A DNA stretch of 64,000 nt from Nitrosococcus watsonii C-113 (GTDB lineage Bacteria; Pseudomonadota; Gammaproteobacteria; Nitrosococcales; Nitrosococcaceae). Location: the NCBI RefSeq assembly GCF_000143085.1, contig NC_014315.1, positions 1,642,001 through 1,706,000 of the forward strand. The letters run 5' to 3'. Within the stretch, counting starts at the first letter, position 1. Each line of letters opens with the position of its first letter. A program made the translations under genes and the position numbers. The notes under the pieces are model-generated. The model was given only the letters and a program-made list of their open reading frames with translations, was not told the origin of the DNA and did no database searches. This document shows, in pieces, positions 1 through 64,000 of this stretch.

Positions 1-322
1 GTTTAAATCCACCGCTTAAATGGTTTAAATAAACTAATTTTATAACTTTATAGCTATTAGTAATCCGGTTTTATCACCTTATTTCTTTTAAGTATTTAAT
101 AGGTTATCTCCTCTCTCGTGTAGATGGCACAGAAATCGCATTAAGGGTAGAGGTTTTCGTAGCACTAGGATAACAATTTGCTTTTACAGACCCTGGTACT
201 GGCTTTTTCCATTACGTTTTTATCCAGGGAGCAAAGACAGCAAGGGCATAAAAAGCAGTCCACACCCATGCTAAGTATTACTTAAACAAACACCTTAAAA
301 AAAGACGAGGGATCATAAGAAA
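1..322. other. Upstream intergenic region, no gene seen
   Basis: This AT-rich stretch precedes the SulP gene. It begins with several copies of the word gtttaaat or close variants in the first 35 bases. I see no supported coding frame. The only regulatory signal I can point to is a sigma-54-like promoter at 125-140. A modest ribosome binding site (gacgaggg) lies just before the ATG at 323. Confidence 0.6.
125..140 (+). promoter_or_regulatory. Candidate sigma-54 (-24/-12) promoter upstream of SulP gene
   Basis: The sequence TGGCAC, five bases, then TCGCA places the GG and GC doublets at exactly the spacing expected for RpoN promoters. One base of the -12 element departs from TTGCA. It lies about 180 bp upstream of the SulP start. 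A sigma-54 activator is encoded nearby at 4475-5887, but a link is only inference. Confidence 0.35.
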
Positions 323-1993
323 ATGGCACAGCACGCTGACACCCTTGGGGCTCCCAAAAAAGGCTTTGCCGGCTTGAAGGAAAATTTTGCTGCCGATTTA
401 AGGGCGGGGCTAAGTATTTCTCTCATTGCCTTGCCCTTGAGTCTGGGAATCGCCTTAGCTTCTGGCTTTCCAGCCTTTGCCGGCCTCATCGCAGCTATTG
501 TAGGCGGCATGCTCGTTTCCCGCATCAGTGGCTCTTATGTCACCATTAATGGGCCAGCAGCCGGGCTAATTGTAGCCAATCTGGCAGCTATCCAAAGCCT
601 CGGCCAAGGGGATATTCACGCTGGCTACCTTTATGCTATCGCCGCGGTCTTTGTAGCCGGCATCATGGTTTTTATTATTGGCGCCGCCGGGGCAGGAAAA
701 CTTGTGGATGTCTCCCCCAGTTCGGTGATTCATGGCATGTTAACCTACATTGGGGTGGTTATCATGGCCAAAATGTTTTTCCCAATGGTGGGGGTCATTC
801 CTGAAGTCCATCCAATTCTAGGCTCCAACGTGGTTGGCACAATAGCTGCCATTCCTCAAGGTTTTACCGATATGCTGCCCCCCGTGGCCATTATAGGATT
901 TGTTTCCTTGCTCATCATGGCCCTCCACCCCTTGATCAAGATCAAATGGGTGCAATTAATCCCAAGCCCGGTATGGGTGCTGATATTTGCCATCCCCGCA
1001 GGCGCGCTCTTTGATCTGGAAACATTGCAGCAACAGCTCAACCGTCCAGAAGGAAAAGAGCTGCTGCTAGCCTTACCGAGCAACCCCTTGGATGCCATTG
1101 CCTGGATCGGCCCAATTACCCCGGACTTCGGTAAAATCCTAACCTGGGCTTTTTGGTACGCTGCTCTCACCATCGCCCTTATCACAGCCATTGAATCCGG
1201 TCTTAGCGCCAAAGCGGTGGATCAACTCGACCCCTATCATCGGCACTCGGATATCGGCAAGGACATCCGCGCAGTGGGTATAGGGAGCGCCGTTTCCGGC
1301 ATTCTCGGCGGCTTGCCTATGATCGCTGAAATTGTTCGTAGCAAAGCCAACGTCCTGATGGGGGCAAGAACAGGCTGGGCCAATTTCTTCCATGGCACCT
1401 TTATCCTGATTTTTGTTTTTGCATTGTCTCCAGTCATGCAAATGATCCCAGTCGCCTCGCTCTCCGCAATGATGGTCTTCGTGGGATATAAGCTGGCTGC
1501 TCCTAGCGAATTTGCTGGTATCTTTAAAATTGGTCGGGATCAGTTTCTCTATTTCATACTCACTTTGCTTGTTTGCATTTTCACTAACCTGCTTGTGGGC
1601 GTTTTTGCGGGCATCATTTTCAAATTCATTTACCAAGCCGTGGTAATGAGAGCGCCAACTTCCACCCTTTTCAAAGCGGATTTAACTATCGACCATAGAG
1701 ATGAAAGTGTCGAAGGCGAAGGTGAGGGTGAAGGCGAATACCAAATCAAAGTAAAAAAAGGCGCGACCTTCACCAATTTTCTCTCCTTTAAACGCCGGCT
1801 CAATCAACTACCAAAGGGGAAGAAAATCATTGTTGACTTTTCTGATGCTAAAGTAGTGGATTTCACCACGCAAACGGCGCTCCAGCACCACGCTAAACTC
1901 TACCAGGAGACCGGGGGATCCATTGAGGTTGTGGGGCTTGAAAAACTCAAGGCCTACTCGAAACATCCTCAATCAACCCGCTATCGGCGCTAG
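323..1993 (+). CDS. SulP family inorganic anion transporter with STAS domain
   Basis: This 556-residue inner-membrane protein belongs to the SulP/SLC26 family, which exchanges or co-transports sulfate, bicarbonate or related anions. The N-terminal 430 or so residues are strongly hydrophobic and hold the family signature around GSYVTINGPAAGL. A cytoplasmic STAS domain fills about residues 475-556. Between them lies a short acidic Glu-Gly run (EGEGEGEGE, about residues 463-472), apparently a flexible linker. The gene is monocistronic by appearance and is followed by a good terminator. The bicarbonate (BicA-like) versus sulfate specificity cannot be decided from sequence; bicarbonate would suit an autotroph. 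Confidence 0.88.
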   Translation: MAQHADTLGAPKKGFAGLKENFAADLRAGLSISLIALPLSLGIALASGFPAFAGLIAAIVGGMLVSRISGSYVTINGPAAGLIVANLAAIQSLGQGDIHAGYLYAIAAVFVAGIMVFIIGAAGAGKLVDVSPSSVIHGMLTYIGVVIMAKMFFPMVGVIPEVHPILGSNVVGTIAAIPQGFTDMLPPVAIIGFVSLLIMALHPLIKIKWVQLIPSPVWVLIFAIPAGALFDLETLQQQLNRPEGKELLLALPSNPLDAIAWIGPITPDFGKILTWAFWYAALTIALITAIESGLSAKAVDQLDPYHRHSDIGKDIRAVGIGSAVSGILGGLPMIAEIVRSKANVLMGARTGWANFFHGTFILIFVFALSPVMQMIPVASLSAMMVFVGYKLAAPSEFAGIFKIGRDQFLYFILTLLVCIFTNLLVGVFAGIIFKFIYQAVVMRAPTSTLFKADLTIDHRDESVEGEGEGEGEYQIKVKKGATFTNFLSFKRRLNQLPKGKKIIVDFSDAKVVDFTTQTALQHHAKLYQETGGSIEVVGLEKLKAYSKHPQSTRYRR

Positions 1994-2013
1994 ACTGCTA
2001 GCATGAACGCTAG

Positions 2014-2051
2014 GGGGAGGCTTAAGCCTAAGCTACTAGCCTCCCCTTTTT
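2014..2051 (+). terminator. Rho-independent terminator after SulP gene
   Basis: An 8-bp perfect stem (ggggaggc at 2014-2021, gcctcccc at 2039-2046) is followed directly by five T residues. Confidence 0.85.
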
Positions 2052-2101
2052 AGCGTGAAGAGAAAAAAGTTGACCTTCTTTCTATTAAGGAGAATTACTT
2101 A

Positions 2102-2860
2102 GTGAAAATAAAAATACTGAAAACCCAGCTTGTTTTTGTTCTTATTTCGTTCCTTACAATCATGCCAGCCCTAGCGGATACCGATAATATCTTCGGCAGT
2201 TGGACTTCGGTGACTCTCCAGGGTGACTTTGGCTTTATCTCTCCTGAAGGCAAAGATTTCCGATGGATAGTTATCGATCAGGCTCGGACCCGGGACGATA
2301 AGGATCTTAACCCTAGCCGTTATCCTGGCGATAATGGATTTTCACCCCGCTTTTCCGAAAACCTCGTTTGGATACAGGGCGGTTACAATTTAACGGAGCA
2401 CTCTAGCATTTGGCTAGGCTATACTCATGATTGGATAAAACCGCTGAACGGAGCCCATCTTCAGGAAAGTCGTCCTTATCAAGACTATCTATGGAGCGAT
2501 AAGGTATTTGGTAATTTCACCGCCATGACTCGAACCCGTTTGGAAGAGCGGGTCGCCATTTCTGGACAAAACAGCGGAGAAGTGGGTATTCGCATACGCC
2601 AGCTTGCCATGCTGAAACATCCCATCCCTAACGTCAAAGACCTGTCTGTATACGTAGGAGATGAGGTACTCGCCTATTTAAATGAAAACAAATTTGGTCC
2701 AGAAGGGTTTAGCGAAAATCGGGCCTTTGGCGGATTATCCTATCAGTTAACCCAAGAGGTAGGGTTGATGCTGGGCTACCTGGGTCAATATCTTAAGAAC
2801 CCAGGCGGCAATGATCTCTTCACCCATAATGTCCAATTTGACATTAATTATAAATTCTAA
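2102..2860 (+). CDS. Hypothetical exported protein, probable outer-membrane beta-barrel
   Basis: I do not recognise a specific family. The GTG start is chosen because AAGGAG lies nine bases upstream. The first 25 residues form a clear signal peptide (basic MKIKILK, hydrophobic core, cleavage after PALA). The mature part is rich in aromatic and glycine residues in alternating patterns, such as WLGYTHDW and LMLGYLGQYL, and it ends in Phe (INYKF). Both traits are typical of small outer-membrane barrels and of DUF2490-like proteins. At 252 residues it could form an 8- to 12-stranded barrel. Function is unknown. Confidence 0.7.
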   Translation: MKIKILKTQLVFVLISFLTIMPALADTDNIFGSWTSVTLQGDFGFISPEGKDFRWIVIDQARTRDDKDLNPSRYPGDNGFSPRFSENLVWIQGGYNLTEHSSIWLGYTHDWIKPLNGAHLQESRPYQDYLWSDKVFGNFTAMTRTRLEERVAISGQNSGEVGIRIRQLAMLKHPIPNVKDLSVYVGDEVLAYLNENKFGPEGFSENRAFGGLSYQLTQEVGLMLGYLGQYLKNPGGNDLFTHNVQFDINYKF

Positions 2861-2885
2861 GAACAGAATCATCAAAACGCACACC

Positions 2886-2916
2886 CCCGCCCCGACCTAT
2901 TTCAGGTGGGGGCGGG
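2886..2916 (+). terminator. Stem-loop downstream of exported protein gene
   Basis: Arms at 2886-2898 and 2904-2916 form a 13-bp GC-rich stem with one mismatch and a 5-nt loop. There is no T run after it, so it is a stem-loop terminator or mRNA-stabilising hairpin rather than a textbook terminator. Confidence 0.5.
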
Positions 2917-3021
2917 ATCAACGACTGACGAACGGTAGACTTCCATAAAAATAGAAGGAACAAAGCCAATAAAGGAAACCCACTATCAACACCATTTCTC
3001 CTTTAATTCCATAACCTATAT

Positions 3022-4524
3022 ATGGCGCTGAACGTGAAACGTTTAATTTACCGAACCGCTCAACTACGAGGTCTAATTTTACTCGGGTTATTGTTTCTGA
3101 CTTTAATCCTTCTCGGAGGAATGATTTGGCGTAATTTGCAACGCTTGGAAACAGTACGCGCTTATATAAGCTATTCCTATCGTCTTCAACAAGTTAGCCT
3201 TAATATGCAACAGGTTTTGCTCAAACAGCTTTCTGGGGCAACTGGAGAAGTGGGTTTGAATAAACTCAAGCACATAGGGGGAGAAGTAAAAAATCTTACC
3301 ATGGCGAACTACTACTCGGATAAAGAAACCCCAGAAAAATTGCGCCAACTCCATTCTCTCCTCGTTGGACTTATTAAGGATCAGAAGCAAATCCAGCCGG
3401 TCATGTTATTTCCAGCTTTAAACGGGATGAAAGGGGTATTAAATGCAGAAATTAATAATGATGAACAAATACTTACGGAAGTTATTCAAGACACCCGCAC
3501 CGAGTTAGGGCTGGCTGTTGGCACTTTAACCGCTATTTTATTGCTAGGAGGATGGGTGCTGCGTCGCCGTATTCTGGGTCCCTTAGGAGATCTTTCCCAG
3601 TTATTATCCAGGCTCGCCAAAGGGGATTTTACACCTATTTCTACCCATCGTTTACATCCTCTGCTACTGCCCGTATTTACCAGCTACAATGAGATGGTAC
3701 TTCGGCTGCGAGAATTAGAAAAAGAAAACCGCCTCCGTGCCCAATCCTTGGAAGCAGAAATCCGGACTGCTGCCCAAGCGTTACTGGAACAACAACGGAG
3801 TCTGGCTCGAGCAGAGAGGCTTGCAGCGGTGGGGGAACTGGCTGCCAGTATTGCCCATGAACTCCGTAATCCTCTGGCGGGTATTCTAATGAGTTGTAGT
3901 AACCTGCGGAAAGAAATCAGCAATCCGGATCAAGCTCAACGCCTTGACCTTATAGGTGCTGAGCTAAAGCGGCTAACCCGGCTTTTAAATAATCTCCTCG
4001 ATCAGGCCAAACATACCCCTCAACCCGCTGTTAAATTACATATCGCCAGCGTTGTTCAAGAATTATTAGCGCTGACCCGTTATCAAATACCCGCTCACCT
4101 ACAGCTGGAAAGCAAAATCCCGGAAACTTTAAGCTGCCAACTACCAGAAGGAAACTTCCGCCAGGCACTGCTCAATCTAGTACTCAATGCCGCTCAAGCC
4201 ATGGGAGAAACACCCGGTAAAGTGCAAGTAGATGCCTATCAGAAGGGCGAGACGCTCTATCTAAGAGTCAGTGATGAAGGACCGGGGTTTTCCCAAGAAA
4301 TGCTTGACGGCGGTATCCGCCCTTTTGTCAGCGGCAGCCAGCGGGGAACTGGGTTGGGACTGACCATGGTACAAGGGTTTGCCCAGGAAGTGGGCGGCCA
4401 TGTTCAGATCGCCAATAAACAGCCCCATGGCGCTTGCGTTACCCTTATCTTGCCCTATCAGGGAGAGCTGCAGCATGCGTGCCACGCTACTAATTATCGA
4501 GGACGAAATACTTTTAGGCACTGA
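3022..4524 (+). CDS. Membrane sensor histidine kinase of an NtrC-type pair
   Basis: This 500-residue kinase has a transmembrane helix at about 15-37, a periplasmic sensor stretch, and a second helix near 160-178 followed by a HAMP-like linker and coiled coil. The DHp H-box SIAHELRNPLAG has its phospho-acceptor His near 279. The HATPase domain shows the N box (NLVLNAAQAMG), G1 (DEGPGF) and G2 (GTGLGLT). The last 50 bases overlap the start of the downstream response regulator, so the two are translationally coupled. The periplasmic part gives no hint of ligand. It resembles AtoS/ZraS-type kinases paired with sigma-54 activators. Confidence 0.88.
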   Translation: MALNVKRLIYRTAQLRGLILLGLLFLTLILLGGMIWRNLQRLETVRAYISYSYRLQQVSLNMQQVLLKQLSGATGEVGLNKLKHIGGEVKNLTMANYYSDKETPEKLRQLHSLLVGLIKDQKQIQPVMLFPALNGMKGVLNAEINNDEQILTEVIQDTRTELGLAVGTLTAILLLGGWVLRRRILGPLGDLSQLLSRLAKGDFTPISTHRLHPLLLPVFTSYNEMVLRLRELEKENRLRAQSLEAEIRTAAQALLEQQRSLARAERLAAVGELAASIAHELRNPLAGILMSCSNLRKEISNPDQAQRLDLIGAELKRLTRLLNNLLDQAKHTPQPAVKLHIASVVQELLALTRYQIPAHLQLESKIPETLSCQLPEGNFRQALLNLVLNAAQAMGETPGKVQVDAYQKGETLYLRVSDEGPGFSQEMLDGGIRPFVSGSQRGTGLGLTMVQGFAQEVGGHVQIANKQPHGACVTLILPYQGELQHACHATNYRGRNTFRH

Positions 4525-5887
4525 ACTCTCACGCCATTATCAAAGTGGAGGGTGGGAGGTAGAGTGGGCCACAACTTTATCGCAAGCACGCTCCATTCTT
4601 TTGGAGCAACACTTTGATCCGCTTCTCGTTCTTTCGGATATGAGCCTGCCGGATGGTAACGCCCTGGACCTGATAGAGGCTGTCCAAGGGCAACATCCCC
4701 ATGCTGAATGGCTTCTTCTCACAGGCTATGGCAGCGTCCCTGACTCAGTGCGGGCACTGCGGCTTGGCGCTTATGATTTTCTCGAAAAACCCTGTGAACT
4801 AGAGCACCTAGATTTAGTAATAGCTAGTGCTGCCCGCAGTGCCCGCGCGCAGCGGCGCTTATTTTATCAAGTCCAACAACATCATCGCCAATACTCCCCC
4901 CAAGCCTTTGTAGGCCGTAGCCAATCCGCCCAAGAAGTGCGTAAATTACTCGCTAAACTGACTGAAGTTCCCTTTAGCGCCCTTATCATTGGCGGTGAAA
5001 CAGGAACCGGAAAAGGCTTGGCGGCCCGAATCTTGCATTATGGAGGAGAACGAGCCCAACATCCGATGGTAGAACTCAATTGCGCCGCGCTGCCTCGAGA
5101 ATTACTGGAATCGGAACTTTTCGGACATGAAGCGGGAGCTTTTACGGGGGCTAAAGCCCGCCACCCTGGCCTAATTGAGCAAGCGAATGGAGGTACCTTA
5201 TTTCTGGATGAAATTGGCGAAATGCCTCTGGATTTGCAGGCCAAGTTGCTCAAAACCATCGAAGATCGATGGGTACGCCGCCTCGGTGGCAGCAAGGAGA
5301 TTCCCATTGATGTACAAATCTTGGCGGCCAGCAATCGTGATTTAGAAGAAATGGCCAAGCATGGGGATTTTCGTAGCGATCTCTACCATCGCCTTAGCGT
5401 CTTTCGCCTCAATTTGCCAGCACTGCGGGAAATTAAAGAGGATTTAGAGGAACTTGTGCCTCTGTTTGTAGCCGCATTTAATGCTGAAGCAGGCAGACAG
5501 GTCAAAGTCATTCCAGAGAGAGTGTGGACTCGGCTTCATGCTCATGATTGGCCCGGTAATGTGCGTGAATTGCGCAATGTGGTGGAACGGTGCGTGCTGT
5601 TTTCCGAAGACGCTGTTTTCCCCGAGCAATGGCTCCAATTGCCAGGGCAAGCTAATTCTCTAGCTAGTGCCTCGCACACAGCGAGTCCTGATCAGATTTT
5701 TCTCCCCTTAGATGGCAGCATGGTTCTTGAAGAGATGGATCGTTACATTATCGAAACCGTACTTAGACGCAATGATTATAACATCGCCGCAACTGCCCGT
5801 GCGCTGGGAACCACGCGGGAAACTTTACGTTACCGTATTCAAAAACATGGCCTCAAATCTTCTAAATTATCATCTTCGCGAAGTTAA
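4475..5887 (+). CDS. Sigma-54-dependent response regulator (NtrC family)
   Basis: This 470-residue regulator has a receiver domain with phospho-acceptor Asp near 55 (LSDMSLPDG) and Lys in LEKP. It is followed by a complete AAA+ domain: Walker A GETGTGKG, sigma-54 contact loop GAFTGA, Walker B TLFLDEIG. It ends in a Fis-type HTH (NIAATARALGTTRETLRYRI). The ATG at 4475 is preferred over an in-frame upstream ATG at 4379 because the receiver domain starts there (MRATLLIIEDE) and the upstream extension lies in the kinase coding region. It should activate RpoN-dependent promoters when phosphorylated by the upstream kinase. Target genes are not evident. Confidence 0.9.
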   Translation: MRATLLIIEDEILLGTELSRHYQSGGWEVEWATTLSQARSILLEQHFDPLLVLSDMSLPDGNALDLIEAVQGQHPHAEWLLLTGYGSVPDSVRALRLGAYDFLEKPCELEHLDLVIASAARSARAQRRLFYQVQQHHRQYSPQAFVGRSQSAQEVRKLLAKLTEVPFSALIIGGETGTGKGLAARILHYGGERAQHPMVELNCAALPRELLESELFGHEAGAFTGAKARHPGLIEQANGGTLFLDEIGEMPLDLQAKLLKTIEDRWVRRLGGSKEIPIDVQILAASNRDLEEMAKHGDFRSDLYHRLSVFRLNLPALREIKEDLEELVPLFVAAFNAEAGRQVKVIPERVWTRLHAHDWPGNVRELRNVVERCVLFSEDAVFPEQWLQLPGQANSLASASHTASPDQIFLPLDGSMVLEEMDRYIIETVLRRNDYNIAATARALGTTRETLRYRIQKHGLKSSKLSSSRS

Positions 5888-5902
5888 TGAATGCACGATA
5901 AT

Positions 5903-5977
5903 TTAGAGTTTCCGCCTAAGTCTCGCTTGGCTGTTCTCGACAGCCGCGCTCGCCTTGCCGCCATTCGCATTTCCCGG
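5903..5977 (-). repeat. Isolated right-end remnant of the TnpB element family
   Basis: The stretch beginning ttagagtttccgcctaagtc matches the right ends of the two tnpB-bearing elements at 26250 and 42913. It contains the same hairpin, ggctg-ttctcga-cagcc (5929-5945). The loop is nearly identical to those copies, but the stem differs by compensating changes. No tnpB is adjacent, so this is a solo end or decayed copy. Confidence 0.75.
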
Positions 5978-6041
5978 TAGTTCTCAGATGATAGCTAAGC
6001 CACGGTCCTTAGGGTTTTGACCCACACTCCCACAAGTTTTG

Positions 6042-6073
6042 CCTGCCTGTGCGCGTCGGCGCGCACAGGCAGG
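6042..6073. repeat. Perfect 14-bp palindromic repeat unit
   Basis: Arms cctgcctgtgcgcg (6042-6055) and cgcgcacaggcagg (6060-6073) surround a tcgg loop. A shorter relative sits at 26288-26314 inside the right-end hairpin of the first TnpB element, so this looks like a dispersed mini-palindrome. The rest of 5888-6268 outside this unit and the remnant at 5903-5977 shows nothing I can name. Confidence 0.7.
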
Positions 6074-6268
6074 TAGGCTCCGGCGCTCGCCGCTGTAACG
6101 AAAAACAAAAATATTCTTGGCCGCGTTCTACTCCCCAAAAAACCCCGGTAAAGGTCCCCCATTCGCATCCACTTTATTTATATCACCTGGTATTACCATG
6201 ATACGCTTCCAATGGAGCAAATTAAACAGCCTATAATTTTTGATGATACTACCTTTATCTATCCAAAT

Positions 6269-8179
6269 ATGTATACAGACTATTTTGGGCTTACGGGCCA
6301 TCCATTTCGGCTAGTGCCGGATCCACACTATTTTTTCCCAGCGCCTTTCCACAAAGCGGTAAGCAAATGCCTACTCGAAGGCCTCATAAGTCCACTCCGC
6401 ATCGCGGTGGTTTCCGGTCCTCCTGGCGTCGGCAAAACGCTTCTGCTAACTCGTTTTATGGAGCAACTAGGGAAAAACTATCCGGTTATCTTTATCCAAA
6501 ACCCTAAACTGGGTTTTGAAGAACTTCTCGCCCTGATACAGAGCAAATTTAATATCATCGTCAAAGATGAATCCGTTGCCGCAAGACTCTCAGCTCTAGA
6601 TTCTTTTGAGGAAAATATCTCTCAAATAGGCAAACGGGCCGTCATTCTTGTGGATGAGGCGGATAGTATTTCCCAGGAAGCAGTAGACGTGCTTTCTAAA
6701 TTGACGAAACCGGCAGCAGCAGAAACGCCATCTTTTTTTATCGTACTAGCAAGTCGAAACAACACTGCTAATTACCAAAGCTTATTGATAGAACATAAAA
6801 ATACTTCAAAAGTATACTCTCTTCTTCCCTTGCTTGCGGATCAAGTTGGTCCCTATGTCGATTTTCGCCTTCGTCAGGCCGGTTATGTAGGTGAAAACCC
6901 CTTTAGCCCAGAAGCAATAACTTCCTTGGTAAAGTTTTCCCACGGCATTCCCCAACTCATCAACCGACTCTGCGGCGCTGCGCTCCTGGAAGCTAGCCTC
7001 ACTGATAAAAAATTTATCTCTTCGGAAATAGTCGACGAAGTCGCCCAAGGTCTATGGCTCACTCTAGGAAACAGTAATGTCTCTAGCGATTTATCTCTGG
7101 CTAAAGGCACAGAAGCGGCCTTTTTACCGACAGCCGGACAGCCTCAACTCCCCTTAGAACCGGTGTTTGAAACTGATCAAAAAGAGAATAAAGAGATCCT
7201 TCCCATTATTTCTCCGCCAGGAAATGATTCTTCAGCTTCAGAAAAGCAATCCAACTCCGAAAAGTCTTCTTCTTTAGATACGCGTCCCCCATCAGAGCCA
7301 ACACCCCAGCTTACCAACACTGTCCCCCATGATAACTCCCCTACCCCTCTAGAAAGGTCCCAAGCAGGGGAAAAGAAACCACGGATTATTATGGCCTTAG
7401 GTATCTTCATAGCGCTAATAATAGGTCTAATCGGTGGGGCTTATCTATCAGCATTAATCCCTGGAGAAAGTTCTCTTCTTTCAATCATAGAACCCACCGA
7501 AGACACTAAAAGCACCGCTAATAAAATAAGATCTACCGAGGAAAAAAGTGAAGACTTTCCTGGAAAAGGCAAAATGATTGCTGGCGAGGTACCTCCCTCT
7601 ACCACCACGGAAAAAAATAGCACTCCAGCTACCCAGGAAACCGCTTCTGCTAGTCACAGTGGGATGCCTTCCAACCCTGAACTTGCATCAGAGAAAAGTT
7701 CTGACGAGATTTCCCCAAATCCGGGAACGGAAGCTACTGTGATTTCAGCCCAGAAAGAATCGCAGCAAGATCAGAATAGGGCAATAATTCCTGAAGATGA
7801 ACCCAGAAAATACTCACAGCAACCCTCCCAAGCACAACAAATTACCCTACTGCTGGACCAGGCCAAACAGCAAGAGACTGCTTTCAAACTTACCACCCCA
7901 GAAGGTAATAATGCTTACGAATCCTATACTGCCATTTTAAAAATGGCGCCGAATTACCCCGCAGCCGCAAAAGGGCTTCAGCGTATCCGTGACTACTATG
8001 TTCGCTGGGGCCTGAAGGCTGAAGATCAAGGGGATCTAGATTTAGCCGCTGTCTATTATAAACGCGCTTTGAATATCTTTCCCAACGATTTCGCCTTGAA
8101 TACCGCGTTGCGCCGAGTTGAGGAACAGCTCCAAAAACAAAAGGAGATAGGCCCGCCCGCCACCGAAAATGATCGGTAG
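6269..8179 (+). CDS. ExeA/GspA-like AAA+ ATPase with transmembrane helix and TPR-like C terminus
   Basis: The N-terminal 270 residues are an ExeA-type AAA+ ATPase: it opens with MYTDYFGLTGHPF, has Walker A GPPGVGKT and Walker B AVILVDEAD. A Pro/Ser/Thr-rich linker follows, then a transmembrane helix (IIMALGIFIALIIGLIGGAYL), a second low-complexity Ser/Glu region, and a C-terminal about 100-residue part with TPR-like helices (AYESYTAILKMAPNYPAAAKGL). The start at 6269 follows the family pattern; an in-frame ATG at 6212 would add 19 residues. Related proteins serve type II secretion or polysaccharide/adhesin export assembly. No GspB or secretin gene is adjacent, so the partner is unknown. Confidence 0.82.
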   Translation: MYTDYFGLTGHPFRLVPDPHYFFPAPFHKAVSKCLLEGLISPLRIAVVSGPPGVGKTLLLTRFMEQLGKNYPVIFIQNPKLGFEELLALIQSKFNIIVKDESVAARLSALDSFEENISQIGKRAVILVDEADSISQEAVDVLSKLTKPAAAETPSFFIVLASRNNTANYQSLLIEHKNTSKVYSLLPLLADQVGPYVDFRLRQAGYVGENPFSPEAITSLVKFSHGIPQLINRLCGAALLEASLTDKKFISSEIVDEVAQGLWLTLGNSNVSSDLSLAKGTEAAFLPTAGQPQLPLEPVFETDQKENKEILPIISPPGNDSSASEKQSNSEKSSSLDTRPPSEPTPQLTNTVPHDNSPTPLERSQAGEKKPRIIMALGIFIALIIGLIGGAYLSALIPGESSLLSIIEPTEDTKSTANKIRSTEEKSEDFPGKGKMIAGEVPPSTTTEKNSTPATQETASASHSGMPSNPELASEKSSDEISPNPGTEATVISAQKESQQDQNRAIIPEDEPRKYSQQPSQAQQITLLLDQAKQQETAFKLTTPEGNNAYESYTAILKMAPNYPAAAKGLQRIRDYYVRWGLKAEDQGDLDLAAVYYKRALNIFPNDFALNTALRRVEEQLQKQKEIGPPATENDR

Positions 8180-8317
8180 ACAAACCCTACTGTTGTAGAC
8201 TGAAATGGCAGACCTTCCCGAAGGAGTTAATCCAAACGCCACCAGGGTTGGTTGAGTATACCAATGCGCCTGGCAGGAGACGAGCAGCCAACGTAGCCTG
8301 TCGGCTTCACGCAGCTA

Positions 8318-9537
8318 TCATTGAATAGTTGGGGCGCGCACTCGCCCAACGTCTTCAGGCCGGACATAGCCGGCCTGATTACCAAACGAGTTGAGCACGT
8401 AAGATAGGACATTGGCGACCTCCTCATTACTTAGCTTAAGCGCTGGCATAGCTCCATCGTAGGGCACGCCATTAACCGTGATTTTACCCTGTAGGCCATT
8501 GATCAACGTGCGGATAGCGCGGTCTTTATCCGCCACCATAAAATCAGATTTGGCCACTGGCGGAAAAACGTAGGGGATGCCTTCCCCGGAGGGCTGATGA
8601 CAAGCTGCGCATACCTGATCAAAGTACCTGGTACTTGCACCTTGAACTCCACAATCGCTGAGCCGCCTGCGGGGATAAGCGTTGTCTGCACATTGTGATT
8701 CAGCATCTCGCCCCCTTCTAGATAGACTTTGTCGAAAATCTCGCCGATCACATGAAATGAGGAGATCAAATTTGGGCCACCGTTGCCGATGTACAAACGG
8801 ACAGTCTCGCCGGATTTAGCGGTAATCGCGTTGTCGCCCGTTGTGGAACCGACGGCTCCATTAAAGACCACGTATTCGGCTTCCTCGTGGATCGCCTTCT
8901 CCATGTCAAAGGGCTGAAGCCCCACCTCGCCATAACGCCCTTTGGTATAGAATTCACCCTGCATCACGTAATATTCCCGGTCTACCTTGGCTATACTTTG
9001 GGCTGGTTCCACGAAGATAAGACCATACATCCCATTGGCGATATGCATGCCAACAGGCGCCGTGGCGCAATGATATACATAGAGACCGGGATTGAGGGCC
9101 TTGAAGCTAAACTGTGAGGTATGGCCCGGCGCTGTCAGAGACGAGGTAGCCCCGCCACCAGGGCCGGTCACAGCATGTAGGTCAATGTTATGGGGCATCC
9201 TGCTAGTAGGGTGATTGCTCAAATAAAACTCGACCTCATCACCCTCACGGATGCGTATAAACTTTCCCGGCACCGATCCGCCGAAGGTCCAGAAAGTATA
9301 TTCCACTCCATCGGCCAGACGCTTGACTGTCTCCACCGTTTCCAGGCGCACCACCACTTTCGCCGGCGTGCTGCGAATGATAGGAGGCGGCACCAGTGGA
9401 GCATCGGTTAAGATAGCTTCCTCCACGGGTAAGTCGACAACGGGTAATTCGGCATAGGCAACAGCTGAAAGCAGGCCCCAGCCCAGCGCCGCAGCGGCTA
9501 TTCTTTGTTGCAAGAATTCTTTCAGATAGTAAGCCAT
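8318..9537 (-). pseudogene. nirK: Copper nitrite reductase with C-terminal cytochrome c, inactivated by internal deletion and frameshift
   Basis: Minus-strand reading from ATG 9537 (good purine-rich RBS) gives a signal peptide and two cupredoxin domains. Copper-site residues remain in [12 protein letters not shown]...GMHI and SFHVIGE. After VEFKVQVPG the frame is wrong. Starting at about 8634 a different frame resumes as [16 protein letters not shown] (heme motif CAACH at 8597-8611) and continues to 8318 as the C-terminal cytochrome c domain. The C-terminal part of cupredoxin domain 2, which normally carries a type-2 copper histidine (HSxFRAxxKGALG region), is missing. The junction lies on a GTAC...GTAC repeat at 8624-8634. 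The product should be non-functional. Confidence 0.85.
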
Positions 9538-9626
9538 GTCCTTTCTTTTTTCCTTTTTCAGACAGTCCCATCCACAAAAATTTATCCTAGCTTACTTATA
9601 GTCTTCTGGGTACAAACTTGAGTTAG

Positions 9627-10130
9627 CTAATAGTAGCCTCTAGGTTTCCAATAGGGATAAGGATAATAGGCAGGAGGATAATTTCTAGGCTTCCAAAGAT
9701 GATATTTTTTTACTTGTAACAGGGGAAGCAAAGGCTTTTCTTCCCCTTTTTTTATTAACTTTTCTATGGAACCATAGACGGTCATATCCCGCCCTGGCCG
9801 GTAAATCTCTGGGTCCAGAAAACCGTCCACCCAAGCCAGAAATCGCCCCAACTCAACATGTATTTCCCTTGGCCGGCTGTCGCTCTCCAATGGCCGGGCA
9901 ATAATCTCTATTATGGTATGCTCTTTTTTATTCTGAATACCCGCAATTGTGCCGCCCCACCGCACATAGCTGCCTTGATAATAAGCGATATCCTCTCGCA
10001 CCGCGCTTAGACTAGGACTTCCCAATAGGGGCTGTTGGACCAGGGGGGGGAATTGGCTCGCGCATCCGCCAAGAACAAAAAAGATAATAGTAAGCACTAT
10101 TTTATCAATGGAGCAGCAGCTTTCTTGCAC
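9627..10130 (-). CDS. Slp family outer-membrane lipoprotein
   Basis: The 167-residue product carries a lipoprotein signal with lipobox LGGC (acylated Cys near residue 23) and the Slp-family core (YQGSYVRWGGTIAGIQN, then RPGRDMTVYGSIE). Family members are starvation- or stress-induced outer-membrane lipoproteins of unknown mechanism. The C-terminal tail is unusually rich in Tyr and Pro (YPPAYYPYPYWKPRGYY). The annotated start is a GTG at 10130; an internal GTG about 11 codons later is an alternative. The gene stands alone on the minus strand between nirK and lysS. Confidence 0.8.
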   Translation of the reverse strand: MQESCCSIDKIVLTIIFFVLGGCASQFPPLVQQPLLGSPSLSAVREDIAYYQGSYVRWGGTIAGIQNKKEHTIIEIIARPLESDSRPREIHVELGRFLAWVDGFLDPEIYRPGRDMTVYGSIEKLIKKGEEKPLLPLLQVKKYHLWKPRNYPPAYYPYPYWKPRGYY

Positions 10131-10192
10131 TCAAATACTCGCTAACAAATAGCAGGTAATCCTTACCTTTCCCCTTGTTATTGAGGAAATCA

Positions 10193-12118
10193 TCATGCTC
10201 CAACCTCATATTCTCTATATACCACGGGCTTTATAGCAGTCCCTATGCTAATCCCGAAAAGCCGGTTCATTCCATCCAGGAACTCTTTTCCTTGAGCTTC
10301 AAGGGAGGCGACGGCTGAGTCTAATACGCTCTCCTCGCCCTCAAAATCCCTAAGTAGTACGCGCAGCCTATAGGTTTTTTTATCCGCTAACATCACCTGG
10401 AGTTCAATGACCCCCTTCCCCTTTATCTCTCCTAGCATATCTGGTGCATCCTTCGCGGAGATTAAGGCGTTTACCTTATAGTCAGCTTTTGCACTCAGAG
10501 TTTGCCCCCTATGTTTGCTCAACCAATCCTCGCATTCTTTTACCGATATTCCACTTTCGCGCCAAAAAGCATCCCGGGAAAAATTAACCTCCAGGAATCG
10601 CTGCACTAAGAATTCCCTGTCAAGATACACAAATAACGCACCGCCCTTGGGTCCCTGCGGCTGATCAAGTAAGACTCGGTAAATAGCCGTAAAAGCGCTT
10701 TTCTGGTCAAGGGGTGTTAAGCGGGCGGTATCAAAAATAAGCTTTTGGTAAGCTTCCTCTCCTGGTGAGTCTTTGGGAAAATTTTCCCCCAAAAGATGCA
10801 AGAAAGCCCGTTGGGAATGACTCAATTCAGCGGCCGCGGCAGGTAGATTCGCCTGAAGCTCTATGCGATCTTCCTCCGAGGCATAGTTATCGAGCCAATA
10901 GGCCGCCGCTGATAATCGTTTTTTTAGATTCTCTTTATCTTGTCCAGTCAGCCCCTCTTCGGTCCTTTTTTGAATTTCATATTCCACGTCGATATGGGGC
11001 AGTTGCAGCAAGGCAATCAGCAATTGAAATCCGATTGGATGGTAAGCGGTGGAAGCCGGATCGACTTCAATCATCCGCAACATTTTTTTCTCAGAAGGAG
11101 CCTGTTCCCGTCGCGCCTTCTGGACCAGCCGGTCATGTTCATTAAACAACCTGACGATATACTCAAAGTCCGTGGAAAAATTGACCGTTCTTTTAGGCGG
11201 GGTCCGCACTATCAGAAATCTCAGTATCTCGGGCGGAAGAAAATGGGCTATCTCCCTAGCCGCCATACCCACCCCCTTGGAAGAGCTCATTTTAGCCCCA
11301 CTGACCAGGAAGAACTCATAGGGCACGTTCAACGGCGGCGAGTCGCCAAAGATTTCCTTCAGGCAACGGGCGGCCACATCACGGGAACCGCCTTTGGTGC
11401 AGTGATCCTTACCGGCACCCTCTATGGTAATGCCAAAGGTATGCCATTTTGCCGTCCATTCCAGCTTCCACGGCAACTTACCACGGCCATCAAAGGGAGA
11501 GACTTTTCCCTGGTGCCCGCATCCCTGAGCCCAGCTCACCAAATCAGTTTTACAATGGTAAGTCACTTCCTTGCCATCGTAAGCTGTTACCGCCGTAGTA
11601 CCAATCTTGCCACAATGCTCGCAGATTACTTGGAATGGATACCAATCCTCGGGCCGGGCCGCGTGGCTGACTTCCGCGTAGATCTTACGAACCACATCAG
11701 ACTTTTTTAAAATGGCGTCAATAGCTTGATTAAATCGTCCCGAGCGATAAATATCCCGCATTCTATATACTTGAGCCTCAACCCCAAGCTCCGGAAAAAT
11801 ATTCAAAAACTCGGAGATATAGTGATCCGCCAAATCCGTGGCCTTAGAACCAGCAGGGGCCGGTATGTTACAAAGGGGATACCCCATATATGCCTGCAAG
11901 GAAGAGGCTGCATCGGCGGGGAGACCGTCCAAGGGATCGTAGTCATCAATACCATACTGGTAGATGGCTTCCACCCCCTTATCCCGTAATGCACGATAAA
12001 TAGCATCATGAATTAAAACACCCCGTAAGGAACCCACATGCACCCTACCTGAAGGGGTTTTAGAGTCATTGATGAGTTGGGGGCCCGTCAGTCCCTCAAT
12101 GATTTTTTCGAACCACAT
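10193..12118 (-). CDS. lysS: Class I lysyl-tRNA synthetase
   Basis: This is a Rossmann-fold (class I) LysRS, the archaeal/spirochaete-type enzyme, which charges tRNA-Lys. The HIGH-like motif is HVGSLRG and the KMSKS motif is KMSSSKG. Cys pairs (CEHCG, then C and CGHQG) suggest a zinc-binding insertion. I prefer the ATG at 12118 (MWFEKIIEGLTGPQL, 641 residues), because the 21 residues encoded upstream from 12181 do not look like family sequence, but neither start has a strong RBS. Most bacteria use the unrelated class II enzyme. Whether a class II copy also exists here cannot be told from this window. Confidence 0.9.
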   Translation of the reverse strand: MWFEKIIEGLTGPQLINDSKTPSGRVHVGSLRGVLIHDAIYRALRDKGVEAIYQYGIDDYDPLDGLPADAASSLQAYMGYPLCNIPAPAGSKATDLADHYISEFLNIFPELGVEAQVYRMRDIYRSGRFNQAIDAILKKSDVVRKIYAEVSHAARPEDWYPFQVICEHCGKIGTTAVTAYDGKEVTYHCKTDLVSWAQGCGHQGKVSPFDGRGKLPWKLEWTAKWHTFGITIEGAGKDHCTKGGSRDVAARCLKEIFGDSPPLNVPYEFFLVSGAKMSSSKGVGMAAREIAHFLPPEILRFLIVRTPPKRTVNFSTDFEYIVRLFNEHDRLVQKARREQAPSEKKMLRMIEVDPASTAYHPIGFQLLIALLQLPHIDVEYEIQKRTEEGLTGQDKENLKKRLSAAAYWLDNYASEEDRIELQANLPAAAAELSHSQRAFLHLLGENFPKDSPGEEAYQKLIFDTARLTPLDQKSAFTAIYRVLLDQPQGPKGGALFVYLDREFLVQRFLEVNFSRDAFWRESGISVKECEDWLSKHRGQTLSAKADYKVNALISAKDAPDMLGEIKGKGVIELQVMLADKKTYRLRVLLRDFEGEESVLDSAVASLEAQGKEFLDGMNRLFGISIGTAIKPVVYREYEVGA

Positions 12119-12245
12119 AAAATTGCCTGATTTTTCCTTTCTAAAATCGCTTTCACGCCCAAGAAAGTCTAATAATATCATTTCTCTGGGGTGCCCAAAC
12201 CAAGCAGGGAATCCTCTTCAAACTTTTCAAATCGGAGCGTCCCAT

Positions 12246-14090
12246 CTAACGCTGAGAATCCAACGCCTGATCCAAATTAAAGGCCGCCGTGATCAACGCC
12301 AAATGGGTAAATGCCTGGGGAAAATTGCCAAGGGCTTCGCCGCTATAACCCGTTTCTTCAGCATATAAGCCAAGGTGATTGGCGTAACCCAGCATACGCT
12401 CGAATATCAACCGGGCTTCCTCAAGCCGGGGTGGATGATGACGCCCGGCGCGGGTGAGGGCTTCTACCAGCCAAAAAGTGCAGATATTGAAGGTCCCTTC
12501 ATCCCCCTCCAACCCATCCTCGGTTTCGTTGAGGTTATAGCGAAAGACCAAGCTATTGGACACCAGTCCCCCTACCTCAGGGGGTTTAAGGATGGCGTCC
12601 AGTGTCTTTAGCATCCGGGGATCGGTAGGAGAGAGAAACAGCATTAAAGGCAGGGTCAGATTGGCCGCATCCAACGCCTTGTTTTGGTAATGCTGGACAA
12701 AGGCTTGCCGTTCAGGGCACCAGCCTTTGTCCATAATCTCTAGATAAATCTGATTACGCACCTTTAACCAACGATCCTGATCGGCCGGAAAGGAGCGTTG
12801 CTGGGCGAGGCGCAGCGCCCGATCGATGGCCACCCAGCACATGAGCTTGGAGTAGACAAAATGCTTATGTCCCCCACGAACTTCCCAAATCCCGGCATCC
12901 GGCTGTTGCCAATTCTCGCAAACCCAATCAACCAATCGCCGCAAGCGAACCCACAAATCATTGGAAATCGGCGCGCCATATTTATTATGCAAATAGACCG
13001 CATCCATCAATTCCCCATAGATATCTAATTGGAGTTGACGATAAGCGGCATTCCCAACCCGTACTGGCCGGGAGCCGCAATAACCTTCCAGATGATCCAG
13101 GATCTCCTCGGGAATCTCAGAACTCCCGTCCACCCGGTACATAATCTGCAAGGGGCGCTCCACGGATACTGCGGGGCCGGGGCAGAGACTCTCGATGAAT
13201 TGCATAAAACACTCCGCCTCCTCGGTAAACCCGATTCTTAACAGGGCATAGACGGTAAAGGCCGAGTCTCTGATCCAGGTATAGCGATAATCCCAGTTGC
13301 GCACTCCCCCTAAATCCTCGGGCAAACTACAGGTAGGAGCCGCCACAATAGCTCCGCTAGGCTCAAAGGTTAAAAGCTTAAGCGCCAAAGCAGAACGATG
13401 CACCATTTCACGCCAGCGCCCTTGATAGGTACATTTACCTAGCCACCGTCTCCAATAGAGCACCGTCCGCCGAAAACTGGCTTCTGTCTCGGTTACCGAG
13501 AGGCAAGGAGCGCAACGGGATTGGCTGGTAATTTGATGCAAAATAAAAACAGCCGTTTCACCCTGGTTTAACGTAAATTCCGCTTCGACTCCTTCCCCAT
13601 CTCGTTGCAGCGGAACTCTCGCTGACAAGGCCAAATTTAAGTCTTTTGAATAAAATTCAGCGCCATTGTCCACCAGGACCGTAGTATGCTCATCACGGGC
13701 AAAATTAAAGGCGGGATGGCACGTTAATCGCAACCGGCTGCGGCCCCGAACCGCGGTGACACGGCGAACCAACTGATGAAAATGGGGTTCACCGGGGGCA
13801 GCCTTGCTGACTGGCATAAAATCAGTCACTTCAATGGCCCCCTCCGGAGCCAGAAAACGAGTCACCAGGACATTGGTTTCAGGCCAGTAAAACTGTTTGC
13901 ACTTAGCCCCATTATCTATCGACGCAATCTGAAACCGACCACCCTTCTTATCATCAAGCAGCGCCGCAAAGACGCTGGGAGAATCAAAATGGGGAATACA
14001 GAGCCAATCAATGGAGCCATTAATCCCCACCAGCGCCGCTGTCCGCAGATCGCCAATCATTCCATAATTTTCGATAGGTTGGTAAGCCAT
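12246..14090 (-). CDS. Glycoside hydrolase family 15 protein (glucoamylase/trehalase-like)
   Basis: The 614-residue product matches the GH15 layout: an N-terminal beta-sandwich-like domain beginning [20 protein letters not shown], followed by an (alpha/alpha)6 barrel. Typical barrel motifs are visible ([39 protein letters not shown] and [16 protein letters not shown]). Members hydrolyse alpha-glucans or trehalose and often accompany trehalose metabolism in bacteria. No signal peptide is visible, so a cytoplasmic role in glycogen or trehalose turnover is likely. The ATG at 14090 has AGGA about ten bases upstream. It is not obviously co-transcribed with lysS, from which it is separated by about 130 bp. 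Confidence 0.9.
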
Positions 14091-14396
14091 AGGGTAATAT
14101 CCTGCTTAAATTCCGAATCATCAAAAGGCCGCAGAAGCAACCGCTAGAAGATGTGCCCATTGCCCCCCGTTGGTAGCTTCTAATGGACAAATCTCTTCCA
14201 GCAACATACCTCATACGCCAAACTCTATTCTCTGCCAGCAGATAAATTTGATTTTTACGCTACCATTGCTGGCAATCTAGTGCAGTATTTTCTATCCTTT
14301 TTATTAGTAAAGTTAAAATAACGCTATCCCATAGCAACCCACTATGCCACACCGCATCGAGTTATCAAACATAACCCTATACCAGGAGTTACATTG
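14091..14396. other. Divergent intergenic region
   Basis: This 306-bp stretch separates the divergently read GH15 gene and the shortened mmgE/prpD gene. It must hold promoters for both, but I see no convincing consensus box, repeat or small gene. Confidence 0.4.
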
Positions 14397-14993
14397 ATGA
14401 CGCAGGTCGAGCAACTGGCTGAGTTCACTAGCCGGGCTTCTTACCAAGACCTCTCGGAAGCCGCCCGCCAACAGCTCAAAATTCGCGTATTAGATTCCCT
14501 AACCTGCGGAATTGGCGCCTTGGAAGGCGAGCCTATACAGATGCTTCGCTTCTATCTATATGAAGTTGGAGGGTCAGGATTGTGTACTTTAATGGCCACC
14601 AAGGAACGGGCCGCGCCCGCTCGGGCCGCTTTTTATAATGGGTCCTTAATCCGTTATCTCGACTACAATGATAGCTATCTGGCCGCCGGGGAAACCTGCC
14701 ATCCGAGCGATAATCTAAGCGCCGTAAAGGTGACCGTGAGTCGGCGCGGCATTTCCCGTGGAAAGCGCCGGGTTAAGGACTCCACCGGCCGCACGGTCAC
14801 CCTCCATAATGGGCGGGAACTGGTGAAAGAAAAGCAAGATTATGTGGGCTTTCATAGCCGCCCTATGACCTGGGAGAGCATTATCCAAAAATACAACCAA
14901 CTCACCCACCCTTATGCGGAGATACCGCTCCGCAGAGCCATTATTCACGCCGTCGCCCAGCTTGAGCACATGCAGCGCCAGGAATTTGGGTAA
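14397..14993 (+). pseudogene. MmgE/PrpD family protein remnant with large in-frame internal deletion
   Basis: The first ~109 codons encode the N terminus of an MmgE/PrpD-type dehydratase (FTSRASYQDLSEAARQQLKIRVLDSLTCGIGAL, then RYLDYNDSYLA). From about residue 110 the protein continues as the extreme C-terminal family region (GRTVTLHNGRELV..., PMTWESIIQKYNQL). Family members are around 450-480 residues; this one is 198, so roughly 250 central residues are missing without a frameshift. The junction is near HPSDNLSA/VKVTV. The start is the ATG at 14397, with AGGAG nine bases upstream. It may still be translated, but the catalytic core is absent. Confidence 0.8.
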
Positions 14994-15107
14994 ACTAGGA
15001 ACTTTGAGGGCAGGTACTAACTATACTAGAGAAGTAACTTTGGAAAAAACTTAAGAGACTATTTTTAGTCATATTTTAAATATGCGCTTAATTGAGGAAG
15101 CGACGCC

Positions 15108-15317
15108 ATGACTGACTCCCATAACCGCGACCCACGGGTATTTTCTAGCGAACCCAAACTCAACTGTGATGTTTGCCTGAAAGAAATTCCACAATCAGAA
15201 GCCCAAAGCGCTGAAGCGGAGGAATATGTGCGCTGGTTTTGTGGCCTGGAATGCTATGAGCAATGGAGAAACGACAAAGAAAACAAGAAAAACCCGGAGG
15301 AGAAGAAAGAAACCTGA
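15108..15317 (+). CDS. Small zinc-ribbon-like protein, DUF3330 family
   Basis: A 69-residue protein with one CDVCLKEIP motif and a second Cys pair in FCGLECYEQW, a plausible single zinc site. The spacing and the word CDVCLKEIP match the DUF3330 type. The C terminus is very charged (Lys/Glu-rich). A GAGGAAG ribosome binding site precedes the ATG. Function is unknown; the size suggests an accessory or regulatory metal-binding protein. It lies 70 bp before the DOPA-dioxygenase-like gene and could share its transcript. Confidence 0.7.
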   Translation: MTDSHNRDPRVFSSEPKLNCDVCLKEIPQSEAQSAEAEEYVRWFCGLECYEQWRNDKENKKNPEEKKET

Positions 15318-15387
15318 GTCCGCTTGCCGACAAGCAGGTCCGAATATACGGGATCGCAAGGATGGATTATTATCAGGCAAAGATTAA

Positions 15388-15741
15388 ATGAAAAAAACTA
15401 AAAGACCAGTTAACTCTCATAATGCCTACCATGCGCACGTATATTTTGAGAAAGAAACTTTAGATTTTGCCTCTTCACTGTGTAAAGAGGCGGGAGAACG
15501 ATTCAATCTCAAAGTTGGTCGTATTCATAAAAAGCTGGTTGGGCCCCATCCAAAGTGGAGTTGCCAGATCACATTTGGTTCAAAGGATTTTGATAAGCTT
15601 ATTCCCTGGCTGGAAGAAAATCGAAACGGCCTTACCATCCTAGTACACGCCCTGTCTGGGAATGACTTAGAAGACCACACCCTCTATGCCTACTGGCTAG
15701 GGGAAAGCGTTGAACTCGATTTATCAATATTTGCCAAATAA
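15388..15741 (+). CDS. DOPA 4,5-dioxygenase family protein
   Basis: The 117-residue product matches the small DOPA 4,5-dioxygenase-like family: an N-terminal YHAHVYFEKET motif with candidate metal ligands, and the central LVGPHPKWSCQITF stretch. In fungi and plants related enzymes cleave catechol rings extradiol-fashion. Bacterial members are widespread and mostly of unknown substrate. No signal peptide is present. The gene follows the small zinc-ribbon protein on the same strand. Confidence 0.8.
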   Translation: MKKTKRPVNSHNAYHAHVYFEKETLDFASSLCKEAGERFNLKVGRIHKKLVGPHPKWSCQITFGSKDFDKLIPWLEENRNGLTILVHALSGNDLEDHTLYAYWLGESVELDLSIFAK

Positions 15742-15953
15742 CTCCACTATTGAATTCCATGCAGCCTATGAAAAAAACCTAAAAATGTAGTGTGATCATT
15801 TTTCCGGCTAATCCTTGCTCTATCAATACGGCCTTTCTCAACTAGCGGATCGGAACCGATCTCAGGCTCACCGTAGGGACTGAATACCTTGCTGCCATAG
15901 ACATGGAGGGTATCGTTTAATCGGGGACTATTTAAATTTTTAAGAAAAACCCT

Positions 15954-17090
15954 ATGCTGAGGAAAACCCACATTTTTTGGCTACTGGCACTCATCGCAAT
16001 AGGAATCGGTAGCACGCAGTGGTTGCAAAACAATGAACCAGCCTTGGAGTCCCAAGGGGGAATTCCCTTAGCGGAACTGCTGGGCGGGGGGGAAGGATTT
16101 GCCCGGGTAGAAGCCCCCTGGCAATTCTCTTTCCCCAGGGATCACGGCGCCCACTCCCGCTACCGGACGGAATCCTGGCATTTCACGGGCCATTTGGCCT
16201 CGGAACAGGAAGAACATTTCGGCTTTCAACTCAGCTTTTTCCGGGTGGGCCTAAAACCGCCGGAAACCCCCGCCCGTCCCTCAAAGTGGGGAACGAAGGA
16301 GGTTTACCGCGGCCATTTTGCCCTGACCGACGTCAGCCAAGAGCGTTTCCACGCCTTTGAGCGTTTTAGCCGGGCCGCCCTGGGGCTGAGCGGAGGGGAC
16401 TCATCGCCTACCCAAGTGTGGGTGGAGAACTGGCGCATCCAGGCCCTGGAAGGAGAAAACGCCAATTTCCGCCTACGGGCGACCGCCGATGGCGCGAGTA
16501 TCGACCTGACTTTACGCAGCCTTAAACCGCCTCTCCTTCCTGGCGGCGATTCCTCTGGGCAGGCCGGCGTCTTTTACGGCTACCAGCTCACGCGCCTAGC
16601 AGCCCAGGGCACCATCCAGCGAGACAACCGGATCTACCCTGTAAAAGGTTTAGCCTCGCTAGATCGGGCTTGGGGAGCAGTACCCGTACCGGTCGGACCG
16701 GTAGTTTGGGATCGTTTTCTGCTGCAACTAGACGATGGCCGGGAACTGCTAGTTGTTCGACTCCGCCGACGAGATGGCAGCGGTACGCCCCTTAATAGCG
16801 GATTTCTGGTGGATCGCGCAGGTAAAATCCAATCCTTCAACTCCGAAGCGCTCACTATAGAAATAGTAGACTACTGGGAAAGTCCCAGAGATGGAACTTC
16901 TTATCCCGCCCGCTGGCGATTCCGCTTCCCCGCTCAGGGAATAGACTTTCGCCTGACCCCTACCGTGGCGGATCAGGAACTCAACCTTTTACTCCGCTAC
17001 TGGGGCGGATTAGTACAGGTCAGAGGACAGGAGAAAGGGAAAAAGATACAAGGACAAGGTTATGTGGAGTTGACCGGCTACGGAACATAA
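15954..17090 (+). CDS. CrtC-like lipocalin-domain protein, membrane-anchored or exported
   Basis: A 378-residue protein with an N-terminal hydrophobic anchor or signal (IFWLLALIAIGIGSTQWL). Two CrtC/AttH-like lipocalin domains follow, recognisable from FSFPRDHGAHSRYRTESWHFTGHL and from the Trp-Gly motif LASLDRAWGAVP. In many proteobacteria such proteins are encoded beside an ABC transporter of the MacB/LolC type. Here no transporter is adjacent, and the next gene encodes a di-heme cytochrome 19 bp downstream, so the pair may be co-transcribed. True carotenoid hydratase activity is not implied. Confidence 0.8.
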   Translation: MLRKTHIFWLLALIAIGIGSTQWLQNNEPALESQGGIPLAELLGGGEGFARVEAPWQFSFPRDHGAHSRYRTESWHFTGHLASEQEEHFGFQLSFFRVGLKPPETPARPSKWGTKEVYRGHFALTDVSQERFHAFERFSRAALGLSGGDSSPTQVWVENWRIQALEGENANFRLRATADGASIDLTLRSLKPPLLPGGDSSGQAGVFYGYQLTRLAAQGTIQRDNRIYPVKGLASLDRAWGAVPVPVGPVVWDRFLLQLDDGRELLVVRLRRRDGSGTPLNSGFLVDRAGKIQSFNSEALTIEIVDYWESPRDGTSYPARWRFRFPAQGIDFRLTPTVADQELNLLLRYWGGLVQVRGQEKGKKIQGQGYVELTGYGT

Positions 17091-17109
17091 AAAGCGCAAG
17101 ATTTTTGCT

Positions 17110-18591
17110 ATGATTAAAACTCATGTATTTCCACACAGCGTCGGGGGAAAGCAAGTGCAGCTTAAAAATCGCATTTACCAACCATGGGCCACAGTCGGTT
17201 TGGTTTTTTTATTGACTGCCTGCGGATCAGGCGAGGAATCCACATCCGAGTCCTCCTCGACCATCAAAGCGGCTTCTACCGGTTTTGTTCCGCCTGAACC
17301 CCAACGGCCGGGCGATCCGGATGCGGGCTACGAGGCCATCATCAATAAGGCTTACGTGACCTGCGGCATTCCCTATAATGCCTATAAGAAAAGCGATCTG
17401 GACCGCCCTCCCGAATATACCCTTCCAGGGCGGAAAGGGCCTAATGCTAAACTGCCCTACAACCAAACCTATTACCAAAACGCCGACGGCACCGAACTGG
17501 TGGTTAGCAATTGCCTCACCTGTCATGGCGGGGTCTTCAACGGCGAGCTCATTGTAGGACTAGGCAACGAAGCGGCGGACTTTACTGGCGATTCTGCGGC
17601 TGCCGCCGAACGCGTAGGCGTTTATGTCCAGGGGGAGAAAGAAACGGCTGCATGGCGTAAATGGGCCGATCGGGTCGCGGCCATCGCCCCTTATATGAAA
17701 ACCGAAGTCATAGGTGTTAATCCAGCCGTTAACTTGACCTGGGCCCTGTTTGCCCACCGGGATCCGGAAACCCTTGCCTGGTCCCAGGAACCCCTGCTAG
17801 AACCCCCGCTAAAAGAGCCTGTTCCCTTGAGCGTCCCCCCCTGGTGGCGGATGGAGAAAAAACATGCCATGTTTTACTCAGCAGGGGGCCGGGGCGATCA
17901 TGCCCGGATGATGATCCTAGCCTCTACCTTCTGCACGGACTCGGTGGAAGAGGCAAAAGCCATTGACTCCTACGCCCCGGATATTCGCGCCTATATTGCC
18001 TCTCTGGAATCCCCTACCTATCCTTTCCCCATTCATCAGGGGCGGGCTAAACAGGGCCAGGCCGTGTTCGAAACCCACTGTTCCCGTTGCCATGGTACCT
18101 ACGGCGACAACGAAAGTTACCCTAACCTGGTCATCCCGCTAGAGGAAATTGGCACAGACCCAGAATATGTCCAGGCGGCCATGGGAAAACAACTGAATCG
18201 TTTCGGCCATTGGCTGACGCAGTCCTTTTATGGCGAAAACTCCTATTTTGTCTTGCCTGCGGGGTACCTTGCCCCGCCCCTAGACGGCGTTTGGGCAACG
18301 GCTCCCTATCTGCACAACGGCTCCGTTCCCACCATGGAAGCCTTGCTGAAAAGTGACTTGCGGCCCACCTATTGGATCCGTACTTTTGATTCCAAGGATT
18401 ACAATGATAAAACCCTAGGCTGGCATTACACGGAACTCTCCTACGGCAAAGAAGGCGCAAAGAATCCTGACCAACGCCGACGTCTCTACGATACAACGCT
18501 GCGAGGATATGCCAATGGAGGCCATACGTTTGGGGATCAGTTGGCAGAAGAAGAACGGCGCCAGGTTTTAGAATATCTAAAAACTTTGTAG
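17110..18591 (+). CDS. Di-heme c-type cytochrome, probable lipoprotein
   Basis: The protein has two heme-binding motifs, CLTCH (NCLTCHGGVF) and CSRCH (HCSRCHGTYGDN), so it should bind two c-type hemes in the periplasm. A lipobox LLTAC follows a hydrophobic segment, suggesting anchoring by acylation. The ORF opens at 17110, but a GTG at 17155 preceded by GGGGAAA would give a more typical signal length. C-terminal sequence around PAGYLAPPLDGVWATAPYLH resembles cytochrome-c-peroxidase/thiol-oxidase-type cytochromes. Its redox partner is unknown; a respiratory role in the periplasm fits an ammonia oxidiser. Confidence 0.82.
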   Translation: MIKTHVFPHSVGGKQVQLKNRIYQPWATVGLVFLLTACGSGEESTSESSSTIKAASTGFVPPEPQRPGDPDAGYEAIINKAYVTCGIPYNAYKKSDLDRPPEYTLPGRKGPNAKLPYNQTYYQNADGTELVVSNCLTCHGGVFNGELIVGLGNEAADFTGDSAAAAERVGVYVQGEKETAAWRKWADRVAAIAPYMKTEVIGVNPAVNLTWALFAHRDPETLAWSQEPLLEPPLKEPVPLSVPPWWRMEKKHAMFYSAGGRGDHARMMILASTFCTDSVEEAKAIDSYAPDIRAYIASLESPTYPFPIHQGRAKQGQAVFETHCSRCHGTYGDNESYPNLVIPLEEIGTDPEYVQAAMGKQLNRFGHWLTQSFYGENSYFVLPAGYLAPPLDGVWATAPYLHNGSVPTMEALLKSDLRPTYWIRTFDSKDYNDKTLGWHYTELSYGKEGAKNPDQRRRLYDTTLRGYANGGHTFGDQLAEEERRQVLEYLKTL

Positions 18592-18622
18592 TTCTGTTAA
18601 TTCCCCTATATAAAATTTCATG

Positions 18623-18649
18623 GGGCTTGGTTCGAAGTTAGTCAAGCCC
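18623..18649 (+). terminator. Weak terminator-like hairpin after cytochrome gene
   Basis: A 7-bp stem (gggcttg at 18623-18629, caagccc at 18643-18649) is followed by ttt and an A-rich stretch rather than a full T run. Confidence 0.45.
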
Positions 18650-18739
18650 TTTAAAAAATATTGAAACAACATCTTCTTATTACCCTCTATCCTCGCTATC
18701 GAGGCATGAGGGAGCAGTCTGTAATAATCGCAAATCCTG

Positions 18740-21580
18740 ATGGCAAGTAAAAAGCAGGAGCAGGAGATCGCGCACCGTTATGATACCTTCCTAGAGGTAA
18801 TGGCGTATGCCGCCGAGCAGCTTTTATATTCTTCCCATTGGGAAAAAAACATCAGCAATGTTTTAGAACGGTTAGGCCAAACCGTAGGCGCCTGCCGAAC
18901 CTACATTTTTGAAAACCGTTCTCAGAAAGACCGATTTCTAACCAGTCAACGTTATGAATGGACGGCCCTAGGCGTCAAACCTCAAATCAACAATCCTGAA
19001 CTGCAGGATTTCTCCTATGAAGCAGGGGGATTCCAGCGTTGGGTAAGCTTACTGAGCAAAGATCAGCTCATTTGCGGGCGAATCCGCGACTTTCCTGTCT
19101 CGGAACAAGCAATGCTATCATGCCAGTCTATCCAATCCATCGCTGTGGTGCCGATTTTTGTCCGGGATGGCTGGTGGGGGTTTATCGGCTTTGATCATAC
19201 CCGTTATGAGCGGTCGCTTTCCCTCCCAGAGGAAAATGCGCTTAGGACACTGGCCAGTATTTTTGGCGCCGCAATAAGCTGGAAAAACATCGCCGAAAGC
19301 CAGGAAAAAAACCGCCATCAACTCAAACAGCTCCTTGCTAGAGAGCGGTCCTATCTTCAGCTTTTTGACGCCATTGGGCGAATTCAGTCACTTTTTATTC
19401 AGGATGCCAACCCTTCGGTATTGTTTGGCAAGGTCTTGCAAGAAGCGCTCATGCTTTCAGGAAGCGAATTCGGCTTGCTCGGCGAAATTCGCCACTCAAA
19501 AACTGGTGCTTCCTATCTTAGAACACTTGCTGCCGGCAATATTACCTGCAACGAACACGGCTGTTACCTGCGGGCCACATGCCCCACGAGCGGCGCGGAA
19601 ATTGTCCAATTAAAAAGTCTTTTTAACAAGGCTATGAACCATGGCGAGGTCATTATTGCCAATGATATTGGTAACGATCCCTGGACAGACCATGATTCCC
19701 AAATAAAACGTTTCCTTGCGCTCCCTTTTTATCACCATCATTCCCTGTTGGGAATCATTGGCATTGCCAATCGCAAGGAACCCTATGATAAAAATTTGAT
19801 CGATTATCTGCATCCCTTCCTTTCCACTTGTGGCAGCATTCTGGATGCCTACCATAACGATCAGCGTCGAAAAAATGCGGAAAGCCGTCTTCGCCTCACG
19901 GCCAAAGTCTTTGAAAGCACCGTTGAAGGGGTCATTATTACCGACACCCAGGCATACATCGTCGATGTGAATGAAGCTTTTACGCACATTACCGGTATCA
20001 CAAGAGCGGAAATCATGGGCCAGCATCTTAGTAGGCTCCAGCCCAAACAGGGAAAGCCGATCTCTTTTCAACGAATACGGCGCTCCATTAAAAGCACTGG
20101 CCAATGGCAAGGGGAGCTATGGAGTCAGCGAAAAAATGGAGAGCTTTACCCCCTTTGGGTGACGGCCAATGCCGTCAGAAATTCACAAGAAGCCATTACC
20201 CACTTTGTGGCCATTTTTTCCGATATCACCCTACGCAAGCAAACTGAACAACGACTCTACCATCTCGCTCACCATGATGCTTTAACGGGTTTACCCAATC
20301 GCTCCCTTTTCCTTGATCGCCTCGAACATGCCATCCATCATGCCCAGCGCCATGATCATCGGCTTGCCGTCCTGTTTATCGATCTCGATCGTTTTAAATT
20401 TGTCAACGATACCCTCGGTCATCCCATTGGTGATAGCTTATTAAAACAGGTCGCGGAACGCATGCGGCTCAATGTTCGCGCTGAAGACACCATTGCCAGA
20501 TTGGGAGGTGATGAATTCACCGTTATTATTGAAAATTTTACCGATACCTCGGCTCTTTCCCTCATTGCCCAGAAAATTATTGAGGCTTGCAAGGAACCCT
20601 TCAATATTAAGGGTAAAGAATTGTTTATTTCCGCCAGTATTGGAATTAGCCTTTATCCGGAGGATGGCCATGAGGCCAATATGCTGCTCCAACATGCCGA
20701 TGCGGCCATGTATCGAGCTAAAAAAAGAGGTAAAAGCTGCTACCAATTTTTCACCACTGATATTAACACCGCCGCCACGGAACAGCTTGCGCTGGAGAAT
20801 CTCCTCCGAGAGGCCCTTGCCCGCAAGGAATTTCAATTGTATTATCAGCCAATTATAGATCTGGAAAGTGGCGCCATTGTGTCAGTGGAAGCATTGATAC
20901 GGTGGCTTGATCCACAATTAGGCTTAATCAGTCCCGATACCTTTATTCCTTTGGCGGAGGAAACCGGGCTCATTCTTCCTCTTGGGGAATGGGTATTACT
21001 AACAGCCTGTACGCAAGCTAGCATTTGGAACCAATGCAATCCTTACCCTATACGGATCGCCATTAATCTATCTGCCCACCAGCTTGAGCAAGCTGATTTT
21101 TCAGAACGCGTATCGAAAATTCTTAAGAAAACGGCTCTTCTTCCCCATCACCTGGAACTAGAATTGACGGAAAGTATGCTCATAAACCGCATGGAGTCTA
21201 GTCTGAAGACTCTCAATACCTTAAAAAAAATGGGATGCCGGCTATCCTTGGATGATTTTGGAACCGGGTATTCCTCCTTGGCTTATTTAAAGCGCTTTCC
21301 AATAGACACCGTTAAAATTGATCGTTCCTTTGTGCAAGATATTAGTATTGATCCCGATGACGCTGCCATCACCACTGCCGTGACCACGATGGCCCACAGC
21401 TTAAAACGCAAAGTGATTGCGGAAGGGGTCGAGACGCGGGAACATGTAGATTTTCTCAATAAAATCAACGTTGATGAAGCCCAAGGTTATTTTATCAGCC
21501 ATCCGCTCCCCGCTAGCGATTTATCTCAATTACTAAAGGAAAGACGATACCTCTATCATGACGACTCCCTACGATTTTGA
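18740..21580 (+). CDS. Sensor c-di-GMP enzyme: GAF-GAF-PAS-GGDEF-EAL
   Basis: A 946-residue cytoplasmic protein. Two GAF domains lie at about 25-180 and 205-375, a PAS domain at about 385-500, a GGDEF domain with intact RLGGDEF near residues 586-592, and an EAL domain with EAL near 715-717 and the ELTES and DDFGTGYSS signatures. Both enzymatic motifs look intact, so it could make and degrade cyclic di-GMP, with direction set by the sensory half. GAF1 contains aromatic-rich [13 protein letters not shown]. It ends 23 bp inside the start of the glutathione reductase gene, which implies coupling and perhaps redox-related control. Confidence 0.92.
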
Positions 21581-22919
21581 TCTTTTCGTCATTGGTGCTG
21601 GCTCTGGCGGTGTTCGGGCTGCCCGCATGGCAGCAGGCTTTGGCGCCCGGGTAGCCATTGCCGAGGAACGATACCTAGGGGGTACCTGTGTCAATGTAGG
21701 CTGTATCCCGAAAAAGCTACTCCTGTATGCCGCCCATTTTTCCGATGATTTCGAAGACGCCACAGGCTTTGGCTGGACAGTGGGACAGCGCCAATTTGAT
21801 TGGTCAACCCTCATTCAGAACAAAAACGCGGAAATTCAACGCCTCAACCAAATCTATGAAAATTTACTCAGCAAAGCCGGAGTCACCCTTATCAACGGCC
21901 GCGCCCGCCTGGAAACCCCCCATACCGTTTCAGTCAATAACCACCATTACACCGCGGAACGTATTTTAGTAGCCACGGGGGGTTGGCCTGTCGTTCCTGA
22001 ATTTCCCGGCCGTGAACACGTCATTACTTCCAACGAAGCCTTTTTCCTTGACAAACTTCCAGAACGGGTTGCCATTGTTGGCGGGGGTTATATCGCAGTA
22101 GAGTTTGCGAGTATCTTTAACGGGCTGGGCAGCAACACGACCCTACTCTATCGCGGTCCCCTCTTTCTTCGTGGCTTTGATGAAGATCTCCGGCGGAATT
22201 TGGCTCAAGAAATGTCCAAGCGCGGGGTTGAGCTTTGCTTCAATACCCAAGTAGTCGCTGTGGACAAGGGAGTGCAGGGTTTTACCGTCAAGCGCCATGA
22301 TGGAAAAACAATGGAGGTGGATGCCCTCATGTATGCCACTGGCCGGGCTCCTAATACGCTAGGGCTGGGGCTAGAAGAGATGAGAGTGGAGCTCAGTTGG
22401 AATGGCGCCGTGGTCGTCAATGAATATTACCAAAGTTCCATTCCTTCTATCTACGGAATCGGAGACGTGACTCACCGCCTCAACCTCACGCCCGTTGCAC
22501 TCGCTGAAGCAATGGTTTTGGCCCGCAACCTTTATGGCGGAGAATATTCCCGGCTAGACTATGCCAATATTCCTGCCTGTATCTTTAGTCATCCGAATGT
22601 TGCAACGGTTGGGTTCACGGAAGAGCAGGCACGGGAGCACTGCGGCGAAATTAGCATCTACCGTTCTGATTTCCGCCCCTTAAAACACACCTTAAGCGGT
22701 AGAGATGAGCGAACAATGGTCAAGCTCATCGTGGAAAAAGCCACGGATCGGGTCGTGGGCGCCCATATGTTAGGACCCGATGCGGGTGAAATTATCCAAG
22801 GTATCGCTATCGCCATCAAGGCGGGGGCAGCGAAATCCATTTTCGATAACACCCTTGGCATTCACCCTACCGCTGCCGAGGAATTCGTTACCTTGCGGCA
22901 ACCTGTTACCGGACTATAG
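21558..22919 (+). CDS. gor: Glutathione-disulfide reductase
   Basis: A 453-residue flavoprotein of the pyridine nucleotide-disulfide oxidoreductase class I group. The FAD-binding motif ([14 protein letters not shown]), the redox-active disulfide in [13 protein letters not shown], the NAD(P)-binding [10 protein letters not shown] and the C-terminal dimer-interface catalytic His in GIHPTAAEE are all present. It reduces oxidised glutathione with NADPH. The start overlaps the end of the GGDEF-EAL gene by 23 bp. With gshA 1.1 kb downstream, this area holds both glutathione synthesis and recycling. Confidence 0.93.
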
Positions 22920-22953
22920 AATAGTGAGCCACAAGTCTAGGAAAAAAACAGCG

Positions 22954-23310
22954 ATGAAATTTATTAAGTACATTGGACCCATGCGAATTGGGATGGCGTT
23001 ATTTACGCTCGCTCTCATGGGAATGGCGCCCTTTACAAGCAGCGGGAACACTTCTGATTGGGGCGTGATAGCAAGCAAGGAGAACCTTTCTGGTTGGGAC
23101 ATGATGGTGAGTATGGTTGCCCCATCGCTGACGGTCATTATGTTCTTTGTCCTTTCTCTGGATATGATGATGAACCGTATATTTATGACCGACACTGAAG
23201 GCACTCATCGCCTTCGTTATCGGCGCATCCTGTGGCTAGATTTTTCCATGATCTTCATTTTGCTACTAGCCTGGGGGCCCTTTTTCGCTGATCTGCTGAG
23301 GCAATCTTAA
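22954..23310 (+). CDS. Small hypothetical membrane protein
   Basis: Unrecognised. The reading frame opens further upstream at 22780, but that part lies inside gor; the ATG at 22954 has a proper RBS (AGGAAA) and gives a 118-residue protein. It has three hydrophobic segments (MRIGMALFTLALMGMAP, the MVAPSLTVIMFFVLSLDMMM region, and LDFSMIFILLLAWGPFF), so it is an integral membrane protein with short loops. It starts 34 bp after gor and is probably co-transcribed with it. Confidence 0.75.
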   Translation: MKFIKYIGPMRIGMALFTLALMGMAPFTSSGNTSDWGVIASKENLSGWDMMVSMVAPSLTVIMFFVLSLDMMMNRIFMTDTEGTHRLRYRRILWLDFSMIFILLLAWGPFFADLLRQS

Positions 23311-23357
23311 GCAAACTCTCACCAGGTATATTATCGTGTTCTCCTTTCCCTCTATTC

Positions 23358-23870
23358 TCATGCTCCGGGAGCAGAAGATTTATCCGCCTGCTCTTTTTCT
23401 AACATCGCGACCACATCGCGGAACAAGTCCTTGTTCTGCTCATTAAGATTCATGAGGGTTTGGTGAGCTTTCAAAAGCGTGTCCAACATAGCAGCCTTAT
23501 CTGTTTCTTCCAAGGCCAGCGCTTTCCCCGCTAACGGTTCGCCGCCACCATGGGCGACAATATTGAATACCTTATCAAACCCTAGACAAGCTAATACCTC
23601 ATTGATTTCCTCTCGCTTGGAAATAATGGTAACCCTAGGCCGATCACAGCGCTGCATGAACTTGGCAATACGCACCAACAACCCCAAGTTGGTACTATCA
23701 ATGCTTCGGGTTTCCGTCAAATCGACCACAAAACCCTGGGGCGTTGCCTCGGAAAATAAACCCTGCAAAAAATGATCTAATGAGGGGCTTAGAGGATAAC
23801 GTACATCGCCCAAAAAGCGCAGCACATGGACCCCATCATGAACAGCGTGCAAAATTTTATTGTCAGCCAT
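23358..23870 (-). CDS. STAS-domain protein (anti-anti-sigma factor-like)
   Basis: A 170-residue protein whose residues 10-110 form a STAS domain: FVVDLTETRSIDSTNLGLLVRIAKF holds the usual phosphorylatable Ser context. A helical, Gln/Asn/Glu-rich C-terminal extension follows (LLKAHQTLMNLNEQNKDL). Such proteins act in partner-switching control with an RsbW-type kinase and RsbU-type phosphatase. Neither partner is next to it. It is convergent with the small membrane protein gene. Confidence 0.8.
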   Translation of the reverse strand: MADNKILHAVHDGVHVLRFLGDVRYPLSPSLDHFLQGLFSEATPQGFVVDLTETRSIDSTNLGLLVRIAKFMQRCDRPRVTIISKREEINEVLACLGFDKVFNIVAHGGGEPLAGKALALEETDKAAMLDTLLKAHQTLMNLNEQNKDLFRDVVAMLEKEQADKSSAPGA

Positions 23871-24054
23871 AGCTACGTTGAAGCAATATCAATGAGCTGC
23901 TTTCACCCGCAGGTGAATAATACCCATCCGCCACATCCAGCTCCGTTATCAGATTGCTAATAAACCCAGCTTGTAGTTGCTGGCGGCTCGTCTTACTACC
24001 GCTACAATCATTATATCAATCCCATTCGCGGCCAATTAGAAGGAAAATCAAATC

Positions 24055-25614
24055 TTGGACAAGCGCTTACAAGACCGCCTGCGACGACTCATCAATACCA
24101 CCCAAAAAAGAATACTGAAGGGAGGAAAAAAAGGCATAGAAAAAGAGAGTCTACGAATTACCCTTGAAGGAAAGCTGGCCCACACCCCCCATCCAAGAGC
24201 CTTAGGATCAGCGCTCACCCATCCCTATTTGACTACCGATTATTCTGAATCCTTATTGGAGTTTATCACGCCCCCCTACGCAGAGATACAGGAAACCCTA
24301 GCATTCTTGTCCCTTACCCATCAACTTGTTTATCACCACCTGGAACGGGAACTTCTTTGGGCGACCAGTATGCCCTGTGCCGTGAAAGATGACTCCAGCG
24401 TTCCCATTGCCCGCTACGGTCGTTCGAATGTTGGGACAATGAAACACGTTTACCGGCGGGGACTAGGCTACCGTTATGGGCGCATGATGCAAACTATCGC
24501 TGGCGTCCACTTCAATTACTCCTTACCCGAAGCCTTCTGGCCAATTTTCAAAGAGCAAGAAAACAATCCTCAGCCGTTACAGGAATTTATTAATGAGCAC
24601 TATTTTTGTCTGCTTCGCAATTTCCAGCGTCTAGGCTGGCTGGTTTCCTACCTATTCGGTGCTTCCCCCGCCGTTTGTAAATCCTTTTTAAAGGCAAGAC
24701 CGGGAGGGTTGTCAGCGTTTGACCCAGGCACCTATTTTTTGCCCTATGCTACCTCCCTGCGCATGAGCGATATCGGTTATAAAAATAAACACCAAACTAA
24801 CTTAGATATTTCTTACAATAGCCTCTCGGAATATGTGGCTGGTCTTACCCAAGCGATTGAAACTCCTTACCCGCCCTATGAGAAAATCGGTGCGGGAGGC
24901 CACTATCAACTCAACACTAATAGGCTACAGATTGAAAATGAATACTATAGCTTCATGCGCCCTAAGCAAGTGACTCAATCCGGAGAAAAACCCACCCTTG
25001 CCCTCAAACGCAGGGGAGTGCAATACGTGGAAATGAGAGCCCTGGATGTCAGCGCCTATGATCCCCTAGGAGTCAACGAACCCCAATTGCGTTTCCTGGA
25101 AGCTTTGCTTATTTTATGCCTCCTAAAAGAAAGTCCCCCTATGAATACCGAGCAGCGGCGGGCAGCGGAGCATAATCAGCGGATTGCCGCCTGCTGTGGA
25201 CGGGACCCTCACCTTGAATTGCAAACCAATGGGCAAACCCGGCTTCTGCGGGATTGGGCCCGGGAAATCTGCGATGAAATGATGGGAGTGTGCGAATTAT
25301 TGGATCAGGGAGACCCCCACCAGCCCTATGCAAAGGCCCTGGCAAGCCAGCAAGAGAAAGTTCTCCGGGAGGAAAAAACCCCGTCCGCTCAGATACTCAC
25401 CGAGATGAAGCAGAGGCAAGAATCCTTTAACGACTTCGCCATGCGGTTGTCCAAAGAGCATGCTCAATATTTCAAACAATTGCCCTTGGGAGAAGATCAA
25501 TTGCAATATTTTGCTGGCTTAGCGCAGCAATCTTGGCAACAGCAGCGGGCGGTTGAAGCCGCTGATAATATTCCCTTTAAAGAATACCTTGCCCGCTATT
25601 TTGCGCAACGTTAA
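24055..25614 (+). CDS. gshA: Glutamate-cysteine ligase
   Basis: The 519-residue product is a gammaproteobacterial type GshA, catalysing ATP-dependent joining of glutamate and cysteine, the first step of glutathione synthesis. Family landmarks include GIEKESLRI near the N terminus, DYSESLLEFITP, and RRGVQYVEMRALDVSAYDPLG. Translation probably starts at TTG 24055, because AGAAGGAAA sits at the right distance and the family N terminus begins there. The gene stands alone and converges with the PEBP gene with a 9-bp gap. Confidence 0.93.
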   Translation: MDKRLQDRLRRLINTTQKRILKGGKKGIEKESLRITLEGKLAHTPHPRALGSALTHPYLTTDYSESLLEFITPPYAEIQETLAFLSLTHQLVYHHLERELLWATSMPCAVKDDSSVPIARYGRSNVGTMKHVYRRGLGYRYGRMMQTIAGVHFNYSLPEAFWPIFKEQENNPQPLQEFINEHYFCLLRNFQRLGWLVSYLFGASPAVCKSFLKARPGGLSAFDPGTYFLPYATSLRMSDIGYKNKHQTNLDISYNSLSEYVAGLTQAIETPYPPYEKIGAGGHYQLNTNRLQIENEYYSFMRPKQVTQSGEKPTLALKRRGVQYVEMRALDVSAYDPLGVNEPQLRFLEALLILCLLKESPPMNTEQRRAAEHNQRIAACCGRDPHLELQTNGQTRLLRDWAREICDEMMGVCELLDQGDPHQPYAKALASQQEKVLREEKTPSAQILTEMKQRQESFNDFAMRLSKEHAQYFKQLPLGEDQLQYFAGLAQQSWQQQRAVEAADNIPFKEYLARYFAQR

Positions 25615-25623
25615 GAAATTTTT

Positions 25624-26223
25624 TTACTGCTCCCGTTGGTAGGTACCTACCAGCTCTGCCTGCCCCACTATATGGCCGGTCATGGCCTTCTCCAGATCCT
25701 CTTTGGTCGGTGTGCCTAAATCCGGCAACTCCACCGCCAAGGCGTAAAGTTTATGAAAATAACGATGGCGTCCTATGGGAGGGCAAGGTCCGCCATAGCC
25801 AGTGCGATCCCAATTGTTTAAGCCTTCCCGTGTTCCAACAGGCAGATCTGACGACGATACGCCCCGGAGCAAGCCAGCCGCTGAGGGCGGAATATTATAC
25901 AGTAGCCAGTGGACCCAGGTCATTTTTGGCGCCGCTGGGTCTGGCGCATCCGGATCATCCACGATCAAGACTAAACTTTTAGTTCCCTCGGGAAGGTTGG
26001 ACCACGATAATTCAGGAGAAATATCTTGACCATCACAGGTATATTCAGAGGGAATGTCCCCCTGATGATTAAAAGCAGGGGAGGTAAGAGTCAGAGTCAT
26101 CGCTGCATCTCCTCTGGCAAAAGTTAGTGCGCTCGCACCTAAAAATAGCAACAACATAACCAAGAAATATTTATATAAAGAGGCCATTACCTTAAGATAA
26201 AAATCCATTGATGTGAAATACAT
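25624..26223 (-). CDS. YbhB/YbcL family Raf-kinase-inhibitor-like (PEBP) protein, exported
   Basis: The core (about residues 42-195) is a bacterial PEBP domain with LVLIVDDPDAPDP, WVHWLLYNIP and the GGPCPPIGRHRYFHKLYAL signature, which line the anion-binding pocket. An N-terminal hydrophobic stretch ending SALTFARGD looks like a signal peptide, so the protein is probably periplasmic. Three in-frame starts are possible (26223, 26208, 26187); the last gives the most typical signal peptide. Physiological ligands of bacterial PEBPs are unknown. Confidence 0.85.
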   Translation of the reverse strand: MYFTSMDFYLKVMASLYKYFLVMLLLFLGASALTFARGDAAMTLTLTSPAFNHQGDIPSEYTCDGQDISPELSWSNLPEGTKSLVLIVDDPDAPDPAAPKMTWVHWLLYNIPPSAAGLLRGVSSSDLPVGTREGLNNWDRTGYGGPCPPIGRHRYFHKLYALAVELPDLGTPTKEDLEKAMTGHIVGQAELVGTYQREQ

Positions 26224-26249
26224 TCGAAATAGGACTCTAATTGCAAGAA

Positions 26250-27850
26250 TTGGAGTTTGCGGCTAAGTCTCGTTCGCTTGTTCCCGACCTGTCTGCGTGC
26301 ATCGCACAGGCAGGCAAGCTCACTCGCCTTGCTGCCCTTCGCGTTTCATAGGCGTCCTTTGGCGGTCATGCAACCACCTCCAGTTTGTATACGCCTCCAC
26401 GCGCATCACTTCCGGTCCTCCCAACCGTAGCTAACCTCAAAATATTCCGGGCTGCGTTAATATCCCGGTCATGAACAGCCCCACATTCACAGGACCACTG
26501 CCGCACTTTGAGCAGCATAGCATCGATCACTGCGCCACACACCGAGCACGTTTTACTGGTGGGCGCCCAGCGGTCCACTTGCACAAACTCGCAGCCATAC
26601 CAGGCGGCTTTGTACTCGATTTGCCGTTTGAGCTCGTGCATGCCCACATCACCCAACGCCTTAGATAGCCGTCTATTGGCCATCATGCCCTTGACGTTGA
26701 GCGTTTCCATGGCAATGAGCCCGGCCTGACGTATAAGCGCCGTGGTGAGCTTATGGAGCCAATCCTGACGGGTATTCTTTACCCTGGCGTGGGCCTTGGC
26801 GACCCTTACTCGCTGGCGGTGCCAGCGAACGCTACCCTTGCGCCTGCGCGAGAGCCGACGCTGAGTTTTGGTGAGTTGCCGGGTATGCGTACGTAGGTGG
26901 CGTGGGTTACCGGATTTCCAACCCTCGGAGGTCACGACAATATCCTTTACCCCGAGATCTACGCCGATACCGTTTGGCTCTCGCGGTAGGGGCTGGAGGG
27001 TTTCCTCGCACATAAAGGCGACACCATAACGGCCAGCGCAGTCCTGGGTGACCGTCACCATCTTGGGGATGCCCTGGGGCTTGCGGGACCATTTGAGCTT
27101 AAGCAAGCCAAGCTTGGGCAGCTTAAGAAACTCACCCGCCCGATACCTTCCCGCTACCTGGCGTGGGTCGAGTTGATAGCGGATGCTTTGGGCGTGGGCT
27201 CTTTTCTTGAAGCGGGGATATTTCGCTCGCCCTGCAAAGAAGTTTTTAAACGCGGTGTCCTGGTCCCTGAGCTTTTGATTGAGCGTGGTCGCGCTGGCCT
27301 CTTTTAACCAACCATAGGCCGCTGTCTTTTTTAGCTTGGTGAGGTGCCCGCTAAAGTCAACAGCGCTTACGCTTTGACCGCGGTGGCGATAAACGTAACT
27401 ACGCCAGGCTAAACAGGTATTCCACACCCATCGCCCATGGCCAAACTCAATAGCGAGTTGCTGACGCTGGGCGCTGGTGGGGTAGAAGCGGAATGTATAG
27501 GACCGCTGGATAGTGGTAAAATCACGCTTGGTCATGGCCTCAATACTCATTCTATTGGGTCGGTGGCAAGTGGCTAGGTGATGCGTCAACATCAGCTAGC
27601 CACGCTTATTCTACCGCGAATTTTACTCGCCGCAAACTTCACTTTACTTGCCTTTTGCCATCTATTCGCGCTATGATTTTCTCGCTCTCGGAGCCTAGGG
27701 TCGGGAGGACCCGAGGTGAAAGCGCGTGGAGCGGCAAACCAACGGAGGCCAAGGTAAACCCTTCGCCGAAGGCTGTTAGGAAGCGCGAATTCTCCAGGCT
27801 GATGAGGTTTTGAATGGACAAAACTGGCATCAGTCATGGCGAAACTCCAA
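26250..27850 (-). mobile_element. Complete TnpB-only element (IS1341-like group of IS200/IS605)
   Basis: The element contains one gene (tnpB) and no tnpA. On the plus strand it runs from ttggagtttgcggc (26250) to gcgaaactccaa (ending 27850), a 9-bp terminal inverted match. The right end carries a hairpin gcttg-ttcccga...caagc (26276-26319) into whose loop a 27-bp palindrome has been inserted (26288-26314). The left end carries a hairpin (arms ctgatg 27799-27804 and catcag 27828-27833). Both hairpins have counterparts in other copies in this window. The omega RNA is expected to lie between the tnpB 3' end and 26250. Exact ends are inferred from copy comparison. Confidence 0.8.
26366..27592 (-). 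CDS. tnpB: TnpB RNA-guided endonuclease
   Basis: The 408-residue protein shows the full TnpB arrangement: a basic N-terminal wedge/REC part starting at about TIQRSYTFRFYPTSAQ, and a RuvC nuclease with Asp in GIGVDLGVKD, Glu in IAMETLNVKGM and Asp in HDRDINAARN. Between RuvC motifs II and III sits a zinc finger (CSVCG ... CECG). All catalytic residues are present, so it could be active with an omega RNA from its own 3' end. Internal Met at residue 15 or 20 is an alternative start. It is about 75% or more similar by eye to the copy at 42994. Confidence 0.92.
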   Translation of the reverse strand: MLTHHLATCHRPNRMSIEAMTKRDFTTIQRSYTFRFYPTSAQRQQLAIEFGHGRWVWNTCLAWRSYVYRHRGQSVSAVDFSGHLTKLKKTAAYGWLKEASATTLNQKLRDQDTAFKNFFAGRAKYPRFKKRAHAQSIRYQLDPRQVAGRYRAGEFLKLPKLGLLKLKWSRKPQGIPKMVTVTQDCAGRYGVAFMCEETLQPLPREPNGIGVDLGVKDIVVTSEGWKSGNPRHLRTHTRQLTKTQRRLSRRRKGSVRWHRQRVRVAKAHARVKNTRQDWLHKLTTALIRQAGLIAMETLNVKGMMANRRLSKALGDVGMHELKRQIEYKAAWYGCEFVQVDRWAPTSKTCSVCGAVIDAMLLKVRQWSCECGAVHDRDINAARNILRLATVGRTGSDARGGVYKLEVVA

Positions 27851-27907
27851 AAATCTCTAGTGGTCTACCCCGCCGTTTGGAATCCACTAACTTAAGAGAG
27901 GTGGGAT

Positions 27908-30900
27908 ATGAGTGACGGCACCCTACCACGTCAACAAGGCTTGTATGAGCCTCATAATGAGCACGACTCATGTGGGGTTGGTTTTGTCGCCAATGTCAAA
28001 GGCCACAAGCGCCATGACCTTATCCGGCAAGGCTTGCAAATTCTGAAAAACCTGACCCATCGTGGCGCTGTGGGCGCGGACCCACGGGCTGGCGATGGGG
28101 CAGGAATCCTGATTCAGATGCCTGACCGCTTCCTCCGGGAAGAGTGCGCGGCCCGCGGAATACATTTACCCCCTGCGGGCGAATATGGCGTTGGCATGCT
28201 TTTTCTCCCCCAAGGGGCCGAGGCCCGCGCCACTTGCGAGCAACTGATTAGCCATTACCTCAATGCTGAAGGGCAAACTCTGCTTGGCTGGCGGGAGGTG
28301 CCTACCAATAACACCCACCTGGGTGAAAGCGTTAAAGCAGTAGAACCGGTAGTGCGGCAAGTTTTCATTGGCCGCGGCGCAAACAGTCCCGCCGGGGATG
28401 CTTTTGAGCGCAAGCTGTTTGTCATCCGCAAACAAATTGAAAACGCCGTTAGGGATTTGGATAAGACCGAGCAAGCGGCTTTTGACATTCCCTCCCTGTC
28501 CTCCCGGACTTTAGTCTACAAGGGTATGCTCCTGGCCAATCAAGTGGCGTCCTATTTCCCGGACTTGACCGATGAGCGCCTGGTCACCGCCCTGTCCCTG
28601 GTTCATCAGCGGTTCTCCACCAATACCTTCCCTTCCTGGGATCTGGCCCAGCCATTTCGGATGATTGCTCATAATGGGGAGATCAATACCCTGCGGGGGA
28701 ATATCAACTGGATGGCGGCCCGCCGCCACGCCATGACTTCCGAGCTGCTAGGCGCTGATCTCAAAAAACTTTGGCCCCTCATTGCCGAAGGACAATCCGA
28801 CTCCGCTTGCTTTGATAACGCCCTGGAGTTGCTCGTGGCTGGCGGCTACCCTCTGGCCCATGCCATGATGCTGCTCATCCCCGAAGCCTGGGCGGGCAAT
28901 CCCCTGATGGCAGCCAAGCAACGGGCCTTTTACGAATATCATGCGGCCCTGATGGAGCCTTGGGATGGACCGGCAGCCATGGCCTTTACCGATGGCCGCA
29001 TGATTGGGGCCACCCTGGATCGCAACGGCCTCCGTCCGGCCCGTTATCTAATTACCGATGATGATCTGGTGGTCATGGCCTCGGAAATGGGCGTTCTGGA
29101 TATTCCCCAGGAGCGGATCATTAAAAAATGGCGGCTGCAACCCGGCAAGATGCTGCTCATCGACTTGGAAGCAGGACGCATCATCGACGATGATGAGCTG
29201 AAAAAACAGCTAGCGGAGGCTGAGCCCTATCAACCCTTGCTTGACCAGACCCAAATCCGGCTCGAGCACCTGCCTGTCGAAACCGGGCCCATGGCCCCAG
29301 ACCCGGACACGCTCCTGGACCGTCAACAGGCTTTTGGCTATACCCAGGAGGATCTTAAATTTCTTCTCACCCCCATGGCCGTCACCGGTCAGGAAGCCGT
29401 GGGCTCCATGGGCGCGGACGAACCCCTGGCGGTACTCTCCAACCGGGCGCTTCCCCTCTCCAATTATTTCAAGCAGCGCTTTGCCCAGGTCACTAATCCG
29501 CCCATCGATCCCATTCGGGAAGAGTTGGTCATGTCCCTGGTCTCCTTGATTGGGCCGCGGCCTAACCTGCTGGGGCATCACCAGGCAGGTGTCCATAAGC
29601 GTTTAGAAGTCAGTCAGCCGGTCCTCACCAACACCGATCTGGAACGAATCCGGCGCATCGAGGATCATACCGGGGGCGCTTTTCGTACCCAGACGCTGAC
29701 TATCTGTTATCCGGTAAAGGAGGGGGCCACCGGCATGGAAGCGGCTTTGCAAAAGCTGTGCCGGCGTGCCGAGCAGGCTGTCCACAAAGGCTACAATATC
29801 TTGATCCTCTCGGATCGCGGCGTGGACATGGATCATGTCCCCATTCCAGCGCTGCTGGCTACCTCGGCTGTCCATCACCACCTGGTGCGAGCAGGGCTAC
29901 GAACCGAGACGGGCCTGGTGGTGGAAACGGGCGCCGCCCGGGAAGTCCACCACTTTGCGGTACTAGCGGGCTATGGCGCCGAGGCGATTAATCCTTATCT
30001 AGCTTTTGAAACCCTCTCGGCCCTCCGCCCACAGCTCCCCGAGGAACTCAGCGAAGAGGAGATCCAAAAACGCTATATCAAGGCAATCGGTAAAGGGCTA
30101 TTAAAAATCATGTCTAAGATGGGCATCTCCACCTATCAGTCCTACTGCGGCGCGCAAATTTTCGATGCGGTCGGGCTCGCCAATGATTTTGTAGCAAAAT
30201 ATTTCACCGGCACGGTTTCCACCATTGAAGGCGCCGGTCTTGGCGAGATTGCCGAAGAGGCCTTCCGCTGGCATCGGAACGCTTATAGCGACGCTCCCCT
30301 TTATCGCCATAGGCTCGATGCCGGCGGCTACTATGCCTATCGCCTGCGGGGCGAAGACCATATGTGGACCTTGGATACCATCGCCAAGCTTCAGCACGCC
30401 AGCCGGGCCAATGAGGCTAAGACCTATGAAGAATACGCCCAGTTGGTCAACCAGCAAAGCAAGCGGCTCCTGACCCTGCGGGGTTTATTCGCGTTCCGGC
30501 TTGCGGCTCAGCCCCTTCCGTTAGCGGAAGTGGAGCCAGCAAGCGAGATTGTCAAGCGCTTCGCCACCGGCGCCATGTCCTTTGGCGCCATCTCCCACGA
30601 GGCCCATACCACCCTGGCCATCGCCATGAATCGTATAGGCGGTAAATCCAATACGGGGGAAGGCGGCGAGGAAGCCGAACGCTTCAAGCCCCTGCCTAAT
30701 GGAGACTCCATGCGCTCGGCCATCAAGCAGGTGGCCTCTGGCCGCTTTGGCGTCACTGCCGAATATCTGGTGAACGCGGACGATATTCAGATCAAGATGG
30801 CCCAGGGCGCTAAACCTGGCGAAGGGGGGCAACTCCCCGGCCACAAAGTGGACGCTACCATTGCCCAGGTTCGCCACTCGACCCCAGGGGTAGGACTGAT

Positions 30901-32569
30901 TTCTCCTCCCCCCCATCACGATATTTACTCCATCGAGGATCTGGCCCAGCTTATCTTTGATCTCAAAAATGTCAATCCCCAAGCCAGAATCAGCGTCAAG
31001 CTGGTGTCTGAAGTGGGGGTAGGCACCGTCGCCGCGGGGGTCGCCAAAGCCCACGCGGATCATGTCACCATTGCTGGCCATGATGGCGGGACGGGCGCCA
31101 GCCCCCTGACCTCCATCAAGCATGCGGGCCTGCCCTGGGAAATTGGCCTCGCCGAAACCCAGCAAACCTTAGTGCTCAACCGGCTGCGGGGCCGTATCGC
31201 GGTCCAAGTGGACGGAGGAATCCGCACCGGCCGGGATGTAGTCATGGGCGCCTTGCTGGGCGCCGATGAATTCGGCTTCGCTACCGCGCCCCTGATTGTC
31301 GCCGGCTGCATCATGATGCGTAAATGCCACTTGAATACCTGCCCCACGGGGGTCGCTACCCAAGATCCGGTATTACGCAAGCTTTTTGCCGGCAAGCCGG
31401 AGCACATCGTCAACTACTTTTTCCTGGTCGCCGAAGAAGTCAGGCAACTCATGGCCCAGCTGGGCTTTCGCCGTTTTGATGACATGATCGGACGCTTGGA
31501 TGTCCTCGATACCCGCCAGGCGCTTGATCACTGGAAGGCCAAGGGCCTGGATTTCTCCCGTATTCTTTACCAACCCGCCACAGGCCCGGAGGTCTCCCTT
31601 TATAATAGGGAACGCCAGGATCATGGCCTCGATGAAGTCTTGGATCGCTGGCTCATCGCCCAGGCGCAACCCGCCTTGGAAAGGCAAGCACGAGTCCAGA
31701 TCGAAACCCCGGTAGGCAATACCGATCGCACCGTAGGGGCCATGCTCTCCGGCGAAGTCGCCCGGCGCTATGGCCATAAGGGCCTGCCCCCAGAGACTAT
31801 TGACATCAAAGCCCGTGGCACCGCCGGGCAGAGCTTCGGCGCTTTTCTAGCCCAGGGTATTTCCCTGGAGCTTGTCGGGGAAGCAAACGATTACGTGGGC
31901 AAAGGTCTCTCGGGCGGCCGGTTAGTGATAATGCCTCCCCCCCAATGCCCCATCGTGCCCGAGGAAAATATTATCATCGGCAATACCGTGCTCTATGGCG
32001 CCATCAGCGGCGAGTGCTACTTCCACGGCGTGGCGGGGGAGCGTTTCGCGGTCCGTAATTCTGGCGCGACTGCCGTGGTGGAAGGCGTAGGCGACCATGG
32101 TTGCGAATATATGACCGGCGGGGTGGTGGTGGTGCTCGGCGGAACCGGACGCAATTTCGCCGCTGGCATGAGCGGCGGCATCGCCTATGTGCTAGATGAA
32201 GCGGGCGACTTTGAGCAACGCTGTAATTTGGCGATGGTGGAGCTCGAACCCATTACCGAAGAGGATGAGGCGCTAGAGCACCTAGAGCACCAGGGGGGCG
32301 ATTTGGAAACCCATGGCCGGGTGGATATCAGCCACCATATCAGCCGCTTCGATGGGCAGCGTCTCAGACAGCTCATTGAACAACACCACCGCTACACCCA
32401 CAGCGGGCGGGCCCGCCAAATCCTGGAAAACTGGTGCGCGTACTTGCCCCGCTTCGTCAAGGTCATGCCGGTGGATTACCGGCGCGCCTTGCAGGCAATG
32501 GAGCAAGCCCAAGCAACCCGGCACACTGTCACCGCCATGAAGAAGGAGGCGCTAGGCCAACATGGGTAA
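27908..32569 (+). CDS. gltB: Glutamate synthase (NADPH) large subunit
   Basis: A 1553-residue GOGAT alpha subunit. The class II amidotransferase domain has its nucleophile Cys at the processed N terminus (HDSCGVGF, about Cys22), followed by the central domain, the FMN-binding synthase barrel with the 3Fe-4S cluster Cys cluster in [19 protein letters not shown], and the C-terminal GXGXG beta-helix. It makes glutamate from glutamine and 2-oxoglutarate in ammonia assimilation. A GAGAGGTG RBS precedes the ATG. It overlaps gltD by 8 bp. The TnpB element ends 58 bp upstream, so the promoter may be close to or inside the element's left end. Confidence 0.96.
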
Positions 32570-34004
32570 ACCTACTGGCTTTATGGAAATTCCCCGCCGT
32601 GACCGGACCGAGGCGCCAGTCGCGGATCGGGTACAACATTTCCGGGAATTTGCCATTCCTCTCAGTGAGGATGAAGTGAGGGAGCAAGGGGCCCGCTGCA
32701 TGGATTGCGGTATCCCTTTTTGCCACCCCGCCTGTCCCGTCAATAATATTATTCCCGACTGGAATGATCTCGTCTACCGGGATGATTGGCGCCGGGCCCT
32801 GGAAGTGCTCCAGTCCACCAACAATTTCCCGGAGTTCACGGGCCGTATCTGTCCCGCGCCTTGTGAAGCAGCCTGTACCCTCAATCTGACCGATGAGCCG
32901 GTCACCATTAAAACCATCGAATGCGCTATTATCGACAAGGGCTGGCAAGAAGGCTGGATCAGGCCGCAAATACCCGCCCACAAAACGGGAAAGCGGGTGG
33001 CCGTGGTCGGCTCGGGACCGGCGGGGCTGGCCTGTGCCCAACAATTGGCCCGGGCGGGGCATCAGGTGGAAGTCTTTGAAAAAAACGACCGGATCGGTGG
33101 CTTACTGCGCTATGGCATCCCGGATTTTAAAATGGCCAAAGCCCTTATCGACCGGCGCATGGCCCAAATGCAGGCAGAGGGCGTGGCCTTTCATCCTCAT
33201 ACCCATGTGGGGGTCAACCCACCCGCCCGCTCGCTGCTGGAAAAATTCGACGCCATGGTGCTCACGGGCGGTTCCGAGGACCCCCGGGATCTCCCCATTC
33301 CAGGACGGGATCTGGAGGGAATTCATTTCGCCATGGATTTTTTGACCCAGCAAAATCGCCGCCTGGCAGGCAACCCGCCTCCCCCCCACGAGGCCATCAG
33401 CGCCAAGGACAAGCATGTGATCGTCATTGGCGGCGGCGACACGGGCTCGGACTGCATAGGGACCTCTTTTCGCCAGGGGGCCCTGGCCGTCACCCAGCTA
33501 GAAATCATGCCCCAACCGCCGGAAAAGGAAAATAAACTACTCACCTGGCCCCACTGGCCCTATAAGCTTCGCACCTCCAGCTCCCAGGCGGAAGGCGCCG
33601 CCCGGGATTGGGCTGTGGCCACCAAGACCTTCCGGGGGGAAAACGGCCACGTCACCGCCCTCCAGGTGGTGCGCCTTGCGTGGCAGCAAAACCAGCAAGG
33701 CCATTGGCACATGGAGGAGGTGCCCAACAGCGACTTCGAGTTGCCCGCGGATCTCGTGCTGCTGGCCATGGGCTTCGTCCATCCGCTGCATCCAGGCTTG
33801 CTGGAAGAACTGGGCCTTGCCCTCGATGGCCGGGGTAACGTACAAGCCGATACGGAAAACTACCAGACTTCCCTCCCCCAGGTCTTCGCCGCAGGCGATA
33901 TGCGCCGGGGCCAATCCCTCGTGGTATGGGCCATTCGGGAAGGCCGCCAGGCGGCCCGAGCGGTGGATGAATTTCTCATGGGCTCCTCGGACCTGCCCCG
34001 GTGA
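32562..34004 (+). CDS. gltD: Glutamate synthase (NADPH) small subunit
   Basis: The 480-residue beta subunit feeds electrons from NADPH to GltB. Two 4Fe-4S-binding Cys groups are visible ([14 protein letters not shown] and CPAPCEAAC). FAD- and NAD(P)-binding glycine motifs are [11 protein letters not shown] and GGGDTGSDC, and the C-terminal FAD motif is [12 protein letters not shown]. The 8-bp overlap with gltB makes the pair translationally coupled. Confidence 0.96.
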
Positions 34005-34044
34005 CGGCGGCTCCCTGCCGTCCCACCAGGCCAGGGTTGACCTA

Positions 34045-34083
34045 GCGGGGCGGGAGGCGCGCGCACCCCCTTGCCCGCCCCGC
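34045..34083 (+). terminator. GC-rich stem-loop after gltD
   Basis: A perfect 10-bp stem (gcggggcggg at 34045-34054, cccgccccgc at 34074-34083) lies 40 bp after gltD. No T run follows, so it may attenuate or protect the mRNA rather than terminate. Confidence 0.5.
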
Positions 34084-34173
34084 GGGCTAGCCATATAGGG
34101 AAAAACCCCAATTTTCCAGACGGTGGTTTTGGTTTAGTCTCTCCCAGTAATGACTTACTCAAAGGAAACGGCC

Positions 34174-34530
34174 ATGCCCTTAACCATGCAATTTGCCAGG
34201 AATCATCTTCCCCTAGCCCGGCTTGACAATCCCACCGTGGCTTTAAGGTCTCCCCCTATCACCGTGACTTTAACGTCTCCCCCTATCCTCGACAGTTCCC
34301 TATGTCGGGAGCTTTGGGAAACCGCGCAACAGGTACGGGGAAATGAAATCAAGGTGGTCATTGACCTGCGAGCCACCGTCTCCATTCACCACTCGGGCTA
34401 CCTGCTGCTGCAAATGCTGCAAGAGAGCGTTGCCAAGGAGCGAGCGGAGCTGGTGCTTCTCCATTGCCCCGCCCATCTGAAAAAAGCACTGCGGGCACGT
34501 GGATTTGAATCCTATTTTACCCTCTTGTAA
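34174..34530 (+). CDS. STAS-domain-like small protein
   Basis: A 118-residue protein. The pattern [24 protein letters not shown] resembles the STAS core that ends in the phospho-Ser loop, with HHS in place of the usual D-S-S/T. The ATG at 34174 is chosen because AAGGAAA lies eight bases before it; an in-frame ATG at 34150 lacks an RBS. Near the N terminus a short coding repeat ([13 protein letters not shown]) suggests a local duplication. It precedes the CheB/CheR hybrid by 190 bp and a strong terminator, so they are probably separate units. Partner-switching signalling is plausible. Confidence 0.65.
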
Positions 34531-34580
34531 GCTAAGAGGGCTTCCAGGGGCCTATTCCCTAGGCCCCACACCCACCCCTG

Positions 34581-34611
34581 AAGGCGGTGCGCGCGCGCAC
34601 CGCCTTGTTTT
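34581..34611 (+). terminator. Strong rho-independent terminator after STAS gene
   Basis: A perfect 26-nt palindrome (34581-34606, arms aaggcggtgcgcg and cgcgcaccgcctt) is followed by gtttt. Confidence 0.85.
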
Positions 34612-34755
34612 GCCTACCTCCTAAGCCGCCTTCCTTCATGGCCCACCCGCAAAAGTCACCTAAAAGAGCGGGACTTGCTGCTAACGCTCCAACCTGGCCC
34701 CTAAAAGCCGACTATACTAGTGACAACGTTCGGACCTTTAAGGAACTTATCCCGC

Positions 34756-37700
34756 ATGGAGCTTAAAAATTCAGGTTCCCCTCCTTTTTCCATTGTGGGC
34801 ATTGGCGCCTCCGCCGGCGGGGTCGAAGCCTTGCAGACATTTTTTGAAAACCTACCAGAAAAGCCGGGGGTCGCCTTTGTAGTCATCATCCACCTGGACC
34901 CGGAGCAGCGCAGCGAGCTAGCGCCCATCCTGGCCCGCAAGACCTCCATGCCGGTGGAGGAAGTGCAGGGCGAGTGCGCCCTTGAGCCCAACCATGTTTA
35001 CGTCATTGCTCCCAACCAGCAGCTCCAGCTCACGGACTCCACGGTAAGCGCCCTTCCCTTCTCCCAACCCCGGGGACAGCGAGCGCCCATTGATACCTTT
35101 TTCCGCTCACTGGCCCAACAATACGGCGACGGCTTCGCCCTTATTCTCTCCGGCAGCGGTTCCGACGGCGCTGTCGGCGTCAAGGCTATCAAGGAGCAAG
35201 GCGGCCTGATCCTGGTGCAAGCCCCCACCGATGCCCGTTTCGACGGAATGCCCCGGGCCGCCATTGCCACGGGTGTGGCCGACCTTGTGCTGCCGGTAGC
35301 TCAACTGGCCCAGCAACTGCCCCAGCTTATTCAACGCAAAGCCCGAATTTACGAGCGGCTGGAGGACGAGAGCCACCATCGTCAGGAAGAAGAATCCACC
35401 CTGAGGAAGATCTTCGCCCATCTGCAAAACAAAATTGGCCATGACTTCTCTAACTACAAGCGCCCCACCATACTGCGCCGTCTGGCCCGCCGGATGCAAA
35501 TCCAGCACCAACCGAAGCTAACCGACTACCTGGATTTTCTCCTCCAAACTCCGGAAGAGAGCCAAGCCCTGTTTGAGGAATTGCTGATTTCGGTCACCTC
35601 CTTCTTCCGCGACCCCGAAGCCTGGGAAACATTACGCGAGCAACTCCTTCCCCGGCTGTTCGAGGAAAAAGCGCCGGACGCCCCGCTCCGGCTCTGGGTG
35701 CCCGGTTGCGCCACGGGCGAAGAGGCCTATACCCTGGCCATCCTGCTGCTGGAAGAAAGCGAGCGGCAGAATCTGCGGGCCGAGATACAGGTTTTCGCCA
35801 CCGACCTGGACGCGGGGGCCTTGGCCACCGCCCGCAGCGGTTATTACCCGGCCGCGATTGAAGCCGATGTCTCTAAAGCACGCCTGCAGCGATACTTCCG
35901 GGCAGAAGGCAACCACTATCGCATTACCGGCGAAGTCCGTGACTGTGTCCTTTTCGCCAGCCACAGCCTATTGCAGGACCCCCCCTTCTCCCGGCTCGAC
36001 CTTATTTCCTGCCGCAATCTGCTGATCTACCTAGACCGGGATCTGCAAGAGCAGGTGTTTGGCATTCTGCACTATGCCCTACGCCCGGGCGGGTACCTTT
36101 TCCTCGGCGCCTCCGAGAGCGCCGAGGGAGAATACTTCCGCGCCCTCGACAAATCCCATCGCCTCTTCCAGGGACGACAAACTCTAGGCCCAACCCCACC
36201 CCTGCCCTACCTGCTTACCACCCCCTCCCGGACCTGGAGAATATCAACGCCGCCATCAGGGTCCCCCCCGTCAACGTCACCCGCGCAGCTCCACCGCCAA
36301 CTGCTGGAAGAACTGGCCCCTCCCAGCCTGCTGGTGGACGAGCGGCGCCAGGTCATTCACCTCTCCGAGACCGTGGGCCGTTTCCTCCAGCCCGCCGGCG
36401 GCCTACCCAGCCAGGATATCATCGCCCTGGTACGCCCGGCGCTACAAGCGGAACTGAGCACGGCCCTCTATCGGGCCTTTGAAAAAAACAAGTCCAGTCT
36501 CTCGCCCTTCACGCCCGTCCCCTTTAATGGCGCGCCCCAGCAGGTCGCCCTCCTGGTGCAACCCCGCCCAGCCACGGAGCAGCAGGAGAAAACAGCCCTG
36601 GTGATCTTCCTGGAAGGGGGCGAGGAAGCACAAGCCTCGGCACCCAGCACGGATGAAGAGTCCCCCTTATCCCTGCGGGTGCACCAACTGCAAGTGGAAC
36701 TACGCCAGGCCCGCGCCCAATTGCGCACCCGGCAGGAAGAAGCGGAAATGAAAAGCGAGGATCTGCGGGCCGCCAACGAAGAGCTCCAAAGCATTAATGA
36801 GGAATACCGCTCCACCGCAGAGGAACTGGAAACCAGTAAGGAAGAGCTCCAGAGTATTAACGAGGAACTCCAAACGGTGAACAATGAGCTTAAAAGTAAG
36901 CTGGAAGAAATCTCCCGCGCTCATAACGATCTGGAAAACCTCATGACCGCCACCGAGATTGGCACCCTGTTTCTCGACCGCCACCTGTGCATCCACCGCT
37001 TCACGCCGCCCACGGCCAAGCTCTTTTCCATTACCATCCATGATCGCGGGCGGCCCATCACCGATTTCACCCATCGCCTTCATTACCACCAGCTTGAAGC
37101 CGACGCCAAGCAAGTGCTGGAGGATCTGATACCCATCGAGCATGAAGCCCAAAGCAAGGAAGGGCGGTGGTATCTGGTACGCCTTCGCCCCTACCGCGAT
37201 GAACACGATCGGATTATTGGCGTCATCGTCACCTTGGTGGATATCACAACCCGCAAGCACACCGAGGATGAGCTACGCCGGCTCAATGAGGAACTGGCGT
37301 CGCAGTCGGCCCAATTACAATCCCAAGACCGCCAAAAGAACCAATTTCTCAGTCTGCTCGGCCATGAACTGCGCAACCCCTTGGCGGTTATTTACAATAC
37401 TACCGAGGTGCTCAAGCATAACGTCAACACGACCACGCCGGAGCTGATCGCCTCCAAGGTTAAGCTCATTGCCTGCCAGGTGAAACATCTGCTACGCTTG
37501 GTGGACGACCTGTTAAATCTGACCCGCATCCATAACAACCGGATCGAGCTGAAGAAAACCACCGTGAATGTGCGGGATATAGTCACTAGCGCCGTTGACC
37601 AGATCACCGTCTATCACCATCAACTGGCATTGGATTTCCCCGACTCCCCCGTCTACGTGGAAGCGGACCCGGATCGGCTGCTTCAGATCGTGGCCAACCT

Positions 37701-38457
37701 ACTGAACAACGCTGTCCAGTACACGCCCGCTGGGGGCCACATCTGGGTTACCGTGCGGCAGACCCAGGAGAAAGCCCTTATCCGGATACGGGATAGCGGG
37801 ATAGGCTTCACCCGCGCGCAGTTGCCGCAACTGTTCCAGCCCTTCAGCCGGCTGCGAATCCACACCGGCCACGATGGCCACCAGAGCGGCTTGGGCCTGG
37901 GCCTGAACCTGGCCCGCAAGCTGGCGGAAATTCATGGCGGCAGCGTGGAAGGTTTCAGCGCCGGCCCGGGTCAAGGCAGCGAATTCACGGTGTACCTACC
38001 CGCCCTGCCCAATGAAGCGGCCGCAGAAGCCGCAGAAGCCGCAGAAGCCGCAGAAGCCGCAGAAGCCGCAGAAGCCGCAGAAGCCGCCACCCCGACGACA
38101 ACCCGCCGCATCCTGCTGGTGGAGGACGATGAAGCCGTGGCCGATTCCTTGGCAATGCTGCTCCAGATCCAAGGCCATGAGGTGCGCATCATTCATCGGG
38201 GCAAGCAAACGCTAGAGGCGGTCCAGTCGTTCCAGCCGGAGGTGGTGCTCCTGGATATCGGCCTGCCGGATAGGGATGGCTACGGGGTTGCCCGACAGCT
38301 GCGCCAGGAGCCGGGCCTGGAAAACCTCCCCCTGGTAGCCCTCACCGGCTACGGCCAAAGCGAGGATATCCAACAAGCTAAGGCGGCCGGCTTCAATCGC
38401 CATCTCCTCAAACCGGCCACCGTCGAGACCTTGCAAAAACTCCTGGGGGAACTTTGA
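34756..38457 (+). CDS. Hybrid chemotaxis-type signalling protein: CheB-CheR-PAS-histidine kinase-receiver
   Basis: About 1233 residues from ATG 34756 (TAAGGA upstream); an upstream GTG at 34720 is the alternative. Order: CheB methylesterase (SIVGIGASAGGVEAL), CheR methyltransferase (SVTSFFRDPEAWETL, PGCATGEEAYTLAILL), a long coiled coil (ELQSINEEYRSTAEELETS), PAS, DHp with His near 870 (LGHELRNPLAV), HATPase (DSGIGF, SGLGLGLNLA), and a C-terminal receiver with Asp near 1167 (VVLLDIGLPDRDG). The HK and receiver are joined by a pure Ala-Ala-Glu repeat linker encoded by a 9-bp tandem repeat. No MCP or flagellar gene is nearby. Such fusions often act in non-chemotactic stress or biofilm signalling. 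Confidence 0.92.
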   Translation: MELKNSGSPPFSIVGIGASAGGVEALQTFFENLPEKPGVAFVVIIHLDPEQRSELAPILARKTSMPVEEVQGECALEPNHVYVIAPNQQLQLTDSTVSALPFSQPRGQRAPIDTFFRSLAQQYGDGFALILSGSGSDGAVGVKAIKEQGGLILVQAPTDARFDGMPRAAIATGVADLVLPVAQLAQQLPQLIQRKARIYERLEDESHHRQEEESTLRKIFAHLQNKIGHDFSNYKRPTILRRLARRMQIQHQPKLTDYLDFLLQTPEESQALFEELLISVTSFFRDPEAWETLREQLLPRLFEEKAPDAPLRLWVPGCATGEEAYTLAILLLEESERQNLRAEIQVFATDLDAGALATARSGYYPAAIEADVSKARLQRYFRAEGNHYRITGEVRDCVLFASHSLLQDPPFSRLDLISCRNLLIYLDRDLQEQVFGILHYALRPGGYLFLGASESAEGEYFRALDKSHRLFQGRQTLGPTPPLPYLLTTPSRTWRISTPPSGSPPSTSPAQLHRQLLEELAPPSLLVDERRQVIHLSETVGRFLQPAGGLPSQDIIALVRPALQAELSTALYRAFEKNKSSLSPFTPVPFNGAPQQVALLVQPRPATEQQEKTALVIFLEGGEEAQASAPSTDEESPLSLRVHQLQVELRQARAQLRTRQEEAEMKSEDLRAANEELQSINEEYRSTAEELETSKEELQSINEELQTVNNELKSKLEEISRAHNDLENLMTATEIGTLFLDRHLCIHRFTPPTAKLFSITIHDRGRPITDFTHRLHYHQLEADAKQVLEDLIPIEHEAQSKEGRWYLVRLRPYRDEHDRIIGVIVTLVDITTRKHTEDELRRLNEELASQSAQLQSQDRQKNQFLSLLGHELRNPLAVIYNTTEVLKHNVNTTTPELIASKVKLIACQVKHLLRLVDDLLNLTRIHNNRIELKKTTVNVRDIVTSAVDQITVYHHQLALDFPDSPVYVEADPDRLLQIVANLLNNAVQYTPAGGHIWVTVRQTQEKALIRIRDSGIGFTRAQLPQLFQPFSRLRIHTGHDGHQSGLGLGLNLARKLAEIHGGSVEGFSAGPGQGSEFTVYLPALPNEAAAEAAEAAEAAEAAEAAEAAEAATPTTTRRILLVEDDEAVADSLAMLLQIQGHEVRIIHRGKQTLEAVQSFQPEVVLLDIGLPDRDGYGVARQLRQEPGLENLPLVALTGYGQSEDIQQAKAAGFNRHLLKPATVETLQKLLGEL
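38023..38085 (+). repeat. Seven perfect tandem copies of a 9-bp unit inside the hybrid kinase gene
   Basis: The unit gcagaagcc repeats seven times without a mismatch and encodes the Ala-Glu-Ala linker between the kinase and receiver domains. Gain or loss of units keeps the frame, so linker length can vary between strains. Confidence 0.9.
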
Positions 38458-38464
38458 TCCGTAG

Positions 38465-38535
38465 GGCGGGAAAGCGAAGCGCATCCCGCCATGAAGGAAA
38501 ATGGATCTCGGCGGGATGCGCTGCGCTTTCCCGCC
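38465..38535. repeat. Long inverted repeat between hybrid kinase gene and rlmM
   Basis: Two 26-nt arms (38465-38490 and 38510-38535) pair with a single mismatch, with a 19-nt spacer. The arms contain ggcgggaaagcg and gcatcccgcc. No T run follows. It looks like a dispersed palindromic (REP/BIME-type) unit that could also stop or protect the upstream transcript. Confidence 0.7.
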
Positions 38536-38552
38536 TTACTTGCTTTAAATAA

Positions 38553-39617
38553 ATGGAAGAGTGCCTGATCGCCTATTGCCGGGCTGGTTTTGAAGGAGAA
38601 TGCGCGGCCGAACTGCAAGCGCGGGCGGGCTTGCAAGGCTTGGCGGGCTATGCCCGAGCCAAACCCGGCAGCGGCTATGTAGTATTTATCCTCTATGAAG
38701 CGGGTATGGCGGCGCGCTTTGTCCAACAGACAGGAGCGCTGGATCTGATCTTCCCCCGCCAGCTTTTTATCTCCCCCGGCCTGTTGCAGAATTTGCCCGT
38801 CACGGATCGGATCACCCCCCTGGTAGCGGCCCTGGAAAGCCAGGCTAACCGCTTCTCCGCCCTGTGGGTAGAAACCGCCGATACCAACGAGGCCAAGGAA
38901 TTATTAACCTTTTGCCGCAAATTTTCCACGCCTTTGCGCAAAACTCTGGAGCAACGGGGAAAGCTGGATGACCAGAATCCGTCCGCCCCCCGGGCGCATG
39001 TTTTCTTTCTAAGCTCGGTTGCCGCCTATCCGGGCGTTTCCTTCCCCCACCGCTCATCGCCTTGGTTCATGGGTATTCCCCGCTTGAAGCATCCAGCCAG
39101 CGCCCCTAGCCGCGCCACCCTGAAATTAGAGGAAGCCTGGCAGGTCTTTTTAACCCCGGAGCAGCGGCGAAAATGGCTCCAGCCGGGCATGAGGGCGGTT
39201 GACTTAGGCGCGGCGCCAGGAGGCTGGAGCTGGCAACTGGTGCGCCGGGGAATCCGAGTCATCGCGGTGGATAATGGCGCTATAGCGCCTTCCTTACTGG
39301 AATCCGGCCTAGTGGACCACCAACCCATGGATGCCTTCCATTACACACCCCGGCACTTTGCTGACTGGATGGTGTGCGATATCGTGGAAAAACCGCGCCG
39401 GGTCGCCCAGCTTGCGGCCCAATGGCTCGCTAACGGATGGTGCCGGCAATGTATCTTTAACTTGAAGCTACCTATGAAAAAGCGTTATCAAGAAATACAG
39501 CAATGTGCGCGCTTGATAACCGAGAGACTAGAAACAGCGGGCATGGCCTGGGATCTTACCTTTAAGCAGCTCTACCATGATCGGGAAGAAGTCACCGGTT
39601 ACCTACGTTTAAAATAA
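38553..39617 (+). CDS. rlmM: 23S rRNA (cytidine-2498-2'-O)-methyltransferase
   Basis: The 354-residue protein has an N-terminal THUMP-like region and a Rossmann methyltransferase domain with the SAM motif VDLGAAPGGWSWQL and catalytic K-D-K-E context (DWMVCDIVEKP, LKLPMKKRY). Its length and the opening MEECLIAYCRAGFEGECAAEL match RlmM, which modifies C2498 of 23S rRNA in gammaproteobacteria. It is followed by ttcA on the same strand after 110 bp. Confidence 0.9.
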   Translation: MEECLIAYCRAGFEGECAAELQARAGLQGLAGYARAKPGSGYVVFILYEAGMAARFVQQTGALDLIFPRQLFISPGLLQNLPVTDRITPLVAALESQANRFSALWVETADTNEAKELLTFCRKFSTPLRKTLEQRGKLDDQNPSAPRAHVFFLSSVAAYPGVSFPHRSSPWFMGIPRLKHPASAPSRATLKLEEAWQVFLTPEQRRKWLQPGMRAVDLGAAPGGWSWQLVRRGIRVIAVDNGAIAPSLLESGLVDHQPMDAFHYTPRHFADWMVCDIVEKPRRVAQLAAQWLANGWCRQCIFNLKLPMKKRYQEIQQCARLITERLETAGMAWDLTFKQLYHDREEVTGYLRLK

Positions 39618-39728
39618 ACCTTTGAGCTTTGGCTCGTCGGCAAAATGGGTGACTCTTCGACGACTAGCAAGCTACAATAGTTACCCCCATTGGCACCCAA
39701 TCTCTCATCCTCGACATAAAATAAGGTG

Positions 39729-40613
39729 ATGCTGGTGAACACACCGTCCCGCAAAGCGCACTATAACGCCAACAAACTCCAGAAAAGACTGCGCCGCCTG
39801 GTGGGCCAGGCCATTGAGACTTTCAACATGATCGAGGAGGGCGATCGGCTCATGGTCTGCCTATCCGGGGGCAAGGATAGCTATGCCCTGCTGGATATAC
39901 TGCTCAGCCTGCAACAACATGCCCCCATCAAGTTCGATCTCATCGCCGTTAACCTTGATCAAAAACAACCGGGATTTCCAGAGCATGTACTTCCCCGCTA
40001 CCTGGAATCCCTAGGCGTACCTTACCGGATTGTAGAGCAGGATACCTATAGCGTCGTTAAGCGAGTCATTCCCGAGGGTAAAACCACCTGTTCCCTGTGC
40101 TCGCGCCTGCGGCGGGGCATCTTATACGGCACGGCGGAGGCGTTGGGGGCCACCAAAATTGCTTTGGGCCATCATCGGGATGATATCCTTGAGACTTTTT
40201 TTCTGAATATGTTCCACGGGGGAACTTTGAAGGGGATGCCACCGAAACTACTCAGCGACGATGGCAAGCATATGGTGATCCGCCCCTTGGCCTATTGCCG
40301 GGAGAAAGATCTGGCAAGCTACGCGCAGCTAAAAAACTTTCCTATTATTCCTTGCAATCTCTGCGGCTCCCAAGCCAATCTCCAGCGCCAGGTGATCAAA
40401 GCCATGATGAAAGCCTGGGACAAACAATTTCCTGGGCGCCTGGAGACGATGTTCCGGGCTTTACAAAATGTCAAACCTTCCCATCTGGCCGACTCTACCC
40501 TTTATAATTTCCAAGGGCTGCAAAGGCAGGAGACGCCTTTTCCTGAGGGCGATAAAGCTTTTGATGAGGAAATCTTGTTGGAATCTAAAGTACGGGCAGT
40601 GCGATTTAAGTAG
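39729..40613 (+). CDS. ttcA: tRNA-cytidine(32) 2-sulfurtransferase
   Basis: A 294-residue protein with a PP-loop ATPase motif ([12 protein letters not shown]) and the [10 protein letters not shown] Cys pair that, with a further Cys in NLCGSQ, binds the iron-sulfur cluster. It thiolates cytidine 32 of several tRNAs. GTG (39726), ATG (39729) and GTG (39735) starts are clustered; ATG is chosen by default. No partner gene is needed. Confidence 0.92.
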
Positions 40614-40657
40614 GGCCTGGTTATCCTTCTAAAGAAATTATTCCTTGCTCCTATTTC

Positions 40658-41191
40658 TTAATTCCAGTAACCGAGCTCAATGCTAATTGCCGTAATCGGA
40701 CGCGCCACGATAAATTTAACCGCATCCCATGAAGGTGGCTTAAAAACCACCTTCACATTATTGGAAAAGCCATAGGCTTCTTTAGGTATGCCGAGCCAAT
40801 TACGGTCCGCTTTGCCATTTTTATTGCGATCATGAAAAGCCGCAACTGCATACACTCCATCAGGAATGCCCTCTACTCTCCACTCGACTTCCCGGCCTTT
40901 CAGCTCCAGGGCGACATGGGCCAAGGATTCCTCTAACCAGCGCTCGGCGGCATTATAAAGAGCTATTTGCACCTGTCCTTCCGCCGGTTCAATGTCCGTG
41001 ATTTTTATTACAATCGTATTTTCTTCGCTCGATACCGCCATTGCCGGGTGGATAGAATCGATAGCGAAAAACCACCCAAGCATACCCGTGGCAAAAAAAA
41101 TAATTCTGAAGGGCTCAAAAAACATAAGAAATAAAATTAAAATCAGAGACGAGACAAACGCTGGAATTGATCCGAAAGCGGGAACCACCAT
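40658..41191 (-). CDS. DUF2141 domain protein, exported or membrane-anchored
   Basis: The 177-residue product begins with one or two hydrophobic segments (LILILFLMFFEPF and IIFFATGMLGWFFAI). The remainder matches DUF2141: GQVQIALYNAAERWL, then GVYAVAAFHDRNKNGKADRNWLGIPKEAYGFSNN. The DxNxNGxxDxN run looks like a calcium-binding loop. Function is unknown; members are periplasmic beta-sandwich proteins. The start is uncertain because the first hydrophobic segment could lie outside the true protein. Confidence 0.75.
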   Translation of the reverse strand: MVVPAFGSIPAFVSSLILILFLMFFEPFRIIFFATGMLGWFFAIDSIHPAMAVSSEENTIVIKITDIEPAEGQVQIALYNAAERWLEESLAHVALELKGREVEWRVEGIPDGVYAVAAFHDRNKNGKADRNWLGIPKEAYGFSNNVKVVFKPPSWDAVKFIVARPITAISIELGYWN

Positions 41192-41529
41192 CAGAGTCGC
41201 TTTGGCTTTAATGCCGCTATTAAATAAATCTTAGCTCTCTATTAGCAAAACTTTCCCTCACACGCTCAGGTTAAGACACTGAGCAAAGAAAAACCCTCGT
41301 CCATTTTCTGCCGGGGAGAATCATTTCTGTCATGAATCATCAAGCTTAAGCGGACGGCTTGCCCGCCTTCTAGTGCGGCGGAGCACCTTCTTCCGGAAAC
41401 ACTCATCATTCTAACGCAACTTACGGGAGGAGGCGAATTCTCTTGCCGTCTAAAGTCGACAGTCCCCTTCGCGCGAATGAATGTATGGATATCCTGCCTT
41501 CATCATCTTTAAATCAGGATCTACTAATC
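41192..41529. other. Intergenic region without recognised features
   Basis: This 338-bp stretch lies upstream of the DUF2141 gene and downstream of the YihY/BrkB gene (both minus strand). I see no gene, repeat match or clear terminator in it. Confidence 0.4.
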
Positions 41530-42873
41530 TTAATTTTCATCGGTAAAGGACTGGGAACGGCTACCATGAGAAAATAAAAACCATGCCAGGCCAATGCCAA
41601 TCAGAGTAACTGGCACAGGATGTCGTTTAGCGATTTCGCTCCACCGTGTCCAATCGTGATCATAATCCCTCATTTCCCGCTCTCCAGCCCAGGGGGTGGA
41701 GCGAGATAAATGGCGCTCTGTCTGGTGGATGCTCCAGATGAGTTGAAGCAGGGGTAAAATGCTCTTCATAAGCCGGTGACCAGCCCCGGCTCCAGAAGAC
41801 TTGGGTTGGGCAGGTTCATAGGAGTTGGTTTCTACCCGCTGCCCTCCACGATCACTGGAGTGATTATCGGCAGACGGCTTAGAAGAAGCATCATGGCCCG
41901 ATGATTTACCCACCGTATCGGCTACGTAGGCACCCCGCTGGCCTAGCGGTTGATACCCCCCTTCCGTGGTATCTGCCCTTGTCTGATGCTCCATTTCGGC
42001 GTTCAGCTCTGCTCCCAGTAATATAATAAAAGCGGTAATAAACAACCACATTAAAAAAACCACTACGCCTCCCAAGGAGCCATAGGTTTCATTATAGCTG
42101 CTGAAATTAGAGACATAATAAGAAAAGCCAACGGAGGCCGCAATCCAAAGCACGGTAGCCAAAACCGCGCCCCAACTCACCCAATGCCATCGAGGCTGGC
42201 TACGGCTCGGCCCATAGCGATAGACCACCGCCAAGCCCAGCATCGCAACGAAAGCGAGCACCGGCCAACGAAGAAGGGAAACCCACGTTCTCACGTCTGC
42301 ACCCAGTCCAAAATTTCCTAGCAATGCCGGAAGTGCCACCACCAAACCAATCGCAATGACACCTAACATTAAAGCACCGAAAGTGAGTATCAAAGCAGTG
42401 GCGTTTAGCTTCAAAAATCCCCGTGTCTCTTTTTCATCATAGACTACATTGAGGGCTTCCATAAGCGTTTTTAGTCCCTTGGTGGCACCCCAAAGGGCTA
42501 GCAGAATGCTTCCTATAACCCCTACTCCCAACGCTGTCTGAGAATGAGCAGTGATACTGCTCAACTGGTCATTAAGTAAAGTTTGAGCCTCCGCGGGAAT
42601 GAAACCCGATAAAGTATTAAGCTGCTGCTGAACATCCGCGGGATCGGCTACTAAACCATAGATGGAAACCAAGGCCGTTAAAGCTGGAAAGATGGCCAAT
42701 AAGGCGTAGAAAGCAACCCCCGCGGCAATCACGGTAAGCTTATCTTCACTCAACTCATTTTTAACCCGCAGCAGCACATCGCCCCATCCCTTGGCGGGGA
42801 TTTCCTGAGGGCGCGTGGCTGAACGGCCCCGGCAGGCATGTTGCTCAGCGTATTCGGTAGTTGCTCCAACCAC
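41530..42873 (-). CDS. YihY/virulence factor BrkB family membrane protein with C-terminal extension
   Basis: A 447-residue inner-membrane protein. The BrkB core spans about residues 25-290 with six hydrophobic segments and the motifs AAGVAFYALLAIFPALTALVS and GSLGGVVVFLMWLFITAFIILLGAELNAE. A long Ser/Gly/Gln-rich extension follows, ending in another hydrophobic segment (HPVPVTLIGIGLAWFLFSHG). The GTG at 42873 has AGGAG eight bases upstream and is preferred to a TTG at 42972, which would lie inside the adjoining TnpB right end. The C-terminal segment resembles one in the DUF3618 protein at 44389 (NPIPVALLGIGLGWLMMG). Confidence 0.85.
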   Translation of the reverse strand: MVGATTEYAEQHACRGRSATRPQEIPAKGWGDVLLRVKNELSEDKLTVIAAGVAFYALLAIFPALTALVSIYGLVADPADVQQQLNTLSGFIPAEAQTLLNDQLSSITAHSQTALGVGVIGSILLALWGATKGLKTLMEALNVVYDEKETRGFLKLNATALILTFGALMLGVIAIGLVVALPALLGNFGLGADVRTWVSLLRWPVLAFVAMLGLAVVYRYGPSRSQPRWHWVSWGAVLATVLWIAASVGFSYYVSNFSSYNETYGSLGGVVVFLMWLFITAFIILLGAELNAEMEHQTRADTTEGGYQPLGQRGAYVADTVGKSSGHDASSKPSADNHSSDRGGQRVETNSYEPAQPKSSGAGAGHRLMKSILPLLQLIWSIHQTERHLSRSTPWAGEREMRDYDHDWTRWSEIAKRHPVPVTLIGIGLAWFLFSHGSRSQSFTDEN

Positions 42874-42912
42874 CCTACCTTCTCCTGATAAGCTAAAATG
42901 TCCTGTTAAAAC

Positions 42913-44290
42913 TTGGAGTTTGCGGCTAAGTCTCGTTCGCTTGTTCCCGACAAGCTCCCTCGCCTGCTGCAATTCGCGTTTCCACGGAGTCCTTTAGCAG
43001 CCATAAGCCACCTCCGGTGGGTATACTCCTCCACGCGCATGACTTTCCGGCCTCCCGCCGGTAGCTAACCTTAAAATATTTTTAGCCGCGTTGATATCGC
43101 GGTCATGGGCTGTTTGGCAATCCGGGCAGGTCCACTGCCGCACTTTGAGCGGCATGGCTTTTTGCACTGCGCCACACACTGAGCACGTTTTACTGGTGGG
43201 CGCCCACCTATCCACTTGCACCAACTCTCGGCCATACCACTTAGCCTTGTATTCCAATTGGCGTTTAAGTTCGTGCATACCTACATCGCCCAGCGCCCTG
43301 GATAGCCGTCTATTGGCCATCATGCCCCTGACGTTGAGCGTTTCCAGGGCAATCAAGCCGGCCTGTCGAATCAGCGTCGTGGTGAGCTTGTGCAACCAGT
43401 CTTGCCGACTCTCTCTGACCTTGGCATGAGCCTTGGTTACCCGGATACGCTGATGGTGCCAGCGAACGCTGCCCTTACGCTTGCGCGAGAGTCGACGCTG
43501 GGCCTTGGTGAGTTGCCGGGCATAGGTTTTGAGGTGCCGTGGGTTGCCTGACTTCCAGCCCTCGGAAGTCACCACCACATCGCACACCCCTAAATCAACA
43601 CCGATACCGTTTGGCTTTCGCGGTAGGGGTTGGAGGGTTTCCTCGCACATGAACGAAACGAAATAACGACCCGCACAGTCCCGGCTGACCGTCACCATTT
43701 TGGGGATGCCCTGGGGCTTGCGGGACCCCTTGAGTTTGAGCGACCCGAGTTTGGGCAGAACGAGCTTACCCTCTATCCACGCTTTCATCTTGCCCCTGTG
43801 GCGATGATCAAAGCAGTAGCGGATACTTTGCCCGTGCGCTCTTTTTTTAAACTTGGGATACTTGGCGCGGCCCGCAAAGAAATTCCTGAAGGCCGTGTCC
43901 TGGTCGCGGAGCTTTTGCATGAGGCAATCGCGGGTCGCCTCGTTCAGCCAGGCGTAGAAACCCAATCCCTTGAGAAACGTCAACTCGCGGCTAAAATCAA
44001 CGCCAGTCACGCGCTTGTCATGCACCCGGTATTGACGGCGACGCCAGGCTAAAGCGGTATTCCACACCCACCGGGCATGGCCGAACTCCATGGCGAGTTG
44101 CTGGCGCTGGACGCTGGTGGGGTAGAAGCGCAATTTATAGGACCGCTGGATAGTGGTAGAATCACGCTCGGTCATGGCCTCAATATTCGTCCTATTGGGT
44201 CGGTGGCAAGTGGCTAGGTAGTGCTCCAACACTCCCTGGCCGCGCTCATTATATCGCGAATTTTGCCCGCCGCAAACATCACCTTACTTT
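42913..44290 (-). mobile_element. Second TnpB-only element, right end and body; left end split off
   Basis: The right end starts at 42913 with the same ttggagtttgcggctaagtc sequence as the first element and a hairpin gcttg-ttcccga-caagc (42939-42955). The tnpB gene is intact. The sequence between the gene and about 44290 matches the first element's left part (cgcgaatttt...ccgccgcaaac), then breaks. The matching outer left end is found at 48980-49205. The right end lies 39 bp from the GTG of the BrkB gene. Confidence 0.75.
42994..44232 (-). CDS. tnpB: TnpB RNA-guided endonuclease, second copy
   Basis: A 412-residue paralogue of the protein at 26366. RuvC residues are intact: GIGVDLGVCD, IALETLNVRGM and AHDRDINAAKN. 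The zinc finger has CSVCG and CPDC. It differs from the first copy mainly in the N-terminal half (for example WRRRQYRVHDKRVTG), while RuvC and finger are nearly identical. No tnpA is present. The short region downstream of the stop, up to 42913, would contain the omega RNA scaffold. Confidence 0.92.
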   Translation of the reverse strand: MLEHYLATCHRPNRTNIEAMTERDSTTIQRSYKLRFYPTSVQRQQLAMEFGHARWVWNTALAWRRRQYRVHDKRVTGVDFSRELTFLKGLGFYAWLNEATRDCLMQKLRDQDTAFRNFFAGRAKYPKFKKRAHGQSIRYCFDHRHRGKMKAWIEGKLVLPKLGSLKLKGSRKPQGIPKMVTVSRDCAGRYFVSFMCEETLQPLPRKPNGIGVDLGVCDVVVTSEGWKSGNPRHLKTYARQLTKAQRRLSRKRKGSVRWHHQRIRVTKAHAKVRESRQDWLHKLTTTLIRQAGLIALETLNVRGMMANRRLSRALGDVGMHELKRQLEYKAKWYGRELVQVDRWAPTSKTCSVCGAVQKAMPLKVRQWTCPDCQTAHDRDINAAKNILRLATGGRPESHARGGVYPPEVAYGC

Positions 44291-44388
44291 GCCCTCGCGC
44301 TCGATGCGCCACTTCGTTTCGCACGCTCGCTGGGGGGTCGCCGTACATCCCTGTACTCCTTCGCTGCGGACCTTATTGAAGCAGGCTG

Positions 44389-45372
44389 TTAAGACTGAGA
44401 ATGGGGTGAGGAACCCAGATCCTGCCGTTTAGCCTCCTTTTTAGCCGCATCCTGAGCGGCTTCAGCTACCCGCTCCGCTTTGTGTTTTACTTTCTCCAAC
44501 TCCTCCTTACCTGCCTCGGGGGTCAGATTTTGCCGCTTCGCCTCTTCCCGGGCCGCCGCCTGGGCTGTTTCAGCCACCTGTTCGACTTTATGAAGCTGCT
44601 CTCTACCCGTAGCTTCAGCACGTGCCAGGAGCTCATCCCGTTCTCGGCCCATCCACTCATCTTCCTTCCGCGTCGGGGGCAAACCAGCGCCTAAGGACGC
44701 TCCTAGGGCAATCCCGATACTCCCCAACACTAAGGGATGCTCCTGGAACAGGGAGGTCAACCCGCGCTTGGCCCGTTGAGCTTGGTAACGCGCTGTCTCG
44801 CTAACGTCTCCCATTTTTTCCCTGGCCTCATCGGCAGCATGCTTTGTTTGCTCCCGAGTCCGCTGAGCGGTCTCTGAAATTTTTTCCTTCGCCGCATGGG
44901 CCATATTTCCGGCCCGCTCTCGCGCCTCATGGGCGGTTTGGCGTGCCTGATCCCTATAACTGCCGGCCGATTGCGAGGTAGCGGTAGCCATCGCTGGCTC
45001 CCCAGAAGGGGTTACAATGGGCCTTCTCGCCGGCCCATTATTGGAATGGCGGTAGGTTCGGCTGTAGCGATGGTCCGATCTCTCGGAACCGCCCATCATT
45101 AGCCATCCCAAACCAATACCCAGCAAAGCCACAGGTATAGGGTTGTCCTTAACATTCCGGCCTAGATTGGCAGCAAACTCATTAGTTCCCTCCCCCGCCC
45201 CACGAAAGTAGCCCACTGTTTGATCTAGCAACTGGCCAGGAGAAAATCTCCGCTCAAGCGCATGCAGCGTGTTATTCATGTTAGCGCGAGTTTGCTCTAT
45301 CTCCGCTTCAATGTCAGCGGGAGATTTATCTTCATAAGATTTTTCTTGATAGGGATACTCAGTATGTTTCAT
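44389..45372 (-). CDS. DUF3618 domain protein with amphipathic helical repeats
   Basis: A 327-residue protein from ATG 45372 (AGGAG nine bases upstream). The N terminus matches DUF3618 (DIEAEIEQTRANMNNTLHALERRFSPGQL). Two membrane-like segments are NPIPVALLGIGLGWLMMG and HPLVLGSIGIALGASLGAG. Between and after them lie Ala/Lys/Glu-rich 11-mer-like helices (AREKMGDVSETARYQAQRAKRG, QAAAREEAKRQ), similar to LEA or apolipoprotein repeats of stress-protection proteins. The start overlaps the end of the upstream holin-like gene by 14 bp, so the three genes 46449-44389 form an operon. A role in envelope stress is inference. Confidence 0.8.
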   Translation of the reverse strand: MKHTEYPYQEKSYEDKSPADIEAEIEQTRANMNNTLHALERRFSPGQLLDQTVGYFRGAGEGTNEFAANLGRNVKDNPIPVALLGIGLGWLMMGGSERSDHRYSRTYRHSNNGPARRPIVTPSGEPAMATATSQSAGSYRDQARQTAHEARERAGNMAHAAKEKISETAQRTREQTKHAADEAREKMGDVSETARYQAQRAKRGLTSLFQEHPLVLGSIGIALGASLGAGLPPTRKEDEWMGRERDELLARAEATGREQLHKVEQVAETAQAAAREEAKRQNLTPEAGKEELEKVKHKAERVAEAAQDAAKKEAKRQDLGSSPHSQS

Positions 45373-45814
45373 CGTATCTGCTCCTGTTTCCACGAACCTC
45401 TTCTTTCACCATATTTTTATCCTGCCGCAGGGACTGGGCTGTCCTGCGAGGCACTAAATGTTTGGCCTTAAGATCGCTTTGCCCCTTTTTAAGTAAACCA
45501 TAGCCAATAAGCAGGACTACTACCCCCACAATCAGGGAAGCTATCCACAGCGGAGAGAGATCGCCTCCACCTAGAATATCGGCAAGGATGTAAACCAGCG
45601 CTTGCAGGAGCACCAGAAAGCCGCCAAACGCAACTGCGCCACCCGCCACAACCGCGCCTATTCCCGAGCCGACCTGGGATACTTTTTCGGAAGCCTCGGC
45701 CTTAGCAAGCTCCAACTCTTGCCGGACTAAGGTGGTCACTTCCTGCGCCAGCTCTGAGAGAAGTGAGATAATAGAGCGGTTTTCCGGTGGGGTATGGGGA
45801 TCATAGGCTGACAT
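45359..45814 (-). CDS. Phage holin superfamily III / YqjE-like membrane protein
   Basis: A 151-residue protein with an N-terminal amphipathic helix (SIISLLSELAQEVTTLVRQELELAKAE) and two transmembrane helices (AVVAGGAVAFGGFLVLLQALVYILA and IASLIVGVVVLLIGYGLL). This is the pattern of the holin-III/YqjE family, which in chromosomal operons accompanies DUF3618 or YqjD/ElaB-type proteins rather than phage genes. AAAGGAG precedes the ATG. It overlaps both neighbours slightly. Confidence 0.82.
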   Translation of the reverse strand: MSAYDPHTPPENRSIISLLSELAQEVTTLVRQELELAKAEASEKVSQVGSGIGAVVAGGAVAFGGFLVLLQALVYILADILGGGDLSPLWIASLIVGVVVLLIGYGLLKKGQSDLKAKHLVPRRTAQSLRQDKNMVKEEVRGNRSRYDETY

Positions 45815-46449
45815 CACAGATCTCCTTTAGGTTGAGTGTTGGCGGGAGTAGTTTCCGTCGTGGACGAGCTACCCATGGGTCCAGCAGAGGATGTAGGCAT
45901 AGCGGTGCTGTAAGGCGGTGGTGTTGTTGGGGAGACTGTGGTGGAGCCAGTGCTGGAGGAAGCAAAGGAACTCCCCGCGGCCCCCGAGTTGCTTGTAGAT
46001 AGCCCACCACCGCTAGAAGGCTGAGCGTAATCATACTCGCTATGGAGCTCCGAGCTTCTAAAAAAGCGGGCTAACAGGAAACCGGTGACCACCGCGCCCC
46101 CTAGAAAGACTCCCGGCTGGCGACGGGCAAAATTTTCCGTTTGCTGAACCAAAACGTTAAGATCACCTTCCCGCAGCGTGTTGGAAAATCTCTCAAGACT
46201 ATTAGCCGCTTTCTCGGCATAGGGCGTGATCAGGGGTGGATGCTCCTGCTGGTGCATTTCCTGGGCCGTTTTACGCAGAGCTTCCGCCACGCTTCCGATC
46301 TCATCGGCCGTGGCTCTTTTACGATCGGCCAATAAATCCCGACCCTGCTCCTTGGCTTTATCCGTAAGTCGGTGCGCTTCTTGCCGCGCTTGGTCCTTAA
46401 CCCCCGTCCCAGGAGGAGAGTCGCCTTGACTCGAGTAGGTTTTATCCAT
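45814..46449 (-). CDS. Nutrient-deprivation-induced-protein-like, single-pass protein
   Basis: A 211-residue protein from ATG 46449 (GGAG upstream). The N-terminal half is helical and charged (KDQARQEAHRLTDKAKEQGRDLL), followed by RQPGVFLGGAVVTGFLLARFF, a short membrane segment, and then a long Ser/Thr/Pro/Gly-rich disordered tail. This architecture occurs in proteins annotated as nutrient deprivation-induced and lies first in the operon with the holin-like and DUF3618 genes. A membrane-tethering role like YqjD (ribosome docking) is possible but not shown. Confidence 0.7.
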   Translation of the reverse strand: MDKTYSSQGDSPPGTGVKDQARQEAHRLTDKAKEQGRDLLADRKRATADEIGSVAEALRKTAQEMHQQEHPPLITPYAEKAANSLERFSNTLREGDLNVLVQQTENFARRQPGVFLGGAVVTGFLLARFFRSSELHSEYDYAQPSSGGGLSTSNSGAAGSSFASSSTGSTTVSPTTPPPYSTAMPTSSAGPMGSSSTTETTPANTQPKGDL

Positions 46450-46807
46450 TGTCAACTTTCTCCATTTTTTTCAATATAAATAAAATTCTCATCATCTATT
46501 CAATAGGTACTTGATAAGTAAATATAGCAAGTCATTTTTCAAAATCTAGTCACATTCACATCAAAATAAAAAATATTGATTGGGTAAATATAGTTCAAAC
46601 TCAACTCATTTTTTTATATTTACAAAATAAAAAAAAGCGAGTAAACAGAGGAGATATTTTGTAATTTTTACATTAAATACTGCTGGGCAGAAACGCCGCC
46701 CAGCAGGCGTCATTAGATATTAATGTAAAGTGTAATTTTTACATCCTCTTTTTTTCGTAAACTACAACAATTCTTAACTGCTGACATCAGCATATAAGTT
46801 CTATCCG
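46450..46807. other. AT-rich intergenic region with nested inverted repeats
   Basis: This 358-bp region upstream of the three-gene operon is much AT-richer than its surroundings. At 46667-46729 it holds a nested palindrome: outer arms tttacattaa/ttaatgtaaa and inner arms ctgctgggc (46680-46688)/gcccagcag (46698-46706). The hairpin sits beyond the end of the DUF421 gene and could end its transcript. The AT-rich part nearest 46450 probably holds the operon promoter. Confidence 0.5.
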
Positions 46808-47353
46808 CTAATATTGAGAGATAACTTCATGGTCTTCAGGACGATAATTATGCACATTTCTAAGTGCCGATTCGGATTCTGGAATCGTTTCACTTACCAC
46901 GGTATTGAAACTTCCATCCGCCTCTAGGATAACTGCTTCTACATCCTTAACCGATGAATGGCCCCACTGACGAAGCGCTAACAAGACATCCGCCTCTGTT
47001 ACCCGTTCCCTGCGCATTGCCTCCTGCAGAAATTGTCCCTGATACAGTAACAACGTGGGTTTCGGCTTAACTAAATACTCTATTTTTTTAGATTTAACGC
47101 ACATAGAGGAAATAAAATATTGTGCTCCTATCAGTACCATAAGGGCCGTTATTCCTTCCATGAAAGGCGTGCTTTTTGATAAAGCAATATTAGCTAGCAC
47201 AGAGCCAACGGCAATAGTCACCACAAAATCAAAGGCGGTCATTTTAGCCAGCGTTCTTTTACCGGAAAGTTGGAGCAAAAAAATCAAAGCCATGTAGGCA
47301 ACCAACGTGGCTATTAGAACCCGCCCTATTCCAGACCAATCATCAAAAAACAT
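46808..47353 (-). CDS. DUF421 (YetF-like) membrane protein
   Basis: A 181-residue protein with three N-terminal transmembrane helices and a cytoplasmic YetF-like domain. The family signature SGKRTLAKMTAFDFVVTIAVGSVLAN is clear. The C-terminal domain carries REALRRERVTEADVLLALRQWG-like sequence. ATG 47353 has GGGAG nine bases upstream; a GTG at 47368 is also in frame. Family members are linked to spore or envelope stress in other bacteria; the function here is unknown. Confidence 0.85.
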   Translation of the reverse strand: MFFDDWSGIGRVLIATLVAYMALIFLLQLSGKRTLAKMTAFDFVVTIAVGSVLANIALSKSTPFMEGITALMVLIGAQYFISSMCVKSKKIEYLVKPKPTLLLYQGQFLQEAMRRERVTEADVLLALRQWGHSSVKDVEAVILEADGSFNTVVSETIPESESALRNVHNYRPEDHEVISQY

Positions 47354-47547
47354 AATCCATTCTCCCACTCACATTTTGAGTAAATTTTACAAATGAGTAA
47401 ACTTTACAAACCCACTTAATTAAAGGCTAAAAACGTTTGTAAAGGCATTTGCATTAACTATAGTTCTTATCCTTTAAATTAATACTAAATTTTTAAGAAA
47501 AATGAGTGCTGTTAAAAAATTTTTAGCACAACCCTTTACGGTGAATT

Positions 47548-48849
47548 TTAACTTCCCTCAGGTGGTTTAAGGACTGTCACCGAAACAAGCGGCGTGACAT
47601 TGAAACCAACCTTCAGAAGATGCTGCTGGATCTGATGGGTAAGGTACCGCTTAAGCTTAGTTTCATCAGCGTCCGAGAGGGTGATTTTTTTGATGGGTTG
47701 AACATAGACGAGGGCAAGGAGTGAATTTTGTCCAGGAATATTAGTCCGGGTAAAACGAGCATTCGCCTCGATCAGGTGAACTACCTTGCTTGCTTCCACC
47801 GCTGTTCGAATTTCCGCAACGGCACGCTGGGCACGGGTACTACGCTGGAGTTCTGGGGAGGAGCTGAATTGCCACCACAGAAGTCCCGCAAGGACCACGG
47901 CTGAACCGGTGAGAAGAACGGGAAAAGCCCACCTTTGTCCCTTCAAAAATCGCGGTCCTTTCGCTGACAGCCCATAAAGGCGAAAGACCACGGCACCCGC
48001 AAAATTGATCCCCATTAGCTGGAGTAGAAGGACGAAAACCGCTCCTTTAGCCATTGCCCATTCTCCGAGCACCAAAGTCATTCCTAACAGGCCCGTCGGT
48101 GGAGCAAGAGAGGCCGCTACGAGCATACCCACAGCAGCGCCTGAAACCAGGCTATCACGTTCACTCTGGACAAGATTAATGGCCCCGGCAGCCCCAGCCG
48201 ATAGGGGAAGAAGCGCGCTTACTACCGAAATTTCACTGACGTCCACCATCAAACTTGTCGCTGCGCTCAACCGGAAGATCCAGGTGAGAAGCGCCGCGAC
48301 CCCGGCAGTCACTATCAGCCCGAGGATATAACGACCAAGGCTGCGCCGGATTAGATGAAAATGGCCAGTCGCTGTGCCAATGGCCGCATTCATGGCAGGT
48401 CCCGCGAAAGGGGCTATCAGCATCGCCGCAACCAGAAGATAGATGGTATTAGTAATAAGGCCGATCCAAACTACAATACCGCCTGCTACCGCATAGCTGA
48501 TGAACCCCCGCAGTGAGCCGATGCTCTGAAGTCCGGACAGATAGACCTCAAAAGGGCTTCGCTCGCTCACATCTACAGTCTGCTCCGGCACCTGGTCCGC
48601 CGGAGGACGAAGGGGAAGAATACCGCGTGGCTCAAAGGTGAAATGGGCTTCTGAGTCGATATCCTGCACCGCCTGGAGAAACGACCCCACCTGCCGGTTT
48701 GGGAGATGGGCCAAAATCAGCGCTTTCTTTTCCCCTTCCCGCCAACCGCTCAAGGGGAGATGCCACACATTCATAGCGGCAAACGCTTGAGCCTCTTCGA
48801 TAACCTTCACCGCCTTCTCTTCGACTACCTCAATATACAGTTGACGCAT
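47548..48849 (-). CDS. DUF389 domain membrane protein
   Basis: A 433-residue inner-membrane protein. The N-terminal soluble region (about 1-115) is followed by the DUF389 transmembrane domain (GGIVVWIGLITNTIYLLVAAMLIAPFAGPAMNAAIGTATG) with six or so helices, and then a periplasmic C-terminal part after about residue 320 (TRAQRAVAEIRTAVEASKVV). A strong RBS (GAGGAGG) precedes the ATG. Function is unknown. It is the outermost gene of the inverted-repeat-bounded segment. Confidence 0.85.
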   Translation of the reverse strand: MRQLYIEVVEEKAVKVIEEAQAFAAMNVWHLPLSGWREGEKKALILAHLPNRQVGSFLQAVQDIDSEAHFTFEPRGILPLRPPADQVPEQTVDVSERSPFEVYLSGLQSIGSLRGFISYAVAGGIVVWIGLITNTIYLLVAAMLIAPFAGPAMNAAIGTATGHFHLIRRSLGRYILGLIVTAGVAALLTWIFRLSAATSLMVDVSEISVVSALLPLSAGAAGAINLVQSERDSLVSGAAVGMLVAASLAPPTGLLGMTLVLGEWAMAKGAVFVLLLQLMGINFAGAVVFRLYGLSAKGPRFLKGQRWAFPVLLTGSAVVLAGLLWWQFSSSPELQRSTRAQRAVAEIRTAVEASKVVHLIEANARFTRTNIPGQNSLLALVYVQPIKKITLSDADETKLKRYLTHQIQQHLLKVGFNVTPLVSVTVLKPPEGS

Positions 48850-49399
48850 GCCAGTCCTCCTCTTTATTAAATGGACTTCTTCCTACGCTAAAAATATATA
48901 GAACATTGGAATTGAACATGGGTGTTTAATGGCCCCCCAGAGAGAGTGCAAAGTGAAACGGCGCATCGAGCGCGAGGGCTAAGTTGCTTGCGTTTTGCCA
49001 TGAATTCGCGGTATGTTTTTCTCGTTGGCAAGAGCGCGACCTACCGGCGGGGGGCCGGGAAGTGATGTGCGTGACGGGTGATACCCAACGGAGGGCCTTG
49101 CGCGCTAAGTCATGGGCCAGCCCGAGGCACCCGTTGAAGCGCGAATTCTCCAGACGGATAAAATTTTGTAGGCACAAAACTTTATCCGTCATGGCGAAAC
49201 TCCAAGGACTGTTTATTGTTAGTAGTTATACATAGTTAATGCTGCCCTGGAGCAAGGTATCTTCTTTAAATTCGAGACTTACCAGAGAAGAGCACCTGCA
49301 ACGCGGCATATTTCTCATAAACCTGGGCCTGAGAGGCTTCTTGGCCTATATTTGATAGGGATCAACAATTATGTCGATATATAACAGGGGGTATTATCC
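48850..49399. other. Intergenic region with element ends
   Basis: No gene is supported in these 550 bp. It contains the right arm of the inverted repeat (about 48931-48979) and the detached left end of the TnpB element (48980-49205). The remaining 190 bp precede the flavoprotein gene and show no clear promoter. Confidence 0.6.
48980..49205. repeat. Detached left end of a TnpB family element
   Basis: The sequence from about 48987 (ttgcgttttgccatgaattcgcgg) to 49205 (ending gcgaaactccaa) is a diverged copy of 27650-27850. It holds a hairpin gacggataaa/tttatccgtc (49153-49162, 49181-49190) with inner ttttgt/acaaaa pairing; the matching hairpin of the first element has a different stem that pairs equally well. 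Confidence 0.75.
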
Positions 49400-50065
49400 A
49401 TGACTTATACTGTGACTTTGTTAATGACGGAGTTTGTTACGCATGATGTCAAGCGCTTTATCGTGAGCCGGCCACCCGGATTTGACTACCAACCTGGCCA
49501 AGGTGTTGAATTGGCCATTAATCAACCCGAGTGGAAAGATCAGGGGCGACCCTTTACCCCCACCTCCCTCGGGGAAGATAAAGTGCTGGAATTCACTATC
49601 AAGGGATATCCTGACCACAATGGTGTAACTGAAAAACTGCACACTTTATTGCCAGGGGAAGAACTGCTCATGTCGGACCCCTTCGGCACCATTACCTATC
49701 AGGGAACGGGGGTTTTTATCGCCGGCGGGGCCGGAATTACGCCCTTTATGGCAATCATTCGCCAACTCTCCTGCCAAGACCAACTCGCCAACCACACCTT
49801 GATCTTTTCCAATAAAACGCCAGCAGATGTCATCTGCGAAAAGGAATTCCGTCATTATTTTGATGAAAAATGTATTTTGACCTGTACCGAAACCAGCGCG
49901 CCAGGTTACGAGGACCGGTTTATCACCAAAGAGTTTTTGCAGGAAAAAGTCTCTGATTTTAATCAACAATTTTATACTTGTGGCCCACCCCAGTTTACAA
50001 AAGATATCAATAATACATTGCTTGAACTCGGTGCTAACCCTAATGCGCTGGTGTTTGAAAAATAA
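49400..50065 (+). CDS. FNR-type flavoprotein reductase
   Basis: A 221-residue protein of the ferredoxin-NADP reductase superfamily. The FAD-binding barrel has RPFTPTS (in place of RxYS/T) and the NAD(P)-binding domain has GGAGITPFMAIIRQL and YTCGPPQF. There is no iron-sulfur domain, so the electron partner is separate. Hydrophobic anchors are absent, so it is cytosolic. It stands alone after the mobile-element remains and ends in a bidirectional terminator. Confidence 0.85.
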   Translation: MTYTVTLLMTEFVTHDVKRFIVSRPPGFDYQPGQGVELAINQPEWKDQGRPFTPTSLGEDKVLEFTIKGYPDHNGVTEKLHTLLPGEELLMSDPFGTITYQGTGVFIAGGAGITPFMAIIRQLSCQDQLANHTLIFSNKTPADVICEKEFRHYFDEKCILTCTETSAPGYEDRFITKEFLQEKVSDFNQQFYTCGPPQFTKDINNTLLELGANPNALVFEK

Positions 50066-50094
50066 ATACCGGCTTTACAATCCATAGAAAGGTA

Positions 50095-50124
50095 GGCGCT
50101 AGTAACCACCTAATGACTAGCGCC
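50095..50124. terminator. Bidirectional terminator between convergent genes
   Basis: A perfect 9-bp stem (ggcgctagt 50095-50103, actagcgcc 50116-50124) lies between the reductase gene and the MutS-like gene, followed by a T-rich stretch on the plus strand. Confidence 0.75.
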
Positions 50125-50137
50125 ATACTTCTTTTAT

Positions 50138-51781
50138 CTACCCACTCATAAAGCCCTTTTCTTTTAAATACCTTTCTATATCTTCCTTCCCAAATCCTAT
50201 TTTTCTGGCGACCCGATCCGCATGGCTGACTTTTGAGATTCCTTCAATAATTTTGTAAGTGGGTCCTTCTTCTATAAACTGCACTTGAAAATATTGGCCT
50301 ATTTTATTGTCTTTAAATCGCTCCGCTAGCTCATGGTTATGAGTTACCAAAAGCGTATTATTTCCTATTCGATAAAACCCGTTGAGTACATGGAAAGAGG
50401 TTTCCAATTTTTCTGCATGAGTCGTCCCTTCCGATAATTCATCTAAAATTATCAAGCTCTCTGGGGTCGTCATTAAAAACATATCCTTGGTTCGCTTAAG
50501 CTCTTTTCCAAACCGCCCTTCTATATCTTCCAGGGAGCTGATTTCAGGGACTTGATAAAAAATCCGATCAGCAACGGAAATTTCAGCATCTTCCGCGGGC
50601 ACATAACAACCTATTTGAGAGAGTAATTGAATTTGGGCAATTGTTTTGCAAAAGGCGGTCTTACCACCACTATTGGGGCCACTAATAAAGGTGAGCTTTT
50701 GGCCATCCAGGTCAATATCATTGGGAACGTAATGAGGATTATCCTTACCCAGGACAGGATTTCTTGCCTCCCTGAGTATCAAGGTATGATTTTTGGCTGC
50801 AATCACTCGCGGCAGTAGCGTAGGGCTACCAAACGATTTCCCGTAATGATGAAAAGCAAGCAACTCATCCAACTTTCCTAACGCTTCTAAGGTAGTATGT
50901 ACTTCCGCCGATGCTCGGTAGCGTTTCTGCAAAGGATAGATGCAACTATCGCGATCAAATGTCCCCACCAAAGGCATATAAAATATAATGGCTGGCAAGA
51001 GAAACAGTATCAATATGGGCGAGGCGGAAAAGGAGATACCCAATACCATAGGCCCATACATGAATAGCGCCACCAGACCCAGTATTACGGCCAATATAAA
51101 AAGCGGTTTAAACAAAGTTGGCCTGAATTTTACCGCGGGAATAAACCATTTTTTCTCTTCTTTCGTCTTGATTCCACGCTCTGTTACATAAACGGGTCCT
51201 TGCATCAAAGAATAAATGTTGGTGGCACCGAACTCCTTGAGGTCATCAACTAAAATTCTGAGATAATCGCTCTCTGGCGCAGGCAAAGCCCTTGCATCCT
51301 TGACCAATTCGAGCATACATCCGGTTCCCTTTTCATAAGTAGCATAGCCATATCCCTCAATTTCAGTATCCCCCCTCGAACTGCCAAAAAATCCGGTAAA
51401 TTTACTAAAAAGCAAACGGTAAAATGACTTTTCCCGTTTCGCGGCTTTTTTTGCCAAGGATTCTATTTTTTCCCGCAGGCTAGCATTCGATGCCAGCTCC
51501 CGTAATGCTTCCTGTTTGGCTTTGATGATTTTTATAGAGGATAAAGGCTGGGCCAAAGAGCGATAAAGCACGGCCTGGCCGATCACTGTATGGGCAGTGT
51601 TTATCACATCGAAAAGCCTATCCGCTTCTATCACCTGGAAGGTGGATTCATCCATCACCCCTTCGCCAACGCGCGATGGCTGGGCTAAACGGGGCGATGG
51701 CGCAGCCTCACTTCCTTGCAAGATAGGCGGGTATATTCCATGTATCATTTCTCTTAGGTATTCTTTTAAGGAACTACTCAT
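50138..51781 (-). CDS. Membrane-associated MutS-like ATPase
   Basis: A 547-residue protein. The C-terminal ~200 residues are a MutS family ABC-type ATPase: Walker A FISGPNSGGKTAFCK near residue 364, Walker B LIILDELSEGTTHAEK, and a late THNHELAER switch His. The N-terminal lever/clamp-like helices are interrupted near residues 220-265 by two transmembrane helices (LFILAVILGLVALFMYG and ILILFLLPAIIFYMPL). Mismatch-recognition domain I is absent. ATG 51781 has GGAG upstream. Similar proteins exist in scattered bacteria and are unlikely to perform canonical mismatch repair. Confidence 0.82.
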   Translation of the reverse strand: MSSSLKEYLREMIHGIYPPILQGSEAAPSPRLAQPSRVGEGVMDESTFQVIEADRLFDVINTAHTVIGQAVLYRSLAQPLSSIKIIKAKQEALRELASNASLREKIESLAKKAAKREKSFYRLLFSKFTGFFGSSRGDTEIEGYGYATYEKGTGCMLELVKDARALPAPESDYLRILVDDLKEFGATNIYSLMQGPVYVTERGIKTKEEKKWFIPAVKFRPTLFKPLFILAVILGLVALFMYGPMVLGISFSASPILILFLLPAIIFYMPLVGTFDRDSCIYPLQKRYRASAEVHTTLEALGKLDELLAFHHYGKSFGSPTLLPRVIAAKNHTLILREARNPVLGKDNPHYVPNDIDLDGQKLTFISGPNSGGKTAFCKTIAQIQLLSQIGCYVPAEDAEISVADRIFYQVPEISSLEDIEGRFGKELKRTKDMFLMTTPESLIILDELSEGTTHAEKLETSFHVLNGFYRIGNNTLLVTHNHELAERFKDNKIGQYFQVQFIEEGPTYKIIEGISKVSHADRVARKIGFGKEDIERYLKEKGFMSG

Positions 51782-51814
51782 CAATCACTCCAAACGGTAA
51801 TCTAGGAAAGCACT

Positions 51815-52624
51815 ATGTTCAATGATGTTGATGGCTGTCAATGCTCCGATCCGAAAACATCGTACGCCTCGATGGCAAAGGCAGGGGCTCCCAGTCGAAT
51901 GTGGGCTGCTGGAGTCCGTTTAACGCTTCTGTTAGGACTACTCTTTACCCTGCTCGCCTGTGCCACCTATGGGGAGCGGGTAGCTCCCGTCCCTTTTCCC
52001 GAAGCTCAATCCGACCATGTGGATGTTGACGGCGCCAAAGTGGTGGCCCGGGCCTTCACCAGCAACAAGGAAGCCAACCAAGCCTTTGGCTTCGATATCC
52101 GCGGTGCGGGACTATTTCCTATCCGCTTTGTCATCGACAACCAAACCCCGCTAACGGCCAGGGTAAGAGCGGACCAGACCTTCCTCATTGACGATCAAGG
52201 CCAGGCGTGGCCCTTATTAACGGCCGAACAGGCTTATCAGCGCGTCCACAGTCATGTGGAATTGGGGGAAACGGCAAAAGGGGCTGGCAAGCCGGCCATG
52301 CTTCTCGGCGCCGCAGGCGCCTTGGCCGGCATGGCGGTGGGAATCGTCACCGGCCAGAACATCGGTGAAATTACCGCCAAGGGCGCGGCCGCGGGCGCCG
52401 CTGCAGGCGCGCTCTATGGCGGCACTAAGCGCCATGGCGAGCTTGAGCAGCAGATTCGTCAGGATTTACTGCAAGAATCCCTGCGCAACGAGCGCATTCG
52501 CCCTGGCGAGCTGGCCTACGGCTATCTCTTCTTTCCCGGCAAGAAAGAAGCCAATTCCGCCAAAGCGCTACGCCTTGGCCTCAACCTGGGGGAGAAAAGC
52601 CATATCATCACGGTGACCTTCTAA
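51815..52624 (+). CDS. Hypothetical lipoprotein with glycine-zipper-like segment
   Basis: I do not recognise a named family. The frame contains a lipoprotein signal (RLTLLLGLLFTLLAC, acylated Cys near 49). If translation begins at 51815, which has an AGGAAA site, the signal follows a 28-residue extension; a start at residue 20 or 29 would be more usual. A Gly/Ala-rich zipper (GAAGALAGMAVGIVTGQNIGEI, then GAAAGAAAGALYGG) is typical of outer-membrane-associated proteins. It converges with the giant flavoprotein gene. Confidence 0.7.
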   Translation: MFNDVDGCQCSDPKTSYASMAKAGAPSRMWAAGVRLTLLLGLLFTLLACATYGERVAPVPFPEAQSDHVDVDGAKVVARAFTSNKEANQAFGFDIRGAGLFPIRFVIDNQTPLTARVRADQTFLIDDQGQAWPLLTAEQAYQRVHSHVELGETAKGAGKPAMLLGAAGALAGMAVGIVTGQNIGEITAKGAAAGAAAGALYGGTKRHGELEQQIRQDLLQESLRNERIRPGELAYGYLFFPGKKEANSAKALRLGLNLGEKSHIITVTF

Positions 52625-52688
52625 ACTACCGGGTAAGGTTAAGGCAGTAGGCCGCCTTAGCCCTGCTAGTAGCGCTGCGCCCTGTTTG

Positions 52689-55600
52689 CTACTTGCCTCC
52701 CATCTGGGTGTTTTCTTGAGAAAGAATATAATCCAGCCATTGGGCGGCCAGCCGGTCCGGGAGACGGTTCTGGATCTGACGAGCCACCAGATTATCAATA
52801 TCTATCCACGATAAGGGTTGCTCTTGCTCGGCACAGGAAAAGACCGCGCGGGTGCGCTTGCCCGTTTCCGGGTCAATTTGCCATTGCAAGCATTGGGCGC
52901 AAACGCCCTTTAGCATGCATTGCATCGGGCTCCCTACCATGCCAATGGCTTTGAGATCGGGGCGGAACACTTCTTTCAGACTCTCTCTCAAAGCCTCTTG
53001 GAAGCCCCGCAATAGGCCCGTGGAACCCATCACCAGAAACCGATTCACCGCTGCCAGGGAAAGATGACCATCACCCTCATGCGTTTCTAACTCGCCAGCG
53101 CCGTAACGCTGTAGCAGCGCCACCATGTCTGTTTCCACCACGCTCAGATCCTGGGGCCGGCGGGGAGTAATTTTAGGCTCCCGGGCGGTACACCAGATGA
53201 TCTGATCGGCCGCCATTTCAAGTTCACCCTGATGATCGAGTTCAGAGGCCGCGCCAAAGGCGGCCACATAGAGGACCCGGTTACCCGCCGCCCGCAGGGC
53301 GGGACCAATATCCAACATCACCGCCGCTCCCCAGCGGCCCGCAACCACTAGCACTGTCTCTCCCTGGGGAATATCGGTAGGCGCGCCCGTTGGTCCCATG
53401 AGCACCAGGGGATCACCGGGCTGCAAGCGCCCTACTAGCCGGGGTCCAACACCCCATTGCAACACCATTAAGCGAATCTGATCATCCTTCACCCCCGTGC
53501 CGCTAACGGTCAGCAACGGTATTTGCAAGCGGGTGCCCGCCACCTCGGGGCTAGTGGCCTCAAAGCTTTGCAGGCGGAAGAATTGGCCAGGGCGAAAATT
53601 GCGAGCGGCAAGGGGCGCCCGCACCCAGACCTCTGTTACCGCCGGATTACTGGTATTGACGTGGCTTACTCGGGGCGTGAGCAAATCGGCCATCCGTTCC
53701 TGAAAGACGCTATAGTTGTCCTTGTTCGCGGGTGGACGCAGCGCCAGCGCAGCCATGACTTGAGGATAGCTACGCTTGCTTGAGGCGATCGCCTTGACCA
53801 CACTACCTTGAAATACTGGATGGGTATCGCCGACAAAAGTGACCATCCGCTGATCCTGCTGATAAGAAGTAAAGGGACCAAATTCCTCTGCTTTACAGTG
53901 CTCAGCCACCTGCACCGGCTGCAAACCCTCGGCGTGCTCCACATGGGGCAGAAAATGATCGGCTTCTAATTCGAGACTGCCGGAATGCTCATGCTCATAA
54001 ATGGTATTGGGCTTGGTACCGGCGGCAATAAACACGGCGCGGGCAGGCAAAGTGATTTCCTCCCGAGTTCCCAGCCAACGGCCCTCCTCCTGTTTCATGC
54101 GCCGGCACACCAGCGCCGCCACATGATCATACTTATCCAGCTCCGCCCGCAAGGGTTCCACGCCCTCGGCGTAATACAGCCCCTCTTCCATGGCTTGGAT
54201 CACTTCCTCATGGTTGCGCTGATAAGCGGGCGAGGCATTGAGTCCTTTGCGGTAAGCTAAGGTAACACCGCCCCAGGCATGCAGGAGCGGGATGAAATTC
54301 GGCGCTTCCCCCGCCTGGGCGGCTCGCTGGCGCTCGGCCCTGACCAAACGGCCATGGACCAGGAATTCCTCTAGAATTGCCTCATCTTCCTCACCCAGGC
54401 CCACCCGTACCTGTTCCTCGCCCCGAGCTGCCACCAGCTTCTCATGGCGCATGAGGATCTTCTCCACCTGCTTAATATAATAGGCTTGCACCTCCGTCGC
54501 CGTATCAATGGCCGTTAAACCGCCGCCAATCACCACCGCGGGCAGCCGGACTTGCAAATTGGCTAGGCTATTTTCCTTACCAGCGCCGGTGAGCTGCAAC
54601 GCCATCAAGAAATCACTCGCCTGGCGCATCCCCCGAGCCAAGCTATTGCCCATGGGAATGACTCGCGGCAGCCCAGCGCCAGTGGCGATACAAGCATGAT
54701 CAAACCCCAGTTCCCAAGCATCCTCCAGGGTCAGGGTTCCCCCCAGGCGCACCCCCCCAAAAGCCTGGAACAGGGGACGCCGAAGCAAGCTGAGATAGAT
54801 GAGTTTCAAAAAATTCTTATCCCAGCGCACGGTGATGCCATACTCGGCAACCCCGCCAAACCCCAGCAAAATACGTTCATCCAAGGATTCCCTGAGGGTA
54901 GACCAGTCCCGAATAGGCTGCTTCAAAAGCGCTTCGGGCAAAGGTTCCATCTTGAGCCCATCAATACCCACTACAGCGCATCCTTCCATAGTCAAATGGT
55001 GGGCCATGGTAAAACCCGCGGGCCCCATTCCCACCACCAATACTTTATGGCCGTTGTAAGGTTGGGGCAAGAACTGCCGCTGGCGCAGGGGATTCCAACG
55101 GGTGAGCAGATCGTAGATCTCCACCCCCCAGGGTAAATCCAAAACATCCGTCAGCACTCGGGTTTCGATTTGGGGGATATCGACCGGGTCCTGTTTCTGA
55201 TAGATACAGGACTTCATGCAATCATTACAGATCCGGTGTCCCGTGGCCGGCACCATGGGGTTATCCACCATGGTAGCGGCCAAAGCAGCGATGGTGCGCC
55301 CCTCCCGCTTCAAGGTATGCATCTCAGAGATCTTTTCCTCAACCGGGCAACCGGTCAGAATGACCCCTAGCGGATCGGTCTTAAACCCTAATTCAGGTTG
55401 ATCCTTCTTTTCCGGAAAACCCTTGGAGCAGAAATCCCCATCGTGCTCATGGCAATAGATACAATAGTGGACCTCTCCCTGCACCGCCCGCGCCGACATG
55501 CGTGGATCGGTGAGCTTAAACCCATCGCGGCGTCGAAAGGTAGCCGGATCGGCCTGAAGCCGATGAAGGGAATCCCCTTCCTGGTGCTCCAAAGGAACAA

Positions 55601-56201
55601 GGCGAGCATGGTCCACTTTTCGTGGCAAATGAAAACTGGTCCAACCGGCTACCGCCTGCCGTCCCTCCGGATCAGCCAACGCCAAAGCACACCATTGGGT
55701 TAAAGTCTCGATAGACTCCCCATGAATCCCCTGGTCCTGCAACAAACCCTGCGCCCATTGGGCAACCGCTCCCTCCCGATCAAACTCCGCCAACCCCGCT
55801 TTCTGAAGCTGCCCGCTCAACCACCGATCCAGGGCAGGGAAAGGCTGCTCGATAGATTTCCGGTAGCGGCGCCCCCGGCGCAGCACCCATTCCTTTTTAA
55901 AAGCCATCACCGGATCATGGCTCAAGGCGGCATTGCGGCTAACGGCTAATGACTCTTCAATACCAAAAAAATCCCCTAAAAAATCCTCCAGATGGGGAGC
56001 CAAGGCCAAAAGCAATGTGCTTTCCGCCACTGGCGGCAAGGGCTCCGGGGCCTGGCGATAATGGGTAAGGCGCTGATAAAGCTCAGAATCCTCGCGCTTT
56101 AACACATCCAAAAACCGTTTGTCCAGAACTTCCAATCCAGCGACGTGAAACAATTCGGAGAAGGCAGTACCTTCCAGGATCGGTGCATTGTCTGCTGCCA
56201 T
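52689..56201 (-). CDS. NfnAB-like fused flavoprotein (GltD-like plus FNR/2Fe-2S domains) with unknown N-terminal domain
   Basis: About 1170 residues from ATG 56201 (GAGGAAG upstream); an in-frame TTG at 56267 would add 22. The first ~230 residues are unrecognised. Cys-rich segments follow (YCIYCHEHDGDFCSKG, GCPVEE, RICNDCMKSCIYQ), like GltD/NfnB cluster-binding domains, then FAD/NAD(P) motifs (GMGPAGFTMAHHL, GGGLTAIDTATE). From about residue 880 an FNR-like module (RNFRPGQFFRLQ, VVAGRWGAAVMLDIG) ends in a PyrK/NfnA-type 2Fe-2S motif (CMLKGVCAQCLQW). This reproduces NfnB then NfnA in one chain, an enzyme that bifurcates electrons between NADPH, NADH and ferredoxin. Actual reaction unproven. 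Confidence 0.82.
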   Translation of the reverse strand: MAADNAPILEGTAFSELFHVAGLEVLDKRFLDVLKREDSELYQRLTHYRQAPEPLPPVAESTLLLALAPHLEDFLGDFFGIEESLAVSRNAALSHDPVMAFKKEWVLRRGRRYRKSIEQPFPALDRWLSGQLQKAGLAEFDREGAVAQWAQGLLQDQGIHGESIETLTQWCALALADPEGRQAVAGWTSFHLPRKVDHARLVPLEHQEGDSLHRLQADPATFRRRDGFKLTDPRMSARAVQGEVHYCIYCHEHDGDFCSKGFPEKKDQPELGFKTDPLGVILTGCPVEEKISEMHTLKREGRTIAALAATMVDNPMVPATGHRICNDCMKSCIYQKQDPVDIPQIETRVLTDVLDLPWGVEIYDLLTRWNPLRQRQFLPQPYNGHKVLVVGMGPAGFTMAHHLTMEGCAVVGIDGLKMEPLPEALLKQPIRDWSTLRESLDERILLGFGGVAEYGITVRWDKNFLKLIYLSLLRRPLFQAFGGVRLGGTLTLEDAWELGFDHACIATGAGLPRVIPMGNSLARGMRQASDFLMALQLTGAGKENSLANLQVRLPAVVIGGGLTAIDTATEVQAYYIKQVEKILMRHEKLVAARGEEQVRVGLGEEDEAILEEFLVHGRLVRAERQRAAQAGEAPNFIPLLHAWGGVTLAYRKGLNASPAYQRNHEEVIQAMEEGLYYAEGVEPLRAELDKYDHVAALVCRRMKQEEGRWLGTREEITLPARAVFIAAGTKPNTIYEHEHSGSLELEADHFLPHVEHAEGLQPVQVAEHCKAEEFGPFTSYQQDQRMVTFVGDTHPVFQGSVVKAIASSKRSYPQVMAALALRPPANKDNYSVFQERMADLLTPRVSHVNTSNPAVTEVWVRAPLAARNFRPGQFFRLQSFEATSPEVAGTRLQIPLLTVSGTGVKDDQIRLMVLQWGVGPRLVGRLQPGDPLVLMGPTGAPTDIPQGETVLVVAGRWGAAVMLDIGPALRAAGNRVLYVAAFGAASELDHQGELEMAADQIIWCTAREPKITPRRPQDLSVVETDMVALLQRYGAGELETHEGDGHLSLAAVNRFLVMGSTGLLRGFQEALRESLKEVFRPDLKAIGMVGSPMQCMLKGVCAQCLQWQIDPETGKRTRAVFSCAEQEQPLSWIDIDNLVARQIQNRLPDRLAAQWLDYILSQENTQMGGK

Positions 56202-56805
56202 TCTTCCTCTCATCCTAGCAAAAAACGATAAAAAAATTACTTCGTCCAAACACGCTTGGTTACTCAATAATTACTTTAAAACGACTAGTTTACCCTGCTG
56301 AGATATAAAATACCCACCATGATTATAAACCTGCGGGAAAGGATATAATTACAGGATAAGGATTAATTAGGCTTACACCAATACCAAACTAAACAGCAAC
56401 AGGGAGAAATTCAGACAGCAAAGATCTCCGTTCGATAATTCTAGTGCGAAAGCGCTACCGTCCCATAAATTTTCATGGGAACTGGAGTTGCAATGGAACG
56501 CCTCTGAGCAGTGATAGAAGATTACGATGCGCAAACAGATTGAGCGGTAGCAGGCGGATCACTGATTAAAGGCTACGGTCGATGCGGCTGCTGAACTTGC
56601 TCCAGATCAGCAACAATAGGCCATATGGCTACCCAAATCTGCGCCAGCGCGCTTTATAGATGCTGGCAATGGTTTTAGCCACCAAGTGGAAGTGGTTGGT
56701 CAGAAAGACGTAGTACTTGCCGATTTAGAGATGCCTGTTCCATGCGATTAAGGTTTTGAAATACTCATGCGTATTTATGTTAGGGTTTGTGAAAGGAGCC
56801 AAGGA
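56202..56805. other. Intergenic region with transposase remnant
   Basis: This 604-bp gap upstream of the giant flavoprotein gene and the accessory island contains a decayed transposase fragment (see 56600-56760). The part 56268-56500 is AT-rich and shows nothing else I can support. Confidence 0.5.
56600..56760 (-). pseudogene. IS4-type DDE transposase fragment
   Basis: Read on the minus strand, the stretch encodes GKYYVFLTNHFHLVAKTI followed by ASIYKARWRR, matching the end of the IS4-type core, where VFLTN precedes the Y-x2-R-x3-E signature. The frame is interrupted immediately afterwards by a stop, and no intact ORF or terminal repeats were found. It marks the left border of the accessory region. 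Confidence 0.6.
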
Positions 56806-57753
56806 GTGACGGCAAACGCAAAAGACACAAAAGCAATGAGCACCCATCTAAGGCAGTGGCAAAAAATGAGTGAGCGGATTCAAAAACACGTAGAGTCTAT
56901 TCTCAAACGGCAGGAGGAGCTAGAAAAAACCGTCCAGCCGCTTTTGGAATCGCGGGCGGCTCTTCAGAAATCCCTCGAACCTATTCTTGCTGACCAGGAG
57001 AAGTGGCGTAAAGTTATTGCATCATCCGAGCTTCCACAGTACGCGCTGCCTGCTGATTTATGGGCAATTGCGGAGCAGGCCGAAAAACTCAGAAAATCCC
57101 TCGAAGGAATTATTAGTCCTGCCTTTGAAGAGATTCAGCGAAGCTTTAAAGAACACCCACCCAAAACACAGACAGCCCTAATACTCCTCGCGACGCACGG
57201 ATGGTACTTCGATCCAGAGATGCCTATCCCCTCTCTCTGGAAACTGGGGAATGCCTTAGAAAAAGGGAGTGTGCAAGAGGTAGAGGAAGCCCTTACGCAA
57301 TATTTTGAAGATCGCTTGGATAAGATAGAAGCGTCGATTACAGGAAGATTCCCAACCCGCGAAAAGGTGATTAAAGCAGCTTTCTCGGCCCATAGGCGGT
57401 GTGAATACGAACTCTCGATACCGGTTTTTCTGTCGCAGACCGATGGGATATGCAAGGAAGTTGTCAACAAGTACTTCTTTATGAAGCAGAACGGAAAGCC
57501 ATGTACAGCGATCTATGTTGAACAGATCATCGCCCCAGACACCTTTCGAGCAGCACTTCTAAGCCCGCTAGCGCGTAGTCTACCAATCGGTGCATCAGAG
57601 AAAGAACGGGGCGCTGATTTCAACGAATTGAATCGGCATATGGTGCTTCATGGGGAATCACTGGACTACGGTACAAAAACAAAGAGTCTAAAAGCAATCT
57701 CCCTAATCAATTACGTATCACATGTACTCAAATCCGATAATAACGAACCCTAA
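56806..57753 (+). CDS. Hypothetical coiled-coil protein with HEPN-type R-x4-H motif
   Basis: A 315-residue protein of no family I can name. GTG 56806 is preferred to ATG 56767 because AAAGGAG sits eight bases before it. Residues about 5-70 form a coiled coil (QKHVESILKRQEELEKTVQPLLESR). The C-terminal half is helical and conserved-looking, with LNRHMVLHGESLDYGT containing R277 and H282 in the R-x4-H arrangement of HEPN ribonucleases, preceded by a Thr-Asp-Gly stretch. Such proteins occur in accessory islands and may be abortive-infection effectors. Function is inference. The gene starts the low-GC island that continues with HicBA. Confidence 0.6.
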   Translation: MTANAKDTKAMSTHLRQWQKMSERIQKHVESILKRQEELEKTVQPLLESRAALQKSLEPILADQEKWRKVIASSELPQYALPADLWAIAEQAEKLRKSLEGIISPAFEEIQRSFKEHPPKTQTALILLATHGWYFDPEMPIPSLWKLGNALEKGSVQEVEEALTQYFEDRLDKIEASITGRFPTREKVIKAAFSAHRRCEYELSIPVFLSQTDGICKEVVNKYFFMKQNGKPCTAIYVEQIIAPDTFRAALLSPLARSLPIGASEKERGADFNELNRHMVLHGESLDYGTKTKSLKAISLINYVSHVLKSDNNEP

Positions 57754-57841
57754 GAGGGGCTCGCTACGTCAGCGCATCCGCGCCCCTTATATAAAATGTT
57801 AGTCTCTGTTTCCCTCGCTACAGTCGATGAGTGGTGTTTAA

Positions 57842-58033
57842 ATGATGAGAAAGAAGTACATTTATTGGAAAGATGATGATATGTGGCTCGGATATCTTGA
57901 AGAATTTCCGGACCACTGGACACAAGGTGAAACAGAGGAAGAATTAAAGGAACATTTAATCGATATCTACAAGGAATTGACAAGCGGCAATATTCCTAAC
58001 GTTCGCAGGATCGCTGAGATTGAGATATCGTGA
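57842..58033 (+). CDS. hicB: HicB family antitoxin
   Basis: A 63-residue protein with the partial RNase-H-like HicB fold seen in short antitoxins: YIYWKDDDMWLGYLEEFPDHWTQGETEEELKEHLIDIYKEL. It lacks an obvious C-terminal DNA-binding domain, so autoregulation may need the toxin or another factor. Its stop overlaps the GTG start of hicA (gtga), which indicates tight coupling. In this pair the antitoxin comes first. Confidence 0.85.
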   Translation: MMRKKYIYWKDDDMWLGYLEEFPDHWTQGETEEELKEHLIDIYKELTSGNIPNVRRIAEIEIS

Positions 58034-58215
58034 AAAGGCGGGATCTGATCAAGAAACTTGAAGAAATGGGTTGCGTCTTTATTCGCCATGGCGGAAAGCA
58101 TGATTGGCATCAAAATCCCAAGACAAAAATATCTCAACCTGTCCCAAGACATCGTGAGATCAAGGATCGCCTTGCTCAGCACATTATCAAGATGCTGAGT
58201 AATAACAATGCCTAA
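58030..58215 (+). CDS. hicA: HicA family mRNA interferase toxin
   Basis: A 61-residue dsRBD-like protein: MKRRDLIKKLEEMGCVFIRHGGKHDWHQN, with the catalytic His in RHGGKHDWH, then RHREIKDRLAQHIIKML. This is the standard HicA size and motif, so the toxin looks intact. Translation begins at GTG overlapping hicB. Its TAA stop falls inside the first half of an attC-like site (58210-58266), as in integron gene cassettes. Confidence 0.88.
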   Translation: MKRRDLIKKLEEMGCVFIRHGGKHDWHQNPKTKISQPVPRHREIKDRLAQHIIKMLSNNNA

Positions 58216-58266
58216 CGTCGCCCCTCAGTGGCCGCGAGCGGTCCGACTGCAAGGGCCTTGTTAGGC
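58210..58266 (+). repeat. attC-like recombination site after hicA
   Basis: The 57-bp site has GCCTAAC at 58210-58216 and its inverse GTTAGGC at 58260-58266, matching the RYYYAAC and GTTRRRY core sites exactly; pairing extends to nine bases (atgcctaac/gttaggcat). The hicA stop lies in the first core. No integrase gene is in the window and neighbouring candidate sites are poor. Confidence 0.55.
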
Positions 58267-58282
58267 ATCAAAGGAGGAAGAC

Positions 58283-58549
58283 ATGGGAAATATCCTCGAA
58301 TTAATAAAAGAGATATCGCCACCGATAGAGCGTTGAGTTATACGCGCATTTTTTCTTGGCGGAATGACCGGCGCCATCCCCTGTGCCTTTACCTGTTCGA
58401 TAATGACCCCGCTATCTTATCCCCAATCGGGCAGCAAATATTCTGCACTTATTCCCGCCATAAGCTCGATAGCCTATGTGCACTCTGCTATGACACTTTG
58501 TGTAACAATAACTCGGACAGGCAAACCATGCGCCCTTGCGCCCAGGTAG
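58283..58549 (+). pseudogene. Small membrane-protein ORF broken by an in-frame TGA
   Basis: A perfect RBS (AAAGGAGG) precedes ATG 58283. The reading frame gives MGNILELIKEISPPIER, then TGA, and then continues without shift for about 70 residues (VIRAFFLGGMTGAIPCAFTCS and three hydrophobic segments) to 58549. The best reading is a single 88-codon gene of a small membrane protein inactivated by a nonsense mutation at codon 18. No family was recognised. Region 58550-58695 shows nothing more. Confidence 0.5.
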
Positions 58550-58695
58550 ATGGGGCTCCAGCAGTGTCTAAACTTCATCCGAGATATCGTGGCGGCGATG
58601 GGCAGAATTCATGGCTTAGTCCTTTCAGAAAGTCAACTCAATGCGCCTATTCATATCACAATTTATCTCGTGACAACACTACCTAGATACAAACT

Positions 58696-59406
58696 ATGAC
58701 GAGCCAACACAAGACATTATCTGCAAAGGTTGGGCGAACAGTAACTAGTACGCCAGCTGAACATGTTTTAAACCTCTTAAAATCCGGATTAGCTACTACT
58801 CCCTTTTGCGGGGGTATTGCTTCGTTAATGTCTGACTACATACCCTCCGCTAAGCAGAGACGATTAGAAGAATTCACTATTAAGCTTGCAGAAGACTTAA
58901 GCGAATTACAGGATCGAGTAAAGGAAAGTCAGATATTAACGGATGAGTTTGCATTTCTTTTCGAAAAAAGTTTTAGAGGAGCAGCTGAAAATTATCAGAC
59001 TGAAAAACTGGAGGCATTCAGAGCTATTCTTGTAAACGCCGCTTTAGGTATAGATTTATCGGAAGAGGAGAAGGAGTATTTTCTAAATTTAGTTAACACT
59101 CTTTCCGCACTACATATCCGAATTCTCCGGTTCATGGCAGAGCCAAAATCCTATTTGGAAGCAAACAAAATTCCACCAAAAGATATTCGAGGGGGATTCA
59201 CACAGTTCTTTCCGGTCGCTGTCCCAGGTATTGAGCTCGAAGTTATAAAATCTGCTTTTAGTGATCTTTATCAATACGACCTTATAAACACCGATAAAAT
59301 TATTTTTTCTACTATGACTTCCGGGCAAGGACTAGATTTGCTCGGTGATCGAATATCGAATTTAGGCCGAAGATTTATAAATTTTTGCACAAAGCCAAAG
59401 CTATAA
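58696..59406 (+). CDS. Hypothetical protein of accessory island
   Basis: A 236-residue protein without a recognised family. An N-terminal Gly/Ala-rich hydrophobic stretch (LATTPFCGGIASLMSDYIPSAKQRRLEEF) recalls DUF4393-type or membrane-inserting proteins; it is followed by charged helices (IKLAEDLSELQDRVKES, NYQTEKLEAFRAILVNAAL) and a C-terminal mixed domain. No signal peptide or catalytic motif is visible. It lies between the broken membrane ORF and the YefM/YoeB pair, with AT-rich codon use like its neighbours. Confidence 0.6.
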   Translation: MTSQHKTLSAKVGRTVTSTPAEHVLNLLKSGLATTPFCGGIASLMSDYIPSAKQRRLEEFTIKLAEDLSELQDRVKESQILTDEFAFLFEKSFRGAAENYQTEKLEAFRAILVNAALGIDLSEEEKEYFLNLVNTLSALHIRILRFMAEPKSYLEANKIPPKDIRGGFTQFFPVAVPGIELEVIKSAFSDLYQYDLINTDKIIFSTMTSGQGLDLLGDRISNLGRRFINFCTKPKL

Positions 59407-59422
59407 CGCTGCGCTCAGCACA

Positions 59423-59452
59423 TTGACGTAACGTACGTAATAAACGTACGCT
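59423..59452 (+). promoter_or_regulatory. Candidate promoter/operator of yefM-yoeB
   Basis: An inverted repeat cgtacgt (59432-59438)/acgtacg (59444-59450) lies 25 bp before yefM. It sits between a good -35 box ttgacg (59423-59428) and a weak -10 tacgct (59447-59452). YefM-type operators are palindromes with a central GTAC, so this fits autorepression. Confidence 0.45.
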
Positions 59453-59472
59453 TAGTGGTTTGGAGGTAATTT

Positions 59473-59715
59473 ATGACTACACTCAATGTAACAGAGGCCC
59501 GTTCAAAGCTTTACGCACTAATCGACGAGACTTCTACGAGCCATCAACCTATTGTTATTACTGAGAAAAGTGGGAGCGCGGTTCTATTGGCTGAAGAAGA
59601 TTGGAACGCTATCAATGAGACCCTACACCTGCTATCTGTGCCTGGTATGCGTGAATCTATCCGGGAAGGAATGGAAACAAAGCTGGAGGAATGTGACCAA
59701 GAGCTAGATTGGTGA
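59473..59715 (+). CDS. yefM: YefM/Phd family antitoxin
   Basis: An 80-residue protein with a typical Phd/YefM N-terminal domain (TLNVTEARSKLYALIDETSTSHQPIVITEKSGSAVLLAEEDW) and an acidic C-terminal toxin-binding tail (MRESIREGMETKLEECDQELDW). TTGGAGG precedes the ATG. It overlaps the toxin start (gtga). It appears intact, although its toxin partner is frameshifted. Confidence 0.9.
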   Translation: MTTLNVTEARSKLYALIDETSTSHQPIVITEKSGSAVLLAEEDWNAINETLHLLSVPGMRESIREGMETKLEECDQELDW

Positions 59716-59974
59716 GGAGGACTCTTTACTACACTAAGCAATCTCAAAAAGATGCGCGTAAGTTGACTTCATCCGGCCTCAAAGATAAAGCAAAAGAGTT
59801 GCTGAATATCATCCAAAAGAATCCATACCAGAATTCACCACCCTACGAGAAGCTAATAGGTGATTTATCTGGAGCTTATTCCCGCAGAATTAACTTCAGT
59901 ACCGGCTTGTGTATCAAGTTTTGGACGAAAAAAAGGTTATCGAAATTTTACGACTTCGGACTCACTATGAGTAA
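59712..59974 (+). pseudogene. yoeB: YoeB/Txe toxin gene with single-base frameshift
   Basis: The frame begins as a YoeB toxin (QSQKDARKLTSSGLKDKAKELLNII, then YEKLIGDLSGAYSRRINF). At about 59897-59898 one base is missing. In the +1 frame the protein would continue YRLVYQVLDEKKVIEILRL, then RTHYE, and stop at 59974, which is the normal YoeB C terminus with catalytic His-Tyr. In the current frame translation reads unrelated sequence to 60074 instead. The toxin is therefore likely inactive unless the missing base is a sequencing error. Confidence 0.85.
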
Positions 59975-60069
59975 GGGCTATCATAAATCAAAGCGCTCGG
60001 CCCTGGTAAAGACTTCATTTTATTGTTCCAAAAGAGGCGCCAACTTTTCACCAAGCTGGTATTTGAAGC

Positions 60070-60102
60070 GTTAGACGAGTAATGAATCCATAAGCGTCTA
60101 AC
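60070..60102. repeat. Short inverted repeat after the toxin gene
   Basis: gttagacg (60070-60077) and cgtctaac (60095-60102) are perfect inverse copies. They match integron core-site words but in the wrong relative order for one attC. The rest of 60075-60413 holds no supported gene; GGAGGAGG stands just before the malic enzyme start. Confidence 0.4.
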
Positions 60103-60413
60103 CTACGATACAGCGAACCAGCTCCGCGTGTCACGCCGTAACGGGGCTCCAATGGATATAAGTTTTTGGGTGCGCCGGTTCAAGGTTATTAAGAATGATC
60201 CTGAACGCTAGCAGGGTACGCCAAGCATGGCACTTTAATTGTGTGAAAGTCCCGATCACCAGATGTTCACAGTGCCGAAGGTTAACCTTGTACTCAGGTG
60301 GCATAAGAATACCTATTCCAACCCTATTCAGATTAAAGTAGAAGTAACTAGCTCTAACCGGCTATGCTTTAGAAAAGCATCTAAATCACTCCTAACCTGC
60401 GGAGGAGGTATTC

Positions 60414-62765
60414 ATGATTTTCCGCGACGAAGCACTGGAATACCACCGGCGGGGCCGGGCGGGCAAGCTAGAAGTCATCCCCAGCAAGCCTTGCCTCACC
60501 CAGCATGACCTGGCTTTGGCCTATTCCCCCGGGGTAGCCGAGCCTTGCCGGGAAATTCACCGCTCTCCCGATGATGTCTATCTTTATACTGGTAAAGGCA
60601 ATTTGGTAGCCGTCGTCACCAATGGCACCGCAATACTTGGTTTGGGGTCTCTGGGACCCCTGGCCAGCAAGCCAGTAATGGAAGGCAAAGGGGTGTTATT
60701 CAAGCGCTTTGCCGATATCGATGTGTTTGACATCGAGCTCAATGCCCCCACCGCCGAAGAGGTCATTCAAGCCTGTCAGTTACTTGAACCCACTTTCGGC
60801 GGCATCAATCTAGAAGATATTGCCGCTCCCGACTGCTTCCATATCGAAGAACGGTTAAGAGAGACTCTGACTATCCCGGTCTTCCACGATGATCAACACG
60901 GCACCGCCATTATCTCGGGCGCGGCTCTGCTCAATGCCTGCGAACTGGCAGGTAAAAGATTAGAAGACATCAAGTTGGTCATGAATGGCGCCGGCGCGGC
61001 CAGTATTGCCTGCGCCAAATTTTATCTTACCCTGGGCGTGGACCCGGATAACTTGCTCCTCTGCGATAGCAAGGGGGTGCTCTATGAGGGACGCGAGGAT
61101 CTGATGCCAGGCCGCCCCCGCTATAACGAATACAAAGCCCAATTTATTCGACCTACCCGGCTCCGTACCTTGCCAGAAGCCCTGACGGGAGCAGATGCCT
61201 TCTGCGGATTGTCCGTGGCCAATGTGGTCACACCCGCCATGGTGCGCTCCATGAATGATAATCCCATTATCTTTGCCTTGGCCAATCCCGATCCGGAAAT
61301 CACCTACCCCGATGCTCTGGCCGCCCGCCCCGATGTGATTATGGCTACCGGCCGCAGCGACTACCCGAATCAAGTCAACAATGTGCTTGGTTTTCCTTTC
61401 ATTTTCCGGGGTGCGCTGGATGTCCGGGCCCGGGCCATCAACGAAGCCATGAAAATCGCCGCGGCCCAGGCCCTAGCCGCCCTGGCCAAGGAAGGGGTGC
61501 CAGAAAGCGTCTGCCGCGCTTACGGCATGGAAAAAATCGAATTTGGCCGGGAATACCTCATTCCCAAGCCCTTTGATCCCCAGGTGTTACTGGAGGTCAC
61601 CACCGCGGTGGCAAAAGCGGCTGGCGAGTCAGGGGTGGCCCGCACCCCTATCAGTGATTTTAAAGTCTACCGGGAACAATTGGAACGCCGTCTGGGACGC
61701 TCCAAAGAGGTCATGCGGCAGGTCATCAACAAAGCCAAGCGCCGCTCTCAACTGTCTACTCAACACATTGAATCTAAAACCTCTCCCATGGAAAAACCGG
61801 CTTCCCCCGGCCCTCTCCGGATTGCTTTTCCAGAGGGAGATGATAAGCGCATCATGCGTGCCGCTGCCCGGATTGTTAAAGAAGGTATCGGCAAGCCAGT
61901 ACTATTCGGCAAATCTGACGAGATCCAAGCCTTGGCAAAGCAACTCTCCGTTAACTTGGAGGGAATCGATCTACTCGACTCCCAGACCCATCCCCAGCGG
62001 GAGGATTTGGCCCAGCAGTTCTTTGCCATGCGAGCCCGCAAGGGCGTGACCTTAGCCGAAGCCCGGCGCTATATGCTACGCCGCCATTACTATGCCCCCA
62101 TGCTATTACTGCGAGGGGAAGTGGAAGCGGTGGTCTGTGGCGAAACCTACCATTACCCTGACTCCATCCGCCCTGCCCTGCAAATTCTCCCCCTGGCTAA
62201 AGGAATTTCCCATGCCTCTGGACTCTACATGCTCTTGTTCAAAAACCGGCTTATTTTTTGCGCCGATACCACCGTCAATATTACCCCCGATGCGGAAACC
62301 CTCGCCGAAATTGCCCTGTCGGCGGCGGACACAGCGCACCGCTTCGACATTGAACCACGAGTTGCCCTGCTCTCCTTTTCCAATTTCGGTTCGGTAAAAC
62401 ATTCCCTGGTGGATTTAGTTCAAGCAGCGGTAAAAATTCTCCATCGCCGCCGCCCGGATTTGGTGGTGGATGGGGAAATGCAGGCCGACACCGCCACTAA
62501 TGAAGACATTCTCTCTTCCACCTACCCTTTCAGTCGACTTAAGGAGGACGCTAACGTATTGATATTTCCTGATCTGACCTCAGGGAATATCGCCTATAAG
62601 CTGCTAGTAGAACTAGGTGGCGCTGAGGCTATCGGGCCTATCCTAACGGGATTATCAAAACCCTACCATGTATTGCAGCGGGATGCCTCCGTGGACGCTA
62701 TCGTAAACATTGCTGCTATTGCCGCGGTGCAGGCCCAGGAAATCGAGCTTTCCCAGCAAGCCTGA
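60414..62765 (+). CDS. maeB: NADP-dependent malic enzyme with C-terminal phosphotransacetylase-like domain
   Basis: A 783-residue two-domain protein. Residues about 1-430 are a malic enzyme: [29 protein letters not shown] and the NADP-binding [16 protein letters not shown]. Residues about 455-783 form a phosphotransacetylase-type domain ([37 protein letters not shown]), which in MaeB is thought to be regulatory, binding acetyl-CoA. It decarboxylates malate to pyruvate and yields NADPH. It stands alone on the plus strand beyond the accessory island. Confidence 0.94.
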
Positions 62766-62818
62766 TACTTGATAAGCCATCCTCTAGGCGCTGACCACCA
62801 TCATCACCGGCGTAAAAT

Positions 62819-62956
62819 CTAGAAACGTATCCCCGCCTGATGGCGCATCTCCCAGATTTTACGCTTATTCACCACGCGTTCCTTGGCGCTGTCGTTGATC
62901 ATGTCATAAATCGCCTGGGTAGGACTTTGAACCTCAAGAGTCGTATCTGGCGCCAT
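62819..62956 (-). pseudogene. Short orphan coding remnant
   Basis: Minus-strand frame from ATG 62956 to TAG 62819 gives 45 residues, including TQAIYDMINDSAKERVVNK and RKIWEMRHQAGIRF. It reads like the helical C terminus of a longer protein and lacks an RBS. The family is not recognised. The rest of 62766-63121 shows nothing I can support. Confidence 0.35.
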
Positions 62957-63121
62957 TCGATAGCAATTCCGATGTTTGAAGAGGCTTATAGTGCTTTTTC
63001 GTCCAATTGAGGTTCAAAGACCGTGGACATCCAAGCTTTGCTGAGCCAATGGCGGGATTGGTGGTGAAGCTTTAAGAAGTAGAGGGCTTTTGATAATCAC
63101 TAAGCTGCGGGGAGATCAGTG

Positions 63122-63700
63122 TCATGGACTAGATGCGCGGAGAGTCTGGCTCACAATAGGAGCGAATAATTCCCATGCTTGCTCAAATTCCTTGTCAAGC
63201 TGCGCTCTATAGGCATCCAAGTCTTTCCAAAATTCCTCATCACTAGGCGGGATGGATTTAAAGGCTGGCCACCAACGCTCAGAGCCAAAGCCATAACCTT
63301 GAGCACAATGTTGGCAGCTTTCCTGGAGTCTATCGTGGAGTATCCTGCTCCCTTGCAGGTTGGGATCAATCCGAACGCCGACATAAGGTGAACCGGTAGG
63401 AGACAGAAGATCCACGGAGGGCTTATACCATTCCAAACCAATGCTTACCCGGGGCAAAGTCCCTTCAGATTCACCCCATTCCGGTAGAAACCGCAAAATC
63501 CTTGGCCAAGAGTCGTTAAAATTCCGGTAAATCTTCCAGGAATCCGGGGCTGAATTTTGTTGATCTTTGGCAAAATATCCAAGCGTTTGAAGGAATTCAT
63601 TGATAACTTTCCGAGCTTCCGACTCAATCTCGGCCCACTGGCGAATCAGCTTATGGTGGCGGAGAAAAAATTGGATGCGTTCATCTTCGATTCGTTTCAT
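63122..63700 (-). CDS. Hypothetical protein coupled to a PD-(D/E)XK nuclease gene
   Basis: A 192-residue protein without a recognised family. It is mainly helical at both ends (ERIQFFLRHHKLIRQWAEIESEARKVIN and the DEEFWKDLDAYRAQLDKEFEQAWELF region), with a central beta-rich part (VSIGLEWYKPSVDL, YVGVRID). The ATG overlaps the TGA of the upstream nuclease gene (atga) with AGAGG just before it, so the two are translated together and are likely partners. There is no signal peptide or membrane segment. Confidence 0.7.
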   Translation of the reverse strand: MKRIEDERIQFFLRHHKLIRQWAEIESEARKVINEFLQTLGYFAKDQQNSAPDSWKIYRNFNDSWPRILRFLPEWGESEGTLPRVSIGLEWYKPSVDLLSPTGSPYVGVRIDPNLQGSRILHDRLQESCQHCAQGYGFGSERWWPAFKSIPPSDEEFWKDLDAYRAQLDKEFEQAWELFAPIVSQTLRASSP

Positions 63701-64000
63701 AATACCTCTTTTTGAAGAGTGGCTAAGTAGCTACGCGCGGAAACTCTGCCTGGAGCGTCCGGATTACCTTGTGGACTGCTTTCTAGAGCTGCCATTAGCA
63801 ATCGCTGTATTTGGCGGTAACTTATGGGTCTAAAATGCGCCTGAACACAAGCGGGCGCTGATGAGGGCGTCCTACCATTGGAGGTCAAGAAGATAAACCA
63901 GGCATTTTCACGCCCGAATGCTTCGAACAGACGCTGGCATTGGTTATCCCCTTCCGGGGCATCTATCTTGTTCTCTATGATGATTAAACCGCTAGCGGTC
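63697..64000 (-). CDS. PD-(D/E)XK nuclease family protein, C-terminal part only
   Basis: The open frame continues upstream past the window edge. From the edge it reads GLIIIENKIDAPEGDNQCQRL, which holds the ExK half of a PD-(D/E)XK catalytic core (E-N-K) and the following Gln-x3-Leu pattern typical of the PDDEXK_4 type. WFIFLTSNGRTPSSA and a Ser-Tyr-Arg-Gln motif follow. The first Asp of the core lies outside the window. About 100 residues are visible. A defence or DNA-processing role with its coupled partner is inference. Confidence 0.7.
   Translation of the reverse strand, partial: TASGLIIIENKIDAPEGDNQCQRLFEAFGRENAWFIFLTSNGRTPSSAPACVQAHFRPISYRQIQRLLMAALESSPQGNPDAPGRVSARSYLATLQKEVL

What the first reader, a model, noticed from the sequence alone, without database searches (positions are those of the whole stretch)
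26250..27850. TnpB-only element family with hairpins conserved by compensating changes
Right-end hairpins at 5929, 26276 and 42939 keep the loop ttcccga/ttctcga while the stems differ as gcttg/caagc versus ggctg/cagcc. Left-end hairpins at 27799 and 49153 have different but equally paired stems. Such covariation points to selection on folded DNA or RNA ends, here without any tnpA in the window.
Basis: partly seen in the sequence, partly recalled or inferred. Interest (0 to 1): 0.75.

Follow-up and report, generated by a model that had tools for sequence, protein, structure and literature searches.

The report
Tiny jumping genes carrying guide-RNA scaffolds

Summary
The "left ends" at 27799 and 49153 are right ends (RE), on the + strand, of tnpB-less mini-elements; the one at 27799 is a half mini fused inverted to a tnpB element. 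The mini was found in 4 of 4 held genomes of the genus and 0 of 55 other relatives. Of 138 RE matches, 117 have no TnpB domain next to them. Two clean empty sites, of ten compared, show insertion after CTTY or CATT without target duplication, as in IS200/IS605. Covarying hairpins near the left and right end flank, in intact minis, an omega-RNA-like scaffold. In type A its helices covary, and one domain was not found in any tnpB element. None of 35 tnpA loci held has such ends around the gene. Best reading: PATE-like, non-autonomous IS200/IS605 elements that keep a guide-RNA gene served by TnpB in trans. Structure and insertion mode are shown; RNA expression, TnpB use in trans and the TnpA are inferred. 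New variant of a known kind.

The parts
26250..27645 (-). tnpB element of the window type ('W type'), no left-end motif found
   Evidence: aligns at 79-80% to two G002 elements over 26250-27645/27652; L005, which holds it, has no LE match
26366..27592 (-). tnpB, 408 aa, RuvC triad residues kept
   Evidence: Pfam OrfB_IS605, TNB, HTH; NCBIfam guided_TnpB; residues aligned to D213/E297/D379 of the 42994 protein
26250..26357 (-). W-type right end, hairpin GCTTG/CAAGC with a 27-nt palindrome in its loop
27646..27850 (+). right half of a type B mini-element, inverted relative to tnpB: scaffold 27681-27787 and RE hairpin, ending CTCCAA at 27850; no left end of its own found
42913..44362 (-). tnpB element of W type with left and right end; LE tip at 44362, RE end at 42913
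   Evidence: homology borders 42912/42913 and 44362/44363 against G002; LE motif (L002)
42994..44232 (-). tnpB, 412 aa
42913..42992 (-). W-type right end with hairpin GCTTG/CAAGC, loop TCGGGAA
48908..49205 (+). type A mini-element, 298 bp, 5' flank CATT, no tnpB
48911..48930 (+). left-end hairpin of the mini-element
   Evidence: alignment A3, columns 11-32
49025..49138 (+). omega-RNA-like scaffold, type A (two domains, P1 and P2)
49141..49205 (+). right end with hairpin ACGGATAAA/TTTATCCGT; the presumed guide starts at 49206
5903..5983 (-). W-type right end with no tnpB beside it, hairpin GGCTG/CAGCC

Best explanation
These are IS200/IS605-type elements, of which tnpB-less, PATE-like mini-elements are the main form. 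Shown: a covarying hairpin near each end; insertion 3' of a CNTT-like motif without target duplication at two sites; an omega-RNA-like scaffold related to the 3' end of tnpB elements of the same genus; and, in type A, a scaffold domain found only in tnpB-less copies. Inferred: a Y1 transposase (TnpA) acting in trans recognises the hairpins on single-stranded DNA and moves the element. The mini is transcribed into a guide RNA whose guide is the DNA just beyond CTCCAA. TnpB from another copy loads this RNA and cuts sites where the element has left or is missing (CNTT acting as TAM), so that repair restores the element. Selection would then act on the left hairpin as DNA, and on the right hairpin as DNA and as part of the RNA.
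For: 138 RE matches in four genomes, 21 next to a TnpB TNB domain and 117 not. Same LE motif upstream of tnpB in 18 of 38 TnpB loci held and in the minis. 5' flank CNTT in 47 of 56 aligned left ends; background 1.9% of positions in the window. Clean empty sites S1 and S2. Compensated changes: LE 87 double-change cells against 36.8 in shuffles, RE 83 against 10.8, type A scaffold 28 against 7.7. P2 part of the type A scaffold in 35 matches, of which 1 has a TnpB domain within 600 bp upstream (344 bp), with a separate left end between; 12 of 14 shorter matches adjoin TnpB within 18 bp. RuvC D/E/D residues kept in both window TnpBs. Published: the TnpB guide RNA derives from the RE and its last 16 nt from the flank (PMC8612924, passages); a subterminal hairpin lies within 10 nt of the scaffold's 3' end in almost all orthologs (PMC10278001, passages).
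Against: No RNA data; the sigma-70 consensus scan finds no promoter in the mini at 48908-49205. No TnpA with matching ends was found; the seven tnpA-tnpB copies compared have other ends. Only 2 of 10 compared sites are clean, and the S2 copy has lost its right hairpin. Shuffles do not remove relatedness, modules are exchanged between copies, and the structures counted were read from these same sequences. 19% of LE cells and 6.5% of RE cells are unpaired; pair types do not exceed the shuffles for either end, nor does the number of double-changed pairs for the LE. The type A right end resembles that of the other TnpB subfamily, not that of the W-type TnpB its P1 domain resembles, so the cognate TnpB of type A is not certain.
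Confidence: 0.6

Rival explanations
1. The minis are ordinary PATEs: passive passengers of a trans-acting TnpA. The scaffold is a leftover of tnpB elements and makes no working guide RNA; only the DNA hairpins are under selection.
For: PATEs with tnpB remnants are known, and the passages read claim no RNA role for them (PMC7290912; PMC3119063). No RNA data; no promoter by the consensus scan. Several minis are short or have lost parts.
Against: The type A scaffold keeps its pairs at 96.7% with 28 double-change cells, and its P2 domain was found only in tnpB-less copies, so it did not diversify inside any tnpB element that was found.
Confidence: 0.27
2. The apparent covariation is mostly shared ancestry and exchange of end modules between copies, with few independent compensated changes.
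For: LE classes and body types are mixed among copies. On a body tree, LE pairs 12-31 and 13-30 need only 2 changes, and RE pairs 18-57, 19-56, 20-55, 10-65 and 12-63 need 0-2.
Against: On the same tree LE pairs 11-32, 14-29 and 16-27 need at least 11, 16 and 10 changes among paired states, one-sided G-U changes included, and sliding the partner by 1-3 columns drops LE pairing from 80.8% to 32-48%.
Confidence: 0.08
3. The RNA has been taken over for gene regulation, as in nuclease-dead TnpB repressors (recalled).
For: The mini at 48908 and the composite at 26250 lie between listed ORFs. At least three sites are shared by two genomes, judged by like flanks (L024/L249, L008/L238, L286/L288), so some copies are old.
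Against: Window TnpBs keep the catalytic residues; apart from such shared sites the flanks listed differ between copies, so no common target is seen.
Confidence: 0.05

Closest known systems
Palindrome-associated transposable elements (PATEs) of Haloquadratum and Halanaerobium
   Same: Short, no transposase, near-terminal palindromes, no target duplication, related to IS605-type elements; in Haloquadratum more numerous than them (PMC3119063, passages); the one Halanaerobium PATE holds the last 58 nt of tnpB plus the whole RE (PMC7290912, passages).
   Different: Here the retained part is an omega-RNA-like scaffold with covarying helices and, in type A, a domain not found in the tnpB copies. The passages read mention no guide RNA.
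IS1341-type, tnpB-only elements of the IS200/IS605 family
   Same: tnpB without linked tnpA, hairpins near both ends; PMC3119063 reports many tnpB genes without tnpA (passages).
   Different: Nothing basic; the subfamilies and the CNTT flank are those of this genus.
ISDra2 TnpB-reRNA and other omega-RNAs of TnpB
   Same: Scaffold derives from the RE, guide is the flank, the target motif next to the LE is the TAM (PMC8612924, passages); RE hairpin at the scaffold's 3' end (PMC10278001, passages).
   Different: In the minis the scaffold has no tnpB in cis, so TnpB would have to act in trans.
Trans-acting stand-alone omega-RNAs of IscB (recalled, not from a call)
   Same: Guide-RNA loci without the nuclease gene beside them.
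   Different: Those belong to IscB; here TnpB, inside elements with both transposon ends.

Membership tests
IS200/IS605 family (non-autonomous member) | hairpins near both ends | tested here: met
IS200/IS605 family (non-autonomous member) | insertion 3' of a short fixed target, no target duplication | tested here: met
   S1, S2 clean; the 8 other sites compared cannot be read cleanly; 47 of 56 CNTT
IS200/IS605 family (non-autonomous member) | Y1 TnpA that acts on these ends | tested here: inconclusive
   tnpA genes without stops exist in the four genomes, none of 35 loci held has matching ends around the gene; action in trans not testable here
PATE | no transposase gene, near-terminal palindromes, no target duplication | tested here: met
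PATE | no terminal inverted repeats | tested here: inconclusive
   many copies read TTGGA...TCCAA, a 5-bp inverted match whose TT belongs to the target
TnpB guide (omega) RNA | scaffold homologous to tnpB 3' end plus RE, subterminal hairpin near its 3' end | tested here: met
   (type A: homology over the first domain only)
TnpB guide (omega) RNA | transcribed, bound by TnpB, directs cleavage | not testable with these tools
   needs RNA sequencing and cleavage tests
known Rfam family | match at the gathering score in the window | tested here: not met
   0 matches

The most novel reading that the evidence does not exclude
Type A minis are protein-less, RNA-guided transposons: a guide-RNA gene family that lives only as a mobile element, has evolved its own scaffold domain (P2), and parasitises both a TnpA and a TnpB in trans, so that each new insertion becomes a new guide protecting its own site.
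Probability: 0.35. Interest if true: 0.75.

Novelty: new variant of a known kind. Interest (0 to 1): 0.52.

Why it matters
If the minis make guide RNAs that TnpB uses in trans, RNA-guided retention is not confined to elements that carry the nuclease, and one nuclease could serve dozens of guides, halfway to a guide array. The genus offers many natural copies, two of them with a clean empty site in a sister genome, on which this can be tested directly.

Tried and rejected
IscB/HEARO: the ORF beside 49153 (47548-48849) is a DUF389 protein, not IscB, and the window has no Rfam match at gathering scores. Left ends: rejected by homology with the RE of tnpB elements. The tnpA-tnpB elements as relatives of these ends: seven copies compared have unrelated ends; five of the seven carry ATAAATTAC at the start of the conserved part and two do not, so their exact target was not settled. 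L012, the one tnpA locus with LE/RE motifs, has its Y1 fragment outside the mini. The first alignment of W-type right ends had wrong coordinates in one row and short ends in others; it was redone.

Rows dropped and caps: the model searches score at most 150 first-look candidates a genome, so the counts are what passed that cap; matches count pieces, for instance the L012 copy twice. Alignment A2 holds 90 of 116 right ends extracted from held loci, 87 distinct (26 left out: duplicate, incomplete, or with the palindrome inserted). A3 holds 56 of 116 (54 without a good left end, 6 duplicates). A7 holds 24 type A scaffolds, of 25 rows (one L012 row is a truncated double). The 18 of 38 TnpB loci with an LE leave out L006 (weak) and L008 and L203 (LE of a neighbouring mini); 38 of the 107 TnpB matches were held as loci for that test, and 35 of 36 tnpA matches.

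Literature searches: seen as listings; five papers were opened for passages. No paper with both Nitrosococcus and TnpB was found in the held library. The search for TnpB, guide RNA and miniature inverted-repeat elements listed one review, which I did not open. Most subscription papers are not held, so absence from print is not shown.

Full report
What was claimed and what is there. The first three are right ends (RE) of one type ('W type'), read on the - strand, with arms GCTTG/CAAGC or GGCTG/CAGCC; 13 of 15 copies found in held sequence pair. At 26276 a 27-nt palindrome sits in the loop. The other two are also right ends, on the + strand, of elements without tnpB: copies read GCGAATTCTCCAG-hairpin-CATGGCGAAACTCCAA with changes.

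The reported interval. Window 26250-27850 is a composite. 26250-27645 is a tnpB element on the - strand, matched over that length by two elements of genome G002. 27646-27850 is the right half of a type B mini, inverted, with scaffold at 27681-27787. The result has a right end at each border. Genome G002 has other sequence here and shares the flanks on both sides.

How common. A sequence-only model of the RE (R1, no structure, so hits were not selected for pairing) gives 30, 27, 63 and 18 matches in G000-G003, with at most 150 candidates scored a genome. The TnpB domain PF07282 gives 17, 46, 35 and 9. Of the 138 RE matches, 21 lie within 350 bp downstream of a TnpB domain on the same strand and 117 do not; the 117 include fragments and a few split copies, and some may sit beside tnpB remains that have lost the domain. 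A DNA search with the mini found it in the own genome and the 3 others of the genus, and in 0 of 55 further relatives.

Anatomy. An intact mini, such as window 48908-49205, has a left-end hairpin 3 nt from its tip, a scaffold of about 113 nt, and the RE hairpin whose outer foot is 6 nt from the end. Left ends share a motif with 18 of 38 tnpB loci held. The four bases before the left end are C-N-T-T in 47 of 56, against 1.9% of positions in the window; the 3' flank shows no motif of that strength. Type A scaffolds match the 3' end of W-type tnpB elements over about columns 13-72 of 113; type B scaffolds match the 3' end of the other tnpB subfamily over most of their length. Of 35 matches that include the second domain (P2), one has a TnpB domain within 600 bp upstream, and a separate left end lies between. 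Of 14 shorter matches, 12 adjoin TnpB. Type A was found in G000 and G002 only. Sorting the 116 held right ends by the block before the scaffold gave 25 type A and 22 type B rows, so the two types cover under half of the copies held.

Covariation. RE: 90 sequences, 87 distinct, 14 pairs, 93.5% paired against 89.3% in shuffles, 83 double-change cells against 10.8; with six outer pairs added, 91.0% against 87.2% and 105 against 17.8, though one of the six (8-68) pairs in only 24 of 87 rows. LE: 56 sequences, 9 pairs, 80.8% against 66.9%, 87 against 36.8. Type A scaffold: 24 sequences, 29 pairs, 96.7% against 92.8%, 28 against 7.7. The number of pair types is not above the shuffles for RE and LE, and for LE neither is the number of pairs with a double change. 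Shuffles keep no relatedness, and the structures were read or computed from these same sequences, which favours them over the slid controls. On a tree of 52 mini bodies three LE pairs need at least 10-16 changes among paired states (G-U changes included) and two need only 2; of eight RE pairs tested, two need 12-14, one 4 and five 0-2. Module exchange can cause such repeats as well as mutation. Unpaired cells are 6.5% (RE) and 19% (LE).

Insertion. Between G000 and G002, ten sites with a family member were compared. Two are clean: S1, where G002 holds a mini between ATACTTT and GATCGATATCCC and G000 reads ATACTTC-GATTGATGTCCC; and S2, where G002 holds a mini after CACATT and G000 reads CACATT-ATCTCTGAGAAA. 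Neither shows a target duplication or loss. The S2 copy lacks its right hairpin. At the other eight, sequence beside or between the shared flanks differs, so the junction cannot be read. At least three sites are occupied in two genomes, judged by like flanks (L024/L249, L008/L238, L286/L288).

Transposase and nuclease. The four genomes have 5, 17, 8 and 6 Y1 matches. None of the 35 loci held of these 36 has LE/RE motifs around the gene; in L012 a Y1 fragment lies outside a mini. The seven tnpA-tnpB copies compared have unrelated ends, five of them with ATAAATTAC at the start of the conserved part. Both window TnpBs keep the D/E/D of the RuvC site, at 213, 297 and 379 of the 42994 protein (that these are the catalytic residues is recalled, with D191 of ISDra2 named in PMC8612924).

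How it probably works. By the published model, TnpA binds subterminal hairpins and inserts 3' of a short target (PMC5934647, passages); the TnpB guide RNA derives from the RE, takes the flank as guide, and needs the motif retained beside the LE as TAM (PMC8612924, passages). The RE hairpin is the one feature common to the TnpB guide RNAs surveyed and may serve both proteins (PMC10278001, passages). The family fits this, with TnpA and TnpB supplied in trans to the minis. The LE hairpin lies outside the scaffold, so its covariation points to DNA. That the minis are transcribed and used by TnpB is inference: a conserved block before the scaffold resembles a weak promoter by eye, but the consensus scan does not call it.

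Known or new. Elements of this build are PATEs, treated at length in a 2011 paper (PMC3119063, passages), and a PATE with the tnpB end plus RE is on record (PMC7290912, passages). What the passages read do not contain is a guide-RNA scaffold kept by compensated changes, or a scaffold domain found only in tnpB-less copies. The literature held is partial.

Noticed in passing
window 6042-6073 and 26288-26314; loci L012, L041, L043, L175, L255, L256, L321: A palindrome of about 27-32 nt (CCTGCCTGTGCG...CGCACGCAGACAGG) sits in hairpin loops of these elements. Of 6 copies found by pattern in 444 kb, 4 lie in well-defined members and 2 beside a solo right end (6042) or a weak left-end match (G002 1739279). 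It recalls the SMR-A repeats that insert into PATE palindromes in Haloquadratum.
   Followed up: partly
G002 (locus L298, about 10500-11838), against window 49316/49317: A tnpB element of another type is present in G002 and absent from the window at this point.
   Followed up: no
G002:C2 about 1655060-1686800 against G000:C1 about 1775940: About 31 kb present in G002 and not at the matching point of G000 is bordered by a mini and a tnpB element of this family.
   Followed up: no
loci L221, L223, L227, L228 (G001, G003): Y1 matches in open frames of 292-306 aa, the size (recalled) of REP-associated transposases, occur in two of the four genomes.
   Followed up: no
L255 and other minis, after the left hairpin: A second, longer palindrome (CCCTAGCG...CGCGAGGG, near-perfect in L255) follows the left-end hairpin in many minis, by eye.
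   Followed up: no
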